Shown piece after piece: positions 1-64,000 of a stretch of 64,000 nt of DNA. This stretch comes from Limnohabitans sp. 2KL-51 (lineage in GTDB: Bacteria; Pseudomonadota; Gammaproteobacteria; Burkholderiales; Burkholderiaceae_C): positions 1-64,000 of the forward strand of contig NZ_NESJ01000002.1 of assembly GCF_003063645.1 (NCBI RefSeq), written 5' to 3'. The position numbers and the translations under genes were made by a program. Within the stretch, counting starts at the first letter, position 1; each line of letters starts with the position of its first letter. The notes under the pieces are model-generated. The model was not told where the DNA came from and searched no databases. It was given only the letters and a program-made list of their open reading frames with translations.

Positions 1-27
1 CACGTAGATATCGTTAAACTGTTTCAT
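1..27 (-). CDS. 5' end of an unidentified gene running off the left edge
   Basis: Only nine codons are visible, reading MKQFNDIYV on the minus strand. They are preceded by a very good ribosome binding site (AGGAGG on the minus strand, at 34-39), so the start is convincing. The short N-terminus would fit a thiolase (acetyl-CoA acetyltransferase type), which would suit the neighbouring fatty-acid-type operon. Nine residues cannot settle this, so the product is left open. Confidence 0.5.
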
Positions 28-120
28 GACCTGCCTCCTGAGTTATGGCACTGGGTTGATAAAGGTTTCGCACCCATCAACTTAACCCACGTTTGTCAGG
101 TGGGCAGGTCATCCATCATG

Positions 121-150
121 TCTACAACGGCAGGCTCTACAACGGCAGGC
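121..150. repeat. 15-bp tandem duplication
   Basis: TCTACAACGGCAGGC occurs twice in direct tandem (121-135 and 136-150), just beside the REPIN half-element. It looks like a small slippage duplication in a non-coding gap. No function can be read from it. Confidence 0.8.
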
Positions 151-160
151 TCTCAGCGCA

Positions 161-206
161 TTTTTGTAGGAGCCCACCCCGTGGGCGATAGGCGTGGAAC
201 ACGCCT
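161..206 (+). repeat. REPIN-like element, left arm plus loop hairpin only
   Basis: The sequence TTTTTGTAGGAGCCCACCCC, then GTGGGCGATA, then GGCGTGGAACACGCC is the left half of the repeat family found at eight other places in the window. The right arm is missing. The terminal hairpin GGCGTG-GAA-CACGCC ends next to the stop codon of the crotonase gene and may act as its 3' mRNA stem. Confidence 0.8.
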
Positions 207-1001
207 TCAAGCAGAAAATTTGGGCGGGCGCTTTTCGATGAAGGCGTTCACCGCCTCGTGGTGATCCGTGGTCATGTGGGCGATGGCCTGATAGCCCGCC
301 GACAACTCCAGCAAGGACTCCAATGAACTGCGCTCACCTTCACGCAGCAAACGCTTGGTCATGCGCAGCACACCGCCCGGGTTGGCCGCAATCTTGCGCG
401 CCAGCGCCAGCGCCTCGGGCATCAATTGATCGGGTGCCACCACCCGAGAGACCAGGCCGCAATCGAGCGCCTGCTGGGCCGTCAGGGCTTCCCCCGTGAA
501 CGCCATCTCGGCGGCTTTGGACGCGCCCACCGCACGCGGCAAGAGCCAGGCCCCGCCGTCGCCCGGCACGATGCCCACTTTCACAAAACTCTCGGCAAAG
601 GTGGCCTTGTCCGACGCGATGCGGATGTCGCACATGCAGGTCAAGTCAAGCCCTGCGCCAATGGCCGGGCCGTTGATGGCGGCGATCACGGGCACATCGA
701 GGTTGTACAGCGCCTTGGGCAAGCGCTGGATGCCGTTGCGATATTCCTCGCGGATGACGTCGGGCATGAGTTGTTGCGTCTGGTAACGCAGCATGTCCTT
801 GACGTTGCCGCCCGAGCTGAAGACCGGGCCTTCGGCCGTGAGGATGACCACCCGGATGCTGGTGTCCCGGGTGATGTCGGCACAAGCCTGCACAAATTCT
901 TCGACCGCCGTGTTGCCGGTCAGGGCGTTGCGGGTCTCGGGCTGGCTCATGGTGAGGATGGCGATGCTGCCCTCACGGGTGATGTTGAGAAATGAACTCA
1001 T
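207..1001 (-). CDS. Enoyl-CoA hydratase/isomerase family protein (crotonase)
   Basis: This 264-residue crotonase-fold protein would act on an acyl-CoA thioester, by hydration, isomerisation or a related reaction. The oxyanion-hole segment AAINGPAIGAGLDL lies near residues 107-120 and VGIVPGDGGAWLLPR near 140-155. Aligned to classical enoyl-CoA hydratase, the second catalytic glutamate is kept (in KAAEMAFTG). The first glutamate position is taken by Phe (in ESFVKVG), and GDGG replaces the usual GAGG. The reaction may therefore differ from plain hydration. It is the last gene of the catabolic operon, 21 bp after the acyl-CoA dehydrogenase-like gene. The family is certain; the substrate is unknown. 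Confidence 0.92.
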   Translation of the reverse strand: MSSFLNITREGSIAILTMSQPETRNALTGNTAVEEFVQACADITRDTSIRVVILTAEGPVFSSGGNVKDMLRYQTQQLMPDVIREEYRNGIQRLPKALYNLDVPVIAAINGPAIGAGLDLTCMCDIRIASDKATFAESFVKVGIVPGDGGAWLLPRAVGASKAAEMAFTGEALTAQQALDCGLVSRVVAPDQLMPEALALARKIAANPGGVLRMTKRLLREGERSSLESLLELSAGYQAIAHMTTDHHEAVNAFIEKRPPKFSA

Positions 1002-1022
1002 GGCAATTCCGGAAATAAAAGG

Positions 1023-2024
1023 TCAGACAACAACGTCGGTGAGTGTGCGCATCAGGTCCAGGCTCAAGGGCTCTGGGCTGTCCAGCAGGGCCTGGCCCAG
1101 CACGTCGTGCCAGTAAGACTCTGACCCGGCCGCCTGCCGCCAAGCGTGCAGCCTGCGGGTGTATAGCTGCAAATCAAACTCGCGTGTGAAGCCGATCGCA
1201 CCGTGGATAGAGTGGCTCAGGCCCGCCACCTCGAGCGCAGCCTCGCTGGTACGGGCCTTGGCCATGGCCACGCGCAGACGGTCGGGCACCTGGCCCGTCG
1301 CGCACAAGCCCAACTGGGCGGCCATACGGGCGGCAAAGGCGTGCTCGGACATGAGGCTCAGCTGGTGCTGGATCGCCTGGAACTTGCCAATTGGCTTGCC
1401 AAACTGCTGGCGGTCGTTGGCGTATTGCAGCGTGCGGCTGAACACGGACGTCAAAGCACCTGCCAACTGGGCTGCGTACAGGGCCGCCTGCAAGGTCATG
1501 AGGTCGTGCGCTCCAGGCACTGCGTGTGCAGCGTCCCAAGCCGCTTGGGGCCAGCTCATCTGTGCGTCCAGGCAAAACCCAGCCACCTGCACCTGGGCAT
1601 CGGCCGCAGGCAAGAGACGGCAAGCACCGCCACACGACACCAGCACCCAATCGGCTTGTGTACCGCATCGCACCTGCGCGCAATCCAAACGGCCATCGCT
1701 GCCAAGCTGCCCCGTGCCGAAGACCACCGAGCCCCTTGGCACGGACACACCCGCATGGGCCAACAAGCCACGCGCCAGCAAGGTCTCGCCCAAAGGCACG
1801 GGCACGGCAAAGCTGCCGCACAGCTCCAGGACCGGGTACACATCGGCCAAAGCCAGCCCCGCGCCCCCAGCAGATTCGGGCACCAGCGCATCGACAAAGC
1901 CCGAGTCTTCGAGCTGTTGCCACAAAGGGGCGTGGGCTTGCCCCGCTTCAATGACGCGCACCACGGCGGGTGTGCAGTGGTCCGTCAACAGTGCCTTCAC
2001 GGCGTCAGAAAAAAGATCGTCCAT
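1023..2024 (-). CDS. Acyl-CoA dehydrogenase family protein, short (possible second subunit)
   Basis: A 333-residue acyl-CoA dehydrogenase-fold protein. Its C-terminal helical domain is clear: YANDRQQFGKPIGKFQAIQH near residues 200-220, and HSIHGAIGFTREFDLQLY near 270-288. The N-terminal and middle domains are poorly conserved, and the usual middle-domain motif of the SEPxxGSD type is absent. It starts 12 bp after the neighbouring full-length dehydrogenase. Adjacent pairs of one canonical and one degenerate subunit are known to form alpha2-beta2 dehydrogenases in steroid side-chain catabolism (ChsE-type), so a hetero-oligomer is my inference here. The substrate is unknown. Confidence 0.88.
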   Translation of the reverse strand: MDDLFSDAVKALLTDHCTPAVVRVIEAGQAHAPLWQQLEDSGFVDALVPESAGGAGLALADVYPVLELCGSFAVPVPLGETLLARGLLAHAGVSVPRGSVVFGTGQLGSDGRLDCAQVRCGTQADWVLVSCGGACRLLPAADAQVQVAGFCLDAQMSWPQAAWDAAHAVPGAHDLMTLQAALYAAQLAGALTSVFSRTLQYANDRQQFGKPIGKFQAIQHQLSLMSEHAFAARMAAQLGLCATGQVPDRLRVAMAKARTSEAALEVAGLSHSIHGAIGFTREFDLQLYTRRLHAWRQAAGSESYWHDVLGQALLDSPEPLSLDLMRTLTDVVV

Positions 2025-2036
2025 GGTTTTTCCTTT

Positions 2037-3194
2037 TCAACGCAGACCCAGGCCACGGGCGATCATGCCGCGCAAGATATCGCGCGTGCCGCCGCGCAGC
2101 GAGTAGCTGGGCGCCACTTGCGTGATGTAGTTGAGCGTGTTGAGCAACTCGGCCGGCACATCGGCCGCGTCACGCGAAAACAAATCGTCGGCAATCGCCG
2201 CCGGAATCAACTGCTCCACGCCTGTGCCCAGGTCCTTAACCAGGGCCGCTTCAACCACAGGGCTTTCACCCCGAGTGAGTTTTTCGGTGATGGCCACCGA
2301 CATGGCGCGCAGCGGCGCCAACTGGCTCAGGATCTTGCCCGCCAAGCGCTGGGCCTGTGGGGTGCGGCCTTGCGGCGTGCGCACATAGGCCAGCCATTCG
2401 TCGAACAAGGCGATGCTGGAAAACAACCGCTCGGGTCCGCTGCGCTCAAATGCGAGCTCGGCCGTGACCTGCTCCCAGCCCCCGCCTTCGTCGCCCACCA
2501 GGGCGTCAGGCCCCAGCTGCACGTTCTCGAAAAAGACTTCGCAAAAATGGCTGTCGCCCGACTGGTCCACGATGGGCCGCACCGTGACCCCCGGCAAGGA
2601 CAAGTCCACGATGACCTGCGACAAGCCCTTGTGCCGGTCGGTCGTCTCGCCACTGGTGCGCACCAGGGCGATCATGTAATGGCAGTTGTGGGCGTTGGTG
2701 GTCCAGATCTTCTGGCCGTTCAGCAGCCAGCCCGTTTCGTTGGGCGCGGCGCGGGTGCGCACGCTGGCCAGGTCCGAGCCGGCACCGGGCTCGCTCATGC
2801 CAATGCAAAAGAAGGCCTCGCCCTGGCAAATGGCAGGCAGGTAGCGCTGTTTTTGCGATTCGGTGCCGTACTTGAGCAGTAAAGGCCCGCTCTGACGATC
2901 GGCGATCCAGTGCGAGCCCACAGGCGCACCAAAGTTCAGAAATTCTTCCACCAGCACATAGCGTGCAAACGCGCTGCGCCCTGCTCCGCCATAGGCTGGC
3001 GGAAACGTGATGCCCAGCCAGCCCCGGCGGCCCAGCTCACGGCTGAAGGCCGGGTCATAACCCGACCAAGAGCGGGCGCGCACATGGGCCGGCATTCCGC
3101 GCATGACCTCCACCAAAAAATGCCGTACCTCCTGGCGCAGCGCTTCGTCTTGCGCAGGAATGGCCGATGGGTTCAACGAATCAAGCTGGCTCAT
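2037..3194 (-). CDS. Acyl-CoA dehydrogenase
   Basis: A 385-residue flavoprotein that would oxidise an acyl-CoA to the 2,3-enoyl-CoA and pass electrons to ETF. It has the typical middle-domain motif CIGMSEPGAGSDLASVRTRA near residues 130-150 with a WTTNAHNCHY segment after it, and the C-terminal SYSLRGGTRDILRGMIARGLG that contacts FAD. Its ATG overlaps the stop of the upstream CoA-transferase (ATGA), which indicates translational coupling. It pairs with the shorter dehydrogenase-like gene immediately downstream. The chain length or nature of the acyl group cannot be read from sequence. Confidence 0.93.
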   Translation of the reverse strand: MSQLDSLNPSAIPAQDEALRQEVRHFLVEVMRGMPAHVRARSWSGYDPAFSRELGRRGWLGITFPPAYGGAGRSAFARYVLVEEFLNFGAPVGSHWIADRQSGPLLLKYGTESQKQRYLPAICQGEAFFCIGMSEPGAGSDLASVRTRAAPNETGWLLNGQKIWTTNAHNCHYMIALVRTSGETTDRHKGLSQVIVDLSLPGVTVRPIVDQSGDSHFCEVFFENVQLGPDALVGDEGGGWEQVTAELAFERSGPERLFSSIALFDEWLAYVRTPQGRTPQAQRLAGKILSQLAPLRAMSVAITEKLTRGESPVVEAALVKDLGTGVEQLIPAAIADDLFSRDAADVPAELLNTLNYITQVAPSYSLRGGTRDILRGMIARGLGLR

Positions 3195-4444
3195 GCCAAC
3201 ACCCCTTTTTCAAACAATCGGTCCATGGCTTCTTCCTTTAAATCCAGCACCTGGCCCAGCACCTCGCGGGTGTGCTGCCCCAGCAGAGGCGGCGCGTGGC
3301 GGTATTGCACAGGCGTGTCCGACATGCGGATCGGGCTGGCCACCAAGGCCACATCGTCCCTCGCTGCGTGGTCCATGTGGATCTGCATGCAACGCGCCTT
3401 CACCTGCGGGTCTTCAAACACATCGGCAATGGTGTTGATCGGGCCACAGGGCACACCTGCCGACTCGAGCAAGGTGACCCATTCGCGCGTGCTGCGGGTC
3501 AAGGTGAGTTCGCTCATCAACTCAATCAAGGCCACGCGGTTTTGAACACGCCCGGCATTGGTCACAAAGCGCGCATCGCCTGCCCATTCAGGCCGCCCTG
3601 CAGTTTTGCAAAAGCGGGCGAACTGCCCGTCGTTGCCCACCGCCAAAATCATGTGCCCATCGGCCGTCGGAAAGTCCTGATACGGCACCGTGTTCGGGTG
3701 GGCGTTGCCCATGCGTTTGGGGGCCACACCGCTGTGCAGGTAGTTCATCGACTGGTTAGCCAAGCAAGCCACGCCCACATCCAGCAGCGCCAGATCAATG
3801 TGCTGGCCATGCCCCGTCACCTCTCGGGCCTGCAAGGCCGCCAAGATGCTGGTGCTGGCGTACAAGCCAGTCAGGATGTCGGTGAGCGCCACACCCACCT
3901 TCATGGGGCCAGCGCCCGGCGTGCCATCGGGCTGGCCGCTGATGCTCATCAGCCCGCCCATGCCCTGGATCAAAAAGTCATAACCCGCACGCTGAGCATA
4001 AGGTCCAGTCTGGCCAAAGCCGGTCACCGAGCAGTAGACCAGCCGGGGGTGAATGGCGTGCAAAGTGTCATAGTCCAGCCCGAACTGCTTCAAGCTGCCC
4101 ACCTTGAAGTTTTCAATCAGCACATCGCATTGCAGCGCCAATTGCTGCACGAGTTGCTGGCCTTCGGGTGTATTCAGGTCAACAGCGATCGATTTTTTGT
4201 TGCGGTTAGTGCACAGGTAATACGCCGCGTCACGCGTGGGCTCGCCCTGTGCGTCTTTCAGGTAGGGTGGCCCCCAGATACGGGTGTCGTCGCCCGTTTC
4301 GGGGCGCTCGACTTTGATGATCTCAGCGCCCAAGTCACCCAAGGTCTGCGCGGCCCAAGGACCCGCCAGCACACGCGAGAGGTCGAGCACGCGGAGGTGC
4401 GAGAGCGCACCGCGTGGGCCGGAGTCTTCGCTGCCAGCGCTCAT
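3191..4444 (-). CDS. CaiB/BaiF (family III) CoA-transferase
   Basis: Family III CoA-transferases move CoA between carboxylic acids and often activate a substrate for beta-oxidation-like breakdown. The N-terminus has the family signature RVLDLSRVLAGPWAAQTLGD followed by GAEIIKVE, and the conserved DLNTPEGQQL and VLIENFKVG blocks follow. I chose the ATG at 4444 (417 residues) because it overlaps the stop of the upstream Bug gene as ATGA. A start 13 codons further upstream is possible but would lie inside that gene. The gene is coupled to the dehydrogenase downstream, so the acid it activates is probably the dehydrogenase substrate. Confidence 0.92.
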   Translation of the reverse strand: MSAGSEDSGPRGALSHLRVLDLSRVLAGPWAAQTLGDLGAEIIKVERPETGDDTRIWGPPYLKDAQGEPTRDAAYYLCTNRNKKSIAVDLNTPEGQQLVQQLALQCDVLIENFKVGSLKQFGLDYDTLHAIHPRLVYCSVTGFGQTGPYAQRAGYDFLIQGMGGLMSISGQPDGTPGAGPMKVGVALTDILTGLYASTSILAALQAREVTGHGQHIDLALLDVGVACLANQSMNYLHSGVAPKRMGNAHPNTVPYQDFPTADGHMILAVGNDGQFARFCKTAGRPEWAGDARFVTNAGRVQNRVALIELMSELTLTRSTREWVTLLESAGVPCGPINTIADVFEDPQVKARCMQIHMDHAARDDVALVASPIRMSDTPVQYRHAPPLLGQHTREVLGQVLDLKEEAMDRLFEKGVLA

Positions 4445-5436
4445 TGCTGTTCCACTTTGGCGCTGGTGGCAATGCGTTTCCACAGCTTGATCTCGGACGC
4501 CTGGAAAGCGCGCATTTCTTCTGGGCCGCCATTCATGACCTCGGCACCGAGGCGCTCATAGAACTCACGCGTTTCGGGCAAGCGCTCGATGGCCGTGAGC
4601 AAGCTGGCCAATTTGTCGGTTTCGGCCTTGGGGGTCTTGGCAGACACCATCGCGCCCACCCAGGTGTAGGCCGTGAAACCGGGCAAGCCCGCCTCGGTGG
4701 CGGTGGGCACAGCGGGCAGTGTGGGCGAGCGTTGTTCGGACGCAAAAGCCAGCGCACGCAGCTTGCCCGCCTTGACCATTTCCTGCGCGCTCGTCATCTC
4801 GGCAAAAGCAAACTGCACCGTTCCAGCCGTCACGGCCGACACCACTTCGCTCGCCCCTTTAAACGGCACATGCATCGCCTGGATGCGGGTGGCATCGTTG
4901 AAAGCCTCAGCCATCAACTGGTACCCGGCCGAACCTGCCCCGTAATTGAGTTGCCCGGGTTTGGCCTTGGCGGCGGCCACCAGATCGGCCACGGTCTTGT
5001 ACTCGGATTGAGCAGGCACGATCAACAGGGATGCCGCGCGCATCATCATGGTCAGCGGCGCGAAATCGGCCACTGGGTCATAGGGCAAGGACTTGAACAG
5101 CGCCGCATTCACTGCCAATGTGGAGTTGCTGCCCACAAAAACGGTGTAACCATCGGCAGGCGCACTTTGCACCGCACGCACGGCAATGAAGCCGTTGGCG
5201 CCAGGCTTGTTGTCCACGATCACGGATTGACCCGTCACTTCGGTGAGCTTCTTGGCAAAGTAGCGTGCTGAGGTGTCCGTGCCGCTGCCCGGAGGAAAGG
5301 GCACGATAAAGCGCAAGGGTTTGGACGGAAAAGCTGCTGGCGCAGCGCTCTGGGCGTGCACCGCAGTGACGCCCAAAGAAGCCGCCAGAAGTGCTGCTGT
5401 GGTCAAGGCGTGAAAGATGTGTCGGCGTGTGGACAT
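4441..5436 (-). CDS. Bug/TctC-family periplasmic solute-binding protein
   Basis: A 331-residue exported receptor with a Sec signal peptide ending near ...VTAVHAQ (about residue 29). It has the Bug hallmarks FPSKPLRFIVPFPPGSGTD, DNKPGANG and GSAGYQLMAEAFNDATRI. Bug proteins bind small carboxylates or aromatic acids and classically feed TctA/TctB membrane subunits, none of which is encoded in this window. It lies inside the catabolic operon, 28 bp after a second Bug gene, so the pair probably senses or captures the acid that the operon breaks down. The ligand is unknown. Confidence 0.93.
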   Translation of the reverse strand: MSTRRHIFHALTTAALLAASLGVTAVHAQSAAPAAFPSKPLRFIVPFPPGSGTDTSARYFAKKLTEVTGQSVIVDNKPGANGFIAVRAVQSAPADGYTVFVGSNSTLAVNAALFKSLPYDPVADFAPLTMMMRAASLLIVPAQSEYKTVADLVAAAKAKPGQLNYGAGSAGYQLMAEAFNDATRIQAMHVPFKGASEVVSAVTAGTVQFAFAEMTSAQEMVKAGKLRALAFASEQRSPTLPAVPTATEAGLPGFTAYTWVGAMVSAKTPKAETDKLASLLTAIERLPETREFYERLGAEVMNGGPEEMRAFQASEIKLWKRIATSAKVEQQ

Positions 5437-5464
5437 GGTGAGTCTCTTGGTATGGGTTGGGTTT

Positions 5465-6442
5465 TTATTCGAGCGTCACACCTGTGGCCTTGACCACAGC
5501 TGCCCAGCGGGCCAGTTCTTTTTTCACGTAGGCGCCGTACTCTTCAGGTGTCGAGCCCAGCGGCTCGGCCCCTTGCAGCGCCAACTTTTCTTTGACCTCG
5601 GCGCTTTGCAAAGCTTTGTTGATTTCGGCGTTCAGGCGCTGCACCACCGCTTTGGGCGTGTTGGCCGGCACCATGATGCCCTGCCAAGCCCCCGCCTCAA
5701 AGCCAGGCATCACGGTCTCGCTGAGTGTGGGGACATCCGGGAAAAGCGACATGCGCTGACTGGTCGTCACTGCCAACAATTTCAGGCGCTTGTCCTTCAC
5801 GAAAGGCATGACCGAGTTGATGGTGTCGGTCATGAACTGGATCTGACCTGCGACCAGGTCCACGTCAGCCGGTGCGCTGCCACGGTAAGGCACATGGGTG
5901 GCATCAATGTCGTGGTGGCGCACCAACTGGAAGGCCGCCAGGTGAGTCACGTTGCCGTTACCGGCCGAGCCATAAGACAACTTGCCCGGATTGGCTTTGG
6001 CGTAAGCGATGAACTCGCGCACGTTGTTGACAGGCACTCCGGGATTGACCACCAACGCCAAGGGCACCACGGCCGTCAGCGCCACGGGCGCCAGATCGCG
6101 CTGCACGTCATAAGCCAGATTCTTGTAAAGGGCAGGGCTCAAGGTGATGGACGAGGTGTTGTACAGCACGGTGTAACCATCTGCCGGAGCCTTGGCTGCC
6201 GCCACGGCCGCAATATTGCCGTTGGCACCGGGCTTGTTGTCGATCACGATGGACTGGCCCATTTGCTCAGACATTTTCTTGGCCAGCACACGCGCCACCA
6301 AATCGGTCGGGCCACCGGGCGGGAAAGGCACCAGCAAGGTGATGGGCTTGTTGGGGTAGGCCTGCGCCCAAGCGGCCAAGGGCAAACAAGCTGCAGCAGC
6401 CAGGCCCAGCAGGGTTCTGCGGAAAGTGGATTGGATTTTCAA
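5465..6442 (-). CDS. Bug/TctC-family periplasmic solute-binding protein (TTG start)
   Basis: A 325-residue Bug receptor with a signal peptide ending near ACLPLAAWAQ. The ligand-site blocks YPNKPITLLVPFPPGGPTDL and IDNKPGANGNIAAVA are present. The start is a TTG at 6442, supported by the minus-strand ribosome binding site AAGGAG about 8 bases upstream; no ATG is suitably placed. It is closely similar in style to the Bug protein at 11040 (both share FPPGGPTDLV and YNTS stretches) and less so to its operon partner at 4441. The two tandem receptors suggest more than one related ligand. Confidence 0.93.
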   Translation of the reverse strand: MKIQSTFRRTLLGLAAAACLPLAAWAQAYPNKPITLLVPFPPGGPTDLVARVLAKKMSEQMGQSIVIDNKPGANGNIAAVAAAKAPADGYTVLYNTSSITLSPALYKNLAYDVQRDLAPVALTAVVPLALVVNPGVPVNNVREFIAYAKANPGKLSYGSAGNGNVTHLAAFQLVRHHDIDATHVPYRGSAPADVDLVAGQIQFMTDTINSVMPFVKDKRLKLLAVTTSQRMSLFPDVPTLSETVMPGFEAGAWQGIMVPANTPKAVVQRLNAEINKALQSAEVKEKLALQGAEPLGSTPEEYGAYVKKELARWAAVVKATGVTLE

Positions 6443-6483
6443 GGTGTGGTCTCCTTCAATGAATAGAATTTTTTTGAATGGGC

Positions 6484-6981
6484 TCAGGCCGCGGGTCTGC
6501 CGGCCAGCAAGCGTGTAGCGGTATAGGTCATGACGGGCGTACCCTGCTGGTTGAACACGTCGATGCGCGAGGTCACAACAGCGCGACCATGGCGCGATGT
6601 GGGCCGGATGTCGGTGACTTCGATCACGGCTTCAATGGTGTCGCCCACCACCACCGGGGCCAGGATCTTTTGGTGCAACTCCAGCATGGCCAGGCCCGTG
6701 CCCTGGATCATGGTCTGCAAGATGAAGCCTTCAATCAGCGTGTAGGTCAGTGCCCCGGGCACGGGTCGTCCGGCCATCGCAGCACCTTCGTAGTCTTCTT
6801 CGATGAAGATGGCCTCCAGCATGCCCGTGACAGAAATGAAATTGACCAGGTCGGTCTCGGTGAGGGTGCGCCTAAAAGTGCGCATGCGCTGGCCCACCGT
6901 CAGGTCTTGCCAGACAAAGCCTCGACCCAACTGGGGCAAGTTGCGGTCCACCGCCACAGGGGGCGAAAACAAGGTGCTCAT
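6484..6981 (-). CDS. MaoC-like hot-dog-fold (de)hydratase
   Basis: A single hot-dog domain of 165 residues. The segment TFRRTLTETDLVNFISVTGM resembles the MaoC hydratase motif, in which the Asp of TETDLVNF would correspond to a catalytic residue; the paired His of (R)-hydratases is not evident. The start is the ATG overlapping the stop of the upstream CoA-transferase (TGATG), so translation is coupled. In this operon it could hydrate an enoyl-CoA, complementing the crotonase, or act as an accessory thioester-binding protein. The family is fairly sure; the exact reaction is not. Confidence 0.82.
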   Translation of the reverse strand: MSTLFSPPVAVDRNLPQLGRGFVWQDLTVGQRMRTFRRTLTETDLVNFISVTGMLEAIFIEEDYEGAAMAGRPVPGALTYTLIEGFILQTMIQGTGLAMLELHQKILAPVVVGDTIEAVIEVTDIRPTSRHGRAVVTSRIDVFNQQGTPVMTYTATRLLAGRPAA

Positions 6982-8195
6982 CAACGGGAAACTCCAGCCG
7001 TTTTGGAAAAAGAAGAGGCTACTGCTGCACCACTGACCAGCATCGCGGCAATCTGCTCGGCCGACAAACCCGCTGCCTCCAGCAAGGAACGGGTGTGCTC
7101 ACCCAGACGCGGGGGCAGGGCCACGGGCGGGCGCTGGCCGTCAAAGCGCACAGGCACGCCAGGAAAGCGCACCTGGCCCATGGCCGGGTCGTTCACCGAC
7201 TCAAAAAAACCAGTGGCCAGCAAATGCGGGTCTTGCGGCAAATCGTCAAGCCGACCCACAGGCGCCGCAGGAATTTCGAGCCGCTCGCATGTCGCAATCC
7301 AGTGGGCGGTGCTGTGCAACTTCACAAAACCAGACGCAAGCTCCAGCAACTCGGCAATGTAACGCGTGCGCTGCGAGATGTCGGAAAAACGCGGGTCCTC
7401 GGCCAAGTCCGGGCGCCCCACTTCGGCAAAGAACCGCTGCCAGTGCGTGCTGGTGTAGGGCATCATTGCCACGTGCCCGTCGGCCGTGCGGTAGGGCCTG
7501 CGCCAGGGGGCCAACACACGCGGGTAGCCCGCGCCCGAGAGCGGCGGCACAAAGTGCTGGCCGTAAAAGTGTTCTACCAGATTGAAGCCCACCATGGACT
7601 CGAACATCGGTATTTCGACCAGCGCCCCCTGCCCCGTGCGCTCGCGCTGCATCAAGGCGGCCAAAATGGCGTGCGCCGCGACATGCCCACAGGTCTTGTC
7701 AGCGGCAATGGTGGGCAGGTAACGCACCTCACCCGTCTGGCGTTCCATCAGGTCGGCCAGCCCCGACATGCCCTGAATCACATCGTCGTACGCAGGCCTG
7801 CCCTCGTAAGGCCCAGGAAGAAAACCCAGCAAACTGGCGTACACCAGCCGGGGATGGCGATGGCGCAGCGTCTCAGGGTCAATGCCCAGGGCCGCCAGTT
7901 TTTGCGGGCGCATGCTGTGCATGAAGACATCGGCAGAAGCCACCATTGACTGCAGCGCCTGCTGCGCCTGTGCCTGCTTGAGGTCGAGCGCCAGGCTTTT
8001 TTTACTTCGGTTGGCCCCCATGAACATGGCGGCCATGCCCGTCTCCAGCCCAGGGCCGGTGTAGCGGGTTGAATCGCCTTCAGGCGGTTCCACCTTGATG
8101 ACCTCTGCGCCGTAGTCGGCCAGCACTTGGCTGGCCAAGGGGCCAAAGATCACGCTGGACAGGTCCAAGACCCGTATTCCATGAAGGGGCTGCAT
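6981..8195 (-). CDS. CaiB/BaiF (family III) CoA-transferase, first gene of the operon
   Basis: A family III CoA-transferase of 404 residues if started at 8195 (MQPLHGIRVLDLSS). An ATG nine codons upstream, at 8222, is an alternative; neither has a strong ribosome binding site. Conserved blocks include GPLASQVLADYGAEVIKVEP near residues 18-37, GANRSKKSLALDLK and YDDVIQGMSGLADL. It is the promoter-proximal gene of the minus-strand operon and faces a LysR regulator across about 90 bp, which is the classical arrangement for LysR control. With the second transferase at 3191 the operon has two CoA-transferases, perhaps for two acids or two pathway steps. Confidence 0.92.
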   Translation of the reverse strand: MQPLHGIRVLDLSSVIFGPLASQVLADYGAEVIKVEPPEGDSTRYTGPGLETGMAAMFMGANRSKKSLALDLKQAQAQQALQSMVASADVFMHSMRPQKLAALGIDPETLRHRHPRLVYASLLGFLPGPYEGRPAYDDVIQGMSGLADLMERQTGEVRYLPTIAADKTCGHVAAHAILAALMQRERTGQGALVEIPMFESMVGFNLVEHFYGQHFVPPLSGAGYPRVLAPWRRPYRTADGHVAMMPYTSTHWQRFFAEVGRPDLAEDPRFSDISQRTRYIAELLELASGFVKLHSTAHWIATCERLEIPAAPVGRLDDLPQDPHLLATGFFESVNDPAMGQVRFPGVPVRFDGQRPPVALPPRLGEHTRSLLEAAGLSAEQIAAMLVSGAAVASSFSKTAGVSR

Positions 8196-8287
8196 AAAAA
8201 AGAGGGTTGTTCTGACAGCCATTATTTAGGCCAGAGTTGTTTTCGTCTAATATTTGTTTTCACCTCTGTGATAGCTATTGGATATCA

Positions 8288-9187
8288 ATGGACAGCCGCC
8301 AATTACGCCACTTTGTGGCCCTTGCCGAAACCCTGAACTACCACCGCGCGGCCGAGCGGCTGCACATCTCGCAGCCGCCGCTGTCGGCCTCGATCCGCAA
8401 ACTCGAAGAAGACCTGGGGGTGCGGCTGTTCGAGCGCACGCGTCGTGGCACCAGCCTCACGCCGGCGGGTCAGGCCGCACTGGACGACGCGCGTCGGGCC
8501 TTGTTCCATACCGAGCAATTCGGTCGCATGGCCACGGCCACGGCACGCGGGGAAGCGGGCACGCTGCGCATCGGCTTCATCGGCTCGGCCACTTATTCGC
8601 TGATGCCCAGGCTCATGCCACTCTTTCGTGCGCGCTACCCGGATGTCGAGTTGGTGCTGACCGAGTCCACCACCAGCCGCCTGATCGAGCAAGTAGAACA
8701 AGGTGAGCTGGATGCGGGTCTTTTGAGGTTTCCCATGGTGCGGGCCACCCAGGCCGAAATGACGCCCGTCGAACGCGATGTGTTTGTGGCGGCACTGCCC
8801 GAAGATCACCCACTGCTGGCCAGGCCCAAACTCAAACTCTCCGACCTTGCGGCCGAGCCCTTTGTCATGTACAGCGCGCAAGCGGTGCCGGGCCTGCACG
8901 CCATGGCCTTGCTCGCGTGTCAGCAAGCGGGCTTTGTGCCCAAAGTGCAGCAAGAAGCCGTGCAGGTGCAGACCGTGGTCAGCTTGGTCGAAAGTGGTTT
9001 GGGTGTGGCCTTGGTGCCCTCTGTGGCCACGCGCCACGCCATGCCGCGCGTCGTGTTTCGGAAGGTGCACGGACCGGGTGCAAACACCGAAATTGGCATT
9101 GCCCTTCTGTGGCGACCCGACACGGAAACGCCTGCGGCGCGCAGGTTCAGGCAAACGTTGGCGAGCCTGGAAAACATGGCCCACTGA
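8288..9187 (+). CDS. LysR-family transcriptional regulator
   Basis: A 299-residue LysR protein. The N-terminal winged helix-turn-helix reads MDSRQLRHFVALAETLNYHR, then AAERLHISQPPLSASIRKLE, then DLGVRLFERT. The effector domain starts at about residue 90 (LRIGFIGSATYSLMPRLMPL). I chose the ATG at 8288 because the HTH family begins at that point; an upstream in-frame start at 8237 would add 17 atypical residues. It is divergent from the catabolic operon and most likely activates it in response to a pathway acid. The spacer between the two genes holds the presumed shared operator. Confidence 0.93.
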   Translation: MDSRQLRHFVALAETLNYHRAAERLHISQPPLSASIRKLEEDLGVRLFERTRRGTSLTPAGQAALDDARRALFHTEQFGRMATATARGEAGTLRIGFIGSATYSLMPRLMPLFRARYPDVELVLTESTTSRLIEQVEQGELDAGLLRFPMVRATQAEMTPVERDVFVAALPEDHPLLARPKLKLSDLAAEPFVMYSAQAVPGLHAMALLACQQAGFVPKVQQEAVQVQTVVSLVESGLGVALVPSVATRHAMPRVVFRKVHGPGANTEIGIALLWRPDTETPAARRFRQTLASLENMAH

Positions 9188-9339
9188 ACGCCAATCGGCA
9201 TGGCCGACTAGCCCCGCCTTGCCTGCGGAAAACCCTGATATCCAGTCCGCGACAGGCGAATGAGGGCAACTGTTTATAGTGAAACAGCGATTCAACACCT
9301 CACACGCTTCACTTTCAAAACACGCAAGGCTTTCGACAG

Positions 9340-11028
9340 ATGCATGACTTGATCATCCGCAATGCACAGGTTTTTGACGGCACAGGCACTCCTGCAAAAC
9401 AGGTGGATGTCGCCGTCTCGCAAGGCTGCATCACCCACATCGGCCAGGTGGACGGCCCAGCCCGGGACAGCATCGATGCCCAGGGTCTGGCCCTGATGCC
9501 CGGCATCGTGGACCTGCACACCCACTACGACGCGCAAGTCACCTGGGACCGCACCATGTCGCCTTCACCCGCACTGGGGGTGACCACCGCCGTGATCGGC
9601 AATTGCGGCTTTGGCATTGCGCCCTGCCCTGCGCCGCTGCGCGAGACCATGCTGAAGAACCTTTCCGTGGTCGAGGGGATGGACTTGCAATCCTTGCTCA
9701 CCGGTGTGAACTGGCAGTTTGAGTCCTTTGGCCAATACATGGACCAATTGCGCCGCATCGGCCCTTACGTCAACACCGCCGTGTTTGCAGGCCACTCCGT
9801 CATCCGCACCGCCGTGATGGGCGCAGATGGCTCTGCCCAGGTCGATCCCACAGAGGACCAACTGCAGACCATGCAAGCCCTGGTGCGCGATGCCATGGAC
9901 CATGGCGCCATTGGGTTTGCGTCTTCGTTTTCACCCAACCACAGCGGCTTCGGCGGCATCCCCATGCCGTCCACCATCGCCTCTGAAGGCGAGTTGCGGG
10001 CTTTGGCAGGGGTGCTGGGCGAAAAAAACAAGGGCGTGTTCATGATGGCGACCGGCTCCCGCGCCAGCCCCGACGTGATGGAGTCCATCGTGCAGGACAC
10101 GGGACGGCCTGGCTACATCTCCACCGTGCTCACCATGTACAACGAGGCGAACCCGGCGCTGGGGGCCACCTATTACGAGCGCTGTGCCCAGGCCTTGGCC
10201 CGCGGCAACGAGCTGTATGTGCTGACCAGCTGCCAGCCGCTGTCGTTTGACTTCACCTTGACCGATCCCTATGTGCTGCTCAGCCATGCGGCCTTTGATG
10301 CGGTCAAAACCGCCACTGTGGATGCCCTGCCCGGCTTGTACCGCTCGGCCGAATTTCGCGAAGCCTTTCGCCAGAACCTGCGCCAGCCCAAGGCGGGCAT
10401 TTTGTTTCTGGGCAACTGGCGGCACATCGAGGTGGGGCAAACCATGCGCCCAGAAAACCAGGCACTCGAAGGCGTCACCATCCAGGCCCTGGCCGACCAG
10501 CGCGGCCTGGACCCGGTGGATGTGTTCTTTGACTTGGCCCTGTCTGAAGACCTGGGCACGCATTTTGTGGGCAAGTTTTTCAACAACAACGACGACGGTG
10601 TAGCCCCGTCGCTCAAGCACCCCGCCAGCGTGATCACACTGTCAGATGCTGGTGCCCACCTCACCTACATGTGCGACGCGGGCTTTGGTCTGTATTTTCT
10701 GGCGCACTGGGTGCGCGACACCGGGCACTTCAGCCTGGCAGAAGGCGTGCGCCGCCTGACCAGCGAGCCCGCTGACCGCTTTCGCATCCCCGACCGAGGC
10801 CGTTTGCAAGTGGGCCTGCCCGCCGACCTGTTGCTGTTCGACCCGGCCACCGTGGGCATCTCCAAACCCTTGCCGCGCCAGGACTTACCTGGCGGCGGCA
10901 CGCGCATGGTGCGCGAGGCCACAGGCGTGCATGGCGTCTGGGTCAATGGTGTGAAAGTGCATGACGGTCAGGACTATGTGGACCATCCACACGGGCCAGG
11001 CCAAGTGCTCGACCAATTCAATTCTTAA
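9340..11028 (+). CDS. Amidohydrolase family 3, N-acyl-D-amino-acid deacylase-like
   Basis: A 562-residue metal-dependent hydrolase. It has the beta-strand start LIIRNAQVFDGTGTPA, the metal motif DLHTHYDAQ near residues 60-68, a conserved Cys in NCGFGIAPC near 90-98 and the late Asp of LSDAGAHLTY. Family members hydrolyse N-acyl-D-amino acids or related cyclic amides in the cytoplasm. It begins 152 bp after the LysR gene and is followed at 11 bp by a Bug receptor gene, so the two probably form an operon in which the receptor captures the substrate or product. The exact substrate is not established; dihydropyrimidinase-like activity is less likely. Confidence 0.87.
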   Translation: MHDLIIRNAQVFDGTGTPAKQVDVAVSQGCITHIGQVDGPARDSIDAQGLALMPGIVDLHTHYDAQVTWDRTMSPSPALGVTTAVIGNCGFGIAPCPAPLRETMLKNLSVVEGMDLQSLLTGVNWQFESFGQYMDQLRRIGPYVNTAVFAGHSVIRTAVMGADGSAQVDPTEDQLQTMQALVRDAMDHGAIGFASSFSPNHSGFGGIPMPSTIASEGELRALAGVLGEKNKGVFMMATGSRASPDVMESIVQDTGRPGYISTVLTMYNEANPALGATYYERCAQALARGNELYVLTSCQPLSFDFTLTDPYVLLSHAAFDAVKTATVDALPGLYRSAEFREAFRQNLRQPKAGILFLGNWRHIEVGQTMRPENQALEGVTIQALADQRGLDPVDVFFDLALSEDLGTHFVGKFFNNNDDGVAPSLKHPASVITLSDAGAHLTYMCDAGFGLYFLAHWVRDTGHFSLAEGVRRLTSEPADRFRIPDRGRLQVGLPADLLLFDPATVGISKPLPRQDLPGGGTRMVREATGVHGVWVNGVKVHDGQDYVDHPHGPGQVLDQFNS

Positions 11029-11039
11029 GGAGTGTGATC

Positions 11040-12005
11040 ATGACCATCCAACGTCGTTTCTTGACCGGCCTCTTGCTGGCCTTCATGGCCACCAGCGTGT
11101 GGGCGCAAAGCTGGCCCACGCGCCCGGTGCGCATGATCATCGCCTTCCCGCCCGGCGGCCCCACCGATTTGGTCTCGCGGGTGCTGGCGCAACGCCTGTC
11201 CGAACAACTGGGTCAACAAGTCATCGTCGACAACAAGCCCGGTGCAGGTGGCAACCTAGCCGCCGAACTGGCCGCCCGAGCCACGCCCGATGGCTACACG
11301 ATTTTCTACAACACATCGGCCATCGTCATTGGCCCCGCCTTGTACGGCAAGGTCAACTACGACACCCTGAAAGACTTTGCGCCCGTGGCCCTGACGGCCA
11401 GTGTTCCTATGGTTTTGGTGGTCAACCCGCAGCTGCCTGCGCGCAGCGTCAAGGAATTTCTGGACCTGGCCAAGTCGCGCCCCGGTGCACTGAACTACAG
11501 CTCTTCAGGCACCGGCACCATCACGCATTTGGCCAGCGCCATGATGTCCTCACAAACCGGCGTGTTGACCCAGCACATTCCCTACAAAGGCAGCGCCCCG
11601 GGCCTGGTGGATCTGGCAGCGGGTCAAACCCAGTTCATGATCGACACCATCAACACGGTCTTGCCCTATGTGCGTGACAACCGCCTGCGCGGCCTGGCCG
11701 TGACCAGCATCAAGCGCTCAACCCTGTTGCCCGACCTGCCCACCCTGGCCGAATCGGGCATGCCCGGCTTTGATGCCGCCGCTTGGCAAGGCATCGTGGT
11801 GCCCACCGGCACACCGGCCGACATCGTGCAAAAGCTCAACGCCGAAGTGAACAAGGCGCTGGCCCACCCCGACCTGCGCGCACGCTTGGCCGCACAAGGC
11901 GCTGAGATTTTGGGCGGCACACCCGCCGAATACGCGGCCCACCTGCGCACCGAAATGCCACGCTGGGCCAAGGCCGTGAAAGACTCGGGCGCCAAGGCCG
12001 AATGA
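11040..12005 (+). CDS. Bug/TctC-family periplasmic solute-binding protein
   Basis: A 321-residue Bug receptor with signal peptide MTIQRRFLTGLLLAFMATSV ending at ...WAQ. The binding-site blocks FPPGGPTDLVSRVLAQRLSE and VDNKPGAGGNLAAELAARA are present. AAGGAG at 11027-11032 sits seven bases before the ATG at 11040, which decides the start against a GTG at 11034. It closely follows the amidohydrolase, so it is probably co-transcribed. The membrane subunits TctA and TctB are absent, as for the other three Bug genes of the window. Confidence 0.93.
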   Translation: MTIQRRFLTGLLLAFMATSVWAQSWPTRPVRMIIAFPPGGPTDLVSRVLAQRLSEQLGQQVIVDNKPGAGGNLAAELAARATPDGYTIFYNTSAIVIGPALYGKVNYDTLKDFAPVALTASVPMVLVVNPQLPARSVKEFLDLAKSRPGALNYSSSGTGTITHLASAMMSSQTGVLTQHIPYKGSAPGLVDLAAGQTQFMIDTINTVLPYVRDNRLRGLAVTSIKRSTLLPDLPTLAESGMPGFDAAAWQGIVVPTGTPADIVQKLNAEVNKALAHPDLRARLAAQGAEILGGTPAEYAAHLRTEMPRWAKAVKDSGAKAE

Positions 12006-12079
12006 CGTTCTGGCGAAGAGGGCTGGGTTCCCCTCAAAATTCACCAGCCCGCACCCATGAAGGCCTGAAAAAGCCCGAC

Positions 12080-12217
12080 CACGAAGCGCAGCATTTTTGT
12101 AGGAGCCCACCCACGAAGCGCCGCATTTCTGTAGGAGACCACCCCGTGGGCGATGGGCGTGGAACACGCCCTCAACAGCCCCCCTGCGAACCATCGCCCA
12201 CAGGGGTGGGCTCCCAC
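12080..12217 (+). repeat. REPIN-like element with duplicated left arm
   Basis: A 31-bp unit starting CACGAAGCG and containing GTAGGAG is repeated in tandem (12080-12110 and 12112-12142). It is followed by the rest of the left arm (CCCCGTGGGCGATG), the loop hairpin GGGCGTG-GAA-CACGCCC and the inverted right arm CATCGCCCACAGGGGTGGG at about 12192-12210. It occupies the gap between the Bug gene and the stop codon of the converging CoA-transferase, so it could serve as a bidirectional transcript end. Confidence 0.9.
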
Positions 12218-12223
12218 ATTAGC

Positions 12224-13423
12224 TTAGATTCGGGTCACGCACTGCTTGTGCAGCGCTTGCGCCTGAGCATCGCTCAGGCCCGCTTCGCGCAACACCTCGG
12301 CGCTGTGCTGGCCCAAACGCGGGGCTGGTTTTTGCACAGACAAACCCGGGGTGCCAGAAAAGCTCACCGGAACACCGATTTCGCGCAAATGGCCTTCGCT
12401 GGGATGCTGCACATCCTGCAGCATGCCAACCGCCAACAAATGCGGGTCTTGTAACAAACTATCAACATCGTGCATGGGCATGCAGGGAATGTCGGCCTCG
12501 TTCAGTCGCGCCGTCCAGACCTCTGTGCTTTGCGTGGCCATGGCCTGCGCCACCAGGCGATACAAGTCGTTGATGTGCTGGGTCCGCGCGCCAATGCTGG
12601 CAAAACGCGGGTCCTGTTCAAACAACTGCCCCTGGCCAATCAGCCCCAGAAATTTTTCCCAGTGGTGGTCGGTGTAAATCAGCACGCACAAATGGCCATC
12701 GCTGGTGGGGTAGGGTCGGCGCTCTTGCACCAGCAAGCGCGGGTAACCGGTCTCCCCCATGGGCGGCTCGAACGTGGCACCGGCCATGTGCTCGCCCAAA
12801 ACATATTGCGCCATGGTCTCGAACATGGGCACCTCTACCGCCTGCCCCACGCCGGTCTGGTGGCGCGCAATCACCGCCGCCAAAATGGCATTGGACGCCA
12901 TCAGGCCCACCGTGCGGTCGGCCAGGGTCAGGGGCACATAGCGCGGCTCGCCGCCACTGGCGCGGCTCATCAGGCTGGGAACAGCCGCAGCGCCCTGAAT
13001 CAAGTCGTCGTAAGCCGGCTTGCCCGCATAAGGCCCCTTCTCGCTGTAGCCATAAAGGCCGGCATAAATGATGCGCGGATTGATGGCTTTGAGCCGCTCG
13101 TAATCAATGCCCAGGCGCAGCATGGCCTGTGGCCGGATGTTGTAGACCACCACATCGGCCGTCTCGACCAGCTTGAGAAAAGCAGCCAGGCCCTCAGTCT
13201 TTTTAAGGTCCAGCACCAGACTGCGTTTATTGCGGTTGACATGCAAAAAAATCGAGCCCATCCCCGCGTGCCGCATCGGACCAATACCGCGCACCGTGTC
13301 CCCGGCAGGCGACTCGATCTTGATCACATCCGCCCCCATGTCGGCCAGGAGTTGCGTGGCAAACGGGCCCATCAGGACACTGGTCAAATCCAGCACACGC
13401 AATCCATTCAACGCACCAGCCAT
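12224..13423 (-). CDS. CaiB/BaiF (family III) CoA-transferase
   Basis: A third CoA-transferase (399 residues) with the signature RVLDLTSVLMGPFATQLLAD, then GADVIKIESPAGD, then HVNRNKRSLVLDLK. The ATG at 13423 follows GAGGGAG at good spacing and is preferred over an in-frame ATG 11 codons upstream. The gene stands alone between two REPIN-like elements of the same orientation (12080 and 13477) and is transcribed towards the amidohydrolase-Bug pair. It resembles the operon-leading transferase at 6981 in its central YDDLIQGAAAVPSLM-type block. The substrate is unknown. Confidence 0.92.
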   Translation of the reverse strand: MAGALNGLRVLDLTSVLMGPFATQLLADMGADVIKIESPAGDTVRGIGPMRHAGMGSIFLHVNRNKRSLVLDLKKTEGLAAFLKLVETADVVVYNIRPQAMLRLGIDYERLKAINPRIIYAGLYGYSEKGPYAGKPAYDDLIQGAAAVPSLMSRASGGEPRYVPLTLADRTVGLMASNAILAAVIARHQTGVGQAVEVPMFETMAQYVLGEHMAGATFEPPMGETGYPRLLVQERRPYPTSDGHLCVLIYTDHHWEKFLGLIGQGQLFEQDPRFASIGARTQHINDLYRLVAQAMATQSTEVWTARLNEADIPCMPMHDVDSLLQDPHLLAVGMLQDVQHPSEGHLREIGVPVSFSGTPGLSVQKPAPRLGQHSAEVLREAGLSDAQAQALHKQCVTRI

Positions 13424-13746
13424 GCGGTTCTCCCTCGGGGTTTTGGTGTGAATCATAAAACCTCAAGATGCCCATGCACAAAGCGCTGAATTTTTATGGG
13501 AGACCACTCCGTGGGCGATGGGTGTGGCACACACCCTTAACAGTATCCCCCTGCAAACCATCGCCCACAGGGGTGGGCTCCCAAAGCCACAAATATCGCC
13601 GCATGGCTGGCAAATACAGAGGCCAAGCAAACTTCATGAGGCCGGATCAATCGTGTCGCTCACAGCGTCAAAACCGGTCACAAAAAATCGGCATTTCTTG
13701 TTGCAAACCAGCCAATGTCTTGATGCTTGCGCCATACTCTCATTTC
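13424..13746. other. 323-bp non-coding region between divergent genes
   Basis: This gap separates the minus-strand CoA-transferase from the plus-strand acyltransferase. Its left part holds the REPIN-like element (13477-13583), and its middle holds the outer box GGCCGGATCAA (13640-13650). I see no convincing reading frame, strong promoter hexamers or Pho box in the remaining 13651-13746. Confidence 0.7.
13477..13583 (+). repeat. REPIN-like element
   Basis: The left arm is CACAAAGCGCTGAATTTTTA, then TGGGAGACCACTCCGTGGGC. The loop hairpin GGGTGTG-GCA-CACACCC and the inverted right arm CATCGCCCACAGGGGTGGGC follow. It shares the extended 5' segment (CAC-AAGCGC-ATTTTT) with the element at 12080. 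The outer box GGCCGGATCAA lies 57 bp to the right. Confidence 0.88.
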
Positions 13747-14340
13747 ATGCATCGAACCATCTTCACCACACCGGTCGTCAACACCTCACTGCGCTGGTTT
13801 TCCATCGGTTTTTTGCGCCTCAAAGGCTGGCGTGTCGAAGGGGCCTTGCCGCATGCCGGACACAAAAGCGTACTGATTGCCGCGCCACACACCAGCAACT
13901 GGGACCTTCCTTACACGCTGATGGTGGCCTTTGCCCTGCGCCTGACGCCTTACTGGATGGGCAAACAAAGCATTTTTACGTTCCCCTTCGGTCCACTCAT
14001 GCGCTGGCTGGGCGGCATTGCGGTCAACCGCGAGCAATCGACCAACCTGGTCGCGGCCTCTGCGCAAGCACTGGCACAAGCACAAGGCCCGGTGCAATTG
14101 ATCGTGCCCCCAGAAGGCACGCGCAGCAAAACGCGCTACTGGAAAACCGGTTTTTATTACATTGCCCAGCAAGCCCAAGTCCCCATCGTGCTGGCCTACA
14201 TGGACTACAGCACCCGCCGCAGCGGCCTGGGCCCGGTGTTCACGCCCACGGGCGATGTGGACGCCGACATGGCCGCCATCAAAAGCTTTTACGCGCCTTT
14301 CAAAGGCAAAAACGCTGACCAATTTCAAACCCAGGAGTGA
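13747..14340 (+). CDS. PlsC-like 1-acyl-glycerol-3-phosphate acyltransferase family protein
   Basis: A 197-residue acyltransferase with the catalytic HX4D motif in PHTSNWDLP (about residues 45-53) and the substrate motif PPEGTRSK (about 124-131), in which Pro replaces the usual first Phe. It would transfer an acyl chain to a lysophospholipid-type acceptor at the inner membrane; no full transmembrane segment is obvious. I took the ATG at 13747; one eight codons upstream (13723) is possible, and neither has a clear ribosome binding site. It ends seven bases before the PhoX-like gene and so probably forms an operon with it and the phosphodiesterase gene. Confidence 0.88.
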   Translation: MHRTIFTTPVVNTSLRWFSIGFLRLKGWRVEGALPHAGHKSVLIAAPHTSNWDLPYTLMVAFALRLTPYWMGKQSIFTFPFGPLMRWLGGIAVNREQSTNLVAASAQALAQAQGPVQLIVPPEGTRSKTRYWKTGFYYIAQQAQVPIVLAYMDYSTRRSGLGPVFTPTGDVDADMAAIKSFYAPFKGKNADQFQTQE

Positions 14341-14347
14341 ACCCATC

Positions 14348-16261
14348 ATGGCCAAAGACTTCAGCACCATGGAAGACAGCAACCGTTCGTCCAACCCAGA
14401 CATTCACCAAGTTATTGCCGCCTCGCGCCGCCGCTTTTTACAAGGCGGTGCAGCCTTGTCGCTGGCCACTGTGTTGGCCCCGTTGGCGGGTTGTGCCAGT
14501 TTGGGAGCAGCGCAGCCCAAACTTGGCTTCAAAGGCATTCCGGTGGGCATGGGTGACAAGTTGGTGGTGCCAGAAGGTTATGTGGCCACATCGTTGGCCC
14601 CGTGGGGCGAGGCGGTGGGCATCCCCGGCAACATGCCCGCTTTCAAAACGGACGGCTCCAACACCGCCGACGAGCAAGCGGTGCAAATGGGCATGCACCA
14701 CGACGGGCTGGCCTTCTTTGCGCTGGAAGGCTCGCGCCGTGGCCTGCTGGCCATCAACCACGAATACACCGACGACGGATTGCTGCATGTGGGTGGCTTC
14801 AGGAACATGAACCTCGAAAAAGTGCGCAAATCGCAAAACGCGCACGGCCTGTCGGTCATCGAAGTCGAACTGAAGAACCAGCAATGGCAGATGGTGCGCC
14901 CCTCGCGCTACGCCCGCCGCCTGCCCATGAGCGCCCCCTTCAGCGTGGGCGGCCCGGCCGCTGGCCACCCCCTGATGCGCACGGCCGCAGACCCCGAGGG
15001 CCGCACCGTGCTGGGCACTCTGAACAACTGCGCCAGCAGCAAAACCCCATGGGGCACCTACCTGTCAGGCGAAGAGAATTTTGCTTTTTACTTTGGCGGA
15101 GCCGACAAGCCAACGCCCGACCAAAGCCGCTGGGGTGCCCGCAAGGATGGCCTCTACGCCTGGGAGAAACACGACGCACGCTTTGACCTCAAACAAAACC
15201 CCAACGAATACCACCGCTTTGGCTGGGTCGTTGAACTCGACCCGATGGACCCCACCAGCACCCCCATCAAACGCACAGCCTTGGGCCGCGCTGCGCACGA
15301 AGGCGCCTGGGTGGGCGTGACCAAAGATGGCCGCGCGGTGGTCTACTCTGGCGAAGACGCCCGCTTTGAATACATCTACAAATTTGTCAGCCGCGACAAG
15401 ATTGCACCGGCAGGCAAGGGCCTCACCCAAGCCCAGGCCAACAAGGAGTTGCTGGACCACGGCACCTTGTACGTGGCGCGCTTTGACGCCGATGGTCGGG
15501 GCCAGTGGTTGCCGCTGGTGCACGGCCAGGGGCCACTGACGGCGGCCAACGGCTTTGCTGACCAAGGCGAAGTCGTCATCAAGGCCCGACAAGCCAGCGA
15601 CTTGCTGGGCGGCACCAAGATGGACCGCCCCGAATGGCTCACCATCGACCCGGACAGCGGCTGGGTCTATTGCACCTTGACCAACAACAGCCAGCGCGGC
15701 GAACCTGGCAAACCGGGCGTGGATGCGGCCAACCCGCGCGTCAACAACGTCATGGGCCAAATCATCCGCTGGAAAGACGAAGGCGATTTTGATGGCCGCC
15801 GCTTCGAATGGAACCTGATGGTGCTGGCGGGAGACCCGGCCAACGAACGCGCCGAAGCCAAAGGCAACATCAACGGCGACATTTACGCTTGCCCCGACGG
15901 CATTGCGTTTGACCAGCGCGGCGTGCTGTGGATACAAACCGACACCCACGCCACCCAGATGTACAAAGGCGAACTGGCCCGCGTGGGCAACAACCAGATG
16001 CTGGCCTGCGATCCGGTCACCGGCGAAACCCGCCGGTTTTTAACCGGTCCCACCAACTGCGAAGTCACGGGCGTAGACCTGACCCCAGACGGCACCACGA
16101 TGTTCATCAGCATCCAGCATCCCGGAGAAACCCCCACCGACCGCAGCGACCCGGCCGACCCTGCCAAATTCTCCAACTGGCCTGACTACACCCCCGGTGG
16201 GCGGCCGCGCTCGTCCACGGTGGCCATTCGCAAAAAAGATGGCGGCGTGATCGGCACCTGA
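14348..16261 (+). CDS. PhoX-family (DUF839) exported phosphatase
   Basis: A 637-residue protein with a twin-arginine signal (SRRRFLQGGAALSLATVLAP, about residues 23-42) followed by GCAS, so it may be exported folded and possibly lipid-anchored at that Cys. PhoX enzymes are calcium/iron-dependent alkaline phosphatases; conserved blocks here include INHEYTDDGLLHVGG, SGEENFAFYFGG and GIAFDQRGVLWIQTDTH. An AGGAG lies 11 bases before the ATG at 14348. Its position between an acyltransferase and a glycerophosphodiesterase fits release of phosphate from phospholipid breakdown products. Phosphatase activity is inferred from the family; some DUF839 members have no tested activity. Confidence 0.88.
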   Translation: MAKDFSTMEDSNRSSNPDIHQVIAASRRRFLQGGAALSLATVLAPLAGCASLGAAQPKLGFKGIPVGMGDKLVVPEGYVATSLAPWGEAVGIPGNMPAFKTDGSNTADEQAVQMGMHHDGLAFFALEGSRRGLLAINHEYTDDGLLHVGGFRNMNLEKVRKSQNAHGLSVIEVELKNQQWQMVRPSRYARRLPMSAPFSVGGPAAGHPLMRTAADPEGRTVLGTLNNCASSKTPWGTYLSGEENFAFYFGGADKPTPDQSRWGARKDGLYAWEKHDARFDLKQNPNEYHRFGWVVELDPMDPTSTPIKRTALGRAAHEGAWVGVTKDGRAVVYSGEDARFEYIYKFVSRDKIAPAGKGLTQAQANKELLDHGTLYVARFDADGRGQWLPLVHGQGPLTAANGFADQGEVVIKARQASDLLGGTKMDRPEWLTIDPDSGWVYCTLTNNSQRGEPGKPGVDAANPRVNNVMGQIIRWKDEGDFDGRRFEWNLMVLAGDPANERAEAKGNINGDIYACPDGIAFDQRGVLWIQTDTHATQMYKGELARVGNNQMLACDPVTGETRRFLTGPTNCEVTGVDLTPDGTTMFISIQHPGETPTDRSDPADPAKFSNWPDYTPGGRPRSSTVAIRKKDGGVIGT

Positions 16262-16288
16262 AACTGTCAAGACAGTCAAAGAGCCCGC

Positions 16289-17269
16289 ATGAACAGCCAT
16301 CGGATGCGCCTGAAAGTCGCCTTGTGCGCACTGCTGATGGCCTTGAGCCTGCCCAGCCCAGCGCAACGCACCATTGACCTGCAAGGCCACCGGGGCGCAC
16401 GCGGCCTGCTGGCCGAAAACACCCTGCCCTCCTTTGCCTTGGCACTGCAAATGGGTGTGACCACCCTCGAGCTGGACGTGGTGGTCACACAGGACGATGT
16501 GCTGGTGATCAGCCACGATCCGGCTTTGAACCCCGACATCACCCGCGACGCGCAAGGGCGCTTTCTGAGCAACAAAGGCCCTGACATCCGGCAACTGACG
16601 TTTGAACGACTGCAAAGCTACGATGTCGGACGCATCAAGCCAACATCGCGCTACGCCCAGACTTTTTCAGCGCAAAAGGACTTGGACGGTGTTCGCATTC
16701 CCCGTTTGAAAGACCTGTTCGAGCTGGTCAAGGCCCAAGGCCACACGCAAGTCAAATTCGCCATCGAAACCAAAATCACGCCACAGCGCCCCGACCAAAC
16801 GCCAGACCCCGAGCGCTTTGTGCAGCTGCTGCTCAAGGAGATCAAGGAACACAGCATGAGCGAGCGGGTGCAGATTTTGTCCTTCGACTGGCGCACCCTG
16901 CAGGCCGTGCAAAAAACCGCCCCTGGCATGCCCACGGTTTACATCACGGCGCAACTGGCGGCTTTGGACAACCTGGGCATCAAGGCAGGCCAACCCTCGG
17001 CCTGGACTGCGGGGTTTCAGCACGCGCAACACGGCTCGGTGCCCAAAATGATCAAAGCCGCTGGCGGCACGCATTGGTCGTCGTTCTGGCGGGAGCTGGA
17101 TGCCCAGAAAGTGCGCGAGGCCCAAAGCCTGGGCCTCAAAGTGCTGGCCTGGACCGTGAACGACCGCGAAACCATGGGCCAGATGCTGGACTTGGGGGTA
17201 GACGGCCTGGTGACAGACCGCCCAGACATCGCGATCGAACTGCTCAAAGCGCGCGGCCTCCGCTGGTAA
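16289..17269 (+). CDS. Glycerophosphodiester phosphodiesterase (exported)
   Basis: A 326-residue GDPD-domain protein preceded by a signal peptide (CALLMALSLPSPAQ, about residues 12-25). It would hydrolyse glycerophosphodiesters to glycerol-3-phosphate plus an alcohol in the periplasm. Catalytic and metal residues are visible in GHRGARGLLAENTLPSF (about 31-47), TLELDVVVTQDDVLVISHDP (about 58-77) and the late WTVNDRETM. It follows the PhoX-like gene by 27 bp. Together they form a plausible chain: deacylated phospholipid, then glycerol-3-phosphate, then phosphate. Confidence 0.93.
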   Translation: MNSHRMRLKVALCALLMALSLPSPAQRTIDLQGHRGARGLLAENTLPSFALALQMGVTTLELDVVVTQDDVLVISHDPALNPDITRDAQGRFLSNKGPDIRQLTFERLQSYDVGRIKPTSRYAQTFSAQKDLDGVRIPRLKDLFELVKAQGHTQVKFAIETKITPQRPDQTPDPERFVQLLLKEIKEHSMSERVQILSFDWRTLQAVQKTAPGMPTVYITAQLAALDNLGIKAGQPSAWTAGFQHAQHGSVPKMIKAAGGTHWSSFWRELDAQKVREAQSLGLKVLAWTVNDRETMGQMLDLGVDGLVTDRPDIAIELLKARGLRW

Positions 17270-17420
17270 GCCACGGGCTTGAAGGCATGAGGCAAAAAAA
17301 CGTCAGACCCGCTGCCTGGCCTCGTTGTCGGCGATATCACTTCGCGCCAGGCTCATCCTCTGCGCGAGAGACTGGAATAGGCCCAAAAAGACCTCAATGG
17401 ACACTTTTTACAGGTGATTA

Positions 17421-17482
17421 CCCCTAGACCTCCTTGCCCCTAGAGTCTTGCGATAAGGCCTTGAAACCGTTAAGGTCTAAGG
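17421..17482 (+). promoter_or_regulatory. Repeated box upstream of the AerR-like gene
   Basis: CCCCTAGA occurs twice (17421-17428 and 17437-17444). CCCTAGACCT (17422-17431) has an imperfect inverted partner AGGTCTAAGG (17473-17482, one mismatch). The right partner overlaps the ribosome binding site AAGGAC at 17479-17484. This is a candidate operator for the gene at 17489. No TGT-N12-ACA (PpsR-type) motif was found in 17270-17488. Confidence 0.4.
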
Positions 17483-17488
17483 ACACTC

Positions 17489-18427
17489 TTGGACTTTTCC
17501 ATGTACCTCAATTTACCGGGCCTCCACTTCAACCCGTTGAAGGGACACACAAGCGCATTGCTCACGCTCATGTCGTCCCTGGGGCAGCAATTGAGCGCCT
17601 TTCGGTCGCAGCCCAACAAAGCCGACGCCTTGAATGCACAAGAAGAGTGCAAAAGGTCTTTGACCGAGGCCATCGAGACCCAGATCATTCCACGCCTGGT
17701 GCAAGCTCACCGGGTGTCCTTGCCCGAAGTTGACCCCGCCGCACTGGGCCCTGGCATCTCGCCCAAACAACTGGCCACGTTTGTGGCCCTGAGCAAATCC
17801 AGTCAGGCCAGCGAAACCACCCAATTCGTCGACGAGCTGCTGCACCAGGGCGTCACCACCGACCGGATTTTCCTGGATCTGATCGCCCCTGCTGCGCGGC
17901 AGCTGGGCCAGATGTGGGATCAAGACCTGTGCGACTTCACCGAAGTCACTTGTGGCCTGGTGCGCATGCACGAGATCACACACCGCCTGGGCTTCGAATA
18001 CCAAAACGGTCCGCAACTGGGCGGCGACGTAAAGCGCATCATGTTGGCCTCAGCCCCAGGCTCGCAGCATTTTTTGGGCATGACCATCGTGTCCGACTTC
18101 TTTCGAAAAGCCGGCTGGGACGTGGTCATCGAAATTTCAGTCTCCGAAAAAGAGCTGGTGCACGCGGTCAACAACGAGTGGTTTGACGTCATTGGTATCT
18201 CGTGCGCCACCGAAACGCAACTCAAAGCCCTGCCCGGTCTGATCCGCGCCCTCAAGGCCGCATCGGGCAACCCCGAACCGGGCGTGCTGCTCGGCGGCCC
18301 CATTTTCACTTTGCAAAAACATGACGCTCGCAGCTTGGGCGCCGACGGCATTTGCGTGGACGTGAAAGAAGCCGTGGCGCTGGCGGCCTCTTTTCGCGAA
18401 GGCCCCAGCCCGGTGGCCAACGCCTGA
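17489..18427 (+). CDS. AerR/PpaA-like B12-binding (SCHIC-domain) regulator
   Basis: A 312-residue soluble protein. Residues about 110-165 form a helical region with the signature QLGQMWDQDLCDFTEVTCGL. Residues about 185-310 form a cobalamin-type Rossmann domain with APGSQHFLGMTIVSDFFRKA, FDVIGISCAT and a GVLLGGPIF loop. It lacks the classical DxHxxG B12 motif but has the His of the AerR/PpaA (SCHIC) family, whose members bind cobalamin or heme and respond to light or redox. A TTG start at 17489 is favoured by AAGGAC 5 bases upstream; the next ATG is at 17501. No photosynthesis genes are nearby, so its target is unknown. Confidence 0.78.
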   Translation: MDFSMYLNLPGLHFNPLKGHTSALLTLMSSLGQQLSAFRSQPNKADALNAQEECKRSLTEAIETQIIPRLVQAHRVSLPEVDPAALGPGISPKQLATFVALSKSSQASETTQFVDELLHQGVTTDRIFLDLIAPAARQLGQMWDQDLCDFTEVTCGLVRMHEITHRLGFEYQNGPQLGGDVKRIMLASAPGSQHFLGMTIVSDFFRKAGWDVVIEISVSEKELVHAVNNEWFDVIGISCATETQLKALPGLIRALKAASGNPEPGVLLGGPIFTLQKHDARSLGADGICVDVKEAVALAASFREGPSPVANA

Positions 18428-18432
18428 GCTAA

Positions 18433-18506
18433 GGGCTTCGATCCCGAGCACTGGGCTTCGATCCCGAGCACTGGGCTGCGTCCTGAGTGCTGGGCTGCAG
18501 TCCCGC
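18433..18506. repeat. Short tandem repeat, about 20-bp unit
   Basis: GGGCTTCGATCCCGAGCACT is present twice exactly (18433-18452 and 18453-18472). Two degenerate units beginning GGGCTGC follow (18473 and 18492). The array lies between the convergent AerR-like and Stealth genes. It is a variable-number-type repeat with no evident coding role. Confidence 0.85.
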
Positions 18507-18569
18507 TTTTGCAGTGAGGTTGCCCTCCTCAACTTGCTTGTCATCTTCATCCTGAACTTGCGTTTTTCA

Positions 18570-19658
18570 TCAAGCCCTGCGGCGCGATCCTGACACCGGG
18601 GTTTGGTGGGCCGCTGCCGCTTGCACCCCTTGGTTAATCTCGGCGGCCCCGGCCAGCACGGCCGACCCGCTCACCGCAATGCCCTGTGACTGCTCAAAGC
18701 CCGAAGCCTGCGGCAGCATCGCCTGCAGCACCGACTGCACCTGTTGCAAACGCGGATCGTCCAAGTGCGCGTCATCTGTGGTGTCGTTGATGCAAAAGAA
18801 ATCAAGCGCACCGAACTCGGCCGCCAAGGCCTGCAGTTGGGAATGCTGATCGACGTCACCCGTGGACACATGGCGGTGACGGTAAGTGCGCATCTGTGCC
18901 AAGCTGTGTGCCAGCGCCCAACGCAGCACAAAGTCCGACACGATGGTCGGCTTGTCCCAGCTTCGGAAAACCGTCGAGCGCACACCCGCAAACAACTCGG
19001 GGGCCGCGCCCTCCAGCGCAAGCAGCAGCGAGCGCCGCATGGGCCGGGGCGAATGGGCAAACGTGCGAAATGTGCTTTGGTAAAGCGCGTCTTGCGCCCT
19101 CAGCCACTCTATCGATAAGCGGCAAGCGTTCTCCAGCGAAGTTGCGTCCATGCGCATGGCCTCGTCGGTGACGGGCGGCTCGTCTGACCAGGTCAGGTAA
19201 AACCCGTTGGGCGTGAACCAGTCGGCCGGGTTCAAAGGCGCGCCCAAAAACACATCGTCGTTGAAGTAAAAATAACGCTCGGACAAGCCCGGAATGTGGT
19301 GAATCCACGATTCAATGTGGCCCGAGTCAAAGGTAGGCAAAGAGGCCTCGGGCATCAGCTCACGGTGGTCCACCAACGTCAATCGGTCCGAGGGGCGCAG
19401 CCAGTCCGGCGCTTGCGCATCGGTCACGATATACACATGGCCGTGTTGCGGGAAAAATTTCTCCAGCGCCCGCAAGCTGTAGCGCAGTTCATGGTTGTCC
19501 CGAAAGCGGCCCTCCACATTGCTGTAACGCGCCATGGCCGCGCCCGTGTCGCGGGGCAATTGCGCCAAAGCAGCTTGGCGCTTGGCTCGCCAGCTCGAAT
19601 CGTTGCCGTCCACCCACAAATAAACCACGTCAATCGGCTCTTCGGGCAGATGGTGCAT
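18570..19658 (-). CDS. Stealth-family sugar-phosphate transferase
   Basis: Stealth proteins are hexose-1-phosphate transferases that build capsule-like phosphoglycans. The conserved regions are recognisable: CR1 as PIDVVYLWVDGND at the N-terminus, CR2 as GRFRDNHELRYSLRALEKFF with ERYFYFNDDVFLG further on, CR3 around HSPRPMRRSLL and CR4 at WALAHSLAQM with a late LDFFCINDTTDD. I used the ATG at 19658 (362 residues), just before CR1; a TTG 23 codons upstream (19727) is an alternative. The gene is isolated but sits on the same strand as, and a few kb from, the glycan cluster at 21628-27429. Confidence 0.87.
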   Translation of the reverse strand: MHHLPEEPIDVVYLWVDGNDSSWRAKRQAALAQLPRDTGAAMARYSNVEGRFRDNHELRYSLRALEKFFPQHGHVYIVTDAQAPDWLRPSDRLTLVDHRELMPEASLPTFDSGHIESWIHHIPGLSERYFYFNDDVFLGAPLNPADWFTPNGFYLTWSDEPPVTDEAMRMDATSLENACRLSIEWLRAQDALYQSTFRTFAHSPRPMRRSLLLALEGAAPELFAGVRSTVFRSWDKPTIVSDFVLRWALAHSLAQMRTYRHRHVSTGDVDQHSQLQALAAEFGALDFFCINDTTDDAHLDDPRLQQVQSVLQAMLPQASGFEQSQGIAVSGSAVLAGAAEINQGVQAAAAHQTPVSGSRRRA

Positions 19659-19815
19659 GCCAGCGTGCGCTGGGTCTGAGGGCACTCGGGCGGTGGTGCG
19701 GGCAGTGGAGGGTCTGAAATTTTTCAAGCGGCAAGTCTATCAGCGGGCCACGAACGCATTTTCAATACCCACCCCGGTGTCGGGGCCACTGACCTTAAGG
19801 GCCGACAAAGCCCCA

Positions 19816-20766
19816 TCACACAGGGTGCACCTGCAAGAGCCACAGCAGCGCACTGAGTGTGAAGAACGACAGCACTGTGGTCACCAACAAAGCCGCAGCG
19901 CTCACCGTGCTGTGGCCGTGGCGCTGGTACAAGATGGTGAAGATGCCGAGCATGGGCATGGCCCCGGTGAGCAAAGCTGCGGCCCGCAAAGCCGGATCTG
20001 CAATCGGCACCAGCCACACCAGCACCGCCCACATGGCCAGCGGGTGCAGCACCAGCTTGCCCAGAGCAATCGGCAGCACCGTTCCCTGCAGCCCCCGCGC
20101 CTGCAAGCCCACCAAAGAGCCACCAATCACAAACAGCGCCAGCACAGCGCTGGACTGCGCAAACAAATCGACGGTACGCGCCACAGGCGCAGGCATCTGC
20201 AGGCCAGAGAGCGAAAACGCAAAACCCGCCACCACGCCCCAAATCATGGGGTTACTAAGCACGTTTTTCAAGGTCTGCAGCAACACGCTTTTCCACTGCC
20301 CGGGCTGGCCCTGCGCGTCAGCAATGGCCAGCAGCAAAGGCAACAGCAAAAAGTTTTCGACCACCATGTTCAAAGCCAGCGCCACCCCCGCCACCGGGCC
20401 AAAAGACAACAAAATGATGGGGTAACCCACAAAGCCGCTGTTCGGGCACGACATGCCCATGGCCATCATGCTGCTGTAACTCAGGCTCTGGCCCAGTACC
20501 TTGCGCGCCCACCACAGGCCCAGCCCAATCACCAGCAAAGACCCCAGGGCATAGGCCAGCAAATAGTTCAGGTTCAGGATCTCCGCCACGCTGCGTTGCG
20601 AGAGCGCGTTGAATAGCAATGCAGGCAGGGCCAGCTGCAGCGTGAAACGCCCAAACACCTGCATCTCGGCCTTGGCAAACAGCCCCATGCGCGTGCACAC
20701 ATAACCCAGGGCAATGGTCAGGTAAATCGGGACGGTGATGCCCAGTATTTCTAAAGTCGCGTTCAT
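19816..20766 (-). CDS. AEC-family (auxin efflux carrier-type) transporter
   Basis: A 316-residue inner-membrane permease with about ten hydrophobic segments in two five-helix halves separated by a polar loop near residues 150-165. The family N-terminus ITVPIYLTIALGYVCTRMGL is clear, and the first half contains PNSGFVGYPI, the conserved bend typical of AEC proteins. Members export or exchange organic acids such as malate or malonate. It stands alone, divergent from the methyltransferase gene. The substrate cannot be assigned. Confidence 0.9.
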   Translation of the reverse strand: MNATLEILGITVPIYLTIALGYVCTRMGLFAKAEMQVFGRFTLQLALPALLFNALSQRSVAEILNLNYLLAYALGSLLVIGLGLWWARKVLGQSLSYSSMMAMGMSCPNSGFVGYPIILLSFGPVAGVALALNMVVENFLLLPLLLAIADAQGQPGQWKSVLLQTLKNVLSNPMIWGVVAGFAFSLSGLQMPAPVARTVDLFAQSSAVLALFVIGGSLVGLQARGLQGTVLPIALGKLVLHPLAMWAVLVWLVPIADPALRAAALLTGAMPMLGIFTILYQRHGHSTVSAAALLVTTVLSFFTLSALLWLLQVHPV

Positions 20767-20858
20767 TCCAACCGTTCAGTGTGTTTCGCCAAGTGCAAAG
20801 CGCCAAACCGTCACACGCGACCTCTGCTTAAAATCTTCAATCGTCTATTGTATTTTTT

Positions 20859-21587
20859 ATGCCGCCTCTTCAAAAACCCGTTTCTGACCTGTTGGATGTG
20901 CTGACCGATCGGCAATTCGAGGCTGACCGGGCTTCGTGCTTGCCCTTGCAATTTCAATCCCACGGCCGCAACGCCACACTCAGCGGTCTGATCGCAGGCG
21001 GGCGAGTGCTGCACCTGGGCTTTGCCGACCATGGTCCCCTGATTACCGACAAACGCGTGCAAGGCACTTGGCTCCACGACGATGTCATCGCCCACAGCCA
21101 GTTTTGCATGGGAGTGGACATCGATGCCCAAGCCGTAGCCTTGGCACAAGGCCTGGGCGTACCCCACCTGCACTGCCTGGACGTGTTTTCAACCGAGTTT
21201 GCCGAGCTGGCCGTGCGGTTTGCCCCCACCCATGTGCTGCTGCCCGATGTGCTGGAGCACCTGCAAGAGCCGGTGGCTTTCTTGCGCCGCATAACTCAGG
21301 TCCTGCCTCAAGTGCCCTTGATCGTTTCGGTGCCCAATGGGCTGAGCCTGCGCAATTTCCGGAACAGCCTGGGCAATGTCGAGCGCATCAATACCGACCA
21401 CTTGTGCTGGTATTCACCCTTCACCGTAGCCAAGTTGCTCAGCAGGGGCGGCTATGCGCCCGAACAATTCTGGAGTTGCCAGATCGCCCCGGCCACCTCT
21501 TTCAAAGGAAAGGTGCTGTCGGCTCTGGCGAACTGGCGTCCGATATGGGCCGACAACGTGGTGGTGGTGGCGCGACCCCGGGCTTGA
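20859..21587 (+). CDS. Class I SAM-dependent methyltransferase
   Basis: A 242-residue protein with a Rossmann methyltransferase core: motif I is GRVLHLGFADHG (about residues 47-58), the acidic motif II is MGVDIDAQAVALAQ, and PDVLEHLQEPVAFL (about 128-141) matches the post-motif region. VPNGLSLRNF resembles glycan-associated methyltransferases. It stands immediately upstream of, and convergent with, the flippase gene of the glycan cluster, so modification of a surface glycan is plausible. The acceptor is unknown. Confidence 0.82.
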   Translation: MPPLQKPVSDLLDVLTDRQFEADRASCLPLQFQSHGRNATLSGLIAGGRVLHLGFADHGPLITDKRVQGTWLHDDVIAHSQFCMGVDIDAQAVALAQGLGVPHLHCLDVFSTEFAELAVRFAPTHVLLPDVLEHLQEPVAFLRRITQVLPQVPLIVSVPNGLSLRNFRNSLGNVERINTDHLCWYSPFTVAKLLSRGGYAPEQFWSCQIAPATSFKGKVLSALANWRPIWADNVVVVARPRA

Positions 21588-21627
21588 AACGCGAGCCCAT
21601 GCCTTGGACTCGGCCTGCATCCTGTGC

Positions 21628-22917
21628 TCAAAGCGCTTCAGAACTGCCGGGCGCCACCGCATGCCGAAACGGGCTGAGAGCGATCCACAGCACCAAGGCC
21701 CCAAGGCTCAGGACCATGAAAGCAGAAATCCAGCCCAGGTGCGCGCTGGCGGTGAAATCAAAGACCGCAGACCCAACCAGGCACAAGGCGATAAAAACCG
21801 CGTTGATGCCAACACACAGCCACGAGTACATCGCCGCCAACCCTTTTTGGAAGGGCAAATGCGCAAAAGCAGCCATGAAGCAGGCCGCCATTTGCCATGC
21901 AACGAGCGGCCAGACGAAGTTCAAAAGGCCTTGCCAACGCGCATCAAGCCAACCCCAAAGTACCGCTGCTGACACCAACGCCCCCACGCCCAACACCAGC
22001 GCAGACGCGCCATAGGCCACATGAATCGGCCGCAGCCGCACCTGGGTATCGCTGCTGAGCACCACCTGCGCCCAGGCCGTGTGCACCAGCGCCGGAATAA
22101 AGCTCAAGAGGCGCAGCAGCGCCAGCAGCCAGCCGGCTTCTTGCACGCCGTAGTGGGCGGGCCAGCTCAGCGCCAGCGCCGTGGCGGCCAGGCCGTCGGT
22201 GAGGGTATGCAGCATCTTGAGTCGGGCACTGCGCGGGTCGGAAGAAGTCGGCGCAGCTGACTGGGCTAGCTGCAAGTCGCTGCCTGCTTCGGCTGACAAA
22301 GCCAGGTCAGCAGGTGACGCCGGTTGAAAAGCTAGCCACATCCACGCGGCCCCAACCAGGTAGCCCAAGCAGGCCGACACCAAAAGTACGGGCAGCTCGA
22401 GGCCCTCGCCACGCTCCGGGAAAAGCACGGCCCCCAGCACCGCCGCGGTTGCTGCCAGCACGGGCGGCACCATGCGCACCAATCCCATGGACCAAAGGCT
22501 GCCCACCCGCAAAGTCAGGCTTTGCGCCAGCAGCCAGCTCAGCTGTGTCAGGCCCAAGGCGGCAGCCCAGGCCCAAACCTGCGCCGCTTGTCCCAAACCC
22601 GACCAAACCGCCCCCAGCGCCGCCACCGGGGCCAGCCACAGCATGCGCCAGGCGCTTTGCCGCCAGGCGCGGCGCGCGGCGGCGCGGGGCTCTTGGTCAC
22701 GCTCGGCCAGCAGGCTCAAAGGGCTTTGCGCCAGTGCCAAGCTGGCCCAGAAAAAGGCCAGTTGGCTGGTGGCAGAAAACACCCCCACCTCTTCGGGGCT
22801 GAACAGCCGAAACAGTGCGAGCGCCAAAAAACCCTGCGCTGCCAACGACACCAAGCTGCCCAGGGCGGCGGGGGCTGTGGCGCGGGGCAAGGATTGCCAA
22901 ACTTTCCACCGTTTCAT
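21628..22917 (-). CDS. Polysaccharide flippase-like membrane protein (Wzx/MOP type)
   Basis: A 429-residue integral membrane protein with about twelve hydrophobic segments and the start typical of lipid-linked oligosaccharide flippases (SLVSLAAQGFLALALFRLFS, then PEEVGVFSAT). It would move undecaprenyl-linked sugar units across the inner membrane. Its start overlaps the upstream glycosyltransferase by four bases, making it the last gene of a four-gene operon. No Wzy polymerase or chain-length regulator is seen in the window, so the cluster is incomplete here or those genes lie elsewhere. Confidence 0.82.
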   Translation of the reverse strand: MKRWKVWQSLPRATAPAALGSLVSLAAQGFLALALFRLFSPEEVGVFSATSQLAFFWASLALAQSPLSLLAERDQEPRAAARRAWRQSAWRMLWLAPVAALGAVWSGLGQAAQVWAWAAALGLTQLSWLLAQSLTLRVGSLWSMGLVRMVPPVLAATAAVLGAVLFPERGEGLELPVLLVSACLGYLVGAAWMWLAFQPASPADLALSAEAGSDLQLAQSAAPTSSDPRSARLKMLHTLTDGLAATALALSWPAHYGVQEAGWLLALLRLLSFIPALVHTAWAQVVLSSDTQVRLRPIHVAYGASALVLGVGALVSAAVLWGWLDARWQGLLNFVWPLVAWQMAACFMAAFAHLPFQKGLAAMYSWLCVGINAVFIALCLVGSAVFDFTASAHLGWISAFMVLSLGALVLWIALSPFRHAVAPGSSEAL

Positions 22918-23846
22918 CTGTCGGCCCTAAACAAGGTGGCCCACACCGGCAAGCCTTGCAGCTGCTGAGACCAGCGCAAGGACTGCAGGTGCTGGCGATC
23001 GGTTTGAAGCGTGGGCAGACGCTGAACGGCGGCTAGCCATTCGGGCGCTGCAGCTTGCACGTCCAGCAGTTGCACCCGCCCGGCATGGACCAACGCGGTG
23101 CGCTGCGCCCAAGCATAAGAATTGCTGATGACGGGCAAGCCCAGCGCCAAGTACTCCAGCATCTTGGTGGACGTTTGCTCACTCAAAGGCAACACATCGG
23201 GCATCAGGTTCAAGCCCGCACGGGCCCGCAGCAGTTGCGCAGGCACTTGGTCTTGCGGCACACGCCCGGTGCTCTGGATGTGGCCCAGCGTGGCCAGGCG
23301 CTCTTGCAAAGCCGGGGGCACATCGCCCACCAGCAGCAAGCTCAATCCCGCTTGCCCTAGTGCTTGCAACAGCGGCACAAAGTGCAGCAATCGGCGCATC
23401 TCGCCCAGATAGACCAGGTCAAACTCGGGCGGCTGCAGCGCTTGCGCCGTCAAAAAAAAGTCGGGCACCCCCATGTCGCGCAGGGCGTAGGGCACAGCGC
23501 CAGTCGCGTTGTCGCCAAAGCCCATGCGCTGGCGCACCCAGTCGCTTTGGAACACCCGAAAGTCAGGCACCGGGTGCTGCCACTGTTTGATGCGGTCCTT
23601 GAGCCAAGCCAAGGGGGCCACGCTGGCCGAGGCGTATTCGTGCACCTGCACCGCGCCTTTCAAGCGTCGGGCTTGGTCTGCAGGCACGCGGCCGCAAATC
23701 CACCACACGGCCTGGGCGTCTTCAGGCACGGTGTAGGCCTGGGTGTGCATCTGCACGGCATGGCCCAGGTGCTCGATATGGGCCTGGTAAGCGGCCAACT
23801 CAGGCAAATAAGAGCGGGCGCCGTGCACAAAGTGGACAGTGATCAC
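22914..23846 (-). CDS. Glycosyltransferase (GT-B fold)
   Basis: A 310-residue GT-B-type glycosyltransferase lacking a strong N-terminal signature. The C-terminal donor domain is recognisable from LVYLGEMRRLLHFVPLLQAL, then LLLVGDVPP and finally SEQTSTKMLEYLALGLPVIS, the usual E-x7-E-like acceptor/donor region. It overlaps the neighbours on both sides by four bases (ATGA), so translation is coupled. It is shorter than typical GT4 enzymes. The sugar and linkage are unknown. Confidence 0.85.
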   Translation of the reverse strand: MITVHFVHGARSYLPELAAYQAHIEHLGHAVQMHTQAYTVPEDAQAVWWICGRVPADQARRLKGAVQVHEYASASVAPLAWLKDRIKQWQHPVPDFRVFQSDWVRQRMGFGDNATGAVPYALRDMGVPDFFLTAQALQPPEFDLVYLGEMRRLLHFVPLLQALGQAGLSLLLVGDVPPALQERLATLGHIQSTGRVPQDQVPAQLLRARAGLNLMPDVLPLSEQTSTKMLEYLALGLPVISNSYAWAQRTALVHAGRVQLLDVQAAAPEWLAAVQRLPTLQTDRQHLQSLRWSQQLQGLPVWATLFRADR

Positions 23847-24976
23847 GACCGCCCTCCTGAGGAGGTGTCATCGCGCGATGCGTCCGTTTGTACCGCAACA
23901 TGGCCCTGCCTTGGCCCTTGCTTTGGTCCTTGCTTTAGCCCCTTCCCTCTCCGTTGCAGCAATCGAGTGAGCACTTGGTCCCAGGCCTGCACAAAGGCCT
24001 CTAGGCGGTGCTGTTGTTGCAACAGGTCAATGGCCGCTTGCCGCTCGGCCGGCGCTTGCGCCAGGCAGCGCTGTACCGCCTGGGCCAGCGCGGCGGGGCT
24101 GTCATCGCGCGCCAGCCAGAGCGGGGCCTGCGTGCCCAGCATTTCCTGCATCGCGGGGATGGGTGTGCTCACGCAGGGCACGCCGCAGGCCAGCGACTCC
24201 AGCGCCGTCATGGGGTAACCCTCGTAGCGCGAGCACAGCACCGTGGCCCGCCAGGCCCGATAGGTCTGTGCGCTCACGGTTTGCTGGCCGTGCAGGTGCA
24301 AGCGGCCTTGGGCCAGCAGGTCTTGTCCGGCGCTGCGCATCGCGCCCATCAACTCGCCATCGCCTACCACATGCAGTTGGCAAGCGGCAGGCAAAAGGCG
24401 CAGCATGGGCAGCAATTGCAAAGGCTGTTTTTCGGGCGACAAGCGGCCGACAAAGCCCAGCGCCATGACCTCGGTGGCAGGCATGGCGGCGTCATCTTGG
24501 CCCGCACCGGGCAAGACCGCCGGGTTGCGGATCACGCTCAGGTTTTGAGGGGCTGCACACCGGGCACCCGCCATCACGCGCAGCAGGCTGTCATACGAGG
24601 TCTGTGAGGCGCACACCAGTTGGCTGGCCCTTTGGTAAACCGTGCGCAGCCAACCTATTTTGAGGCGCGAAGTCCCAGCTTGCTGCAACACCTCATGCAA
24701 AGGGCCGTGCACCCAAACCACGCTGGGCCTGCGGGCCAACCAAGCCAGGGCCACCGCCGCATAGGCCGGCCTGAAGTTGTTGGAGGCCACCAGCACCTGC
24801 GCCCGCCGCGCCGCCTGCCAGCAGGCCCACAATGATGGCCGCCCCTGGCGCACCGGCAGCCGCGTGACTTGCCAGCCGCGCTCGGCCAGGCCCGATTCGA
24901 GCCAATGCAGCGTGGTCTGTACCCCGCCCACGCCGGACTCTTCGGTCAACAACAAGAGGTGGCGAGGGCTTGACAT
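23843..24976 (-). CDS. Glycosyltransferase family 4 protein
   Basis: A 377-residue retaining GT4-type enzyme. The N-terminal LTEESGVGGVQTTLHWLESG is the usual glycine-rich acceptor start. The donor domain has GFVGRLSPEKQPLQLLPMLR near residues 190-210 and SRYEGYPMTALESLACGVPC near 270-290, including the EX7E motif. It starts 8 bp after the fusion gene and overlaps the next gene by four bases. It would add a sugar to the lipid-linked glycan begun by the phosphoglycosyltransferase domain of the upstream protein. Confidence 0.9.
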   Translation of the reverse strand: MSSPRHLLLLTEESGVGGVQTTLHWLESGLAERGWQVTRLPVRQGRPSLWACWQAARRAQVLVASNNFRPAYAAVALAWLARRPSVVWVHGPLHEVLQQAGTSRLKIGWLRTVYQRASQLVCASQTSYDSLLRVMAGARCAAPQNLSVIRNPAVLPGAGQDDAAMPATEVMALGFVGRLSPEKQPLQLLPMLRLLPAACQLHVVGDGELMGAMRSAGQDLLAQGRLHLHGQQTVSAQTYRAWRATVLCSRYEGYPMTALESLACGVPCVSTPIPAMQEMLGTQAPLWLARDDSPAALAQAVQRCLAQAPAERQAAIDLLQQQHRLEAFVQAWDQVLTRLLQRRGKGLKQGPKQGPRQGHVAVQTDASRDDTSSGGRS

Positions 24977-24984
24977 GGGCAGGC

Positions 24985-27429
24985 TCAGCGCGCACCGCGC
25001 CCGGTCAGCACGGTCTGGATGGTTTTGAACACGATCAGCAAGTCCATGGCCAGACTGTAGTGCGTGATGTAGTAAAGGTCGTAGCTGAGTTTGATGGCGG
25101 TTTCATCGGCACTGGCCGCATAACCTTGCTGCACCTGGGCCCAGCCGGTCAGGCCGGGGCGCACCAGGTGTCGGTAGGGGTAGCTGGGCATTTGCTCGGC
25201 AAACTGCTGCACAAAACCGTCTTGCTCGGGGCGTGGGCCGATCAGGCTCATGTGCCCCATCAGCACGTTGAACAGCTGCGGAATTTCATCGAGCCGGGTG
25301 CGGCGAATCCAATGCCCGAAGCGGGTGATGCGCGTGTCGTTGGCCTGGGCGAACTGGGGGCTAAGTTGCGTTTCGTGGCGCATGCTGCGGAACTTCCAGA
25401 TTCGGAAACTTTGGCCGTGCATGCCCGTGCGCCGCTGGCTAAACAGGGCCGGGCCGGGCGAGTCAATCTTGACACCACCGGCCACCAACAACGCCAGCGG
25501 CAACCACAGCGGCAGCAGGGCCAGCACCACGCTCACATCGATGAGGCGCTTGACCAGGTCGTACGCCGGGTTGCCATCGGTTTGCCACAGCTCGTTTTGC
25601 AGGGTCTCGTTCGCCATGCGCCCGGTCAGGCTTTGCTGCAAGGTCTCGGGGCTGTAGAGGCGGATGTGCTGCAGCTTGAGCGCAGTCAAAAAACGCTGAC
25701 GCTCGGGTCTGGGGGGTAAAGACTTAGCAGGCAACACGACCGCGCCGTCACACGCCAGCGCCGTGCCAGGTGGCATGCCCTGCTCGGGCCAGGGCAGCAA
25801 GCGGATGCGCAGCAAACCCTGGCCGTCGGGCGCGGGCAGCCAGGGGGCCAGCAGGACGGGCACACGCGGGTCTTGGTACACCAGACGCAAAGGCCGGTGC
25901 CGCAAAAACCACTGGTCGGCCAGCCAAAACCAGAAGGTGCACAGCACATAGGTCAAAAGCAAAGCGCCGCGTGAATAGGGCTGCTGCAGCAAGGCAAAAG
26001 CCAAGGGCGTGAGCCAAAACGGCAAGCCAGTGGTGACCAGCAGCAGGGGGCCGCGTTCGGCCGCAGGCATGTGCGCCCCCCGGTACAGCAGGTGCGCCGC
26101 CAACGCATAGGGCACCAGACTGGCCAGCACAGTGCGCCCAAAGTCCACCGTGGCCAGGCCACTGGCCATCAGGGCCTGGCTGATGGCGTAGGCCAGGCCG
26201 ATCATCGCCAAGCCCAGCAGGCTCCAGACCAAGTGGGCGCTTTGGCGGTGCGCTTGCTGCGAGGCCAGTTGCTGGGTGTGGCGGCGCGGACGCGTCATGG
26301 GCCAGCGGGCGGTGTGCATCAAGGGCGCTTGTTGGTAAATGGCCAGCACCGGCTCGGCCATGGCTTGGGGCTGAAACTGGGCTTCGTAGCGCGCGCGTGC
26401 GGCGCTGCCCAGCCGCTGGCGCAAGGGGGCATCGGCCAGCAGGGTCTGCAGCGCATCGGCCACGGCCTGCGGGGTGTTGGGCACCAGCCAGGCGCTTTCC
26501 TCGTGCGTGAGCATTTCTTCTATGCCGGGCAAGCGCGTGGCCACAATCGCCATGCCCGCGCGCATGGCCTCCAGAATGGAGATCGGCAGGCCCTCGTGGT
26601 CGGACAAGAGCACAAAAATCTGGTGCTGCGCCAGGCGCTGGGCCACGTCGATCACGTCACCCTCCAGTTGGATGTGCGGCATCGGGGCGGCGGCTTGTTG
26701 GTGACGGGCCAGGTCCGGCCCACCCCCCAAAATTCGGGTTGGGGGCTGCAGGCCAATTTGTGCCAGCAGGGCCAGGGCCTCGATCAAAACATCGGGCCGC
26801 TTGGGCGCGGCCATGCGGGCCACCATGACCAGGCTCGGGGGCTGGGTGCTCATGTCGCTGCGCCAAGGCACATCGGCCAGCGCGTTGTGCACCACACTCA
26901 CCCGCTCGGGCGGCATGGGCAAACGCGCAGCCAATTGTTTTTCGTAGGCCGACACGCAAACCATGCGCGTGGTCCAGGCGGCCAGCACGGCCTCGGCCAG
27001 CCAGGCGTTGGTGCGAATCAGCCAAGGCGCTTGCGACTTGAAGCCAAAGCCATGCACCGTGTAGACCACCGGAATTTGCCGCAGCTTGCCCGCCAGACGT
27101 GCGATCACCCCCGCCACAGCGCTGTGGGCATGGATGACATCGGGCTGCAGCACGCGCAAATGCGCCAGCATGGCCCGCACCGAAGTGATCACCTTGAGGG
27201 GGTTGAGCGAGTTTTGCAAACTCGGCAACGCCAGCACCGCAATGCCCAAATCACCCAGGGCTTGACCCAGCACGCTGTGTGTGTCGTTACCGCCAATCAC
27301 CACCGTGAAGCGCACCCGGCCCTGCAGGGCGCGGCACAGCTCCAGCACATGCGTCTGGGCACCACCGGCTTCGCCTTTGGTGATGACCAGGACAACATGG
27401 GGAACGGGGGGATGAACAGGGGCAGACAT
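24985..27429 (-). CDS. Fusion of GT4 glycosyltransferase and polyprenyl-phosphate sugar-1-phosphate transferase
   Basis: An 814-residue protein with two enzymes in one chain. Residues about 1-375 are a GT4 transferase (ITKGEAGGAQTHVLELCRAL, then AHSAVAGVIARLAG, then LSDHEGLPISILEAM). Residues about 395-510 hold about four membrane segments. Residues about 620-814 are a bacterial sugar transferase of the WbaP/WcaJ type with KRLIDVSVVLALLPLWLPLA, SQRRTGMHGQSFRIWKFRSM, the catalytic TRLDEIPQL and SLIGPRPE. The second part would start glycan synthesis on undecaprenyl phosphate and the first could add the second sugar. I chose the ATG at 27429; an upstream GTG/ATG-type extension to 27570 lacks homology. 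It leads the operon. Confidence 0.9.
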   Translation of the reverse strand: MSAPVHPPVPHVVLVITKGEAGGAQTHVLELCRALQGRVRFTVVIGGNDTHSVLGQALGDLGIAVLALPSLQNSLNPLKVITSVRAMLAHLRVLQPDVIHAHSAVAGVIARLAGKLRQIPVVYTVHGFGFKSQAPWLIRTNAWLAEAVLAAWTTRMVCVSAYEKQLAARLPMPPERVSVVHNALADVPWRSDMSTQPPSLVMVARMAAPKRPDVLIEALALLAQIGLQPPTRILGGGPDLARHQQAAAPMPHIQLEGDVIDVAQRLAQHQIFVLLSDHEGLPISILEAMRAGMAIVATRLPGIEEMLTHEESAWLVPNTPQAVADALQTLLADAPLRQRLGSAARARYEAQFQPQAMAEPVLAIYQQAPLMHTARWPMTRPRRHTQQLASQQAHRQSAHLVWSLLGLAMIGLAYAISQALMASGLATVDFGRTVLASLVPYALAAHLLYRGAHMPAAERGPLLLVTTGLPFWLTPLAFALLQQPYSRGALLLTYVLCTFWFWLADQWFLRHRPLRLVYQDPRVPVLLAPWLPAPDGQGLLRIRLLPWPEQGMPPGTALACDGAVVLPAKSLPPRPERQRFLTALKLQHIRLYSPETLQQSLTGRMANETLQNELWQTDGNPAYDLVKRLIDVSVVLALLPLWLPLALLVAGGVKIDSPGPALFSQRRTGMHGQSFRIWKFRSMRHETQLSPQFAQANDTRITRFGHWIRRTRLDEIPQLFNVLMGHMSLIGPRPEQDGFVQQFAEQMPSYPYRHLVRPGLTGWAQVQQGYAASADETAIKLSYDLYYITHYSLAMDLLIVFKTIQTVLTGRGAR

Positions 27430-27588
27430 GCAGGGGCAACAGAAGGAGCCGGTATTGTCACCTTGAACGGGCTGCGCCAGGGTCAGCCCGAAAAACCCAG
27501 GGCCAGCCACAGCGCAGGGCCGCCGGTCAGCCCGTCCATCCAGATTGGCCGTGGAAAAACGCCAGTTCAACCCGGCGCTGCCGCTCAG

Positions 27589-28092
27589 TTATGACGTATG
27601 AGCCGAGCGGGACTGTATGGCCACCCAAAGTCCCAGCAAGCCAAACAGCACAAAGCAGACGAACGACCAGTTGGCGATCGATCCGCCCAAAAAGGTCCAG
27701 TCGATCTTGCTGCAGTCACCGCTGCCTTTGAAGATCATGGGGATGGCGCGGTTGAGCGGGAAGTTTTCGACCATGCCGTAAAAGTCGCGCCCGCAGTTGA
27801 CCACCTCGGGCGGGTACCACTGCAGCCAGCTTTGGCGGGCGGCGGTGAATGCGCCAAAGCCCGCAGCGAGGGTCAAAAGCAGACTGGATGCAGCCAAGCC
27901 TATGCCGCTCAAACGCCAGCCGATCAAAGCCAGCACCACCACGCCAACCAATGCGTAGCGCTGCACGATGCACATGGGGCATGGGTTCAAACCCACCACG
28001 TGTTGCAAATACAAGCCGAAGGCCAGCATGCCGATGCCTGACAAGGCCATCAACAACATCCAGCGTTGGGGAGAGATAACGGACAGTTTCAT
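27589..28092 (-). CDS. dsbB: Disulfide bond formation protein B
   Basis: DsbB reoxidises DsbA in the periplasm and passes electrons to quinones. The 167-residue protein has four transmembrane segments, the first periplasmic CxxC in NPCPMCIVQRYALV (about residues 36-49) and the second Cys pair in the periplasmic loop: one Cys in VVNCGRDF and one in GSGDCSKIDW. It resembles the family in length. It is a single gene between the fusion gene and fpr. Confidence 0.95.
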   Translation of the reverse strand: MKLSVISPQRWMLLMALSGIGMLAFGLYLQHVVGLNPCPMCIVQRYALVGVVVLALIGWRLSGIGLAASSLLLTLAAGFGAFTAARQSWLQWYPPEVVNCGRDFYGMVENFPLNRAIPMIFKGSGDCSKIDWTFLGGSIANWSFVCFVLFGLLGLWVAIQSRSAHTS

Positions 28093-28102
28093 GAGGTCTC
28101 TT

Positions 28103-28129
28103 CAAAAAACAAGGGGGCATTGTTCCCCC
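28103..28129 (-). terminator. Intrinsic terminator after fpr
   Basis: On the minus strand GGGGG-AACAATG-CCCCC is followed by TTGTTTTTT. It stands 48 bp downstream of the fpr stop codon and just before dsbB, so it would separate the two transcription units. Confidence 0.75.
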
Positions 28130-28176
28130 GTGTCGGTACAGGTGTGAGCGATCGGTTGAACAAAGCCCTGCGGGCC

Positions 28177-28953
28177 TCAGGCGTCGGCAAATGCCCGCTC
28201 GATCACGAAAGCACCCGGCGTGCTGGTGTTGCCCTCTTTGAGGCCACGCGCTTCGCAAATGCGCTTGAGGTCCTTGAGCATTTCGGGCGAACCACAAATC
28301 ATGACGCGGTCGGTCTCGGGGTTGAGCGGGGGCAGGCGCAGGTCGGCAAACAACTTGCCGCTTTCCATCAGGTCCGTTACGCGGCCCTGATTTTGGTAGG
28401 GCTCGCGGGTCACGGTGGGGTAGTACAGCAGTTGCTGGCTCACCATCTCGCCCAGAAACTCGTGGGCAGGCAACTCTTTTGTGATGTAGTCGTGGTAAGC
28501 CAGTTCATTGACCTGACGCACACCGTGCACCAGGATCACTTTTTCAAAGCGCTCGTAAGTTTCGGGGTCGCGGATGATGCTCATGAACGGTGCCAGACCG
28601 GTGCCTGTGCCCATGAGGTAAAGGTTCTTGCCGGGCAGCAAATAATCGATGAGCAAGGTGCCGGTGGGCTTGCGGCCGACCACGATGGTGTCGCCCACCT
28701 GGATGTGCTGCAGCCTGGAGGTCAGCGGGCCATCGGGCACCTTGATGCTCAAAAACTCCAGATACTCTTCGTAGTTGGCACTGGCAATGGAATAGGCTCT
28801 TAACAGCGGTTTGCCGTTGTCGCCGCGCAGGCCGATCATGGTGAAGTGCCCATTCGAAAAGCGCAGGGCCTGGTCACGGGTGGTGGTGAAGCTGAAGAGG
28901 CGGTCGGTCCAGTGGTGAACGCTTAAAACGCGTTCTTCAAGAAATGCACTCAT
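28177..28953 (-). CDS. fpr: Ferredoxin-NADP(+) reductase, Fpr type
   Basis: A 258-residue flavoprotein that exchanges electrons between NADPH and ferredoxin or flavodoxin. The FAD site RAYSIASANYEEYLEF lies near residues 51-66, the NADP-binding GTGTGLAPFMSIIRDPETYE near 113-132 and the nucleotide-specificity region at VMICGSPEMLKDL. The start chosen (28953) matches the family N-terminus MSAFLEERVLSVHHW. It is divergent from yggX across a 212-bp region with repeated CCGTAT half-sites. In pseudomonads fpr is induced by oxidative stress through FinR; similar control is possible here. Confidence 0.93.
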   Translation of the reverse strand: MSAFLEERVLSVHHWTDRLFSFTTTRDQALRFSNGHFTMIGLRGDNGKPLLRAYSIASANYEEYLEFLSIKVPDGPLTSRLQHIQVGDTIVVGRKPTGTLLIDYLLPGKNLYLMGTGTGLAPFMSIIRDPETYERFEKVILVHGVRQVNELAYHDYITKELPAHEFLGEMVSQQLLYYPTVTREPYQNQGRVTDLMESGKLFADLRLPPLNPETDRVMICGSPEMLKDLKRICEARGLKEGNTSTPGAFVIERAFADA

Positions 28954-29069
28954 TTGGTGTTGCTGTGTGTGGGGAGTCAAGAGACCCAAAGCCCTGGGGG
29001 GATGCTGAAAACTTGCTACAGTTGCGGCCTGCAAGTCCACAAAAAACACGTTGCTGTTGCACCAACAAC

Positions 29070-29125
29070 CCGTATTTTCGTGTGAACCGCTTCCAACTGG
29101 AAATACGGAAATTCTATATCCGTAT
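29070..29125. promoter_or_regulatory. Inverted CCGTAT half-sites between fpr and yggX
   Basis: CCGTATTT (29070-29077) and AAATACGG (29101-29108) form a perfect 8-bp inverted repeat with a 23-bp spacer. A third copy CCGTAT lies at 29120-29125 and pairs with the second as TACGG-N11-CCGTA. Three alternating half-sites between two divergent redox/iron genes suggest the binding site of a shared regulator. The sequence does not match a consensus that I can name with confidence. Confidence 0.5.
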
Positions 29126-29165
29126 AACCAGCGCTTCTTAAGATACATCAAGGCTGACAATCATC

Positions 29166-29441
29166 ATGGCACGCAACGTTCAATGCATCAAACTCGGCAA
29201 AGAAGCAGAAGGTCTGGATTTTCCGCCTTACCCCGGCGAGTTGGGCAAGCGCATCTGGGAAGGCGTGAGCAAGCAGGCCTGGGCCGACTGGCTCAAGCAC
29301 CAGACCATGCTGGTCAATGAAAACCGCCTGAACCTGGCCGATTTGCGTGCCCGCCAATACCTGGCGCGCCAAATGGAAAACCATTTCTTCGGTGATGGCG
29401 CAGACGCTGCTCAGGGCTATGTGCCCCCTGCCGCCAGCTGA
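29166..29441 (+). CDS. yggX: Fe(2+)-trafficking / oxidative-damage protection protein YggX
   Basis: A 91-residue protein with the family start [20 protein letters not shown] and the [20 protein letters not shown] helix. YggX is thought to shield or deliver labile iron to Fe-S clusters under oxidative stress. The conserved Cys (residue 7) is present. It shares a divergent promoter region with fpr, giving a small redox/Fe-S maintenance locus. Confidence 0.96.
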
Positions 29442-29476
29442 TGCCCAGCGGCACTTGATTCCCCATTTTTGAACCC

Positions 29477-30631
29477 TTGAGCTACGCTTGCGAGACGCGC
29501 CAAGCGCTGGTCATAGGCGCTGGCTTGTCAGGCTCGGCCGTGGCCCACAGTCTTGCCGTGCGCGGCTGGTCGGTCACGGTGCTGGACCAGGCACCAGGGG
29601 TCGGCGCTGGCGCGTCGGGCCTGCCTGCGGGCTTGGCCGCCCCCCACGTTTCACCTGACGACAACGTGCTCTCGCGCATCACGCGTGCGGGGGTGCAGGC
29701 CACGCTGCAACGCGCACAGGCACTTTTGCAAAGCGGTACCGATTGGGCGCAGACCGGCGTTCTGGAACACAACCTCGCGGGCAAACGTCGTCTGCCCTCT
29801 AACACCTCCGATCACCACAGCGCCCCGGCCAGCGCGGCGCAAATCGCTGCCGCGGGCCTGCCGCCCGATACGCCCGCGCTCTGGCATGAGCAGGCGGGCT
29901 GGGTCCGGCCCCGGCAACTGGTGGCAGCGCAGCTGCGAACGCCGGGCGTGCAGGTGCGGTGGTCGCAAGCCGTGCACACCATCGAACGGCGCGACCAGAC
30001 TTGGGGCGTGCTGAACGCGCAGGGGCACACCTTGGCCCAAGCGCCTTGGCTGGTGGTGGCCAGCGCTTTTGACAGCTTGTCTTTACTGCAGCCCTTGCCC
30101 GGCTTCGCGGTGCCTTTGAATCCTCTGCGCGGGCAAGTCAGCTTTGGCCTCATGGCCGACTTGACTGAGGCCCAGCGCCAGCGGCTGCCACCTTTTCCGG
30201 TCAACGGCCACGGCAGCTTCATCAGCGGCGTGCCCACGCCCGAGGGGCCACCCGGCTGGTTCATTGGCGCCACTTTTGAGCGCGACTGCTCGCACTCGCC
30301 CGTGCGGGCAGAGGACCACATCGCCAACCGGCTGCGCTTGGCCACGCTCTTGCCGACCTTGGGCGAGGCCATGGCCACCCAATTCGGGCCGGACCGAGTC
30401 CACGGCTGGGCTGGATTGCGCTGCACCTTGCCCAACCGCTTGCCGGCGGTCGGGCCCATCGACCGTCTGCGCCTGCCGGGCCTGTGTCTGAGCACGGGGA
30501 TGGGCGCACGCGGCATCAGCCTGGCCGTGCTGTGCGGCGAACTTACCGCCGCCTGGATGAACCAGGAAGCCCTGCCCTTGTCCGAGGCTTTGGCCAAACA
30601 CTTGGCGGCCGAGCGTTTTGCGTCCGCTTGA
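29477..30631 (+). CDS. FAD-dependent MnmC C-terminal-type oxidoreductase, stand-alone
   Basis: A 384-residue DAO-type flavoprotein. The dinucleotide motif ALVIGAGLSGSAVAHSLAVR is near residues 10-29, GASGLPAGLAAPHVSPDDN follows, and the C-terminal HGWAGLRCTLPNRLPAVGPI and STGMGARGISLAVLCGEL are MnmC hallmarks. In MnmC this domain oxidises the cmnm5(s2)U34 side chain of tRNA, and a fused methyltransferase domain completes mnm5(s2)U. That methyltransferase domain is absent here. The start is uncertain: a TTG at 29477 is the only one that leaves the FAD motif complete, and no good ribosome binding site is visible. Confidence 0.85.
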   Translation: MSYACETRQALVIGAGLSGSAVAHSLAVRGWSVTVLDQAPGVGAGASGLPAGLAAPHVSPDDNVLSRITRAGVQATLQRAQALLQSGTDWAQTGVLEHNLAGKRRLPSNTSDHHSAPASAAQIAAAGLPPDTPALWHEQAGWVRPRQLVAAQLRTPGVQVRWSQAVHTIERRDQTWGVLNAQGHTLAQAPWLVVASAFDSLSLLQPLPGFAVPLNPLRGQVSFGLMADLTEAQRQRLPPFPVNGHGSFISGVPTPEGPPGWFIGATFERDCSHSPVRAEDHIANRLRLATLLPTLGEAMATQFGPDRVHGWAGLRCTLPNRLPAVGPIDRLRLPGLCLSTGMGARGISLAVLCGELTAAWMNQEALPLSEALAKHLAAERFASA

Positions 30632-30673
30632 AGGGCAGGATTTCAAGCCACTTCAGCTTGCATTTTTTTTGAG

Positions 30674-30795
30674 TTGGAGCCCACCCTGTGGGCGATGTTT
30701 TGCAGGGCGTGTGCCACGCCCATCGCCCACAGGGGTGGGTTCCTACAAGAATCTATCCCTTGACCAGTCCTCCAGGTTTCAAGGGGCCGTATCAA
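30674..30795 (-). repeat. Composite REPIN-like element with outer box
   Basis: The arms are TTGGAGCCCACCCTGTGGGC (30674-30693) and CATCGCCCACAGGGGTGGGT (30721-30740) with the loop hairpin GGGCGTG-TGC-CACGCCC between them. The outer box GGCCGTATCAA stands at 30785-30795. A further small inverted repeat (CCCTTGA at 30757-30763 and TCAAGGGG at 30779-30786) lies between arm and box. It fills the gap between the mnmC-like gene and the FMN enzyme. Confidence 0.8.
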
Positions 30796-30911
30796 TTTCA
30801 TTTGCAGCAATACCCTGTACAAAGTCAGCCACATCATTCAATATCAGCGCTCATCGCCACTTTCTAAGGCCCCGACGGGTCTGACCAGCGGCTAACTTTC
30901 CAGGAGCTTCC

Positions 30912-32534
30912 ATGGCACAGCCGTCTTTTTCCAGGTATTTGCCTTGGCTGGTGACGGCCCCCGCCGCGCTGGTGACACTGCCCTATTCGATCTGGTTCAG
31001 CTGTGGTTTTGGACTGCTGTTTGTGCTGGGCTGCATAGATTACGCCCAAACCCGACAGGCGGTGCGGCGCAACTACCCGCTCACGGGTCGCATCCGTTAT
31101 GGGCTAGAGTACATCCGACCGGAAATCCGGCAGTATTTTCTGGAGGATGACGAGGAAAAACTGCCCTTCTCACGAAGCCAACGCGCAATGGTCTATGCCC
31201 GCTCCAAGGTGCAAAACGACAAGCGCGGATTTGGCAGCATCAAGGACATGTACAACGCGCAAACCGAGTGGATCACGCATTCGATGCAACCGACTCACCT
31301 GGACCCGGCCGGCTTCAGGGTCACGGTGGGCACACACCAATGCCAGCAGCCTTACGCGTTGTCGTTGCTCAACATTTCCGGCATGAGTTTCGGGGCCTTG
31401 TCGCCCAATGCCGTCAAGGCCCTGAACAAGGGCGCGGCCATGGGGCAATTCGCGCACGACACCGGCGAGGGCAGCATCTCCCGGCACCACCGCGAACCCG
31501 GGGGCGATCTGATTTGGCAAATAGCCTCGGGATATTTTGGTTGCCGCACACCGGAGGGCCGCTTTGACCCGGTGCGCTTTGCCGAGCAAGCCCGCTCGCC
31601 CCAAGTCAAGATGATCGAGCTGAAACTCTCACAAGGGGCCAAGCCGGGCCATGGCGGCGTCTTGCCCAAAGCCAAAGTCAGCGCAGAGATTGCCGAAGCG
31701 CGCGGTGTGCCCATGGGCCAAGACTGCGTGTCCCCGGCTAGGCACTCGGCCTTCAGCACGCCGTTGGAGATGCTGGCTTTCATCGCACAACTGCGCGAAC
31801 TCTCCGGCGGCAAGCCCGTGGGCATCAAGCTGTGTGTGGGCCATCCCGCTGAATGGTTTTCGGTGGTCAAAGCCATGGTGGAAACCGGCCAAACACCGGA
31901 TTTCATTGTGGTCGATGGCGCCGAAGGCGGCACGGGCGCAGCGCCTATCGAGTTTGCCGACCATGTGGGCATGCCGCTGCGCGATGGGCTGCGCCTGGTG
32001 CACAACAGTTTGGTGGGGGCGGGCCTGCGCGATCGGATCAGGATAGGCGCAGCGGGCAAGGTGATTTCGGCCTTTGACATCGCGCGTTGCCTGGCGCTGG
32101 GGGCCGATTGGTGCAATTCGGCGCGGGGTTTCATGTTTGCCCTGGGCTGCATCCAGTCACGCAGCTGCCACACCGACCACTGCCCCACGGGTGTGGCCAC
32201 GCAAGACCCGGTGCGCCAACGCGCCATCGTGGTGACCGACAAGGCAGAGCGGGTGTATTACTTCCATGCCAACACATTGCACGCACTGGCCGACTTGGTG
32301 GGCGCTGCAGGTTTGCAAAAACCGGGCGACATCACGGCGCAACACCTCATGGGCCGCAATGCCGAGGGACAGGCCCGTACCCTGGCTTCCAGCATTGACA
32401 CGCTGGCACCCGATCAACTCTTGCGTGAGCCGTCTGAGCCACACACGCTGCCCAGTCCCTTTGCCGAGTTCTGGCATGCCAGCCAGGCGGGGCATTGGGG
32501 CGTGCCCGCTGGCGCAGCCCCCCTGCCCAACTGA
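30912..32534 (+). CDS. Membrane-anchored FMN-binding glutamate-synthase-family protein
   Basis: A 540-residue protein. Two hydrophobic N-terminal segments (about residues 12-45) are followed by a glutamate-synthase-type FMN barrel: NISGMSFGALSPNAVKALNK (about 154-173), GTGEGSISRHH-like DTGEGSISRHH, QGAKPGHGGVLP, VDGAEGGTGAAP (about 335-346) and the Cys cluster CIQSRSCHTDHCPTGVATQD (about 414-433), which resembles the 3Fe-4S-binding region of GltB. There is no glutaminase domain, so it is not complete glutamate synthase. Its physiological substrate is unknown. AGGAGC precedes the ATG at good spacing. Confidence 0.87.
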   Translation: MAQPSFSRYLPWLVTAPAALVTLPYSIWFSCGFGLLFVLGCIDYAQTRQAVRRNYPLTGRIRYGLEYIRPEIRQYFLEDDEEKLPFSRSQRAMVYARSKVQNDKRGFGSIKDMYNAQTEWITHSMQPTHLDPAGFRVTVGTHQCQQPYALSLLNISGMSFGALSPNAVKALNKGAAMGQFAHDTGEGSISRHHREPGGDLIWQIASGYFGCRTPEGRFDPVRFAEQARSPQVKMIELKLSQGAKPGHGGVLPKAKVSAEIAEARGVPMGQDCVSPARHSAFSTPLEMLAFIAQLRELSGGKPVGIKLCVGHPAEWFSVVKAMVETGQTPDFIVVDGAEGGTGAAPIEFADHVGMPLRDGLRLVHNSLVGAGLRDRIRIGAAGKVISAFDIARCLALGADWCNSARGFMFALGCIQSRSCHTDHCPTGVATQDPVRQRAIVVTDKAERVYYFHANTLHALADLVGAAGLQKPGDITAQHLMGRNAEGQARTLASSIDTLAPDQLLREPSEPHTLPSPFAEFWHASQAGHWGVPAGAAPLPN

Positions 32535-32620
32535 ACCAGATCCCTGACGATGGGTGTGCGCCTTCTTGGGTGACAAGCCCACAGCTTTGGCGACAAAACT
32601 TTGGGCTTGCTTGGTGTTTA

Positions 32621-33790
32621 ATGAGCCATCCATTTCGCAACATTCAGTTTCCAATGCTCCTTGGTCCGCCTCACCCCAACCCACCCGCCTCATCTCAACC
32701 GAAAGTACCAGAATCTGCGTTGGAAGCTCTGGGCCAAGTCGTTTTAAAGGATGATCAAAACCTGATCATTTGGCGTCAGGACAACGAGGCCATATTGCGT
32801 GCAAAGCACGCCTTGCAAACCTTGTGGCGCGCAGAGGCCCCAGCTGTTGCGGTAGAACACTTCACAGGTCAACAACGCCTGGCTTTGCTCAGCCACATCA
32901 ACCAAGGCATTGCCCAGCTGGGGTTGAAACAGGCGATGCAAACGCCATCGTCAGCCTCTTTGCCGAGGCAAATCTCCATCATCACCAACGCCGAAGAGCT
33001 GTCCGCTTCGGATGTTCAGATGTTGCAGGATCTCACGCAGCACCTGCCCGGCCTGCGTTGGCGCTGGGTTCTGCTTGGCCTTAATCCCTCGGGTGAACAC
33101 AACAATGCGGCCATCGCGGGCATGAACCTCTCCGAGCCCAACCCTCAGTGGATGGTTGAGCCCCTCACCCTGGCATCTATCCCCCTCGCGACCGAAGCGG
33201 CCTCGAGCCCCGCATCCAAACAACCATTTAAGCGTCTGGCCTGGCTGAGCTTGGCGGCCCTGTTGGGCTTGGGCGCATGGGGCACGGCGCTCCACTTTTC
33301 TGAACCCAACTCCGTAAATTTTGAGGCGGACAAGCGGTCTGAGGCTACAACGCCAGCGGCTTCGGCACCTTCGCTTGATACATTGCCAAGTCAACCCAAA
33401 GACCTTGTGGCATCCGCCGTTGCGGCAGAATCCGCCGCCATGCCGCAAGCGTCTGATGCCGCGGACACCCGCAACGAAGTGCCGGCCATCGCCCTGCGGG
33501 GCGTGCGGTGGCTGGCCCTGCAATCGCCAGAGTTTTTTGTCCTGGAGCATGGCGCGTTTCGAACCGCCGCGCAGGCCCAAAGCCTGATCCAAACACGAAA
33601 CGAACTGGCCAATGCGCGCGTGCTCATGCGCAAGAGCGCCTCCCCGTTTGGCCAGTTTGTGGTGATCACAGGACCCTTCCGATCACAGGAGCGGGCACAA
33701 AACTACAAGGTTCGGGAAAACCTGCCGCCCCAGATTCAGGTGCGCAGGGTCTCCGATGTCTTGGCGGAAAGTGTGAGGACTGCACCTTAG
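32621..33790 (+). CDS. Single-pass membrane protein with C-terminal SPOR-like domain
   Basis: A 389-residue protein. The N-terminal cytoplasmic part (about 1-200) has weak similarity in layout to DamX-type proteins, with ISIITNAEELSASDVQMLQD and LPGLRWRWVLLG resembling a degenerate ATPase-like region. A membrane segment LAWLSLAALLGLGAWGTALHF is at about residues 207-227. The C-terminal part (about 310-389) has SPOR-like repeats (FVLEHGAFRTAAQAQSLI, then FVVITGPFRSQERAQNY) that would bind denuded peptidoglycan at the division site. The ATG at 32621 follows the previous stop by 86 bp. The function is inferred from architecture; it may relate to cell division. Confidence 0.72.
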   Translation: MSHPFRNIQFPMLLGPPHPNPPASSQPKVPESALEALGQVVLKDDQNLIIWRQDNEAILRAKHALQTLWRAEAPAVAVEHFTGQQRLALLSHINQGIAQLGLKQAMQTPSSASLPRQISIITNAEELSASDVQMLQDLTQHLPGLRWRWVLLGLNPSGEHNNAAIAGMNLSEPNPQWMVEPLTLASIPLATEAASSPASKQPFKRLAWLSLAALLGLGAWGTALHFSEPNSVNFEADKRSEATTPAASAPSLDTLPSQPKDLVASAVAAESAAMPQASDAADTRNEVPAIALRGVRWLALQSPEFFVLEHGAFRTAAQAQSLIQTRNELANARVLMRKSASPFGQFVVITGPFRSQERAQNYKVRENLPPQIQVRRVSDVLAESVRTAP

Positions 33791-33854
33791 GGCTCTTGAA
33801 AAGTCCATGCCCCTCGAGCAAGGCCGCTGGATGCCGGCTGATAATGGCCTAGCC

Positions 33855-34742
33855 ATGAACGGACGCCAATTCACCCAACTTGTTCTTTTGTCTGCCGTTT
33901 GGGGTGGTTCGTTTCCGCTCATCCGCGTGGCCGTCCCGGCTTTTGGTCCCATTGCCATGGCTTGCCTGCGTTGTGCCCTGGCGGCGCTGGTGCTCAGCGC
34001 CATCATGCGCTGGACGCGCCAAGCCTGGCCCGCCCGCGCGCATTGGCGATCGCTCACCGGGCTGGGCATATTGACGCTGGTGGTGCCCTTTATTTTGTAC
34101 AACTGGGCCGGACTGGTCTTGCCTGCCGGGTATTCGGCCGTTCTCAACGCCACCGCCCCCATGTTCGGCGTCTTGGCTGGGGTGATGTGGGCCCAAGAAC
34201 GCTTCACGCCCAGCAAAGGGGTCGGTTGTGTGCTCGGCTTTCTGGGCGTGACCTTGTTGCTGGGTTTGGGGCCAGTGAACCCGGACCTGGACGTGGTGCT
34301 GGCCGCCTTGGCCTGCGTGGTGGCCGCTGGCTGTTATGGCTTTGGGGCCATCTTCATGAAGCGTGCCACCCTGGCCCACCACGCGCTGCCCGCCTCTGCG
34401 GTGGTGCACTTGACCAGCGCTCTGGTGCTGGTGCCCGCAGCGGCTGCCACCGCCCCCAGCCAAGCGGTGGGCCTGCCCGCGCTGCTGGCTTTGCTGGTGC
34501 TGGGCGCGTTCACCTCGGGCTTCACCTACTGGATCAGCATGCGCCTGATGCGCGAGATCCCGGCCAGCGCCTCCACCTCTTCGGCTTTTTTGATTCCCCT
34601 TTTCGGTGTGTCTTGGGGGGCCTTGTTTTTGGACGAACCCCTCACGGCCGGTCTGCTGCCTGGCGTGCTGCTCATCTTGATCGCCTCGGCATTGCTCACC
34701 GGATTCAACCCCTTTCGAACCTTCCAACGCAGCGAACACTGA
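33855..34742 (+). CDS. EamA/DMT-family permease
   Basis: A 295-residue drug/metabolite transporter with ten hydrophobic segments in two EamA halves. The first half begins LVLLSAVWGGSFPLIRVAVP; the second contains AGCYGFGAIFMKRA and SAFLIPLFGVSWGALFLDEP. I chose the ATG at 33855 because the first membrane helix follows directly; ATGs at 33807 and 33831 are in frame. The substrate is unknown, and the neighbours give no hint. Confidence 0.88.
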   Translation: MNGRQFTQLVLLSAVWGGSFPLIRVAVPAFGPIAMACLRCALAALVLSAIMRWTRQAWPARAHWRSLTGLGILTLVVPFILYNWAGLVLPAGYSAVLNATAPMFGVLAGVMWAQERFTPSKGVGCVLGFLGVTLLLGLGPVNPDLDVVLAALACVVAAGCYGFGAIFMKRATLAHHALPASAVVHLTSALVLVPAAAATAPSQAVGLPALLALLVLGAFTSGFTYWISMRLMREIPASASTSSAFLIPLFGVSWGALFLDEPLTAGLLPGVLLILIASALLTGFNPFRTFQRSEH

Positions 34743-34761
34743 GCCAGAGTCCGACACCACT

Positions 34762-34784
34762 CATATAAGACAAAAGAATATATG
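34762..34784 (+). promoter_or_regulatory. Palindromic site upstream of the sulfur-assimilation genes
   Basis: CATATA (34762-34767) and TATATG (34779-34784) form an inverted repeat with 11 bases between. It lies 52 bp before the TauE-like gene in an AT-rich patch. A TTGTTT (34802-34807) and TAAAGT (34824-34829) pair with 16-bp spacing could be the promoter. The spacing suits a LysR-type regulator such as CysB. The protein is inferred only from the genes downstream. Confidence 0.4.
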
Positions 34785-34836
34785 CCCAACTAAAAAATCG
34801 TTTGTTTTGGCATAAAGCCCCCTTAAAGTCGCCCCC

Positions 34837-35628
34837 ATGGTTGATTTGGCTTATGTCTTTGCAGGTTTTTTCGTGGGCACCATCGTGGGCCTGACGGGGG
34901 TGGGCGGCGGGTCCTTGATGACGCCGCTCTTGATTTTTTTCTTTGGCGTGAAGCCCTACATGGCTGTAGGCACCGACTTGCTGTTTGCGGCTTTCACCAA
35001 GTTGGGCGGAACCATCAGTTTTACCCGACAGCGCATCGTGCCCTGGCGTGTAGTGATTTTTCTCAGTGCGGGCAGCATTCCGGCCTGCTTGGTCACCCTG
35101 GGCTTTTTGCACTGGGTGGGGCCGGCCTCCCTCGAGGTGAAGTCGCTGATGACCAGCACTTTGGGCGTGGCCCTGCTGCTGACAGCGGCAGCCATGCTCT
35201 ACAAGGCCGTGCGTGGCAAGCAAGTGCCTCGCCACCTGGCCAATGCCGACGAAGCCCATGCCAGCACCCCACGCCACTGGAGCCTGTCGGTGCTGTTTGG
35301 CGCTCTGATCGGCATCTTGGTTACCCTCACCTCGGTGGGCGCGGGCGCCATTGGTGTCACCGTGCTGCTCTTGCTCTATCCCATGCTGCCCCTGCCACGC
35401 ATCGTGGCGGCTGACATCGCTTATGCCGTTCCACTCACGCTGCTGGCGGGCTTGGGCCACGCCTCCATGGGTTCGGTCGATTGGGCCTTGCTGGCCAAGT
35501 TGCTGGCGGGCTCGCTGCCCGGCATCTGGCTGGGCTCGCGCCTGACCCAACACACGCCGGATCGCGTGATCCGCTCCTTGCTTTCCGTCTTGCTGGCCTG
35601 GGCTGGCACCAAACTCGTTTTGATCTGA
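34837..35628 (+). CDS. TauE/SafE-family sulfite or sulfonate exporter-like permease
   Basis: A 263-residue membrane protein with about eight segments in two repeats: the first begins FVGTIVGLTGVGGGSLMTPL (about residues 9-28), the second VLFGALIGILVTLTSVGAGA. The glycine-rich GVGGG and SVGAG motifs are diagnostic of the family. It starts 52 bp after the palindromic site and ends 12 bp before cysI, so it leads the sulfur operon. It probably moves sulfite, sulfate or a sulfonate; the direction is not known. Confidence 0.9.
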   Translation: MVDLAYVFAGFFVGTIVGLTGVGGGSLMTPLLIFFFGVKPYMAVGTDLLFAAFTKLGGTISFTRQRIVPWRVVIFLSAGSIPACLVTLGFLHWVGPASLEVKSLMTSTLGVALLLTAAAMLYKAVRGKQVPRHLANADEAHASTPRHWSLSVLFGALIGILVTLTSVGAGAIGVTVLLLLYPMLPLPRIVAADIAYAVPLTLLAGLGHASMGSVDWALLAKLLAGSLPGIWLGSRLTQHTPDRVIRSLLSVLLAWAGTKLVLI

Positions 35629-35640
35629 AGAAGTCCCCTC

Positions 35641-37458
35641 ATGTACCAATACACCGAATTTGACAAACAGTTCGTGCGAGCCCGCGCTGCACAACACCGT
35701 GACCAACTCGAGCGCTTTGAAGCGGGACAGCTGACAGGCGATCAGTTCAAGCCCCTGCGCCTGCAAAACGGCTGGTACGTGCAGCGCTATGCGCCCATGC
35801 TGCGCGTGGCCGTGCCCTACGGCGAAATCTCGGCACCCCAGCTCAAAGTGCTGGCCCAAATTGCCCGCGAGTACGACACGCCCGACGCCGCCCTGCTGGC
35901 CGAAGCCCAGGCCACGCAAGACAAAATTGACTGGCCTTCATCCAAAGTTTCGCCCAAGCTGACCACCAACTACGGTCACTTCACCACCCGCCAAAACGTG
36001 CAGTTCAACTGGATTCCCCTCTCCAAATCGGCCGACGTGATGGACCTCTTGGCCACGGTAAACCTGCACGGCATCCAGACCAGCGGCAACTGCATCCGCA
36101 ACACCACCACCGACGAGCTGGCCGGTGTGGCCGTGGACGAAGTGGTCGATCCAAGGCCCTACGCAGAGCTGATCCGCCAGTGGAGCACGCTGCACCCCGA
36201 GTTCGCATTTTTGCCTCGCAAATTCAAGATCGCCATCACGGGCGCTGAAGAAGACCGCGCCGCCATTGGCTGGCACGACGTGGGCCTGCAAATGGTGAAG
36301 AACGCGGCGGGCGAAGTGGGCTTCAAAGTGCTAGTGGGTGGCGGCATGGGTCGCACGCCTGTGGTGGGCACGCAGATTCGCGAGTTCCTGCCCTGGAACC
36401 AGATCATGAATTACCTCGAAGCCGTGATCCGCGTGTACAACCGCTGGGGTCGCCGCGACAACCTGTACAAGGCGCGCATCAAGATTTTGGTCAAGGCCGA
36501 AGGCCAGCGCTATTTTGACGAAGTCGAAGCCGAGTACCAGGACATTCTGGTCAAGGACGGCGGGCTGCACACCATCCCGCAAGCCGAGTTCGACCGCGTG
36601 GCCGCCTGCTTTGCGGCACCGGCGCTGAACCTGCCTTCAGATCAGGGTGAGTGGGCAGCTAAAGCCGAAGCGGATGTCAGCATCGAAGCGGCCAAGACGC
36701 CAGCCTTTGCCCGCTGGATCGCGCAAAACGTCAAGCCCCACCAGAACCCGGCCCTGCGTGCCGTGAGCCTGTCCTTCAAGCGCCTGGGCCAGGCACCGGG
36801 CGACGCCACCGCCGGCCAGCTCGATGCCGCTGCTGCACTGGTCGCCAAATACTCCGCTGGCGAAGCCCGCGTGACCCACACCCAAAACCTGGTGCTGCCC
36901 TGGGTGCGCCTGGACCAGCTGCACGCCCTGTGGCTCGAAGCCAAAGCGCTGGGCCTGGCCCAGCCCAACATTGGCCTCTTGACCGACATGATCGCCTGCC
37001 CCGGCGGCGATTACTGCGCCCTGGCCAATGCCCGCTCCCTGCCTTTGGCCGCCGCCATCACCGAGCGCTACCAAGACTTGGATGAGCTGAACGACCTGGG
37101 TCACATCGACTTTCACATCAGCGGTTGCATCAACTCCTGCGGTCACCACCACTCGGGCCACATCGGCATTCTGGGCGTGGACAAAGACGGCAAGGAGTGG
37201 TACCAGGTCACGCTGGGCGGCTCGGACGGCAAAGACCTTTCAGGCCCCACCACCCCCGGCAAAGTGGTCGGTCCCTCGTTCTCTTCGTTTGAAGTGCCCG
37301 ACGTGATCGAAGCGATTTTGGACACCTACAAGGCCCTGCGCACCAGCCAGGGCCACAAGGCCGAAGCCTTCATCGACACCTTGCGCCGCGTGGGGCAAGA
37401 CCCATTCAAGGCAGCGGCCAATGCCGCCCGCCACCCCGCCGAAGAAACCACCATCTGA
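35641..37458 (+). CDS. cysI: Sulfite reductase hemoprotein (assimilatory)
   Basis: A 605-residue siroheme/[4Fe-4S] enzyme that reduces sulfite to sulfide. There are two ferredoxin-like halves. The first contains YGHFTTRQNVQFNWIPL and the tag SGNCIRNTTTDELAGVAVDE. The second carries the cluster ligands in CPGGDYCALANA (about residues 455-466) and HISGCINSCGHHH (about 492-504). No cysJ flavoprotein gene is present, so electrons probably come from ferredoxin or another carrier; fdxA and a ferredoxin reductase lie 4 kb downstream. A REPIN-like element follows directly. Confidence 0.93.
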   Translation: MYQYTEFDKQFVRARAAQHRDQLERFEAGQLTGDQFKPLRLQNGWYVQRYAPMLRVAVPYGEISAPQLKVLAQIAREYDTPDAALLAEAQATQDKIDWPSSKVSPKLTTNYGHFTTRQNVQFNWIPLSKSADVMDLLATVNLHGIQTSGNCIRNTTTDELAGVAVDEVVDPRPYAELIRQWSTLHPEFAFLPRKFKIAITGAEEDRAAIGWHDVGLQMVKNAAGEVGFKVLVGGGMGRTPVVGTQIREFLPWNQIMNYLEAVIRVYNRWGRRDNLYKARIKILVKAEGQRYFDEVEAEYQDILVKDGGLHTIPQAEFDRVAACFAAPALNLPSDQGEWAAKAEADVSIEAAKTPAFARWIAQNVKPHQNPALRAVSLSFKRLGQAPGDATAGQLDAAAALVAKYSAGEARVTHTQNLVLPWVRLDQLHALWLEAKALGLAQPNIGLLTDMIACPGGDYCALANARSLPLAAAITERYQDLDELNDLGHIDFHISGCINSCGHHHSGHIGILGVDKDGKEWYQVTLGGSDGKDLSGPTTPGKVVGPSFSSFEVPDVIEAILDTYKALRTSQGHKAEAFIDTLRRVGQDPFKAAANAARHPAEETTI

Positions 37459-37465
37459 AGCCCTC

Positions 37466-37529
37466 TTGTAGGAGCCCACCCCGTGGGCGATTTTGCGAAA
37501 CCATCGCCCACAGGGTGGGCTCCTACAAA
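37466..37529. repeat. REPIN-like element, short-loop form
   Basis: The arms TTGTAGGAGCCCACCCCGTG and CACAGGGTGGGCTCCTACAA are nearly perfectly inverted around a 12-base loop, and each arm contains its own GCCCAC/GTGGGC palindrome. It occupies the whole cysI-DUF934 gap. Translation through its right arm yields a misleading MGSYK extension of the next gene. Confidence 0.92.
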
Positions 37530-37541
37530 ATAAAAACGACC

Positions 37542-37919
37542 ATGAAAATCATTTCTGCCCAAGAACACAAAGCTGTTGCATCGCCTGCGCTCGTCACACT
37601 GGCCAACGACGCCGATCCCCGCACACTCGACCTGAATGGCATCACGCGCATTGATCTGCAGTTCCCCAAATTCACCGACGGCCGCGCCTACAGCCAGGCC
37701 TTTTTACTGCGCCGCCGCTTGGGCTTTGTGGGCGAGTTGCGCGCGACCGGCGACGTGCTGATTGACCAGTTGGTGCAAATGGAGCGCACCGGCTTTGACG
37801 TGGCTGTGCTGCGCGAAGGCGTGGACGCTTCGGCGGCGCAACGCCAATTTAAAAGGTTTGCCGGGTTCTACCAAGGCTCGGCTGTCGAAACGAAACCCCA
37901 ATTTGCGAAAGCCGCCTGA
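37542..37919 (+). CDS. DUF934 protein of the sulfite-reduction cluster
   Basis: A 125-residue conserved protein, recognised by ITRIDLQFPKFTDGRAYSQA, then FLLRRRLGFVGELRATGDVL, then FDVAVLREG. In betaproteobacteria it stands beside cysI and is thought to assist sulfite reduction; its biochemical role is not established. The ATG at 37542 is chosen; the reading frame extends upstream to 37515, but only through the REPIN-like repeat. It is flanked by such repeats on both sides. Confidence 0.9.
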   Translation: MKIISAQEHKAVASPALVTLANDADPRTLDLNGITRIDLQFPKFTDGRAYSQAFLLRRRLGFVGELRATGDVLIDQLVQMERTGFDVAVLREGVDASAAQRQFKRFAGFYQGSAVETKPQFAKAA

Positions 37920-37970
37920 GGTCATCAGCCACAGGACTCTCAACAAAACCAACCCGCCGACGCACATCCC

Positions 37971-38046
37971 TGCAGGAGCCCACCCCGTGGGCGATGTCCC
38001 CTGCGAAGGACCACCCACCATCGCCCACGGGGTGGGCTCCTACAAA
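37971..38046. repeat. REPIN-like element, short-loop form
   Basis: Left arm TGCAGGAGCCCACCCCGTGG, right arm CGCCCACGGGGTGGGCTCCT, with a 24-30 base loop containing CACCCACCATCG. It lies in the DUF934-cysH gap. The stem is about 25 bp with few mismatches and would be very stable in the mRNA. Confidence 0.92.
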
Positions 38047-38055
38047 AGACACACC

Positions 38056-38811
38056 ATGACTTCCAGCCTGAATTCTTCCCGCAATGTCCCTGCCAAAGCC
38101 ACCGAGCAAAACGCCAAGGCCAGCCCTAATTTTGCAGCCAAGCTGGCCGAAACGCAGGCGCTGCTGCAACGCGCTGCCGCCGAATTTACGCCCGTGACCC
38201 AAGCCTCCAGCCTGGGTGCCGAAGACGTGGTGATCACGCACCTCATCAACAGTCTGCAGCTGGGCATCCCGGTCTTTGTGCTGGAGACCGGCGCGCTGCA
38301 CACCGAGACCCTGGCGCTGCTGGAGCGCACCCATGCGCATTCGCGCGCACCCATCAACGTGTTCCGCCCGGTGCCCGAATCGGTCATCCAGTTCGTGCGT
38401 GAAAAAGGTCAGGACGCGATGTACCAGAGCATGGACTTGCGCAAGGCCTGCTGCGGTATTCGCAAAATGGAGCCTCTGGCCCGCGCCTTGACGGGCCAAC
38501 GCGCCTGGATCACGGGTCTGCGTCAGGAGCAATCCAATGCCCGCGCCGAAGTGCCGCTGCGCGACACCAGCGAAGAAGCCTCCAAAAACCTGGCCAAGTT
38601 CAACCCGCTGGCCAGGTGGACCTGGGGCGACGTGTGGCACTACATCGCCACGAACCATGTGGACTACAACCCCTTGCACGACCAGTTTTTCCCGAGCATC
38701 GGCTGCGCCCCTTGCACCCGCGCCATCAGCCTGGGCGAAGCGTTCCGCGCCGGCCGCTGGTGGTGGGAGGACGAAGCCGCCAAGGAATGTGGGCTGCACG
38801 TCAAGCCCTGA
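38056..38811 (+). CDS. cysH: Adenylyl-sulfate (APS) reductase, [4Fe-4S] type
   Basis: A 251-residue PAPS/APS reductase family protein that reduces activated sulfate to sulfite. The SSLGAEDVVITH pyrophosphate-loop region is near residues 53-64. The cluster signature is present: a Cys-Cys pair in RKACCGIRKMEPL and CxxC in SIGCAPCTRAI near 220. That signature marks the bacterial APS-using type rather than the E. coli PAPS type and agrees with the absence of cysC (APS kinase). The ATG at 38056 follows the repeat by nine bases. It is followed by another REPIN-like element. Confidence 0.94.
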   Translation: MTSSLNSSRNVPAKATEQNAKASPNFAAKLAETQALLQRAAAEFTPVTQASSLGAEDVVITHLINSLQLGIPVFVLETGALHTETLALLERTHAHSRAPINVFRPVPESVIQFVREKGQDAMYQSMDLRKACCGIRKMEPLARALTGQRAWITGLRQEQSNARAEVPLRDTSEEASKNLAKFNPLARWTWGDVWHYIATNHVDYNPLHDQFFPSIGCAPCTRAISLGEAFRAGRWWWEDEAAKECGLHVKP

Positions 38812-38829
38812 AAAACGTCAAACCCGTCC

Positions 38830-38905
38830 CTGTAGGAGCCCACCCTGTGGGCGATTCCCCTTCCCCAAAACAGAAGCATCGCCCACAGGGGTGGGCTCCT
38901 ACAAA
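38830..38905. repeat. REPIN-like element, short-loop form
   Basis: Arms CTGTAGGAGCCCACCCTGTG and CACAGGGGTGGGCTCCTACA surround a loop with CCCCTTCCCC. It lies in the cysH-cysD gap, 18 bp after the cysH stop and 16 bp before the cysD start, and is the third such element in a row inside this operon. Confidence 0.92.
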
Positions 38906-38921
38906 AAGAAAAGAGAAAACC

Positions 38922-39872
38922 ATGACCGCCATCACACCCACCGAACTGCACACCCTGAGCAACGCCCACCTCGACGCGTTGGAAGAAGAAACCATCTTCA
39001 TCCTGCGCGAAGTCGCCGCCGCTTTCGAGCGCCCCACCCTGCTGTTTTCGGGCGGCAAGGACTCGCTGGTCATGCTCAAGTGCGCCGAAAAAGCCTTCGG
39101 GAAAAAAACAAGCCCCTCCGGTAACGGCTGCATCCCCTACCCGTTGCTCATGATCGACACCGGCCACAACTTCCAAGAAGTGACCGACTTCCGCGACGCG
39201 CGCGCCAAGGAACTGGGTGCCGAGCTGATCGTGCGCAGCGTCGAAGACTCCATGAAAAAAGGCACCGTGCGCCTGGCCCACCCGGGCGAGAGCCGCAACG
39301 TGCACCAGTCGGTCACACTGCTCGAAGCGATTGAAGAGTTCCGCTTTGACGCGCTGATTGGCGGTGCCCGCCGCGACGAAGAAAAAGCCCGCGCCAAGGA
39401 GCGCATCTTTTCCCACCGCGACAGCTTTGGCCAGTGGCAGCCCAAGGCCCAGCGCCCCGAGCTGTGGACGCTGTTCAACCACAAGTTGCAATCCGGTGAG
39501 CACTTTCGCGTGTTCCCCATCAGCAACTGGACCGAGCTGGATGTGTGGCAATACATCGCCCGCGAACGCATTGCGCTGCCGTCGATCTACTACACCCACA
39601 AACGTGAAGTGGTGGACCGCCGGGGTCTCTTGGTGCCGGTGACCGCGCTGACACCGCCCAAAGACGGCGAAGAAGTGGTGGTGCGCGACGTGCGTTTTCG
39701 CACCGTGGGGGACATCACCTGCACCTGCCCGGTGGAAAGCACGGCCTCTACACCTGAGCAGATCGTGATCGAGACGCTGGCCGCCGATGTGAGCGAACGC
39801 GGGGCCACGCGCATGGACGACAAGACGTCCGAGGCTTCCATGGAGAAGCGCAAGAAAGATGGGTACTTCTGA
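38922..39872 (+). CDS. cysD: Sulfate adenylyltransferase subunit 2
   Basis: A 316-residue ATP-pyrophosphatase-fold subunit that makes APS from ATP and sulfate together with CysN. It has the P-loop LLFSGGKDSLVML (about residues 37-49), then LMIDTGHNFQEVTDFRD, then GGARRDEEKARAKERIFSHR and the C-terminal MEKRKKDGYF. The ATG at 38922 lies just after the repeat, with GAAAAGAGAAAA as a weak ribosome binding region. cysN follows after a second type of inverted repeat. Confidence 0.96.
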   Translation: MTAITPTELHTLSNAHLDALEEETIFILREVAAAFERPTLLFSGGKDSLVMLKCAEKAFGKKTSPSGNGCIPYPLLMIDTGHNFQEVTDFRDARAKELGAELIVRSVEDSMKKGTVRLAHPGESRNVHQSVTLLEAIEEFRFDALIGGARRDEEKARAKERIFSHRDSFGQWQPKAQRPELWTLFNHKLQSGEHFRVFPISNWTELDVWQYIARERIALPSIYYTHKREVVDRRGLLVPVTALTPPKDGEEVVVRDVRFRTVGDITCTCPVESTASTPEQIVIETLAADVSERGATRMDDKTSEASMEKRKKDGYF

Positions 39873-39883
39873 CACGCGCTCTT

Positions 39884-39972
39884 CGTCATGGCGAGCAAAG
39901 CGTAGCCATCCAGCATCTGTGCAAGGTCAAAGACCCATGGATCGCCACGTCGCTTCGCTCCTCGCGATGACA
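39884..39972. repeat. Second repeat type: CGTCATnGCGAG inverted repeat
   Basis: CGTCATGGCGAGCAAAGCGT, AGCCATCCA (39884-39912) is inverted as TGGATCGCCACGTCGCTTCG, CTCCTCGCGATGAC (39938-39971). This resembles the widespread CGTCATTGCGAG-type intergenic repeat of proteobacteria and differs from the REPIN family. It fills the cysD-cysN gap. Confidence 0.85.
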
Positions 39973-40022
39973 GGCTTTAGCCAAACCTGACAGCTACTTT
40001 TTTCACGATCCAGGACAAAAAC

Positions 40023-41303
40023 ATGAAGATCCCCAATCAAGCCAGCGCCCTCAAATTCATCACCTGCGGCTCGGTCGACGATGGCAAGAGCACGCTGATT
40101 GGCCGCCTGCTGGTGGACACCAAGGCCGTGCTGCAAGACCACCTGGCGGGCGTGCAGCGCTCGGGTGAAACCGATCTGGCCCTGCTGACCGACGGCCTGA
40201 GCGCCGAGCGTGAGCAAGGCATCACCATCGACGTGGCCTACCGCTACTTCAACACCGAATCGCGCAAGTTCATCATTGGCGACGCGCCTGGTCACGAGCA
40301 GTACACCCGCAACATGGTCACGGCCGCATCGAGTGCCGACGCTGCCGTGGTGCTGGTCGACGCCATCAAGCTCGACTGGGCCAACCCCCACTTGCAACTG
40401 CTGCCGCAAACACGCCGCCACTCGCTGCTGGTGAACCTGCTGCGCGTGCCCTCCATCGTGTTCGCCATCAACAAGCTTGACGCCGTGGCCGATGCCACCG
40501 TGGCCTACAAAAACATCGCGGGCGCTTTGGAAAAATTTGCCAAAGAAGCCGGGATCAAGGTCGCCGCCATGGTGCCCGTGTCGGCCCTCAAAGGCTGGAA
40601 CGTGGTGACCACCGAGAACAATGACCAAGCCGACTGGTGCGGCTACAGCGGCCCCAGCCTGCTCAGCATCCTCGAAGACCTGCCGGTCACGCCCGCTGAG
40701 ACCGATGTGGCCTTCAGCTTCCCGGTGCAGTGGGTCGAAAAGTTCCATGACTCCGGCGTCACCACCCAGGGCCGCCGCGTGTTCTGGGGCCGCGTGGCCA
40801 CCGGCAGCGTCGAGCCAGGCCAGACCGTCAAAGTCTTCCGGAGCGGCCAAACCGCCGTGGTCTCGCAAGTGCTGTCGGCCACTCGCCAGCCGCAAGGCAA
40901 GGCCGCCGGCCACAGCGCAGGCATCGTGCTCGACCGAGAAGTGGATGTGTCGCGTGGCGACTGGCTTTTGGCGGAACACGGCAGCCCCGAAGGCCAGCGC
41001 CAGCTGAGCACCACCATCGCCTGGATGGACGACGAGCCTTTGGTGGCCGGTCGCCTGTATTGGGCGCTGCATGGCCACCGCTGGGTCAAGGTGAAAGTGC
41101 AGCGTGTGGTTCACCGCCTGAACGTGAACACTCTGGCCGAGGAAAATGCCACCGCGCTGCCCCCCAACGCCATCGGCCATGTCACGCTGGCCCTGCAAGA
41201 GCCGCTGACCACCCTGCCATTTGCGCAGTCGCGCATTTTGGGCGCGCTGGTGCTGGTGGACACGGCCAGTCACAAGACCTCGGGGGCGGTGCTGGTGAAC
41301 TGA
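40023..41303 (+). CDS. cysN: Sulfate adenylyltransferase subunit 1 (GTPase)
   Basis: A 426-residue EF-Tu-like GTPase that drives APS synthesis by CysD. The motifs G1 GSVDDGKSTLIGR (about 17-29), G3 DAPGHEQYTRNM and G4 NKLD are intact, followed by the beta-barrel domains. There is no APS-kinase (CysC) extension, in line with a pathway that reduces APS directly. It ends the cys cluster; fdxA starts 140 bp later. Confidence 0.96.
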   Translation: MKIPNQASALKFITCGSVDDGKSTLIGRLLVDTKAVLQDHLAGVQRSGETDLALLTDGLSAEREQGITIDVAYRYFNTESRKFIIGDAPGHEQYTRNMVTAASSADAAVVLVDAIKLDWANPHLQLLPQTRRHSLLVNLLRVPSIVFAINKLDAVADATVAYKNIAGALEKFAKEAGIKVAAMVPVSALKGWNVVTTENNDQADWCGYSGPSLLSILEDLPVTPAETDVAFSFPVQWVEKFHDSGVTTQGRRVFWGRVATGSVEPGQTVKVFRSGQTAVVSQVLSATRQPQGKAAGHSAGIVLDREVDVSRGDWLLAEHGSPEGQRQLSTTIAWMDDEPLVAGRLYWALHGHRWVKVKVQRVVHRLNVNTLAEENATALPPNAIGHVTLALQEPLTTLPFAQSRILGALVLVDTASHKTSGAVLVN

Positions 41304-41443
41304 AAGCCCCCCCAGCCTGGTGCCCAAAGCCCTGTTGACCTCATAGACACAGCCAGCCTTGGGCCCGGTCGACCCTGAAACCCCCTTAAAATGTTGGCTC
41401 TGCGTGGTTTGGCTGCGCAAAACTCTTTCACTCCAAGTCCATC

Positions 41444-41773
41444 ATGACCCACGTTGTTTCCGAATCCTGTATCCAATGCAAATACACCGACTGTGTAGAC
41501 GTTTGCCCCGTGGATTGCTTTCGCGAAGGCCCCAACTTCCTGACCATCGACCCCGATGAGTGCATCGACTGCGCTGTGTGCATCCCTGAATGCCCCGTGA
41601 ATGCCATCTTTGCCGAGGAAGACCTGCCCGCCGACCAGCAGCACATGACGAAGCTCAACGCCGAGCTGGCTTTGTTGCCCGGCTGGAAGAGCATCACCAA
41701 GCGCAAAATCCCCATGCCCAACGCCGACGACTGGAAAGACAAGACCGGCAAGCTGGCCGAGCTGATCCGCTGA
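41444..41773 (+). CDS. fdxA: 7Fe ferredoxin FdxA
   Basis: A 109-residue [3Fe-4S][4Fe-4S] ferredoxin with the Cys arrangement [17 protein letters not shown] (about residues 9-25) and [13 protein letters not shown] (about 40-52), and the C-terminal extension usual for this group. A perfect intrinsic terminator follows 12 bp after the stop, so it is probably transcribed alone, with a TTAAAAT-type -10 at about 41395. It could supply electrons to CysI or other Fe-S enzymes. Confidence 0.96.
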
Positions 41774-41784
41774 TCCTTGCGAAT

Positions 41785-41807
41785 GGCCGAATGTTTCGGC
41801 CTTTTTT
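41785..41807 (+). terminator. Intrinsic terminator after fdxA
   Basis: GGCCGAA-TGT-TTCGGCC followed by six T residues. The stem is perfect and directly downstream of the fdxA stop codon. Confidence 0.93.
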
Positions 41808-41824
41808 CTCGCTAGCCACCCCTC

Positions 41825-42862
41825 ATGACCACCCCCATCGACACCGACGCGCTGGTCATTGGCGCAGGTCCCGTGGGCCTGTTTCAGGTCTTTCAGCTGG
41901 GCCTGCAAGGTTTGCACTGCCAAATCGTCGACGCCCTGCCCCATGTGGGCGGCCAATGCGCCGAGCTGTACGGCACCAAACCCATATACGACATCCCGGG
42001 CATCCCCTATTGCACCGGACTTGAACTGATCGAGCGCTTGCAGCAACAAATGGCTCCCTTCAAACCCACCCTGCACCTGGGCCAGCAAGTGGACAGCGTC
42101 GAGCGCCTGCCCGACCAGCGCCTGCAGGTGATCACCGATGCAGGTCAACGCTTCCTAACCCAGACCCTGTTCATCGCCGCTGGCGTCGGCGCCTTTGTGC
42201 CGCGCCGCATGGTGTTGGGCGGCCTGGCGGATTTTGAGGGCACACAAGTTTTTGTGCAGCACCCCTCGCCCGAGCATTGGGCAGGCCAGCATCTGGTGGT
42301 GGCAGGCGACGGCGACACTGCCTTGCAAACCTGCCTGAATGCATGTCAAGGCCCGCAAGCCGCTGCCAGCGTCACCTTGCTGCACCGCCGCGATCAGTTC
42401 ACCGCCGATCCAGGCTTGACCGCTCAAATGCGCCAAGCCTGCACCGAAGGCCGCATGCGCTTTGTGGCCGGTCAGCCCACAGGCCTGCGCACAAAAGCTG
42501 GGCGCTTGCAAGCGCTGGAACTGCTCAACCCGCAAGGCGAAACCGAATGGCTGAGCCTGGAGGTGCTGCAAACCTGTTTGGGCCTGTCGCCCAAATTAGG
42601 CCCCTTGGCGCAATGGGGCTTGGCGATGGAACGCAAGCAACTGGTGGTCAACACCGAAAATTTCGGCACCTCCGAGCCGGGCATTTTTGCCGTAGGTGAC
42701 ATCAACACCTACCCGGGCAAAAAGAAGCTGATTTTGTGCGGTTTTCACGAAGCCACACTGTCCGCCTTCGGTGCCGTGGCCCTGCTGCGCCCCGAAGAAA
42801 AGACCCTGCTGCAGTACACGACAACCTCCACGCTGCTGCACCAGCGTTTGGGCATCGCCTAA
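41825..42862 (+). CDS. Ferredoxin-NADP(+) reductase, thioredoxin-reductase-like (YumC type)
   Basis: A 345-residue FAD/NADPH enzyme. The FAD motif DALVIGAGPVGLFQVFQLGL (about residues 8-27) and the family mark GGQCAELYGTKPIYDIPGIP (about 42-61) are clear. The NADPH motif is VVAGDGDTALQTC, and the FAD-contact GIFAVGDINTYPGKKKLI is near the C-terminus. The redox-active CxxC of thioredoxin reductase is absent, as expected for this ferredoxin reductase group. It is the second such reductase in the window (fpr is of the unrelated plant-like fold) and follows fdxA directly. Confidence 0.9.
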   Translation: MTTPIDTDALVIGAGPVGLFQVFQLGLQGLHCQIVDALPHVGGQCAELYGTKPIYDIPGIPYCTGLELIERLQQQMAPFKPTLHLGQQVDSVERLPDQRLQVITDAGQRFLTQTLFIAAGVGAFVPRRMVLGGLADFEGTQVFVQHPSPEHWAGQHLVVAGDGDTALQTCLNACQGPQAAASVTLLHRRDQFTADPGLTAQMRQACTEGRMRFVAGQPTGLRTKAGRLQALELLNPQGETEWLSLEVLQTCLGLSPKLGPLAQWGLAMERKQLVVNTENFGTSEPGIFAVGDINTYPGKKKLILCGFHEATLSAFGAVALLRPEEKTLLQYTTTSTLLHQRLGIA

Positions 42863-42897
42863 AATTCACATCGCACCGCAATTCAGCGGCGCATTCG

Positions 42898-42981
42898 CTA
42901 GGGGTGTTGGTGGCTGCAAGGCCATCGACTGAGAAAGTCCCTTTGAACCTGATTGAGGTAATCCTCGCGCAGGGAAGCTAG
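42898..42981 (+). ncRNA. TPP riboswitch (THI element)
   Basis: The conserved core is plain: GGGGTG at 42901-42906, CTGAGA (42928-42933), CCCTTTGAACCTGAT (42939-42953) and GCGCAGGGAAGC at 42967-42978. A short P1 stem closes it (CTAG at 42898-42901 and 42978-42981). TPP riboswitches lower expression when thiamine pyrophosphate is plentiful. It precedes a TonB-dependent receptor gene, which links that receptor to thiamine compounds. Confidence 0.95.
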
Positions 42982-43012
42982 TCAAAAGAACGGCGTCCGG
43001 TTTCGGCCGCAT

Positions 43013-43059
43013 GACGTTCCCAGCCAGCCGACCTGCCATAACGTTGAAGGAATAACGTC
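43013..43059 (+). promoter_or_regulatory. Possible expression platform enclosing the ribosome binding site
   Basis: GACGTT (43013-43018) can pair with AACGTC (43054-43059), which ends directly at the GTG start. The ribosome binding site GAAGGA (43045-43050) is enclosed by this pairing, and a second AACGTT lies at 43040-43045. There is no T-rich terminator between riboswitch and gene, so control of translation initiation is more likely than attenuation. Confidence 0.45.
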
Positions 43060-45234
43060 GTGGCATTTTTTTCGCCCATCTTTTCGTCTCATCCGCGCCG
43101 GTCTACCGGCCCCTTTGCTTTTCGCGCCACCCACGTCGCCAGCGCCATCGCTCTTTTGACGGCCACCGGGCTGGGCGCGCAAAACCTGACCGACATCACC
43201 ATCACCGACACCGCGCCCTCGCAGGTCAGCGGCTTTGCCGATGTACCGCTGCGCCAAGCACCATTCAGCGCCATCACGATCGACCGGCAAACACTGCAAG
43301 ACATCGGTGCGCAGCGCGTGTCCGACGCCTTGCGCCTGGACGCCAGCGTGGCCGACAGCTACAACTCGCCCGCGTATTGGGACAGCCTGAGCGTGCGCGG
43401 CTACACGCTGGACAACCGCTACAACTACCGCCGCGAAGGCTTGCCCATTTCAGCCGAAACCATGATTGGGATGGACAACAAGGACCGCATCGAATTGTTC
43501 AAGGGCACCAGCGGCATCCAGGCCGGCACCAGCGCCCCGGGTGGTCTGGTCAACTACGTGGTCAAGCGCCCGCCCTCGGCCCAAAACACCACTGTGCGCG
43601 ACGTCAGCGCCAGTTTCGGCCCGGCCCACAGCAGCAGCATCGCCCTCGACTTGGGCGGCCGTTTTGGCCAAGACCAGGCGCTGGGCTACCGCTTCAATGC
43701 GGCCTACGAAGATCTGAGCCCGTACATCAAAAACACCGAAGGCCACCGCCGACTCTTTGCCTTGGCCATGGACTGGCGTCTCACGCCCGACAGCCGTCTG
43801 GAATGGGAAATTGAGCGCAGCGAACGCCAGCAAATGGGCGTCAACGCCTACAGCCTGCTTGGCGACATCCTGCCCGCCCCGGTGGATGGCAAGCGGAACC
43901 TGACACGCCAAAATTGGTCGGTGCCCGGCGTGTTTGCAGGCACCACCGGCACCTTGCGCTTCAAGCAAAACTTGGAAGGCGGCTGGTTGTGGAGCACGCA
44001 ATACGGCGCACAACGCTTGCGCACCGACGACCGCTTGAGCTTTGCCTATGGCTGCAGCGCCCAAGAACGCTGGGACCGCTTTTGCAGCGATGGCGGTTTT
44101 GACCTGTACGACTACCGCAGCGACCACGAACGCCGCAGCAGCGACGCACTGCAAACCGAACTCAGCGGCGCCATACGGCTGGCCGGTCTGCAACACCAAC
44201 TGGGTCTGAGCCTGATGCGCAGCCGAATGCTGGACCGCCCCTCGGCGATGCAGGCCTACAACTGGGCGGGCACGGGCAACATCAACGGCAGCTTCGACAG
44301 CCCCGAGGCCCAGCCCACACCGGGCGAGCTGAACACCCAACGCAGCGAATACACCACCGAAATCGCGCTACATGACCGGATTGAGTTGAGCGCGCAAACC
44401 GCCCTGTGGCTGGGTTGGCGTCACACGCGCCTGAACCGCGCCAGCGAGCGCACCGACGGCAGCCACGCCGTGCAAGACGAGCGCAACTTCAACACACCCT
44501 GGCTGGCCTTGACGCACCAGATCACGCCCGCGTACCTCGTCTACGGCAGCTACGGCGAAGGCCTTGAAACCGATGTCGCGCCCAACCGCAGCCGCTACAC
44601 CAACGCCGGTCAAGCCCTGCCCGCCTTGCGAAGCAAACAGTTCGAGATCGGCGTCAAAGGCCAATGGGCCCGCACGCGCTGGCAAGCGAGCTGGTTTGAC
44701 ATCACCCGCCCTGTGGCGGGCGACGAAGGCGCCTGCGATGAGGCCAACACCTGCACCCGAAAAATCGACGGACAAGCCCGCCACCGAGGACTGGAGTTGT
44801 CGGCAGGCCTCTCCCAAGCGCAATGGCAATGGGACATCGCCACCACCTGGACAGATGCCAAGCGTCAAGAGGCTGCGATTGACCCCAGCGTGAACGGCCA
44901 ACGCGCCCTGAACGTGCCAAGCCTGGGCTTGCGCGCTGTGGCGCAATACCGCTTCGCAGACGTCCCCGGTCTGCGCAGCAGCTTGCGACTGAACCACGAA
45001 GGCACGCGCCGTGTGACCGAGGATGGCGCCATCCAACTCCCCGCTTGGACCACGCTCGATCTGGCCACGCATTACGACACGCGCATACAAGGCACGCGCA
45101 CGCAATGGACACTGGCCATCGACAACCTGGCCGACCGCCGTTACTGGCGCGAATCCCCCAAGCAATACGGCCACTATTACTTGTACCCCGGTGCACCCCG
45201 CACGCTGCGTTTGGCGGTCAAGGCCAGCTTCTGA
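43060..45234 (+). CDS. TonB-dependent outer-membrane receptor under TPP riboswitch control
   Basis: A 724-residue TonB-dependent receptor. A GTG start at 43060 follows GAAGGA by nine bases. A signal-like segment ends near ALLTATGLGAQ (about residue 41). The plug domain has FSAITIDRQTLQDIGAQRVS and RIELFKGTSGIQAGTSAPGG (about 140-160). The 22-strand barrel ends with ...RLAVKASF, the terminal Phe expected for BAM insertion. By sequence style it resembles siderophore receptors (NWSVPGVF, YGSYGEGLE), but the riboswitch suggests that the ligand is thiamine or a thiamine precursor or phosphate. No inner-membrane thiamine transporter is adjacent. Confidence 0.92.
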   Translation: MAFFSPIFSSHPRRSTGPFAFRATHVASAIALLTATGLGAQNLTDITITDTAPSQVSGFADVPLRQAPFSAITIDRQTLQDIGAQRVSDALRLDASVADSYNSPAYWDSLSVRGYTLDNRYNYRREGLPISAETMIGMDNKDRIELFKGTSGIQAGTSAPGGLVNYVVKRPPSAQNTTVRDVSASFGPAHSSSIALDLGGRFGQDQALGYRFNAAYEDLSPYIKNTEGHRRLFALAMDWRLTPDSRLEWEIERSERQQMGVNAYSLLGDILPAPVDGKRNLTRQNWSVPGVFAGTTGTLRFKQNLEGGWLWSTQYGAQRLRTDDRLSFAYGCSAQERWDRFCSDGGFDLYDYRSDHERRSSDALQTELSGAIRLAGLQHQLGLSLMRSRMLDRPSAMQAYNWAGTGNINGSFDSPEAQPTPGELNTQRSEYTTEIALHDRIELSAQTALWLGWRHTRLNRASERTDGSHAVQDERNFNTPWLALTHQITPAYLVYGSYGEGLETDVAPNRSRYTNAGQALPALRSKQFEIGVKGQWARTRWQASWFDITRPVAGDEGACDEANTCTRKIDGQARHRGLELSAGLSQAQWQWDIATTWTDAKRQEAAIDPSVNGQRALNVPSLGLRAVAQYRFADVPGLRSSLRLNHEGTRRVTEDGAIQLPAWTTLDLATHYDTRIQGTRTQWTLAIDNLADRRYWRESPKQYGHYYLYPGAPRTLRLAVKASF

Positions 45235-45239
45235 AACCA

Positions 45240-45271
45240 GGGCTGCAAGATTTTCAATAAATCTACAGCCC
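45240..45271 (+). terminator. Hairpin after the TonB receptor gene
   Basis: GGGCTG-CA-AGATTT, loop TCAAT, AAATCT-A-CAGCCC forms a stable stem starting 6 bp after the stop codon. There is no T tract, so termination here is plausible but unproven. Confidence 0.5.
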
Positions 45272-45313
45272 CTCTCAAAACAGGCTAAAAATCGCCCTAT
45301 AATGCAAAGCTGT

Positions 45314-45389
45314 TCCTCAATAGCTCAGTCGGTAGAGCGCCGGACTGTTAATCCGTAGGTCCCTGGTTCGAGCCCAGGTTGAGGAGCCA
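45314..45389 (+). tRNA. tRNA-Asn (anticodon GTT)
   Basis: A complete 76-base cloverleaf with acceptor stem TCCTCAA/TTGAGGA, D-arm AGCTCAGTCGGTAGAGC, anticodon loop CTGTTAA with GTT at 45347-45349, the T-arm CTGG-TTCGAGC-CCAG, discriminator G and an encoded CCA (45387-45389). Its last 25 bases recur exactly at 49060-49084, marking it as the target of an insertion. Confidence 0.97.
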
Positions 45390-45407
45390 GTTAAATCCAA
45401 TAGAAAC

Positions 45408-45440
45408 AAGCACTTAGAAGAAATTCCAAGTGCTTTTTTT
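45408..45440 (+). terminator. Intrinsic terminator after tRNA-Asn
   Basis: AAGCACTT (45408-45415) and AAGTGCTT (45428-45435) with a T tract to 45440. It lies just inside the islet and ends the tRNA transcript in its present arrangement. Confidence 0.88.
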
Positions 45441-45637
45441 CTTGCCTGAAACACTTCTCACCCGATGCTCATTGGCTGCCCTGATTGGATACAGGCTGAA
45501 TGCTGAGCTCGAGCATCCCCAAACAACTCAACGATGGCCAAAAAAGTGACGCCCCACACCGTCATGGACAAGCGCGACCTGGTCTGCAAACGAATGCGAA
45601 GTGATGTTTGGCAACGCCCTGTCAACAGCCCTGCCAG

Positions 45638-46588
45638 CTATTCGCATTCAGACTCGAAAGCATTGATCAATGCACTCAAGCTTGGACCGGGGGAAGTTTC
45701 TCGCCAAACCAGGCCAACATCTCCAATTTCTTGAGTCAATGTCAATGGCAGTGTTCTGAGCACACCATTTTTCTCCAGGTTAGAAGCCGCTGCGCTGGAC
45801 ATGATGGCCAAAGCATTTGTTGAATTCAAAAAAATGGGATTACTGGTCGGTGACACCGATGAAAGCAAAATCCTTGGGAAGGCTATGCCCTCTCGTGCAA
45901 AAGTCATTTCAACGGCATTTCTCAGAGGAGTGCCAAGCGTGGGCATGAGCCAAGGATATGCAGAAATGTCTTTCCATTGAATTTTTTTGCGCGACAAAAG
46001 TGGGTGCTTCAAACCACAAACCACTCGGTGCTGATCTACAAAAAGTCGCTTTTGAGGCAGCCCGGATGCGATGGCACGCGCATCCAGGCGTGTGACCAAT
46101 AAATCGATCTCATTTCTCTCAAATCTGGCCCATAGGCCCGCAGCGACGTCTTCAATCAATGAAAGACTGATGGTGGGGAATTCTTCTTGAAACTTCAACA
46201 GGACATTGGGGACCAGCGACGCAGCAGCCACTTGCATCGCACCCATCCGAACCATGCCAGTGGCACCCGCATTGATGGCGTTGATTTCTTCAACGACACG
46301 TTGCGCATCATTCAACATGCGAACAGCATGTGCCAGCAAGGGTGCAGCCAAAGCCGTTGGCTTTAAAGGTTGGCCGCGAACAAACAAGCGCCCACCCACT
46401 GCCGATTCAATATCCGAAAGCCACTGAGAGACGGCAGGTTGAGTGATGTCCAAAGATCCGGCGGCGGCCGTCAAGCTGCCATGCCTTGAGACAGCCAGCA
46501 ACACCTGCAAATGGCGATATCGAATTCGGCGAAGCAGGTTTTGAGCATCCATTTTTTTCGAATTTGGCTGAATCTTTTTCATAAGCAT
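45638..46588 (-). CDS. LysR-family transcriptional regulator (islet)
   Basis: A 316-residue LysR protein. The helix-turn-helix is RIRYRHLQVLLAVSRHGSLT, then AAAGSLDITQPAVSQWLSDI, then ESAVGGRLFVRG. The effector domain begins near MVRMGAMQVAAASLVPNVLL. The start is not certain: ATG codons at 46588, 46582 and 46552 are in frame, and none has a clear ribosome binding site. It is divergent from the Bug gene across 96 bp and most likely controls the two-gene unit Bug-hydrolase. Codon use is less GC-biased than in the flanking genes. Confidence 0.9.
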   Translation of the reverse strand: MLMKKIQPNSKKMDAQNLLRRIRYRHLQVLLAVSRHGSLTAAAGSLDITQPAVSQWLSDIESAVGGRLFVRGQPLKPTALAAPLLAHAVRMLNDAQRVVEEINAINAGATGMVRMGAMQVAAASLVPNVLLKFQEEFPTISLSLIEDVAAGLWARFERNEIDLLVTRLDARAIASGLPQKRLFVDQHRVVCGLKHPLLSRKKIQWKDISAYPWLMPTLGTPLRNAVEMTFAREGIAFPRILLSSVSPTSNPIFLNSTNALAIMSSAAASNLEKNGVLRTLPLTLTQEIGDVGLVWRETSPGPSLSALINAFESECE

Positions 46589-46684
46589 TTACTAATACCA
46601 ACAGAATCAAATATTCCTTTCAGATTATGCATGGATGCGACATCATGGGCGTTGCCTTAGTCACTTCACTGAAGGATCCATCCG

Positions 46685-47731
46685 ATGAAACACCCTCAAA
46701 ATAAATCAGAGGTCAGCCCCAGCGCAGACCTTGAGCGCCGCACAAGCATTCGTCGCATCGCTCAAAGTGTCAGCGGCCTGGCTTCTATGAGCCTGTTGCC
46801 CAACCTATGGGCGCAGGGTACTGGCGCGAAAGGCGTTTGGCCGAACCAAGCGATTCGGATGATTTCCCCTTGGACCGCTGGCAGTGGGACCGACATCATT
46901 GCAAGGTTGATTGCTGAAAAATTGAGCACTGAATTGGGTGTACCCGTCATCGTGGAGCCCCGCCCTGGTGCTGCTGGCAACATTGGAACCGCGTTGGCTG
47001 CGACTCAGCCTGCCGATGGCAACACATTGTTGGTCACATCGGCCTCTTTTGCGATATCACCGGCCATTTACCGCAACTTAAGTTATGACCCGGTTCGAGA
47101 TTTTGTCCCGGTGACAAAACTGGCCACGGCGCCCCTGCTGGTTCTGGTTCGGGCTGACTCCCCCCTTCGAACCATGGCCGACTTGATTGCCTTGACCAAA
47201 AAAGATCCCAAATCGGTCAATTACGGATCTTTTGGCAATGGTTCCCCCTCGCACTTGATCGGCGAAAGCATCAACCGGCTGGCAGGGATTTCAATGACCC
47301 ACGTTCCCTACTCAACAGGTGGTGCCCCCTTGGACCTGCTGGGTGGACGATTGACAGTGGCCATCCTTGATGCTCTTTCACAAACGCCTCAAGTCAAAGC
47401 CGGGAAGATGCGCGCACTGGCCCTGAACGGCCTGAACAGACTGCCCTCCATCCCTGATGTTCCGACGCTGGTGGAGTCTGGCATTCCTTTTGACACTGTG
47501 GGCTGGCAAGCCGTATTTGCACCAGCGGGTGTGCCTGCTGAAATCATTGAAAAACTGAACAGAACCATCAACCAGATCCTCTCTACCGCTGTGGTTCAAA
47601 CCCAAATTCATGCCGTCGGATGCTTTCCAGTCACGCCGGCCACAACGGCGAATCAATGGGGCGATATGTTCAAAAAAGACGTCCAAACTTGGGCCGATTT
47701 GGTCAAACGCTCGGGTGCAAAAATCGATTGA
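46685..47731 (+). CDS. Bug/TctC-family solute-binding protein (islet)
   Basis: A 348-residue Bug receptor. The N-terminus SIRRIAQSVSGLASMSLLPN (about residues 20-39) followed by LWAQ resembles a Tat-like or long Sec signal. The ligand blocks WPNQAIRMISPWTAGSGTDI and VEPRPGAAGNIGTALAATQP are present, with EPRPG in place of the usual DNKPG. GAAGGA at 46671-46676 supports the ATG at 46685. It is followed after 16 bp by the hydrolase gene. No TctAB subunits are encoded nearby. Confidence 0.92.
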   Translation: MKHPQNKSEVSPSADLERRTSIRRIAQSVSGLASMSLLPNLWAQGTGAKGVWPNQAIRMISPWTAGSGTDIIARLIAEKLSTELGVPVIVEPRPGAAGNIGTALAATQPADGNTLLVTSASFAISPAIYRNLSYDPVRDFVPVTKLATAPLLVLVRADSPLRTMADLIALTKKDPKSVNYGSFGNGSPSHLIGESINRLAGISMTHVPYSTGGAPLDLLGGRLTVAILDALSQTPQVKAGKMRALALNGLNRLPSIPDVPTLVESGIPFDTVGWQAVFAPAGVPAEIIEKLNRTINQILSTAVVQTQIHAVGCFPVTPATTANQWGDMFKKDVQTWADLVKRSGAKID

Positions 47732-47747
47732 ATTTCAGGAATAAAAA

Positions 47748-49040
47748 ATGAACGCGCCAGCAGCCCATGCCATTTTTGAAATTGAAATGCTCTCAGACGT
47801 ACCCTATGGAGAAGGATCCATTGGTTTTGGCACCCCACATCCGAGTTCTCGCCCCTTGACCTTGGACATCTACAAGCCCCTCAATACCGATCGGAATGCC
47901 CTTAAACCTGCTTTGATTTTGTCGCACGGGGGTGCTTATCACCGGGGCTCTAAAACGAATGACGATTTTGAACAAGACGGCCACCACACCACACCGGTCA
48001 CTGAATACTGCAAAATTTTTGCGGCCAGGGGATATGTGTGTTTCAGCTTGGGCTATCGATTAACACAAGAGCTTGCTGCACCACAGGCTGCGCCCATCAA
48101 GCGCAACCGTCAACAAATCAGTCGAGGCCGCATCGACCATGTTCGTGAACTGATGGGTTTGGCACCTGCGACAGACGAAGAAATACTGAACGGCATTGAA
48201 GGCGCATTCGTGGATGTCGCCAGCGCGTTCAGGTTTGTTCAAAGTCATGCTCACCAATGGGGGATTGACCCTCAGCGCATTGCTGTAGGCGGATTTTCAG
48301 CTGGCGCATTCGCCTCCATTTATGCGTCCTACGCTCTGGGCATCAACGCAGCGGCCATCGTTTCCTTGTCAGGTGGCATTGACTTGGATGATGCCGACTA
48401 CTACGTCCATGGCGGTCGAGGTCAGCCGCCGCTTTTGATGTTTTCCAGTGAAATGGACTTGCCCGGCATACACGATCGAACCCTGAATATGGCCAACAAA
48501 GCCGAAGCGAAAGGCATTGGCATCCGTCGGTATTTCGTCCCACAAAAGCCTCATTTTTACGATCGTGACTCTGTGGCTTTACTGGAACAAAACAACATGG
48601 ATGGCGCCATTGAAAAAACCACAGTCGGTATGGCTTTAATTGATTTTTTGGATAAAACCTTGGCGCCTGCAGAGGTGACAGAGCAAACACTCATCGAGTT
48701 TGCCCAAGCCTGGAACAACCACGACATTGATTCACTGATGTCCTACATGAGCGATGGGTGTGTGTTTCATACCTTTACTGGCAGCGAAGCCTGTGGAACC
48801 CGCCAGGTCGGCAAGGAAAACGTTCGCCATGCCTTCATGCAAGCGTGGCAAAACTATCCTGACGCTCAATGGACCCGCGCCAAACACTTTGTTGCTGGGC
48901 AGCGTGGTGTTTCTGAGTGGACTTTTGTCGGCACACGCACATCTGATGGGGCCCGAATCGAAGTAGATGGCTGTGACCTATTCACATTCGAAGGCAACAA
49001 AATCAAAGTCAAAGATTCATGGCGCAAACACCGAATCTAG
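47748..49040 (+). CDS. Alpha/beta-hydrolase fused to a SnoaL-like (NTF2-fold) domain
   Basis: A 430-residue cytoplasmic protein. Residues about 1-305 form an alpha/beta-hydrolase of the esterase/lipase type: the oxyanion motif ILSHGGAYHRGSK (about 57-69), the nucleophile elbow VGGFSAGAFASIYASYA (Ser about 186), an acid in SSEMDLPG and a His in QKPHFYDRDS. Residues about 310-430 form a SnoaL-like domain (FAQAWNNHDIDSLMSYMSDG, then VGTRTSDGARIEVDGCDLF). The pairing is uncommon. With the adjacent Bug receptor it suggests uptake and hydrolysis of an ester or lactone. It ends 19 bp before the islet's right boundary. Confidence 0.85.
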   Translation: MNAPAAHAIFEIEMLSDVPYGEGSIGFGTPHPSSRPLTLDIYKPLNTDRNALKPALILSHGGAYHRGSKTNDDFEQDGHHTTPVTEYCKIFAARGYVCFSLGYRLTQELAAPQAAPIKRNRQQISRGRIDHVRELMGLAPATDEEILNGIEGAFVDVASAFRFVQSHAHQWGIDPQRIAVGGFSAGAFASIYASYALGINAAAIVSLSGGIDLDDADYYVHGGRGQPPLLMFSSEMDLPGIHDRTLNMANKAEAKGIGIRRYFVPQKPHFYDRDSVALLEQNNMDGAIEKTTVGMALIDFLDKTLAPAEVTEQTLIEFAQAWNNHDIDSLMSYMSDGCVFHTFTGSEACGTRQVGKENVRHAFMQAWQNYPDAQWTRAKHFVAGQRGVSEWTFVGTRTSDGARIEVDGCDLFTFEGNKIKVKDSWRKHRI

Positions 49041-49059
49041 AGAGGCCACATCTTGCTGG

Positions 49060-49084
49060 GGTTCGAGCCCAGGTTGAGGAGCCA
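49060..49084 (+). repeat. Direct copy of the tRNA-Asn 3' end (right attachment site)
   Basis: The 25 bases are identical to tRNA positions 45365-45389, from the T-arm through the CCA. The sequence on either side differs from that around the tRNA, so this is a fragment, not a second tRNA gene. Confidence 0.9.
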
Positions 49085-49100
49085 AATCAACAAAGTACAG

Positions 49101-49125
49101 AGCCCACCCACAAGGTGGGCTTTTT
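49101..49125 (+). terminator. Intrinsic terminator right of the islet
   Basis: AGCCCACC-CACAA-GGTGGGCT followed by TTTT. It stands 16 bp after the tRNA fragment, at the distance expected for the original tRNA-Asn terminator before insertion. The hairpin core resembles half of the REPIN-like repeat by chance. Confidence 0.85.
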
Positions 49126-49134
49126 GCTTTTCTA

Positions 49135-49875
49135 TCATGCAAATCCTGATGCTTCGGTATTGGGGCCTACCTTGTCCTGCATCAGGCGCCAGGCCCAGTC
49201 CAGATCAGCCTCCAGTTCCCGACGAGCGGCTTTCGCATCACGTTGCGCCAAGGCTTGCATCAGGCCGTGGTGGTGCAAGGTGCGTGGCGCCCCCTGCTCG
49301 GGGCTGTGGTGGGCCACGGCCACACGCACATAAGGGCCGCTTTGCAGCCACAGGCTGCGAATCATCGACAACAAAGTGGGCGATTGAGCGGCCTCGTACA
49401 ACGTGAAATGGAAGCGCCGATTGGCCTGCAATTCGGCCTCCACATCCCCGGTTTGCAATGCGTGTGAAAACTCGGCATCGGCCACTTCAAGTGCAGCCAA
49501 CAAATGCTCATCCGCGCGCTCGGCAGCCCGCTCGGCCGCATGCCCTTCCACCAAAAGACGGGTCTGGTGAATGTCGTCCAGCCGCTGAACCGACAGGTAC
49601 GGCACGCGAACGGGCCGCTGGGTGGCAGACTCCAACGCCCCCTCGGCCACCAAGCGCCGCAAGGCCTCGCGCACGGGCATCACACTGGTGTGAAACGCGT
49701 CGGCCAAGTCCCTGATTTGTAGCGTTTGCCCGCCCTGCAGACGACCGCAAATCAAGGCGTCCGAGAGTTCGGCATAAATGCGGTCCTGCACCGAATCGCG
49801 CGAGACCGGCCGCAACACCGGCATCGGCGACCGCAGGGATTCTGGGCTGGGGGCATCACGTCGGGGTCGGGCCAT
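49135..49875 (-). CDS. GntR-family regulator (FCD/FadR subfamily)
   Basis: A 246-residue regulator. The winged helix is QDRIYAELSDALICGRLQGG, then QTLQIRDLADAFHTSVMPVR, then EALRRLVAEGAL (about residues 29-80). The C-terminal FCD effector domain (about 98-225) has the metal/ligand residues expected in this fold, including the histidines of NRRFHFTLYEAA and RTLHHHGLMQAL. It is divergent from the TRAP operon, and a perfect palindrome (49922-49933) between them is the likely operator. It probably represses that operon until a carboxylate or sugar-acid ligand is present. Confidence 0.92.
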   Translation of the reverse strand: MARPRRDAPSPESLRSPMPVLRPVSRDSVQDRIYAELSDALICGRLQGGQTLQIRDLADAFHTSVMPVREALRRLVAEGALESATQRPVRVPYLSVQRLDDIHQTRLLVEGHAAERAAERADEHLLAALEVADAEFSHALQTGDVEAELQANRRFHFTLYEAAQSPTLLSMIRSLWLQSGPYVRVAVAHHSPEQGAPRTLHHHGLMQALAQRDAKAARRELEADLDWAWRLMQDKVGPNTEASGFA

Positions 49876-49921
49876 GGGGCAGTATATCCACGCTTGCGTT
49901 GTTCATGAGGGATACCGTATT

Positions 49922-49933
49922 ATGTGATCACAT
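49922..49933. promoter_or_regulatory. Palindromic operator ATGTGATCACAT
   Basis: A perfect 12-bp palindrome, 46 bp upstream of the gntR start and 12 bp before the start of dctQ. Size and position fit a GntR-family dimer site that would block the TRAP operon. Confidence 0.6.
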
Positions 49934-49945
49934 TATGGTAAATAC

Positions 49946-50443
49946 ATGAATTCCAACCCATCCGACCCCCTGCCCGCAGCTGCGCCACGGCCTGCTTTTT
50001 GGTTTGTCCATGTGGCCTCTTGGGTGCTCGCGGCCATGGCCGCTGTGGCCTTTCTAGATGTGGTTCTGCGCATCGCAGGCCGACCGATCACCGGGGCTTA
50101 CGAGCTGACGGCGCTGCTCATGGGCTTGCTGGTGTATGCCACCTTGCCCCTGGTGACAGCCCAAGACGAGCATGTCCGAGCGGGTATCTTGCAGATGTGG
50201 CGAAGTGCGCCAAAGGGCCTGGAGCGCGTGCTGCGCGAACTGCGCAAAATTTTGTCCTGCATGGCCTTGGCTTATCTGGCCTGGGCCCTGTTTCAGTACA
50301 TGCTGCGGGTCGGCGCAGCAGGTGACCGGGCACCGTACATCGAGATTCCATTGTCGTGGGTGGCCGGATTTGGGGCCGTGAGCATGGCGCTTTCAGCGGT
50401 GATGGCCTTGTGGTTCAAGCGCCGTGTCGAGGTGGCCTCATGA
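49946..50443 (+). CDS. TRAP transporter small permease (DctQ)
   Basis: A 165-residue membrane protein with four transmembrane segments, the first at about residues 25-45 (ASWVLAAMAAVAFLDVVLRI). The DctQ hallmark is ITGAYELTALLMGLLVYATL. It joins the large permease DctM in a tripartite, ion-driven carboxylate importer. Its stop overlaps the dctM start (ATGA). The upstream palindrome lies close to the presumed transcription start. Confidence 0.93.
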   Translation: MNSNPSDPLPAAAPRPAFWFVHVASWVLAAMAAVAFLDVVLRIAGRPITGAYELTALLMGLLVYATLPLVTAQDEHVRAGILQMWRSAPKGLERVLRELRKILSCMALAYLAWALFQYMLRVGAAGDRAPYIEIPLSWVAGFGAVSMALSAVMALWFKRRVEVAS

Positions 50444-51729
50444 CCGCTACCTTGATCGCCATGGCCGTGATGCTGGCCTTGATTGCCTTGGAAGTGCCCA
50501 TTGCCGTGGCCATGCTGGTCACGGGCGTGGTCGGCTGCCTGAGCGTCCTGGGTTGGAGCCCCACATTGTTCATGGTGGGTGAAACCGCCTTCAGCACCGT
50601 CAACAACTATTCGCTCACGGTGGTGCCTTTGTTCATCCTGATGGGCAACCTGATCAACGAAGCGGACATCTCGCGTGAGCTGTACCGCGCCACCTACCGT
50701 TTTGTAGGGCATTTGCGTGGCGGCTTGGCGATTGCCACCGTGCTGGCCTGCGCGGGTTTTGCGGCCATTTGTGGCAGCAGCCTGGCCACATCGGCCGCCA
50801 TGACGCGTGTGGCCTACCCCGAGATGAAGCGTTACGGCTACAGCGATGCGCTGGCCACCGGCTGCATCGCATCGGCCGGCACTTTGGGCATCATGATTCC
50901 GCCCAGCGTGGCCCTCATGGTCTACGGCATCATGACCCAGACCGATATCGGCAAGCTGTTCCTTGCCGGTGTTCTGCCCGGCCTGTTGGGCGCCTTGTTG
51001 TATGTAGGCGCGGTCATGGTGTACACATGGCGTCACCCCAAATCGGGTCCGGCAGGCGAGCGCAGCACATGGACAGAACGCTTGCATTCCTTGCGTGGCA
51101 TTGGCAGTGTGGTCCTGTTGTTCGGCTTGGTGATTGGCGGGCTTTATGGTGGTTGGTTCACCCCGACCGAAGCGGCGGGCATCGGCGCTGCAGGCGCCTT
51201 TGCGATGGTGATTGCACGCGGGCGACTGACGCGCAAGTTGCTGGCACAGGTGCTGCGTGAGACCGCGGTCACCACCACCAGCTTGTTTTTCATCTTGGTT
51301 GGCGCATTGGTCTTGTCCAAGTACATCACCATCTCGGGCTTCACACCCTGGTTGGGAGGCGTGTTTCAGGGCCTGGACCTGTCGGCCATGCAATTTCTGC
51401 TCATCATTTGTGCCATGTACTTGGTGCTGGGTTGCTTTTTGGAAAGCATGTCCATGCTTTTGCTGACGCTGCCCATTGTGTTTCCCCTAGTGGTCAGCTA
51501 CGGCATTGACCCGATCTGGTTCGGTGTGCTGATCGTCACCCTCATCGAGGTGGCTCTGATCACCCCACCCGTGGGCATGAACGTCTACATGATGGCCAGC
51601 CAGATTCCATCGGTCCCGCTGAATGTGGTGTTTCGCGGGGCCAGCGCGTTCGTGGCGGCCGACGTGATCCGCCTGGGCATCTTGCTCGCTGTGCCGGCCA
51701 TTGCGTTGTGGCTGCCCTCCATCACCTGA
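50440..51729 (+). CDS. TRAP transporter large permease (DctM)
   Basis: A 429-residue protein with about twelve membrane segments. Typical DctM stretches are TVVPLFILMGNLINEADISR, ASAGTLGIMIPPSVALMVYG and LITPPVGMNVYMMASQIP. I chose the ATG at 50440, which overlaps the dctQ stop; a frame open further upstream is only the coding shadow of dctQ. It forms the ion-coupled translocation unit. Confidence 0.95.
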   Translation: MTATLIAMAVMLALIALEVPIAVAMLVTGVVGCLSVLGWSPTLFMVGETAFSTVNNYSLTVVPLFILMGNLINEADISRELYRATYRFVGHLRGGLAIATVLACAGFAAICGSSLATSAAMTRVAYPEMKRYGYSDALATGCIASAGTLGIMIPPSVALMVYGIMTQTDIGKLFLAGVLPGLLGALLYVGAVMVYTWRHPKSGPAGERSTWTERLHSLRGIGSVVLLFGLVIGGLYGGWFTPTEAAGIGAAGAFAMVIARGRLTRKLLAQVLRETAVTTTSLFFILVGALVLSKYITISGFTPWLGGVFQGLDLSAMQFLLIICAMYLVLGCFLESMSMLLLTLPIVFPLVVSYGIDPIWFGVLIVTLIEVALITPPVGMNVYMMASQIPSVPLNVVFRGASAFVAADVIRLGILLAVPAIALWLPSIT

Positions 51730-51784
51730 TTCTTCCCAAAAATCCTTCGCCCCCTCCATCACCCTCAACCCAAGGAGCTTTCCC

Positions 51785-52825
51785 ATGATCACCCCCCGTT
51801 TTCTGCGTCAATCCCTGCTGATCACTGCACTGGGCAGTCTTGCCCTTGCAGCGCAAGCCCAAACCGTCTGGCGCTTTTCCAACTGGCTGCCCCCCACGCA
51901 CCATGTGGTCACCGAAATGATCCAGCCTTGGGCCGCCGATGTTGAAAAAGCCACCGAGGGTCGCGTCAAAATCCAGGTCTTGCCCGCACTCGGTGCGCCG
52001 CCAGCCCACTTTGACTTGGTCAAAAACGGTGTGGCCGACATCGCATTCAGCGTGCACGCCTACACACCCAACCGCTTCAAGTTCACCGAAATGGGCGAGC
52101 TGCCCTTTACCACCGACCACGCTGTGGTGAACTCGCTGGCTTACTGGCGCACCTACCAAAAACACTTTGCGCAAGCCAACGAACACGAAGGCACCGTCTT
52201 GCTCGGTCTGTGGACCAACGGTTCCTACCAGCTGTTCACCAAGGCCAATGCCTTGACCTCCATGAACGCGGTCAGTGGCATCAAGATCCGTGTGCCCGGC
52301 ACCACGGTCGAAAAAATCACCCGTTCGCTGGGCATGACGCCCATCTCCTCGCCACTGTCTGAAGCCTACGAACAAATCTCGCGGGGCGTGATCCAGGGCA
52401 TGTTCCAGCAAAAGGAAACCGTGGTCGCCTTCAAGATGACCCAACACATGCCCACGGCCTCTTATGTGCCGGGTGGCTTTGCGCATTCCAGCCAGTTCGT
52501 GGTGGTGAACGCCGCCAAGTGGGCAGCCTTGGAGGCACGTGATCGCGCGGCCATTGAAAAGCTCTCGGGTGAAACCATGGTGCGCCGCTTTGCCGCCGTC
52601 TGGCAGGCCAAGGAAGATGACGCAGACCGCCTGTTGGCCGCCGCTGGAGTCAAGGTCACCGACGTGCAAGGCCCCCTGCTGCAAGAGCTGCGCGGCAAGC
52701 TGGCTTTTGTGCAAGACGAATGGCTGGCAGACGCGAGCAAGAAATCCCCTGCGGCCAAACAAGCGCTGGACGAGTACCGTGGCCTCATCACCAGCGTGTC
52801 GCGCGAGTTGGGCGTGAGCAAATGA
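51785..52825 (+). CDS. TRAP transporter periplasmic substrate-binding protein (DctP)
   Basis: A 346-residue exported receptor with a signal peptide ending near ...SLALAAQAQ (about residue 26). The DctP fold is clear from TVWRFSNWLPPTHHVVTEMI, then VKNGVADIAFSVHAY, then GIKIRVPGTTVEKITRSLGM, in which the Arg usually clamps a ligand carboxylate. AAGGAG precedes the ATG at 51785. With DctQ and DctM this makes a complete TRAP system. The ligand is not predictable beyond a probable organic acid. Confidence 0.94.
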   Translation: MITPRFLRQSLLITALGSLALAAQAQTVWRFSNWLPPTHHVVTEMIQPWAADVEKATEGRVKIQVLPALGAPPAHFDLVKNGVADIAFSVHAYTPNRFKFTEMGELPFTTDHAVVNSLAYWRTYQKHFAQANEHEGTVLLGLWTNGSYQLFTKANALTSMNAVSGIKIRVPGTTVEKITRSLGMTPISSPLSEAYEQISRGVIQGMFQQKETVVAFKMTQHMPTASYVPGGFAHSSQFVVVNAAKWAALEARDRAAIEKLSGETMVRRFAAVWQAKEDDADRLLAAAGVKVTDVQGPLLQELRGKLAFVQDEWLADASKKSPAAKQALDEYRGLITSVSRELGVSK

Positions 52826-53193
52826 GCCAGCCCGCAGGCGACGACCAATTTGAATTGTTCGACCTGCGGGTGGAGTGGGAAGGCGATGGTCCTTGCTGGT
52901 GCAAGGCCAAAGCCGGCGACCACTTCGAGCTGCACGGCGAGCAGCTGCATTTTCCGCCGGGGCAAAGCTGGTCCATCTACACCCTGGCGGCGCTGCTGCC
53001 CATCTTGCCCGCCAAGCAGCGCCCCTGCCACCCCAACGACTGGATGAGCACCGACGCCCGCGTGGCCTGCCCCGATCCGAATTGCAAGGCCCGCTTTGTG
53101 ATCCGGCGCTGCGGCACACGGTCGTTTAACCACGCGGCCGTCACTGCAGAGCCTTTGGCCACATCTCCACAAGACCCCTCCAAAAAACCATGA
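52822..53193 (+). CDS. Small conserved protein (TIGR04076-like)
   Basis: A 123-residue soluble protein. The visible pattern is a Cys/Trp-rich start (DGPCWCKAKAGDHFELHGEQ), then SIYTLAALLPILPAKQRP and a pair of Cys residues in ACPDPNCKARFVIRRC, possibly a metal site. I think it belongs to the TIGR04076 family of unknown function. It overlaps both the dctP stop and the aldo/keto reductase start by four bases, so it is firmly part of the operon and may act with the reductase. Confidence 0.72.
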   Translation: MSQPAGDDQFELFDLRVEWEGDGPCWCKAKAGDHFELHGEQLHFPPGQSWSIYTLAALLPILPAKQRPCHPNDWMSTDARVACPDPNCKARFVIRRCGTRSFNHAAVTAEPLATSPQDPSKKP

Positions 53194-54230
53194 GCATTTC
53201 CACCACCGAGCTGGCACCAGGTTACCGCGCGTCACGACTGATCAAGGGCTGCTGGCACTTGGCAGGCGGCCACGGAGAGGTCAACCAAGCGCAAGCTGTG
53301 CAAGACATGGCCGACTTCGTCCAGGCCGGGCTCACCACCTTTGACTGCGCCGACCACTACATCGGCGTGGAAGCCTTGATCGGCCGATTTCGTCGCGAGC
53401 ACCCTGACCTGGCCCGCAAGCTTCAGGTGCACACCAAATGCGTGCCCGACTACGACCGCCTGACCTCATGCGACCGCGCCTACCTCACCGAGATCATCGA
53501 CCGCTCGCTGGAACGTCTGGGCGTGGACCAGCTGGACCTGGTGCAGTTTCACTGGTGGAACTTGGCCCAGCCGGGCTATGTGCAAGCGCTGGGCATCCTG
53601 AGCGATCTGCAACGCGAAGGCAAAATCGCGCACCTCGGGTTGACCAACTTCAACACCGCCGTGACCCGGGAAATCCTGGATGCGGGTATCCCGCTGGTCA
53701 GCACGCAGGTGCAGTACTCCCTGCTGGACAGCCGCCCCAACCAAAGCCTGGTCGCGCTGTGCCAAGAGCGCAGTGTGCAACTCCTTTGCTACGGCACCCT
53801 GGCTGGCGGCCTGCTCAGCGAAGCGTGGCTGGGCCAAGCCGAGCCCACCGAGCCCCTGGCCAACCGCTCACACACCAAATACAAACTGATCATCGAAGAT
53901 TTCGGCGGCTGGGACCTGTTTCAGGAACTGCTGCAAGCCCTGCAGGCCATCGCCACGCGCCATGGCGTGGGCTTGGGTGATGTGGCCACGCGCTGGGTGA
54001 TCGACCGTCCCCAAGTGGGCAGCGCCATCATGGGTTTCACCTCGACGCGCCACCTGCCGGCCACACAACGCATTGAGGCCATGCGCCTGGACGCACAGGA
54101 CCACGCTCTGTTGGCCCCCTTGCTGGCACGGCGCACGGGCCCTGCGGGTGACTGCTACGACATCGAGCGCGACAAGGCAGGCCGTCACGGGCGCATCATG
54201 CGCTACAACCAGAACGAAGGGCGTCACTGA
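53190..54230 (+). CDS. Aldo/keto reductase
   Basis: A 346-residue NAD(P)H-dependent (beta/alpha)8 oxidoreductase. The catalytic Tyr is in FDCADHYIGVEALIGRF (about residues 50-66), the Lys in QVHTKCVPDY and the His-like position in DLVQFHWWNL. The C-terminal cofactor region is GSAIMGFTSTRHL. It is the last gene of the TRAP operon and overlaps the preceding small gene, so it probably reduces or oxidises the imported compound. It ends with a hairpin towards the converging XRE gene. Confidence 0.93.
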   Translation: MSISTTELAPGYRASRLIKGCWHLAGGHGEVNQAQAVQDMADFVQAGLTTFDCADHYIGVEALIGRFRREHPDLARKLQVHTKCVPDYDRLTSCDRAYLTEIIDRSLERLGVDQLDLVQFHWWNLAQPGYVQALGILSDLQREGKIAHLGLTNFNTAVTREILDAGIPLVSTQVQYSLLDSRPNQSLVALCQERSVQLLCYGTLAGGLLSEAWLGQAEPTEPLANRSHTKYKLIIEDFGGWDLFQELLQALQAIATRHGVGLGDVATRWVIDRPQVGSAIMGFTSTRHLPATQRIEAMRLDAQDHALLAPLLARRTGPAGDCYDIERDKAGRHGRIMRYNQNEGRH

Positions 54231-54245
54231 CAACGCGCGCAGTTC

Positions 54246-54314
54246 GGGGTCAGAAAGTGAATGCAGACCGCCAAACGCACAGCTGAACTTGGGGCCCCCC
54301 TCGCCCTCTGACCC
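54246..54314. terminator. Hairpin between convergent genes
   Basis: GGGTCAGA (54247-54254) is inverted as TCTGACCC (54307-54314) around a 52-base loop. It lies between the aldo/keto reductase stop and the XRE stop. There is no T tract, so a role as bidirectional terminator is only possible. Confidence 0.35.
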
Positions 54315-54316
54315 AC

Positions 54317-54769
54317 TTATTTCGCAGTTGGTTCTTGTGCGTGCGCCGCCAAACGCTCCGCCACTTGTTTTTTACCCAGCTTGCGCACGGCCGCGATGGC
54401 CTGAAGCTGCGCGGCGCGGGGCCTGGACTTGCCCGTCTCCCAGTGGTAGACCGACTGGTTGGACACGCCCAGCAACTGGGCCATCTGGGTGGCCGACACA
54501 CCGAATTTTTTGCGCAAGGACGCAAAGCCATCGGCGCGAAAGCGCAAGCCCTGGGGCTCATCTTCTTCCTTGGGGGGTGTGGTGGGGCGGGCAGACGTTT
54601 TGGCCAAGCGGCGCACCACGGCTTCCAAGCTGGCGATGCGTCTTTTGAGATCGGCGATCTCGGCGCGGTGCGTGGCTTGAGCCTTTTTCAGAACCGTCGC
54701 TTGCGCGCGCGTTTCTTTTTTGGCGATGCGTGAAATCTCGGTTTTCAACTGGGCAGCAAAGTTACTCAT
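54317..54769 (-). CDS. XRE-type helix-turn-helix protein with N-terminal coiled coil
   Basis: A 150-residue regulator. Residues about 1-60 are rich in K, R, E and A with a heptad pattern (ATHRAEIADLKRRIASLEAV) and probably form a coiled coil for dimerisation. Residues about 85-135 hold the HTH (LRKKFGVSATQMAQLLGVSN, then QSVYHWETGKSRPR). GGAGAG precedes the ATG. The palindrome CGTTCAGAACG lies 12 bp upstream of the start, next to a TATGAT, which suggests autoregulation. Its other targets are unknown. Confidence 0.88.
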   Translation of the reverse strand: MSNFAAQLKTEISRIAKKETRAQATVLKKAQATHRAEIADLKRRIASLEAVVRRLAKTSARPTTPPKEEDEPQGLRFRADGFASLRKKFGVSATQMAQLLGVSNQSVYHWETGKSRPRAAQLQAIAAVRKLGKKQVAERLAAHAQEPTAK

Positions 54770-54781
54770 GTTCTCTCCATT

Positions 54782-54801
54782 CGTTCAGAACGTGGATCAT
54801 A
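54782..54801 (-). promoter_or_regulatory. Palindrome and -10-like box upstream of the XRE gene
   Basis: CGTTCAGAACG (54782-54792) is a perfect palindrome about its central base. On the minus strand TATGAT (54801-54796) precedes it as a -10-like hexamer; I see no good -35. A repressor bound here would sit at the transcription start. Confidence 0.45.
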
Positions 54802-55017
54802 CGCAAACCGCATGCCCCATCAGCACGAACCAACTGGCCCCGAGGGATCGCCTGTTCATCACGACGGGTCCTGCTCGCCCTGTCACCGGTTGTCACCTGA
54901 GCAGCAGGCCCGAGCGCAAAGGCTGCTTAAATACAGGCACTGTAGGCCCAAACTGCCACATCAGCCCCATCGGCCCCATCGGCCAAACCACCTCAAACAC
55001 TTCAACAGGAGCCCTCC

Positions 55018-55785
55018 ATGACCACATCCCTCAAAGGCCAAATCGCCTGGATCACCGGCGGGGGCAGCGGCATCGGGCTGGCGGGTGCCATGGCCTTGGC
55101 CAAGGATGGCGTTCATGTGGTGATTTCGGGCCGGAACGCCGCCACCAATGCCAGCGCTTTGGCGACGCTGCAGACCCTGGGCAGTGCAGAGGCCCTGCTG
55201 CTGGACGTGGCCGACAAGCACGCCGTCAAGGCGGCGGCGCAACAAATTCTGGACAAACATGGGCGAATCGACATCTTGGTCACCAGTGCGGGCACCAATG
55301 CCACGCAGCGCAATTTCGACGTGGTCACGCCCGAGGCCTGGGACGATGTAGTGGCCATCAACCTGTCGGGCCTGTTTTATTGCGTGCACGCCGTCCTGCC
55401 CGCCATGCGCCAGCAGCAAAGCGGCTTGATCATCAACGTGTCGTCTTGGGCGGGTCTGTATGCGTCCAAGCTCACCGGCCCGGCTTACAACGCCACCAAA
55501 CGTGCCGTGCTGGCCCTGACCGAGTCCATCAACATGGAAGAATGCACGCACGGCATCCGCGCCACCTCGCTCTTGCCCGGAGAGGTGGCCACGCCCATTC
55601 TGAACAAGCGGCCCGTCCCGCCGTCTGCCGAGCAACGCGAACTGATGGTCCAGGCCGAAGACATGGGCCAGGCCATCTTGTTTGTGGCGCAGATGCCTGA
55701 GCGCACCTGCATCAACGAGTTGATCATCTCGCCCACCTTCAACCGCTTTTACACGGGCGGTCTGGAGACACCGCCCAAGCGCTGA
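55018..55785 (+). CDS. SDR-family oxidoreductase
   Basis: A 255-residue classical short-chain dehydrogenase/reductase. The cofactor motif ITGGGSGIGLAGAMALAKDG is near residues 12-31, the NAG-equivalent is TSAGTN, the catalytic Ser is in INVSSWAGLYASK and YxxxK is YNATKRAV. AGGAG lies 7 bases before the ATG. The gene is 11 bp from an EamA permease gene and may form an operon with it. The substrate is unknown. Confidence 0.93.
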   Translation: MTTSLKGQIAWITGGGSGIGLAGAMALAKDGVHVVISGRNAATNASALATLQTLGSAEALLLDVADKHAVKAAAQQILDKHGRIDILVTSAGTNATQRNFDVVTPEAWDDVVAINLSGLFYCVHAVLPAMRQQQSGLIINVSSWAGLYASKLTGPAYNATKRAVLALTESINMEECTHGIRATSLLPGEVATPILNKRPVPPSAEQRELMVQAEDMGQAILFVAQMPERTCINELIISPTFNRFYTGGLETPPKR

Positions 55786-55795
55786 GCCCGGCCCG

Positions 55796-56686
55796 ATGAG
55801 CCAGCTTTTCAGCGACAGCGCCCGGCACCGCCGCATCGGCATTGCGCTGGTGACGGTCACCACCTTGATGTTTGCGCTGCTCGACGCCTCGGCCAAGTGG
55901 CTGGTGATCACCCTGCCGGTGATGCAAGTGGTGTGGATGCGCTTTCTCACGCATTCGCTGTTTTCCATTGCGGTTTTTGCGCCGTCGGTCAAAGGCGATT
56001 TGCTGCGCTGGCGGCACCCGCGCTTGCAGCTGCTGCGCGGCTTGATGCTGGCGTCCATGACCGCGCTGAACTTCTGGGCCTTGCAATATTTGCAGTTGGC
56101 CGAGACCGGAGCCATGCAGTTTTCCGTGCCGATTTTGATCGCCTTGCTCTCAGCCTGGTGGTTGGGCGAGCGGCTGGACGCCAAACGCTGGCTGGCGATT
56201 GCAGTGGGCTTTTTGGGCGTGCTGGTCATCATCCGCCCGGGCAGCCAGGGCTTTCACCCGGCGATCTTGCTGTCAGCGCTCAACGCCATTTTGTACGCCC
56301 TGTTCAACATGATGACGCGCTACCTGGCCAGCAGTGAAAACCCGGCCACCACGCAACTGACCTCGGCGGTGGTGGCCACCTTGGCGCTGACGCCTTTTGC
56401 ACTGTGGCAATGGCAACAACCGGCCACGCTGCTCGAGTGGTTCGTGATGGCCTTGGCCGGTTTGTGCGGCGGCATTGGCCACTACTTTGTGGCCGTGGCG
56501 CACCGCTATGCGTCAGCGGCGGTGTTGGGCCCGTTTTTGTACCAGCAAATTGTTTACATGACCGTGTTGGGATGGCTGGTGTTTGACCAGGTGCCCGACA
56601 TGGCCGTGGTGCTGGGCGCCTTGGTGGTGGTGGCCAGCGGCCTGTATTTGCTGTGGCGCGAGTTTCAGGGCGAAGGTCCCAAATAA
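55796..56686 (+). CDS. EamA/DMT-family permease
   Basis: A 296-residue inner-membrane transporter with ten segments in two EamA halves: the first begins ALVTVTTLMFALLDASAKWL, and the second contains LNAILYALFNMMTRYLASSE and ends QIVYMTVLGWLVFDQVP. It follows the SDR gene by 11 bp. A composite REPIN-like element begins 14 bp after the stop. Confidence 0.9.
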   Translation: MSQLFSDSARHRRIGIALVTVTTLMFALLDASAKWLVITLPVMQVVWMRFLTHSLFSIAVFAPSVKGDLLRWRHPRLQLLRGLMLASMTALNFWALQYLQLAETGAMQFSVPILIALLSAWWLGERLDAKRWLAIAVGFLGVLVIIRPGSQGFHPAILLSALNAILYALFNMMTRYLASSENPATTQLTSAVVATLALTPFALWQWQQPATLLEWFVMALAGLCGGIGHYFVAVAHRYASAAVLGPFLYQQIVYMTVLGWLVFDQVPDMAVVLGALVVVASGLYLLWREFQGEGPK

Positions 56687-56699
56687 GCACCTCAATTTA

Positions 56700-56827
56700 T
56701 TGATCCGGCCCTTGAAGTCTTGAACCCCATGCAAGGGATCTCTTTTTTAGGAGCCCACCCCTGTGGGCGATGGGCGTGGAACACGCCCTGCAAGCCTTAG
56801 CCCACAGGGTGGGCTCATGTCTACAAA
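56700..56827 (+). repeat. Composite REPIN-like element with outer box
   Basis: The outer box is TTGATCCGGCCCTTGAAGTC (56700-56719). A CCCTTG/CAAGGG pair follows, then the left arm TTTAGGAGCCCACCCCTGTG, the loop hairpin GGGCGTG-GAA-CACGCCC and the right arm TAGCCCACAGGGTGGGCTC, which carries a small ATG insertion before TCTACAAAG. It fills most of the 262-bp gap before the cyclase gene. Confidence 0.88.
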
Positions 56828-56948
56828 GATACGCCAGCGACTGGTTTCTTGGTCGATCAGTCAGTTCGGTGACACACCAACAGGCACCAAGCGCCCAAGA
56901 TGGCATGCAATATTTTTTGCGCTTGGGCGCTCATCACAGGAGTCAGAC

Positions 56949-58010
56949 ATGTCTTCATCCCACCGCTGGAAACAACGCCCCCCTGGCTCCAATTGGGGCG
57001 ACTTTGGCCCCGACGACCAATGCGGGCGCATGAACCTCTTGACCCCCGAAAAAGTGCTGCAAGGCATACACGAGGTGCGCACCGGGCAGACCTTCAACCT
57101 GAGCCTGCCGCTGGATTTTCCTGGGGGTAATGTGCTCAACCCCCGGAGACAGCCGCCCGTGCTGCGCCCGACGGTGCGCGAGGGCAAGCCCAACATGAAC
57201 TACCAGCTGTGGTGCGACGACCCGGTCTGCACCGATGTGGTGTGCGACGACTTGGTGATCATGCATTTGCAGTACAGCACCCAGTGGGACAGCCTGGCGC
57301 ATGTGGGCTCGATGTTCGACGCCAATGGCGATGGCGTACCCGAGCCGGTGTACTACAACGGCTTTCGCGCAGGCACCGATGTAATCGGCCCGAGTGGCAG
57401 CGAAGGTGCGGGTATTTTTGGTTTTCCAGAGATCGCCCGCGAATCGACATCTTCTGCCAAGGCCTTGGGCATCGAAAAAATGTCCGAGCGCTGCGTACAA
57501 GGCCGTGCGGTGATGATCGACCTGCATGCGCATCTGGGCCGTGAGCGGGTACGTGTGGGTTATGACTTGCTGATGGACATCCTGAAAAAAGACCAAGTGG
57601 TGGTGGAGCCCGGCGACATGGTGTGCCTGCACACCGGCTTTGCGCAGATGCTGCTCGAGATGAACAAACAGCCCGATCCGCACGCGGTGGAAAACTCTTG
57701 CGCCGTGCTGGAGGGGCGCGACGAGCGACTGCTGCAATGGATCACCGATTCGGGCCTGGTCGCCCTGATCGCCGACAACTACGCGGTCGAAGGCTTGCCC
57801 GCCTCGCCCCGGCCCGGCAGCTGCGCGGCTTTGCCTTTGCACGAGCATTGTTTGTTCAAGCTGGGCGTGCACCTGGGCGAAATCTGGCACCTCACCCCCT
57901 TGGCCGACTGGCTGCGCCAGAACGGCCGATGCCGGTTTTTGCTCACCGCCCCGCCCTTGCGCCTGCCCGGGGCCATTGGCTCACCGGCCACGCCCATTGC
58001 CACGGTGTGA
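56949..58010 (+). CDS. Cyclase-family (kynurenine formamidase-like) metal hydrolase
   Basis: A 353-residue member of the PF04199 cyclase family, which includes kynurenine formamidase and polyketide-type cyclases. The block LQYSTQWDSLAHVGSMFD (about residues 98-115) replaces the HxGTHxDxPxH metal motif of KynB; the His is kept, but the motif is shortened, as in the larger subfamily. VMIDLHAHLGRERV and LIADNYAVEGLPASPRPG are further conserved parts. AGGAG precedes the ATG at 56949. The gene stands alone between two composite REPIN-like elements. The substrate is not known. Confidence 0.82.
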   Translation: MSSSHRWKQRPPGSNWGDFGPDDQCGRMNLLTPEKVLQGIHEVRTGQTFNLSLPLDFPGGNVLNPRRQPPVLRPTVREGKPNMNYQLWCDDPVCTDVVCDDLVIMHLQYSTQWDSLAHVGSMFDANGDGVPEPVYYNGFRAGTDVIGPSGSEGAGIFGFPEIARESTSSAKALGIEKMSERCVQGRAVMIDLHAHLGRERVRVGYDLLMDILKKDQVVVEPGDMVCLHTGFAQMLLEMNKQPDPHAVENSCAVLEGRDERLLQWITDSGLVALIADNYAVEGLPASPRPGSCAALPLHEHCLFKLGVHLGEIWHLTPLADWLRQNGRCRFLLTAPPLRLPGAIGSPATPIATV

Positions 58011-58018
58011 GCCGTCTA

Positions 58019-58162
58019 TTGATCTGGCCCTGTGAAATTTGGATGGACCATTTTGATGTTGACCATGCGTAAATTGTTGTCTTTGTAGGAGCCCACCCCT
58101 GTGGGCGATGGCTTGCAGGGCGTGCTCCACACACATCGCCCACAGGGTGGACTCCTACAAAA
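58019..58162 (-). repeat. Composite REPIN-like element with outer box
   Basis: The outer box TTGATCTGGCC is at 58019-58029. The arms TTTGTAGGAGCCCACCCCTG (58083-58102) and CACAGGGTGGACTCCTACAA (58141-58160) enclose the loop hairpin read on the other strand (GCAGGGCGTGCTCCACACAC). The 270-bp gap before the next gene holds nothing else that I can recognise. Confidence 0.85.
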
Positions 58163-58280
58163 AAAACGCTATCCCCTCAATAATTTTCAAGACTTCATCG
58201 GGCTGGATCCACAACGAGCCAGCGCCTTCGGCGGCGACAATCGGGCAGCCGGAAAGATAATCCCGGGTTGGAGTGGGCTG

Positions 58281-58661
58281 ATGAATTTGCAATTGCTTGA
58301 TTTTGACTGCAGCGAGGATGCCGAGGGCGTGGTCTGCTGGGATGCGCTGGCGCAACCTGCGCCCCAACACAAAACGGCTTTGTTGCAAGAGGTCGCGCAG
58401 GTGCTGCGCTGGGCACACGGCTTTGACCACGAAGGCCCTGGCCCCCTGGAAAACGGTGCCAACTGGGATTTTGACCTGCAGGTCACGCTGCTGGGCCACG
58501 ACGGCAAGCCCCAAGTGGCCACGCCCCGCTTTGTGCCCAGCACCGGGCAGCTGAGCCTTTTGCCCGAGCCGGTCAACACGCAAAGCCTCTCACTGAGCCT
58601 GTCCTTGAGTGGCACGCCTGGTTTTGTGCAGGCCTTTCGCACCCAGTTCGAGCAGGCATGA
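58281..58661 (+). CDS. Conserved hypothetical protein next to the chromate transporter
   Basis: A 126-residue protein with no family that I recognise. It is acidic, begins MNLQLLDFDCSEDAEGVVCW and contains PRFVPSTGQLSLLPEP. GGAG lies seven bases before the ATG at 58281. Upstream in-frame codons belong to the repeat element. Its stop overlaps the chrA start (ATGA), so it is co-translated with the transporter. It shows no signal peptide or membrane segment. Confidence 0.72.
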   Translation: MNLQLLDFDCSEDAEGVVCWDALAQPAPQHKTALLQEVAQVLRWAHGFDHEGPGPLENGANWDFDLQVTLLGHDGKPQVATPRFVPSTGQLSLLPEPVNTQSLSLSLSLSGTPGFVQAFRTQFEQA

Positions 58662-60058
58662 ACGCCCCTCAAGCATCGGACGCACCCGAGGTCCCCAGCT
58701 TCAGGGCGGCGATCAAGTTCTGGTTCTGGCTGGGCTGCATGAGCTTTGGCGGCCCGGCCGGGCAAATCGCGCTGATGCACGAAGAGCTGGTGGTGCGCCG
58801 CCGCTGGATTTCAGAAAAGCGCTACCTGCATGCCTTGAATTACTGCATGCTGCTGCCTGGGCCGGAAGCACAGCAACTGGCCACTTACACCGGCTGGTTG
58901 ATGTACGGCACGCGCGGGGGCATTGCAGCGGGCGCCCTGTTTGTGCTGCCGTCTTTGGTGCTGCTGATCGTGCTGAGCTGGGCCTACACCGCTTGGGGGC
59001 AACACCCTTGGGGGCAAGCGCTGCTGTGGGGCCTGAAGCCCGCGGTCACCGCATTGGTGTTGCAAGCTGCGCACCGTTTGGCCATGCGCAACTTGAAAGC
59101 CCGCTGGTTGTGGGCGCTGGCGGTGCTGTCCTTGCTGGGCATGCTGTGGGGTCTGCCCTTTGTTTGGATCATTGCGGGTGCAGCGGCCACAGGCTATTAC
59201 ATGTCGCGTCAGCCATCAGGTCTTCAAGACCCCGCCCAGGCTGGCCCAGAGCCCACCCGCGGCGCCAAGGCGGAGCAGGACACTCGCCCCACAGAATCGA
59301 ATGTCACGAGCCCACCGCAAGAGACCCGAGCAGCCCCGGCCTGGCTGGACGACGACACGCCCGCCCTCGCGCACACGCACTACAGCCACCCGCGACTGGT
59401 GCGCGCGCTGGCCTGGGGGGTGGGATTGTGGGCTGTGACCCTGGGCCTGATCGCGCTGGTGTTCGGGCTCGGCCACACCCTCACGCTGATGGGTGGTTTT
59501 TTCACGCAAGCGGCTTTGCTGACCTTCGGCGGCGCCTACGCAGTGCTGCCGTTTGTGACGCAAACGGCCGTGGGCCAGTATGGCTGGCTGACGGCGGCGC
59601 AAATGATGGACGGGCTGGCTCTGGGCGAGAGCACACCGGGACCGTTGATCATGGTGGTGGCGTTTGTGGGGTTTTTGGGCGGACACAGCCAAGCCTTGTT
59701 GGGCCACCCAGTGCTTGGCGGCATCGTGGCGGCCTGTGTGGTGACCTGGTTCACCTTCCTGCCCTCCTTCGTGTTCATTTTGGCAGGCGGCCCGCTGGTG
59801 GAGTCCACTCGCCACATGCCCTCACTGGCCGGGCCCTTGCGGGGCATCATGGCGGCCGTGATCGGGGTGATCGTGCACCTGGCGGGTGTGTTTGCTCGCC
59901 AAACCTGGCTGCCCGGGGGCTGGCACATGCTGCCCGATCTGGGGGCTTTCGCGCTGACGCTGCTGGCCACTTGGCTGCTGATCCGCAGGCAGCTGAGCGT
60001 GTTCAAGCTGTTGGGCCTTTGCACGGCACTGGGGCTGGTCAGGCAGTTGCTCGTCTGA
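58658..60058 (+). CDS. chrA: Chromate transporter, two-domain CHR type
   Basis: A 466-residue CHR-family membrane protein with two homologous halves. The first begins FWLGCMSFGGPAGQIALMHE with YCMLLPGPEAQQLATYTGWL (about residues 57-78); the second has FFTQAALLTFGGAYAVLPFV and GLALGESTPGPLIMVVAFVG. A polar linker rich in P, T and E lies at about 190-245. ChrA proteins export chromate, probably by proton antiport, and may also move sulfate-like anions. It is coupled to the small upstream gene. Confidence 0.92.
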   Translation: MNAPQASDAPEVPSFRAAIKFWFWLGCMSFGGPAGQIALMHEELVVRRRWISEKRYLHALNYCMLLPGPEAQQLATYTGWLMYGTRGGIAAGALFVLPSLVLLIVLSWAYTAWGQHPWGQALLWGLKPAVTALVLQAAHRLAMRNLKARWLWALAVLSLLGMLWGLPFVWIIAGAAATGYYMSRQPSGLQDPAQAGPEPTRGAKAEQDTRPTESNVTSPPQETRAAPAWLDDDTPALAHTHYSHPRLVRALAWGVGLWAVTLGLIALVFGLGHTLTLMGGFFTQAALLTFGGAYAVLPFVTQTAVGQYGWLTAAQMMDGLALGESTPGPLIMVVAFVGFLGGHSQALLGHPVLGGIVAACVVTWFTFLPSFVFILAGGPLVESTRHMPSLAGPLRGIMAAVIGVIVHLAGVFARQTWLPGGWHMLPDLGAFALTLLATWLLIRRQLSVFKLLGLCTALGLVRQLLV

Positions 60059-60148
60059 GCCCCTCACCCGTGCTCACCACGCTTTCCAAGCCACCGCCCA
60101 GCAGCCGCTTCTGTGCGTTAATGCACACCCAGAACGCCCCACCACGCC

Positions 60149-60487
60149 ATGACCGAAGAATTCCAGATCCACATTCCCCCCTCCTTCATGGCGCTGTACG
60201 TGCCGCCGGGCAAGATCAAGCCCACATTGGGCCAGCGCGATCTGGCCACGCGCTATGAGCTGTGCGAAGACCTGGCCAATTTGCTGACAGAAAAAGCCGC
60301 CAACATGCAGTTCACCCTGGGCATCACCGAAGAGCTGGTGCTGGCGCAATGCGAAACCGGACTTCTGGCCGAGCCTGCCGTGGTCACGCCCGGCGAGGCG
60401 CGCTGGGTGGTGTGCCGCCTGGCCGAGTTGCTGCAGTGGCCCATGGACCAACTCTTGCAAGCGCCCGCTCCGGGCCAACCAGTCTGA
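60149..60487 (+). CDS. Conserved hypothetical protein
   Basis: A 112-residue soluble protein beginning MTEEFQIHIPPSFMALYVPP, with YELCEDLANLLTEKA and GLLAEPAVVTPGEARWVVCR. I recognise it only as a type found in Comamonadaceae-like genomes and cannot give a function. It stops seven bases before the MATE gene, so co-transcription is likely. It has no signal peptide, membrane segment or metal motif. Confidence 0.7.
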   Translation: MTEEFQIHIPPSFMALYVPPGKIKPTLGQRDLATRYELCEDLANLLTEKAANMQFTLGITEELVLAQCETGLLAEPAVVTPGEARWVVCRLAELLQWPMDQLLQAPAPGQPV

Positions 60488-60494
60488 ATACCGC

Positions 60495-61856
60495 ATGAGC
60501 ACACCCGATTTGCAAAGGCTGCTCTCGGCCCCCATCTTGCCCACCTTGCTGCGCCTGGCCGCGCCCAATGTGCTGGCCATGGTGATGACGGTGCTGGTGG
60601 GCATTGCCGAAACCTATTACGTAGGCCGCCTGGGCACCACGCCTTTGGCGGCCATGGCCTTGGTGTTCCCGTTTGCCATGCTGACCCAAATGATGTCTGC
60701 CGGGGCCATGGGCGGGGGGGTGTCGGCGGCCATCAGCCGAGCCCTGGGTGCTGCAGACCTGCAGCGTGCAGAAAAACTGGTGCAGCACGCCTTGCTGATT
60801 GGCCTGGGCGCTGGCCTGATCTACAGCGCCCTCTTCTTGCTGTGGGGCCCTGACCTTTACGCCCTGCTGGGCGGGCGTGGTGCGGTGCAGCAGCAGGCTG
60901 TGCAATACGGCCAAGTGCTGTTTGCCGGGGCCGCTCTGTTGTGGCTGCTCAACACGCTGGCCTCCATCGTTCGGGGCACAGGCAACATGCGCGCGCCCTC
61001 TTTGGCGCTGGTGGCCACAGCGGTCTTGCAAATTGTGCTGAGCGGCGTGCTGTCCTTGGGGGCCGGACCGGTTCCCGCTCTGGGGATGGTGGGGGTAGCC
61101 CTGGGTCACATCCTGGCCACTGCGGCGGGCGTGCTGTATTTCCTGTGGTACCTGATTCGCAGTCAGGGGCGTCTGACGCTGCACCTGCAGGGCTTTGTCC
61201 TCCAGCGCAACTTGTTGGCAGACATCCTTCGGGTCGGCGCCGTGGCCTGCTTGTCACCCGTGCAATCGGTGCTGGCCATTTTAATTTTTACCGGCCTGCT
61301 GGCGCAACTGGGTACCGAGGCGCTGGCCGGATACGGCATTGGACAGAGGCTGGAGTTTTTGCTGATTCCCATCGCCTTTGGCATCGGCGTGGCCGCCGTG
61401 CCCATGGTGGGCATGGCCATGGGCGCGGGCCAGGTGGCTCGGGCGCGGCGGGTGGCCTGGGTGGCCGCGGGCGTATCGGCCCTGAACTTGGGGGTGATTG
61501 GCGCGGTGGTCACGCTGGCACCCGATGTGTGGGCGCGCCTGTTCTCACAAGACGAGGCGGTTCTGACCTACGCGCGGCAATACCTGGTGACGGCCGGGCC
61601 TGCATTCCCTTTCTTTGGCCTGGGCCTCACGCTGTACTTTGCATCGCAAGGCGCAGGCCAAGTCATCGGACCGGTGCTGGCGGGCACAGTGCGGCTGGTG
61701 TTGGTGGCGGGCGGGGGCTGGTGGTTGGCGCAACACCAAGGCACAGCGGACAACTTTTATGTGCTGGTGGCGTGGGCCATGCTGCTGTATGGCTTAGCCA
61801 CCGCTGCGGCTGTGGCCTTTACCCCCTGGACTGCCTCGGTCAAGCGGGCCCAGTAA
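60495..61856 (+). CDS. MATE-family efflux transporter
   Basis: A 453-residue permease with twelve membrane segments in two bundles. Family marks are PTLLRLAAPNVLAMVMTVLV at the N-terminus, ETYYVGRLGTTPLAAMALVF and, in the second half, VACLSPVQSVLAILIFTGLL with GIGVAAVPMVGMAMGAGQ. MATE pumps expel cationic drugs or metabolites by Na+ or H+ antiport. It converges on flgN. Confidence 0.93.
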   Translation: MSTPDLQRLLSAPILPTLLRLAAPNVLAMVMTVLVGIAETYYVGRLGTTPLAAMALVFPFAMLTQMMSAGAMGGGVSAAISRALGAADLQRAEKLVQHALLIGLGAGLIYSALFLLWGPDLYALLGGRGAVQQQAVQYGQVLFAGAALLWLLNTLASIVRGTGNMRAPSLALVATAVLQIVLSGVLSLGAGPVPALGMVGVALGHILATAAGVLYFLWYLIRSQGRLTLHLQGFVLQRNLLADILRVGAVACLSPVQSVLAILIFTGLLAQLGTEALAGYGIGQRLEFLLIPIAFGIGVAAVPMVGMAMGAGQVARARRVAWVAAGVSALNLGVIGAVVTLAPDVWARLFSQDEAVLTYARQYLVTAGPAFPFFGLGLTLYFASQGAGQVIGPVLAGTVRLVLVAGGGWWLAQHQGTADNFYVLVAWAMLLYGLATAAAVAFTPWTASVKRAQ

Positions 61857-61901
61857 ATCAAGACGGTGCTCGCCAGCCAGTCACCTACCGAGGGAGAAAA
61901 C

Positions 61902-62339
61902 TCAGGCGTCCAAAAAGGGGCTAACGCCTCGGCGTCGGGAGACTTGACCCAGGCGGTCATACAGGTCGACGGTGGCGGCCGACTCGCCTTGCAGGGCTTG
62001 CAAAGCACCCTTGACGGCTTGCAACTGGCGTTGAAGCAGTTGGATATTGCGCAAATGGTCTTGTTTGCACTGCTGCAGGTCTGCCTGCAGGTTCTGCCAC
62101 AAGACAGGCACGGGGTCTTGGCCAGCAGCCCATTGGGCAACTTGGGACAGCCGTTCCAAAATGGAGATTCTCTCTTCCTGCAAAGCCTCAAAGCCCGCCA
62201 TGTCGCGGGCTTTTAACACCTCAAACTCGAAAGCCAGCAACTCGGCCAGGCGTGCGGTATCCACCGGCGCATGGTCAAGCCACGCATCCATCGTGTCGTG
62301 ATGTGGGTCCAGCGCAGGCATGGTGGGGCTGAGGCTCAT
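61902..62339 (-). CDS. flgN: Flagellar export chaperone FlgN
   Basis: A 145-residue mostly helical protein with long Gln/Leu-rich helices (LQADLQQCKQDHLRNIQLLQ) and the FlgN-type core LLAFEFEVLKARDMAGFEAL. FlgN escorts the hook-filament junction proteins FlgK and FlgL to the export gate. It lies seven bases after flgM, the usual pairing, which supports the assignment despite low sequence conservation. Confidence 0.85.
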   Translation of the reverse strand: MSLSPTMPALDPHHDTMDAWLDHAPVDTARLAELLAFEFEVLKARDMAGFEALQEERISILERLSQVAQWAAGQDPVPVLWQNLQADLQQCKQDHLRNIQLLQRQLQAVKGALQALQGESAATVDLYDRLGQVSRRRGVSPFLDA

Positions 62340-62346
62340 GCCAAAC

Positions 62347-62649
62347 TCATTCCTTGATCATTTTTTCAATGGCCAAGAAATTTTCGGCAATGCGGCGCGT
62401 GTCAATGGGGTATTGACCCTTTTGGATGGCCTCTTTGATGGCCTCCACCTTGGCCCGGTCGAATTCTGGCTCTTGCATGGCTTTTTGCGCAACAGCGCTC
62501 AGTTTGACTTCGTCCGCCTGGGGCGCCAATACCTTGGTCAGGCCTTCGGACGCAACGTCCGAGTCGCGCTCCTGGGCCTTCGCAGACACCTGCCGATTGG
62601 ACGCGTCCATTTGGGCAACCCGGCGAAAACTAGAGATGGGATCAGTCAT
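62347..62649 (-). CDS. flgM: Anti-sigma-28 factor FlgM
   Basis: A 100-residue FlgM with a disordered N-terminal part and the sigma-28-binding helices at the C-terminus (DEVKLSAVAQKAMQEPEFDR, then AKVEAIKEAIQKGQYPIDTR, then RIAENFLAIEKMI). It holds sigma-28 inactive until the hook is finished and FlgM is exported. The ATG at 62649 follows AAGAGAA. A sigma-28-type promoter is found 55-81 bp upstream, giving the classical autoregulated flgM. Confidence 0.93.
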   Translation of the reverse strand: MTDPISSFRRVAQMDASNRQVSAKAQERDSDVASEGLTKVLAPQADEVKLSAVAQKAMQEPEFDRAKVEAIKEAIQKGQYPIDTRRIAENFLAIEKMIKE

Positions 62650-62703
62650 GATGATTCTCTTTTCTGGTCTCTTTTTGTTGAGCAGAAACCTCGCTCGTAA
62701 ACA

Positions 62704-62730
62704 GAATCGGCACCTGATTCTAGAACTTGA
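62704..62730 (-). promoter_or_regulatory. Sigma-28 (FliA) promoter of flgM
   Basis: On the minus strand TCAAGTTC (62730-62723), an 11-base spacer and GCCGATTC (62711-62704) closely match the sigma-28 consensus TAAAGTTT-N11-GCCGATAA. Position and spacing are right for transcription of flgM-flgN. Confidence 0.85.
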
Positions 62731-62773
62731 GCCCAACACGCGTTTATTTTCTTAAATTTCATCTTTTGGCATT

Positions 62774-63592
62774 TCAAAGGCCTTGGACCTGATTGGGACC
62801 TTTGACCAGCCCCGTCAGCATGCGCCCGGAATCGCGGTTTTTGAGCTTGATTTGCTCGCCATAGCGACCGTCTTGCTGCGCTTCTACACGGGCCGAGATC
62901 TGGAAACCCTGGGCTTGCCCGATCGACATCAGCACCATTTGGCCTCTTTTGACGAGCAAAGTGGGTCGAATGTCTTGACTTCGCAGCGGGGTATCGGGGC
63001 GCACATCGCGCACCACCTCACTGTGCAAAATTTGTGAAACTTGTTCCAACACATTGACGGGCATGCTGGATGTATCGGCATCCACCAGACGAACATGAGC
63101 CTCGGTCAAGGTCATGCCGCGCTGCAGCGGGACGGCAGCTACCAGAACCTGGCGTTTCTCCACCGGGGCGGGCTCTGCCTTGACGGGACCAGCCGGAACC
63201 GCCACGCGCCCGGTCACAGCCACACGCACATAAAGCTGCCACGCCGGTTGGGCACAGCGAACGCGGATGGTATCGGGGCTGGCAAAGGGCAGATCCATGG
63301 CCAGGGGACCGGTGCAGGCCTTGACCTGCAGGCGCGGGTCCAGGGGGGCGAGCACCACCGACTCGGCTGGGACCGATTGGGTTTGCACCACCCAATCGAG
63401 CACCGACTTTTGCAGCGCCATAGCAGGTGAAGCAGGTGAAGCAGGGATCGCAGCCCAGGCCGGAACGCCGAACCAACAGAAAACCGCTCCGAGCCAGAGG
63501 CCACGAAGCATGACCTGATCCAGAAGTCGGCACAGCATTTGCATGGAGGGTTTCATAGGTGTGAAAGTTTTGACAGTGTTCATGATTGACAT
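62774..63592 (-). CDS. flgA: Flagellar P-ring assembly chaperone FlgA
   Basis: A 272-residue periplasmic protein with a signal peptide (MLRGLWLGAVFCWFGVPAWA, about residues 28-47). The SAF-type C-terminal domain is clear: VLVAAVPLQRGMTLTEAHVR, then LVKRGQMVLMSIGQAQGFQI, then NRDSGRMLTGLV. FlgA assists FlgI polymerisation into the P ring. Several in-frame ATGs exist (63592, 63583, 63556); the one at 63556 would shorten the unusual pre-signal stretch. It is upstream of flgM on the same strand and divergent from the gene at 63640. Confidence 0.92.
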   Translation of the reverse strand: MSIMNTVKTFTPMKPSMQMLCRLLDQVMLRGLWLGAVFCWFGVPAWAAIPASPASPAMALQKSVLDWVVQTQSVPAESVVLAPLDPRLQVKACTGPLAMDLPFASPDTIRVRCAQPAWQLYVRVAVTGRVAVPAGPVKAEPAPVEKRQVLVAAVPLQRGMTLTEAHVRLVDADTSSMPVNVLEQVSQILHSEVVRDVRPDTPLRSQDIRPTLLVKRGQMVLMSIGQAQGFQISARVEAQQDGRYGEQIKLKNRDSGRMLTGLVKGPNQVQGL

Positions 63593-63639
63593 CTACCAAG
63601 CAAAAACGAGACCAGCCCCCGGAAACACCCACCACCGAC

Positions 63640-64000
63640 ATGAGCAACCTGTTGCCCCCTTTGCCCAGCCTGCCGGCGCTGAGCCCCCCTGCCCCAACGG
63701 GCAGCGGAGGACTGCTGCCCGCGTCGGGCCGGAGCGGGGCCTTCGGGCAGGTGCTGGCGGAGGTGTCCCCCCGCAGTGGCCTGGTCAAAGCGCAGGAAGG
63801 CGACACCTTGATTGGCCTGGTCAAGGCCCATTACCGACAAAATCAGCAGCCCATCACCGAGCATCAGGCCATGCGCCTGGCCCACCAAGTGGCCGCACGC
63901 AACCAGATTGACAACCCAAACCTGATCCTGACGGGTCAAAAAATCGATTTCTCTAGTCTGCTCATGCCGGCTCTGGCACGGGGTGAAGCCCCTGGGCCTC
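63640..64000 (+). CDS. LysM-like domain protein, start only (runs off the right edge)
   Basis: The first 120 residues are visible. A Pro/Leu/Ser-rich leader (MSNLLPPLPSLPALSPPAPT) has no export signal. A LysM-like segment at about residues 50-105 follows: VKAQEGDTLIGLVKAHYRQN, then MRLAHQVAARNQIDNPNLIL, then TGQKIDF. Its position, divergent from flgA at the edge of a flagellar block, suggests a flagellum-associated peptidoglycan enzyme such as a FlgJ-like or lytic transglycosylase protein, but the catalytic part lies outside the window. Confidence 0.75.
   Translation, partial: MSNLLPPLPSLPALSPPAPTGSGGLLPASGRSGAFGQVLAEVSPRSGLVKAQEGDTLIGLVKAHYRQNQQPITEHQAMRLAHQVAARNQIDNPNLILTGQKIDFSSLLMPALARGEAPGP

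Follow-up and report, generated by a model that had tools for sequence, protein, structure and literature searches.

The window analyzed here, a stretch of 64,000 nucleotides from Limnohabitans sp. 2KL-51, carries a tRNA-Asn gene whose 3' end recurs 3.7 kb downstream, and the question raised by this locus is how a block of three genes came to be placed between the two copies with no integrase among them.

Boundaries, composition, and cargo of the islet

The tRNA-Asn (GTT) gene, detected by ARAGORN and scoring 68.7 bits against the Rfam tRNA model, occupies 45314..45389 of the + strand and would be the regenerated target of an insertion. Its last 25 bases, GGTTCGAGCCCAGGTTGAGGAGCCA, which comprise the T arm and the acceptor 3' end, are present in identical copies on that strand at 45365-45389 (the left, attL-like copy) and at 49060-49084 (the right, attR-like copy, putatively the displaced 3' end of the tRNA gene). 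The best local alignment at the right junction covered exactly these 25 bases, with a sharp edge, and its score was reached by none of 500 shuffles, which result, together with the identity of the copies, bore out the exact repeat reported in a preliminary description of this DNA. The left end of the islet contains a hairpin plus a T-run (45408..45440, + strand), whose 12-pair stem (45408-45435) was listed by the scan on the − strand only, the T-run on the + strand having been read from the sequence. To judge from the sequence, this islet-borne hairpin occupies the former place of the native terminator of the tRNA, which terminator now lies at 49099..49123 (+ strand), beyond the right repeat; a sequence related to the hairpin follows tRNA-Val in the genus. 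The native right flank begins with a GntR/FCD regulator gene (49135..49875, − strand; assigned by Pfam), and from there the GntR-TRAP block runs to about 54240.

The composition of the islet is foreign: the G+C content of 45390-49059 was 0.514, versus 0.622 in the 20 kb to the left and 0.618 on the right, to the window's end; the lowest-G+C stretches of 3.67 kb in the window, taken in 50-bp steps, fell on the islet; and the GC3 of the three islet genes was 0.50–0.57, versus 0.72–0.79 in the six flanking genes computed. The preliminary description had called the segment more A/T-rich, naming G+C and codon bias as a check and a composition equal to that of the flanks as contrary evidence; G+C and GC3 proved to be lower than in the flanks. 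That REPIN-like repeats were missing from the islet was likewise correct, in that none of the nine clusters in the window of 14-mers occurring at least four times was situated there; but because the expectation for the islet is only about half a cluster, this absence carries no evidential weight.

The three main open reading frames of the islet, all intact and conserved, encode a LysR-family regulator (45638..46588, − strand; PF03466/PF00126), whose best NCBIfam match, PcaQ (TIGR02424), was at 170 bits far under the 303.8 needed; a Bug/TctC periplasmic substrate-binding protein (46685..47731, + strand; PF03401, E 8.5e-61), divergent from the regulator; and, starting 16 bp after the Bug gene, an esterase (BD-FAE / alpha-beta hydrolase) fused to a SnoaL-like domain (47748..49040, + strand; PF20434, PF12680), for which protein we found 254 homologs. 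The three assignments made beforehand—LysR, Bug, and hydrolase—were all recovered by Pfam, with the addition that the hydrolase is an esterase–SnoaL fusion, and the block looks built for the uptake and breakdown of some compound. Between this genome (G000) and G084, the islet genes had dN/dS values of 0.12–0.18 and dS values of 0.22–0.31, versus a dS of 0.23–0.45 in four flank genes; the cargo is thus intact, under purifying selection, and diverged like its flanks, and for this reason the term decayed, previously applied to the element, finds no support as far as the cargo is concerned. The TctC matches in the whole genome amounted to 126 in 4.59 Mb, approximately one per 36 kb, so that one Bug gene per islet is merely mildly unusual, and we set that gene aside as a weak islet signature.

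Empty sites and distribution in the genus

We searched 90 genomes of the genus, some of them incomplete, and found the islet segment in two, G000 and G084 (MAG contig CAIZHQ010000005.1, locus L090), the copy of the latter being 90% identical to that of the window; in the other 88 the segment was not found. Seven genomes held both tRNA-Asn and the GntR block in the fetched stretch: three of these are occupied (G000, G084, G051), and in four (G015, G061, G073, G082) the tRNA-Asn is followed directly by the native terminator and then by the GntR-TRAP genes, equivalent to the window from 49085 onward, with no leftover repeat. In G015 the collinearity of the empty site with the window extends 1.8 kb leftward and 7.4 kb rightward. 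The direct joining of 45389 to 49085 that had been predicted for sister strains therefore exists in four same-genus genomes of related species, and the occurrence of the three genes in all relatives, which would have spoken against an acquired segment, was not observed. The empty sites, the duplicated tRNA end, and the composition support what the preliminary description had proposed: the segment is an insertion at the tRNA-Asn 3' end.

That the segment was instead present in the ancestor, and was lost by exact deletion wherever the site is now empty, we regard as hardly credible. A tree built from the right flank by itself, it is true, placed the empty G073 beside G084 and G022 with weak support, leaving G000 outside; but the four genomes keep the tRNA, the native terminator, and GntR and show no trace of a repeat, in the combined tree G061 and G015 fell outside and G073 and G082 belonged to a different group with good support, and both the foreign composition and the 88 genomes without a detected copy point in the same direction. 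The upstream-only tree, unlike the combined one, grouped G051 with G000 (56%), and several branches of the local trees had bootstrap values of 36–61%, the closest kinship of G000 and G084 being left unsettled. The flank-like dS and the presence in two genomes fit one old gain.

In some relatives the tRNA-Asn is followed, within approximately 260 bases, by the counterpart of the window's sequence from about 54340, 54890, or 55005–55030. To judge from these alignments, the GntR-TRAP block may in its turn have been inserted at an earlier time, but no tRNA remnant was detectable at 54339 or 55005, where 352 and 152 of 500 shuffles, respectively, scored as high.

Other occupants of tRNA-Asn and the search for an integrase

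In G084 a second integrase-less islet (A), with two Rieske oxygenases, a Bug protein, and an esterase as cargo, is stacked between the tRNA and the window-type islet (B), with a tRNA fragment at each joint; three further genomes contain unrelated integrase-less cassettes at the same tRNA-Asn. This stacking, invisible in the window from which the preliminary description was made, was revealed by that sister genome and by the cassettes of the other relatives. Of the seven integrase-less segments examined, five encode a periplasmic binding protein (B in the window, A in L090, and those of G003, G051, and G001), while two short ones, of about 1 kb in G077 and 0.9 kb in G074, do not.

The G051 cassette displayed no detectable repeat, that is, no copy of the tRNA end, so that a repeat-less route, or else repeat loss, exists at tRNA-Asn. 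This cassette, along with the resemblance of the islet's left end to the tRNA-adjacent terminator sequence of the genus, would agree with an arrival by natural transformation or another homologous recombination, anchored in tRNA-Asn and the flanks, from an islet-bearing relative. We consider such a route improbable, since an exact, sharp-edged 25-bp repeat is the expected trace of a site-specific insertion, the similar dS of islet and flanks argues against a recent exchange between G000 and G084, and the first insertion would be left unexplained.

Several genomes of the genus bear integrase-containing elements at tRNA-Asn. A 461-aa integrase begins 126 bases past the tRNA in G010 and G045, and relatives of that enzyme adjoin the tRNA in G022 and G085. 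The repeats measured for such elements were 45 nt in G010, at 20.8 kb on from the tRNA, and 49 nt in G058, versus 25 in the islet; the measured elements therefore do not identify the enzyme behind the 25-bp repeat. In G001 a 10.7-kb segment with no tyrosine integrase lies between the tRNA and a 45-nt repeat, and directly precedes an element whose integrase is 70% identical. Since the tRNA-Asn 3' fragments on other contigs (21 of 22 stretches) are mostly without an assigned element, the occupied sites counted here represent a minimum. Possible insertions were also flagged in G016, G040, G053, and G071; G050 was dropped, as the terminator of its relatives sits directly after its tRNA. The islet A gene cluster in G008 was rejected as evidence of the same route: it lies, inverted, about 30 bp from a tRNA-Arg, a second end of which was not present on that 10.7-kb contig.

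A search of the whole genome for PF00589 integrases gave no match on the islet's contig (C12), confirming the lack of an integrase noted at the outset; the three islet frames, the same genes in L090 included, contain neither integration nor transfer genes. Elsewhere in G000, the matches near a tRNA or tmRNA gene adjoined tRNA-Phe (two, one broken) and tRNA-Lys (broken) or lay about 0.8 kb past the tmRNA gene; six matches (on C4, C8, C17, and C9, and two on C34) had no fragment from a 13-type tRNA panel within 2.5 kb; and those on C1 and C3, which presumably resemble XerC/XerD, had no tRNA within the 8 kb fetched. Judged by position, the tRNA-Asn-using integrase that the preliminary description had suggested seeking elsewhere in the genome was not found, and on this ground we set aside a resident enzyme of that kind. 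A phage vehicle was rejected as well, a pattern search having found no close relative of the esterase–SnoaL enzyme in viral contigs; hence, for an element earlier termed satellite-like, neither helper nor vehicle was found.

The integrase-bearing elements at tRNA-Asn in several relatives raise the prospect that the islet is the remnant of a larger island of that type, which lost its integrase, transfer, or phage genes once it had been inserted; the islet would then be a true CIME by decay. In L090, moreover, the interval from the hydrolase stop to the right repeat is longer by approximately 174 bp than it is in the window, so that the right end changed in one lineage. Nevertheless, we think this origin unlikely: no integrase, phage, or conjugation gene was recognized in either copy, and the same compact content is found in both genomes at about 10% divergence, so that any loss must predate their split.

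Proposed origin and comparison with known systems

In the best reading, 45390-49084 is a catabolic cassette gained in the lineage of G000 and G084. It is probably CIME-like, belonging to an additive flexible island anchored at a tRNA, and would owe its position to an integrase that acted in trans or has since been lost. The insertion would have been the work of a tyrosine integrase whose gene is absent from the islet, and which joined a circular form to the tRNA gene through the 25-bp T-arm/acceptor core that both contained; the islet's copy would have completed the tRNA anew, the former 3' end would have been shifted 3.7 kb downstream, and the terminator would have come with the islet's left end. 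Because G084 has another cassette between the tRNA and the islet, the locus would grow by accretion, the newest cassette beside the tRNA, which is also the pattern of CIMEs and of additive flexible islands; from this scheme we infer the order of arrival of those two cassettes, and any present mobility of the islet would be putative. The T-to-C change shared by both repeats around the islet in G084, and absent from the tRNA, counts against this explanation, since a single insertion does not account for it; so do the failure to locate a tRNA-Asn integrase in G000, the longer repeats of the elements measured, the repeat-less cassette of G051, and the weak placement of G000 relative to G084 in the local trees.

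A wider proposal, which we hold to be doubtful, is that tRNA-Asn in this genus would serve as a capture site for catabolic cassettes—compact sets of a periplasmic receptor, usually a regulator, and enzymes, with no tyrosine integrase—which would be exchanged in trans by integrases belonging to tRNA-Asn elements that pass through; if true, the site would parallel, for metabolic genes, the integrase-less cassette arrays of integrons, the tRNA 3' end replacing attC. The locus offers a clean case of catabolic operons gained cassette by cassette with the mover not carried, and island scans requiring an integrase would miss the islet. Within one genus this tRNA can be seen with nothing inserted, with one cassette or two, with unrelated cassettes, and with integrase-bearing elements, and the question of who inserts integrase-less islets is therefore directly testable.

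A tRNA target, niche cargo, and movement dependent on others are common to tycheposons, phage satellites, and the islet as read here. Satellites of the P4/PICI type carry an integrase plus replication or capsid-hijack genes, and none of the three islet genes is of the integrase, replication, packaging, or capsid-hijack kind. Tycheposons, which are mentioned with phage satellites in PMC10872708 and PMC11389934, encode a tyrosine recombinase (PMC10872708), a gene that the islet does not contain.

The kind of element is already known, from Dehalococcoides, Alteromonas, and Methylophilaceae, and the example is new. Additive flexible genomic islands at tRNA genes have been described in Alteromonas (PMC4119200) and Ca. 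Actinomarinales (PMC7771536), and the fGI-2 of Methylophilaceae has 20-bp tRNA-Lys repeats (PMC10872708). In these islands the target is a conserved tRNA, cassette content differs from one relative to another, the end of the cassette is marked by a repeated tRNA end, and the cargo is in some metabolic; here, too, four sites are empty, two of 90 genomes hold the islet, others hold different cassettes, and all 25 bases are copied at the cassette's end. The tRNA, the host genus, and the cargo differ, and the present cassettes are small and of a single operon, five of seven with a periplasmic binding protein. The Dehalococcoides ssrA islands (PMC3146451) are tandem, with T-loop insertion and a 20-bp repeat of the RNA gene's 3' end; some likewise have no integration module, and their cargo is also one of niche metabolism, but a serine recombinase and tmRNA are involved there, versus tRNA-Asn and, in relatives, tyrosine integrases here. 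With CIMEs (PMC5704250) the islet shares the lack of integration and transfer genes, the retention of both att-like core repeats (25 of 25 bases at each end), and tandem accretion (in L090, and in G001 beside an integrase element); a seeming difference is that no remnant of a parent ICE or IME was recognized in the two islet copies, and its mobilization is putative. A cassette adjoining an integrase-bearing element was seen in G001, where the cassette is another than this islet.

Boundaries, composition and gene content of the islet

The tRNA-Asn(GTT) gene (45314-45389) is followed by an islet (45390-49084) that ends in a copy of the last 25 bases of that gene (49060-49084) with 0 mismatches; aligned locally with the 3'-terminal 45 bases of tRNA-Asn, the right joint gave as its best match precisely those 25 bases, a score that 0 of 500 shuffles reached. 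The G+C content of the islet is 0.514 vs 0.62 in both flanks, the lowest-G+C 3.67-kb stretches of the whole window fall on it, and GC3 is 0.50-0.57 in its genes vs 0.72-0.79 in six flanking ones. Those genes encode, in order, a LysR regulator (minus strand), a TctC/Bug protein (plus) and, 16 bp beyond the Bug gene, a fusion of an esterase with a SnoaL-like domain (plus). From the families, LysR would sense a metabolite, Bug would bind a carboxylate for uptake, and the esterase-SnoaL protein would open an ester or lactone. A search with the last protein gave 254 matches, and among the 120 of these that were listed the best full-length ones had 98 and 86% identity, most others lying near 55-65%.

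The left end of the islet supplies a hairpin and T-run immediately 3' of tRNA-Asn, the native terminator of the tRNA being now 3' of the right repeat. Terminator-like sequence similar to that left end occurs in other stretches of the genus 3' of tRNA-Val(CAC) and of displaced tRNA-Val 3' fragments (L122 7440-7570, L123 3750-3850, L103).

Empty sites, distribution and age

The islet abuts a native block beginning with a GntR gene (GntR-TRAP, 49085 to about 54240), and seven of the genomes compared hold both that block and tRNA-Asn in one stretch: the window's own (G000), G084, G051, G015, G061, G073 and G082. Three of the seven are occupied and four empty. The empty site in relatives that the preliminary description had called for is thus present: G015 matches the window collinearly on either side of the site, its tRNA-Asn passing directly to the native terminator and GntR, which arrangement recurs in G061, G073 and G082. 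In G022 the GntR-TRAP block lies on another contig, where its first 80 bases are missing and there is no repeat. A search with the whole segment among 90 genomes of the genus, 58 to 100% complete, found the islet in two, G084 and the window's own G000; in the 40 further genomes that scored, the matches stayed below 150 bases. As read from these sequences, the islet is an insertion and not a segment deleted from the empty-site genomes.

In the tree from both flanks, G061 and G015 fall outside, G073, G082, G051 and G048 form another well-supported group, and G000, G084, G022 and G072 group together with their branching order not resolved. The upstream flank alone (seven genomes) places G051 with G000 at 56%, and the downstream flank alone does not resolve the branching of G000, G084, G073 and G022. 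The simplest account, though not a proven one, is that the lineage of G000 and G084 gained the islet once.

Between G000 and the homologous stretch of the metagenome-assembled genome G084 (L090, from CAIZHQ010000005.1), dS is 0.27 for LysR, 0.22 for Bug and 0.31 for the esterase, vs 0.35, 0.45, 0.23 and 0.27 for four flank genes, and dN/dS is 0.12-0.18 in the islet vs 0.04-0.08 in the flank. The islet is therefore about as diverged as its surroundings and its proteins have been kept, so that the cargo is not decaying, although a decayed element had been one suggestion.

In relatives, tRNA-Asn also runs almost straight into homologues of the window sequence at about 54340 or 55005 (within 49085-56670), for which reason the GntR-TRAP block may itself represent an earlier layer added at this site.

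Stacked islets in G084

L090 carries, in order, tRNA-Asn, an islet A, a 42-nt tRNA-Asn fragment (37/42 identical), an islet B that is 90% identical to the window's islet, a 25-nt fragment (24/25 identical) and the same GntR flank as the window. Islet A (within L090 1-17290) encodes a Rieske oxygenase, a Bug protein, an esterase and a second Rieske oxygenase, both oxygenases ending in a LigXa-type C-terminus, and has no integrase. The G084 sequence of islet A and that of L090 agree at 100% identity. It either arrived later or was lost from G000, of which possibilities its place adjoining tRNA-Asn favours later arrival. The two fragments around islet B have in common a T-to-C change that tRNA-Asn lacks, which change could have arisen by gene conversion or by islet A replacing the tRNA end. 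A gene cluster homologous to islet A lies inverted in G008 (L204), about 30 bp from tRNA-Arg, with no tRNA-Arg repeat on that contig.

Integrases, integrase-less segments and probable mode of insertion

The T arm and acceptor end of tRNA genes, which the 25-nt repeat covers in tRNA-Asn, are one of the places cut by tyrosine integrases. The islet would bring a 25-nt core in circular form, and recombination at that core would rebuild tRNA-Asn and shift the old 3' end downstream. Among the PF00589 matches of G000, none lies at tRNA-Asn.

We surveyed the tRNA-Asn locus in 75 stretches, 74 of them orientable and 58 of these with at least 3 kb downstream. Integrases 91-97% identical stand next to tRNA-Asn in G010 (confirmed by Pfam), G045, G022 (where the element runs off the contig) and G085. 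G058 has a 436-aa integrase-like ORF there with a 49-nt repeat 11.7 kb on, and similar ORFs lie within 5 kb in G004, G046, G049, G052 and G055. Since the repeats measured 45 nt in the G010 element and 49 nt in that of G058, vs 25 nt for the islet, the enzyme behind the latter probably differs from theirs.

Other segments at this tRNA likewise lack a recognised tyrosine integrase. That of G003 (L083 12736-17229; 4.45 kb, with a 45-nt repeat copying the tRNA-Asn 3' half) is a catabolic cassette encoding a CoA-transferase, an enoyl-CoA hydratase, TctC and IclR, Pfam naming all four ORFs of at least 100 aa. That of G051 (L174 383-7310; 6.9 kb, G+C 0.50) is a catabolic cassette of TRAP/GntR type that fits precisely between tRNA-Asn and the tRNA's native terminator; it shows no detectable tRNA-Asn repeat and encodes an amidohydrolase, an oxidoreductase, GntR, DctP, DctM, DctQ and an SDR protein. 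A 10.7-kb segment in G001, with a 45-nt repeat and no PF00589 match, bears genes for a transposase-type rve protein, an FMN reductase, aquaporin-like, phosphatase-type, HTH and MFS proteins, GAPDH and phosphonate ABC components (10 of 12 ORFs scanned); it is flanked by tRNA-Asn on one side and on the other by an element with an integrase 70% identical to the G010 one, the layout to be expected were a passenger placed or carried by the integrase of a resident element. Two short tRNA-Asn-bounded segments contain no binding protein: in G077 (L181 1-1100; about 1 kb) a T-arm-type copy of the tRNA end and then a terminator copy accompany a single ORF of 126 aa whose start is P-loop-like, and in G074 (L197 1079-2059) two 45-nt copies of the tRNA 3' half, 0.9 kb apart, accompany a 102-aa ORF, antitoxin-like (HTH) by eye.

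Published accounts (PMC3146451, PMC10872708, PMC4119200, PMC7771536, PMC5704250, PMC11389934) describe cassettes added at tRNA or tmRNA genes with short end repeats, elements without their own integrase, and accretion, a kind to which the islet at tRNA-Asn also belongs. Among the titles listed for tRNA-Asn islands in Burkholderiales and for Limnohabitans islands (20 of 1,222 for the latter), none is on this locus, which says little, subscription journals being outside the scope of the search.

On another contig of G000 (C9; L207 6112-14217), there is a tandem in which an intact integrase follows tRNA-Phe, and a tRNA-Phe fragment and then a broken integrase stand 6.7 kb on. Isolated 5' halves of tRNA-Asn (35-41 nt) occur in L125 (G001), L086 (G006) and L120-L121 (G008), with a 350-aa integrase match about 1 kb away in G001 and G006; this suggests that some elements insert from the opposite side of the anticodon loop.
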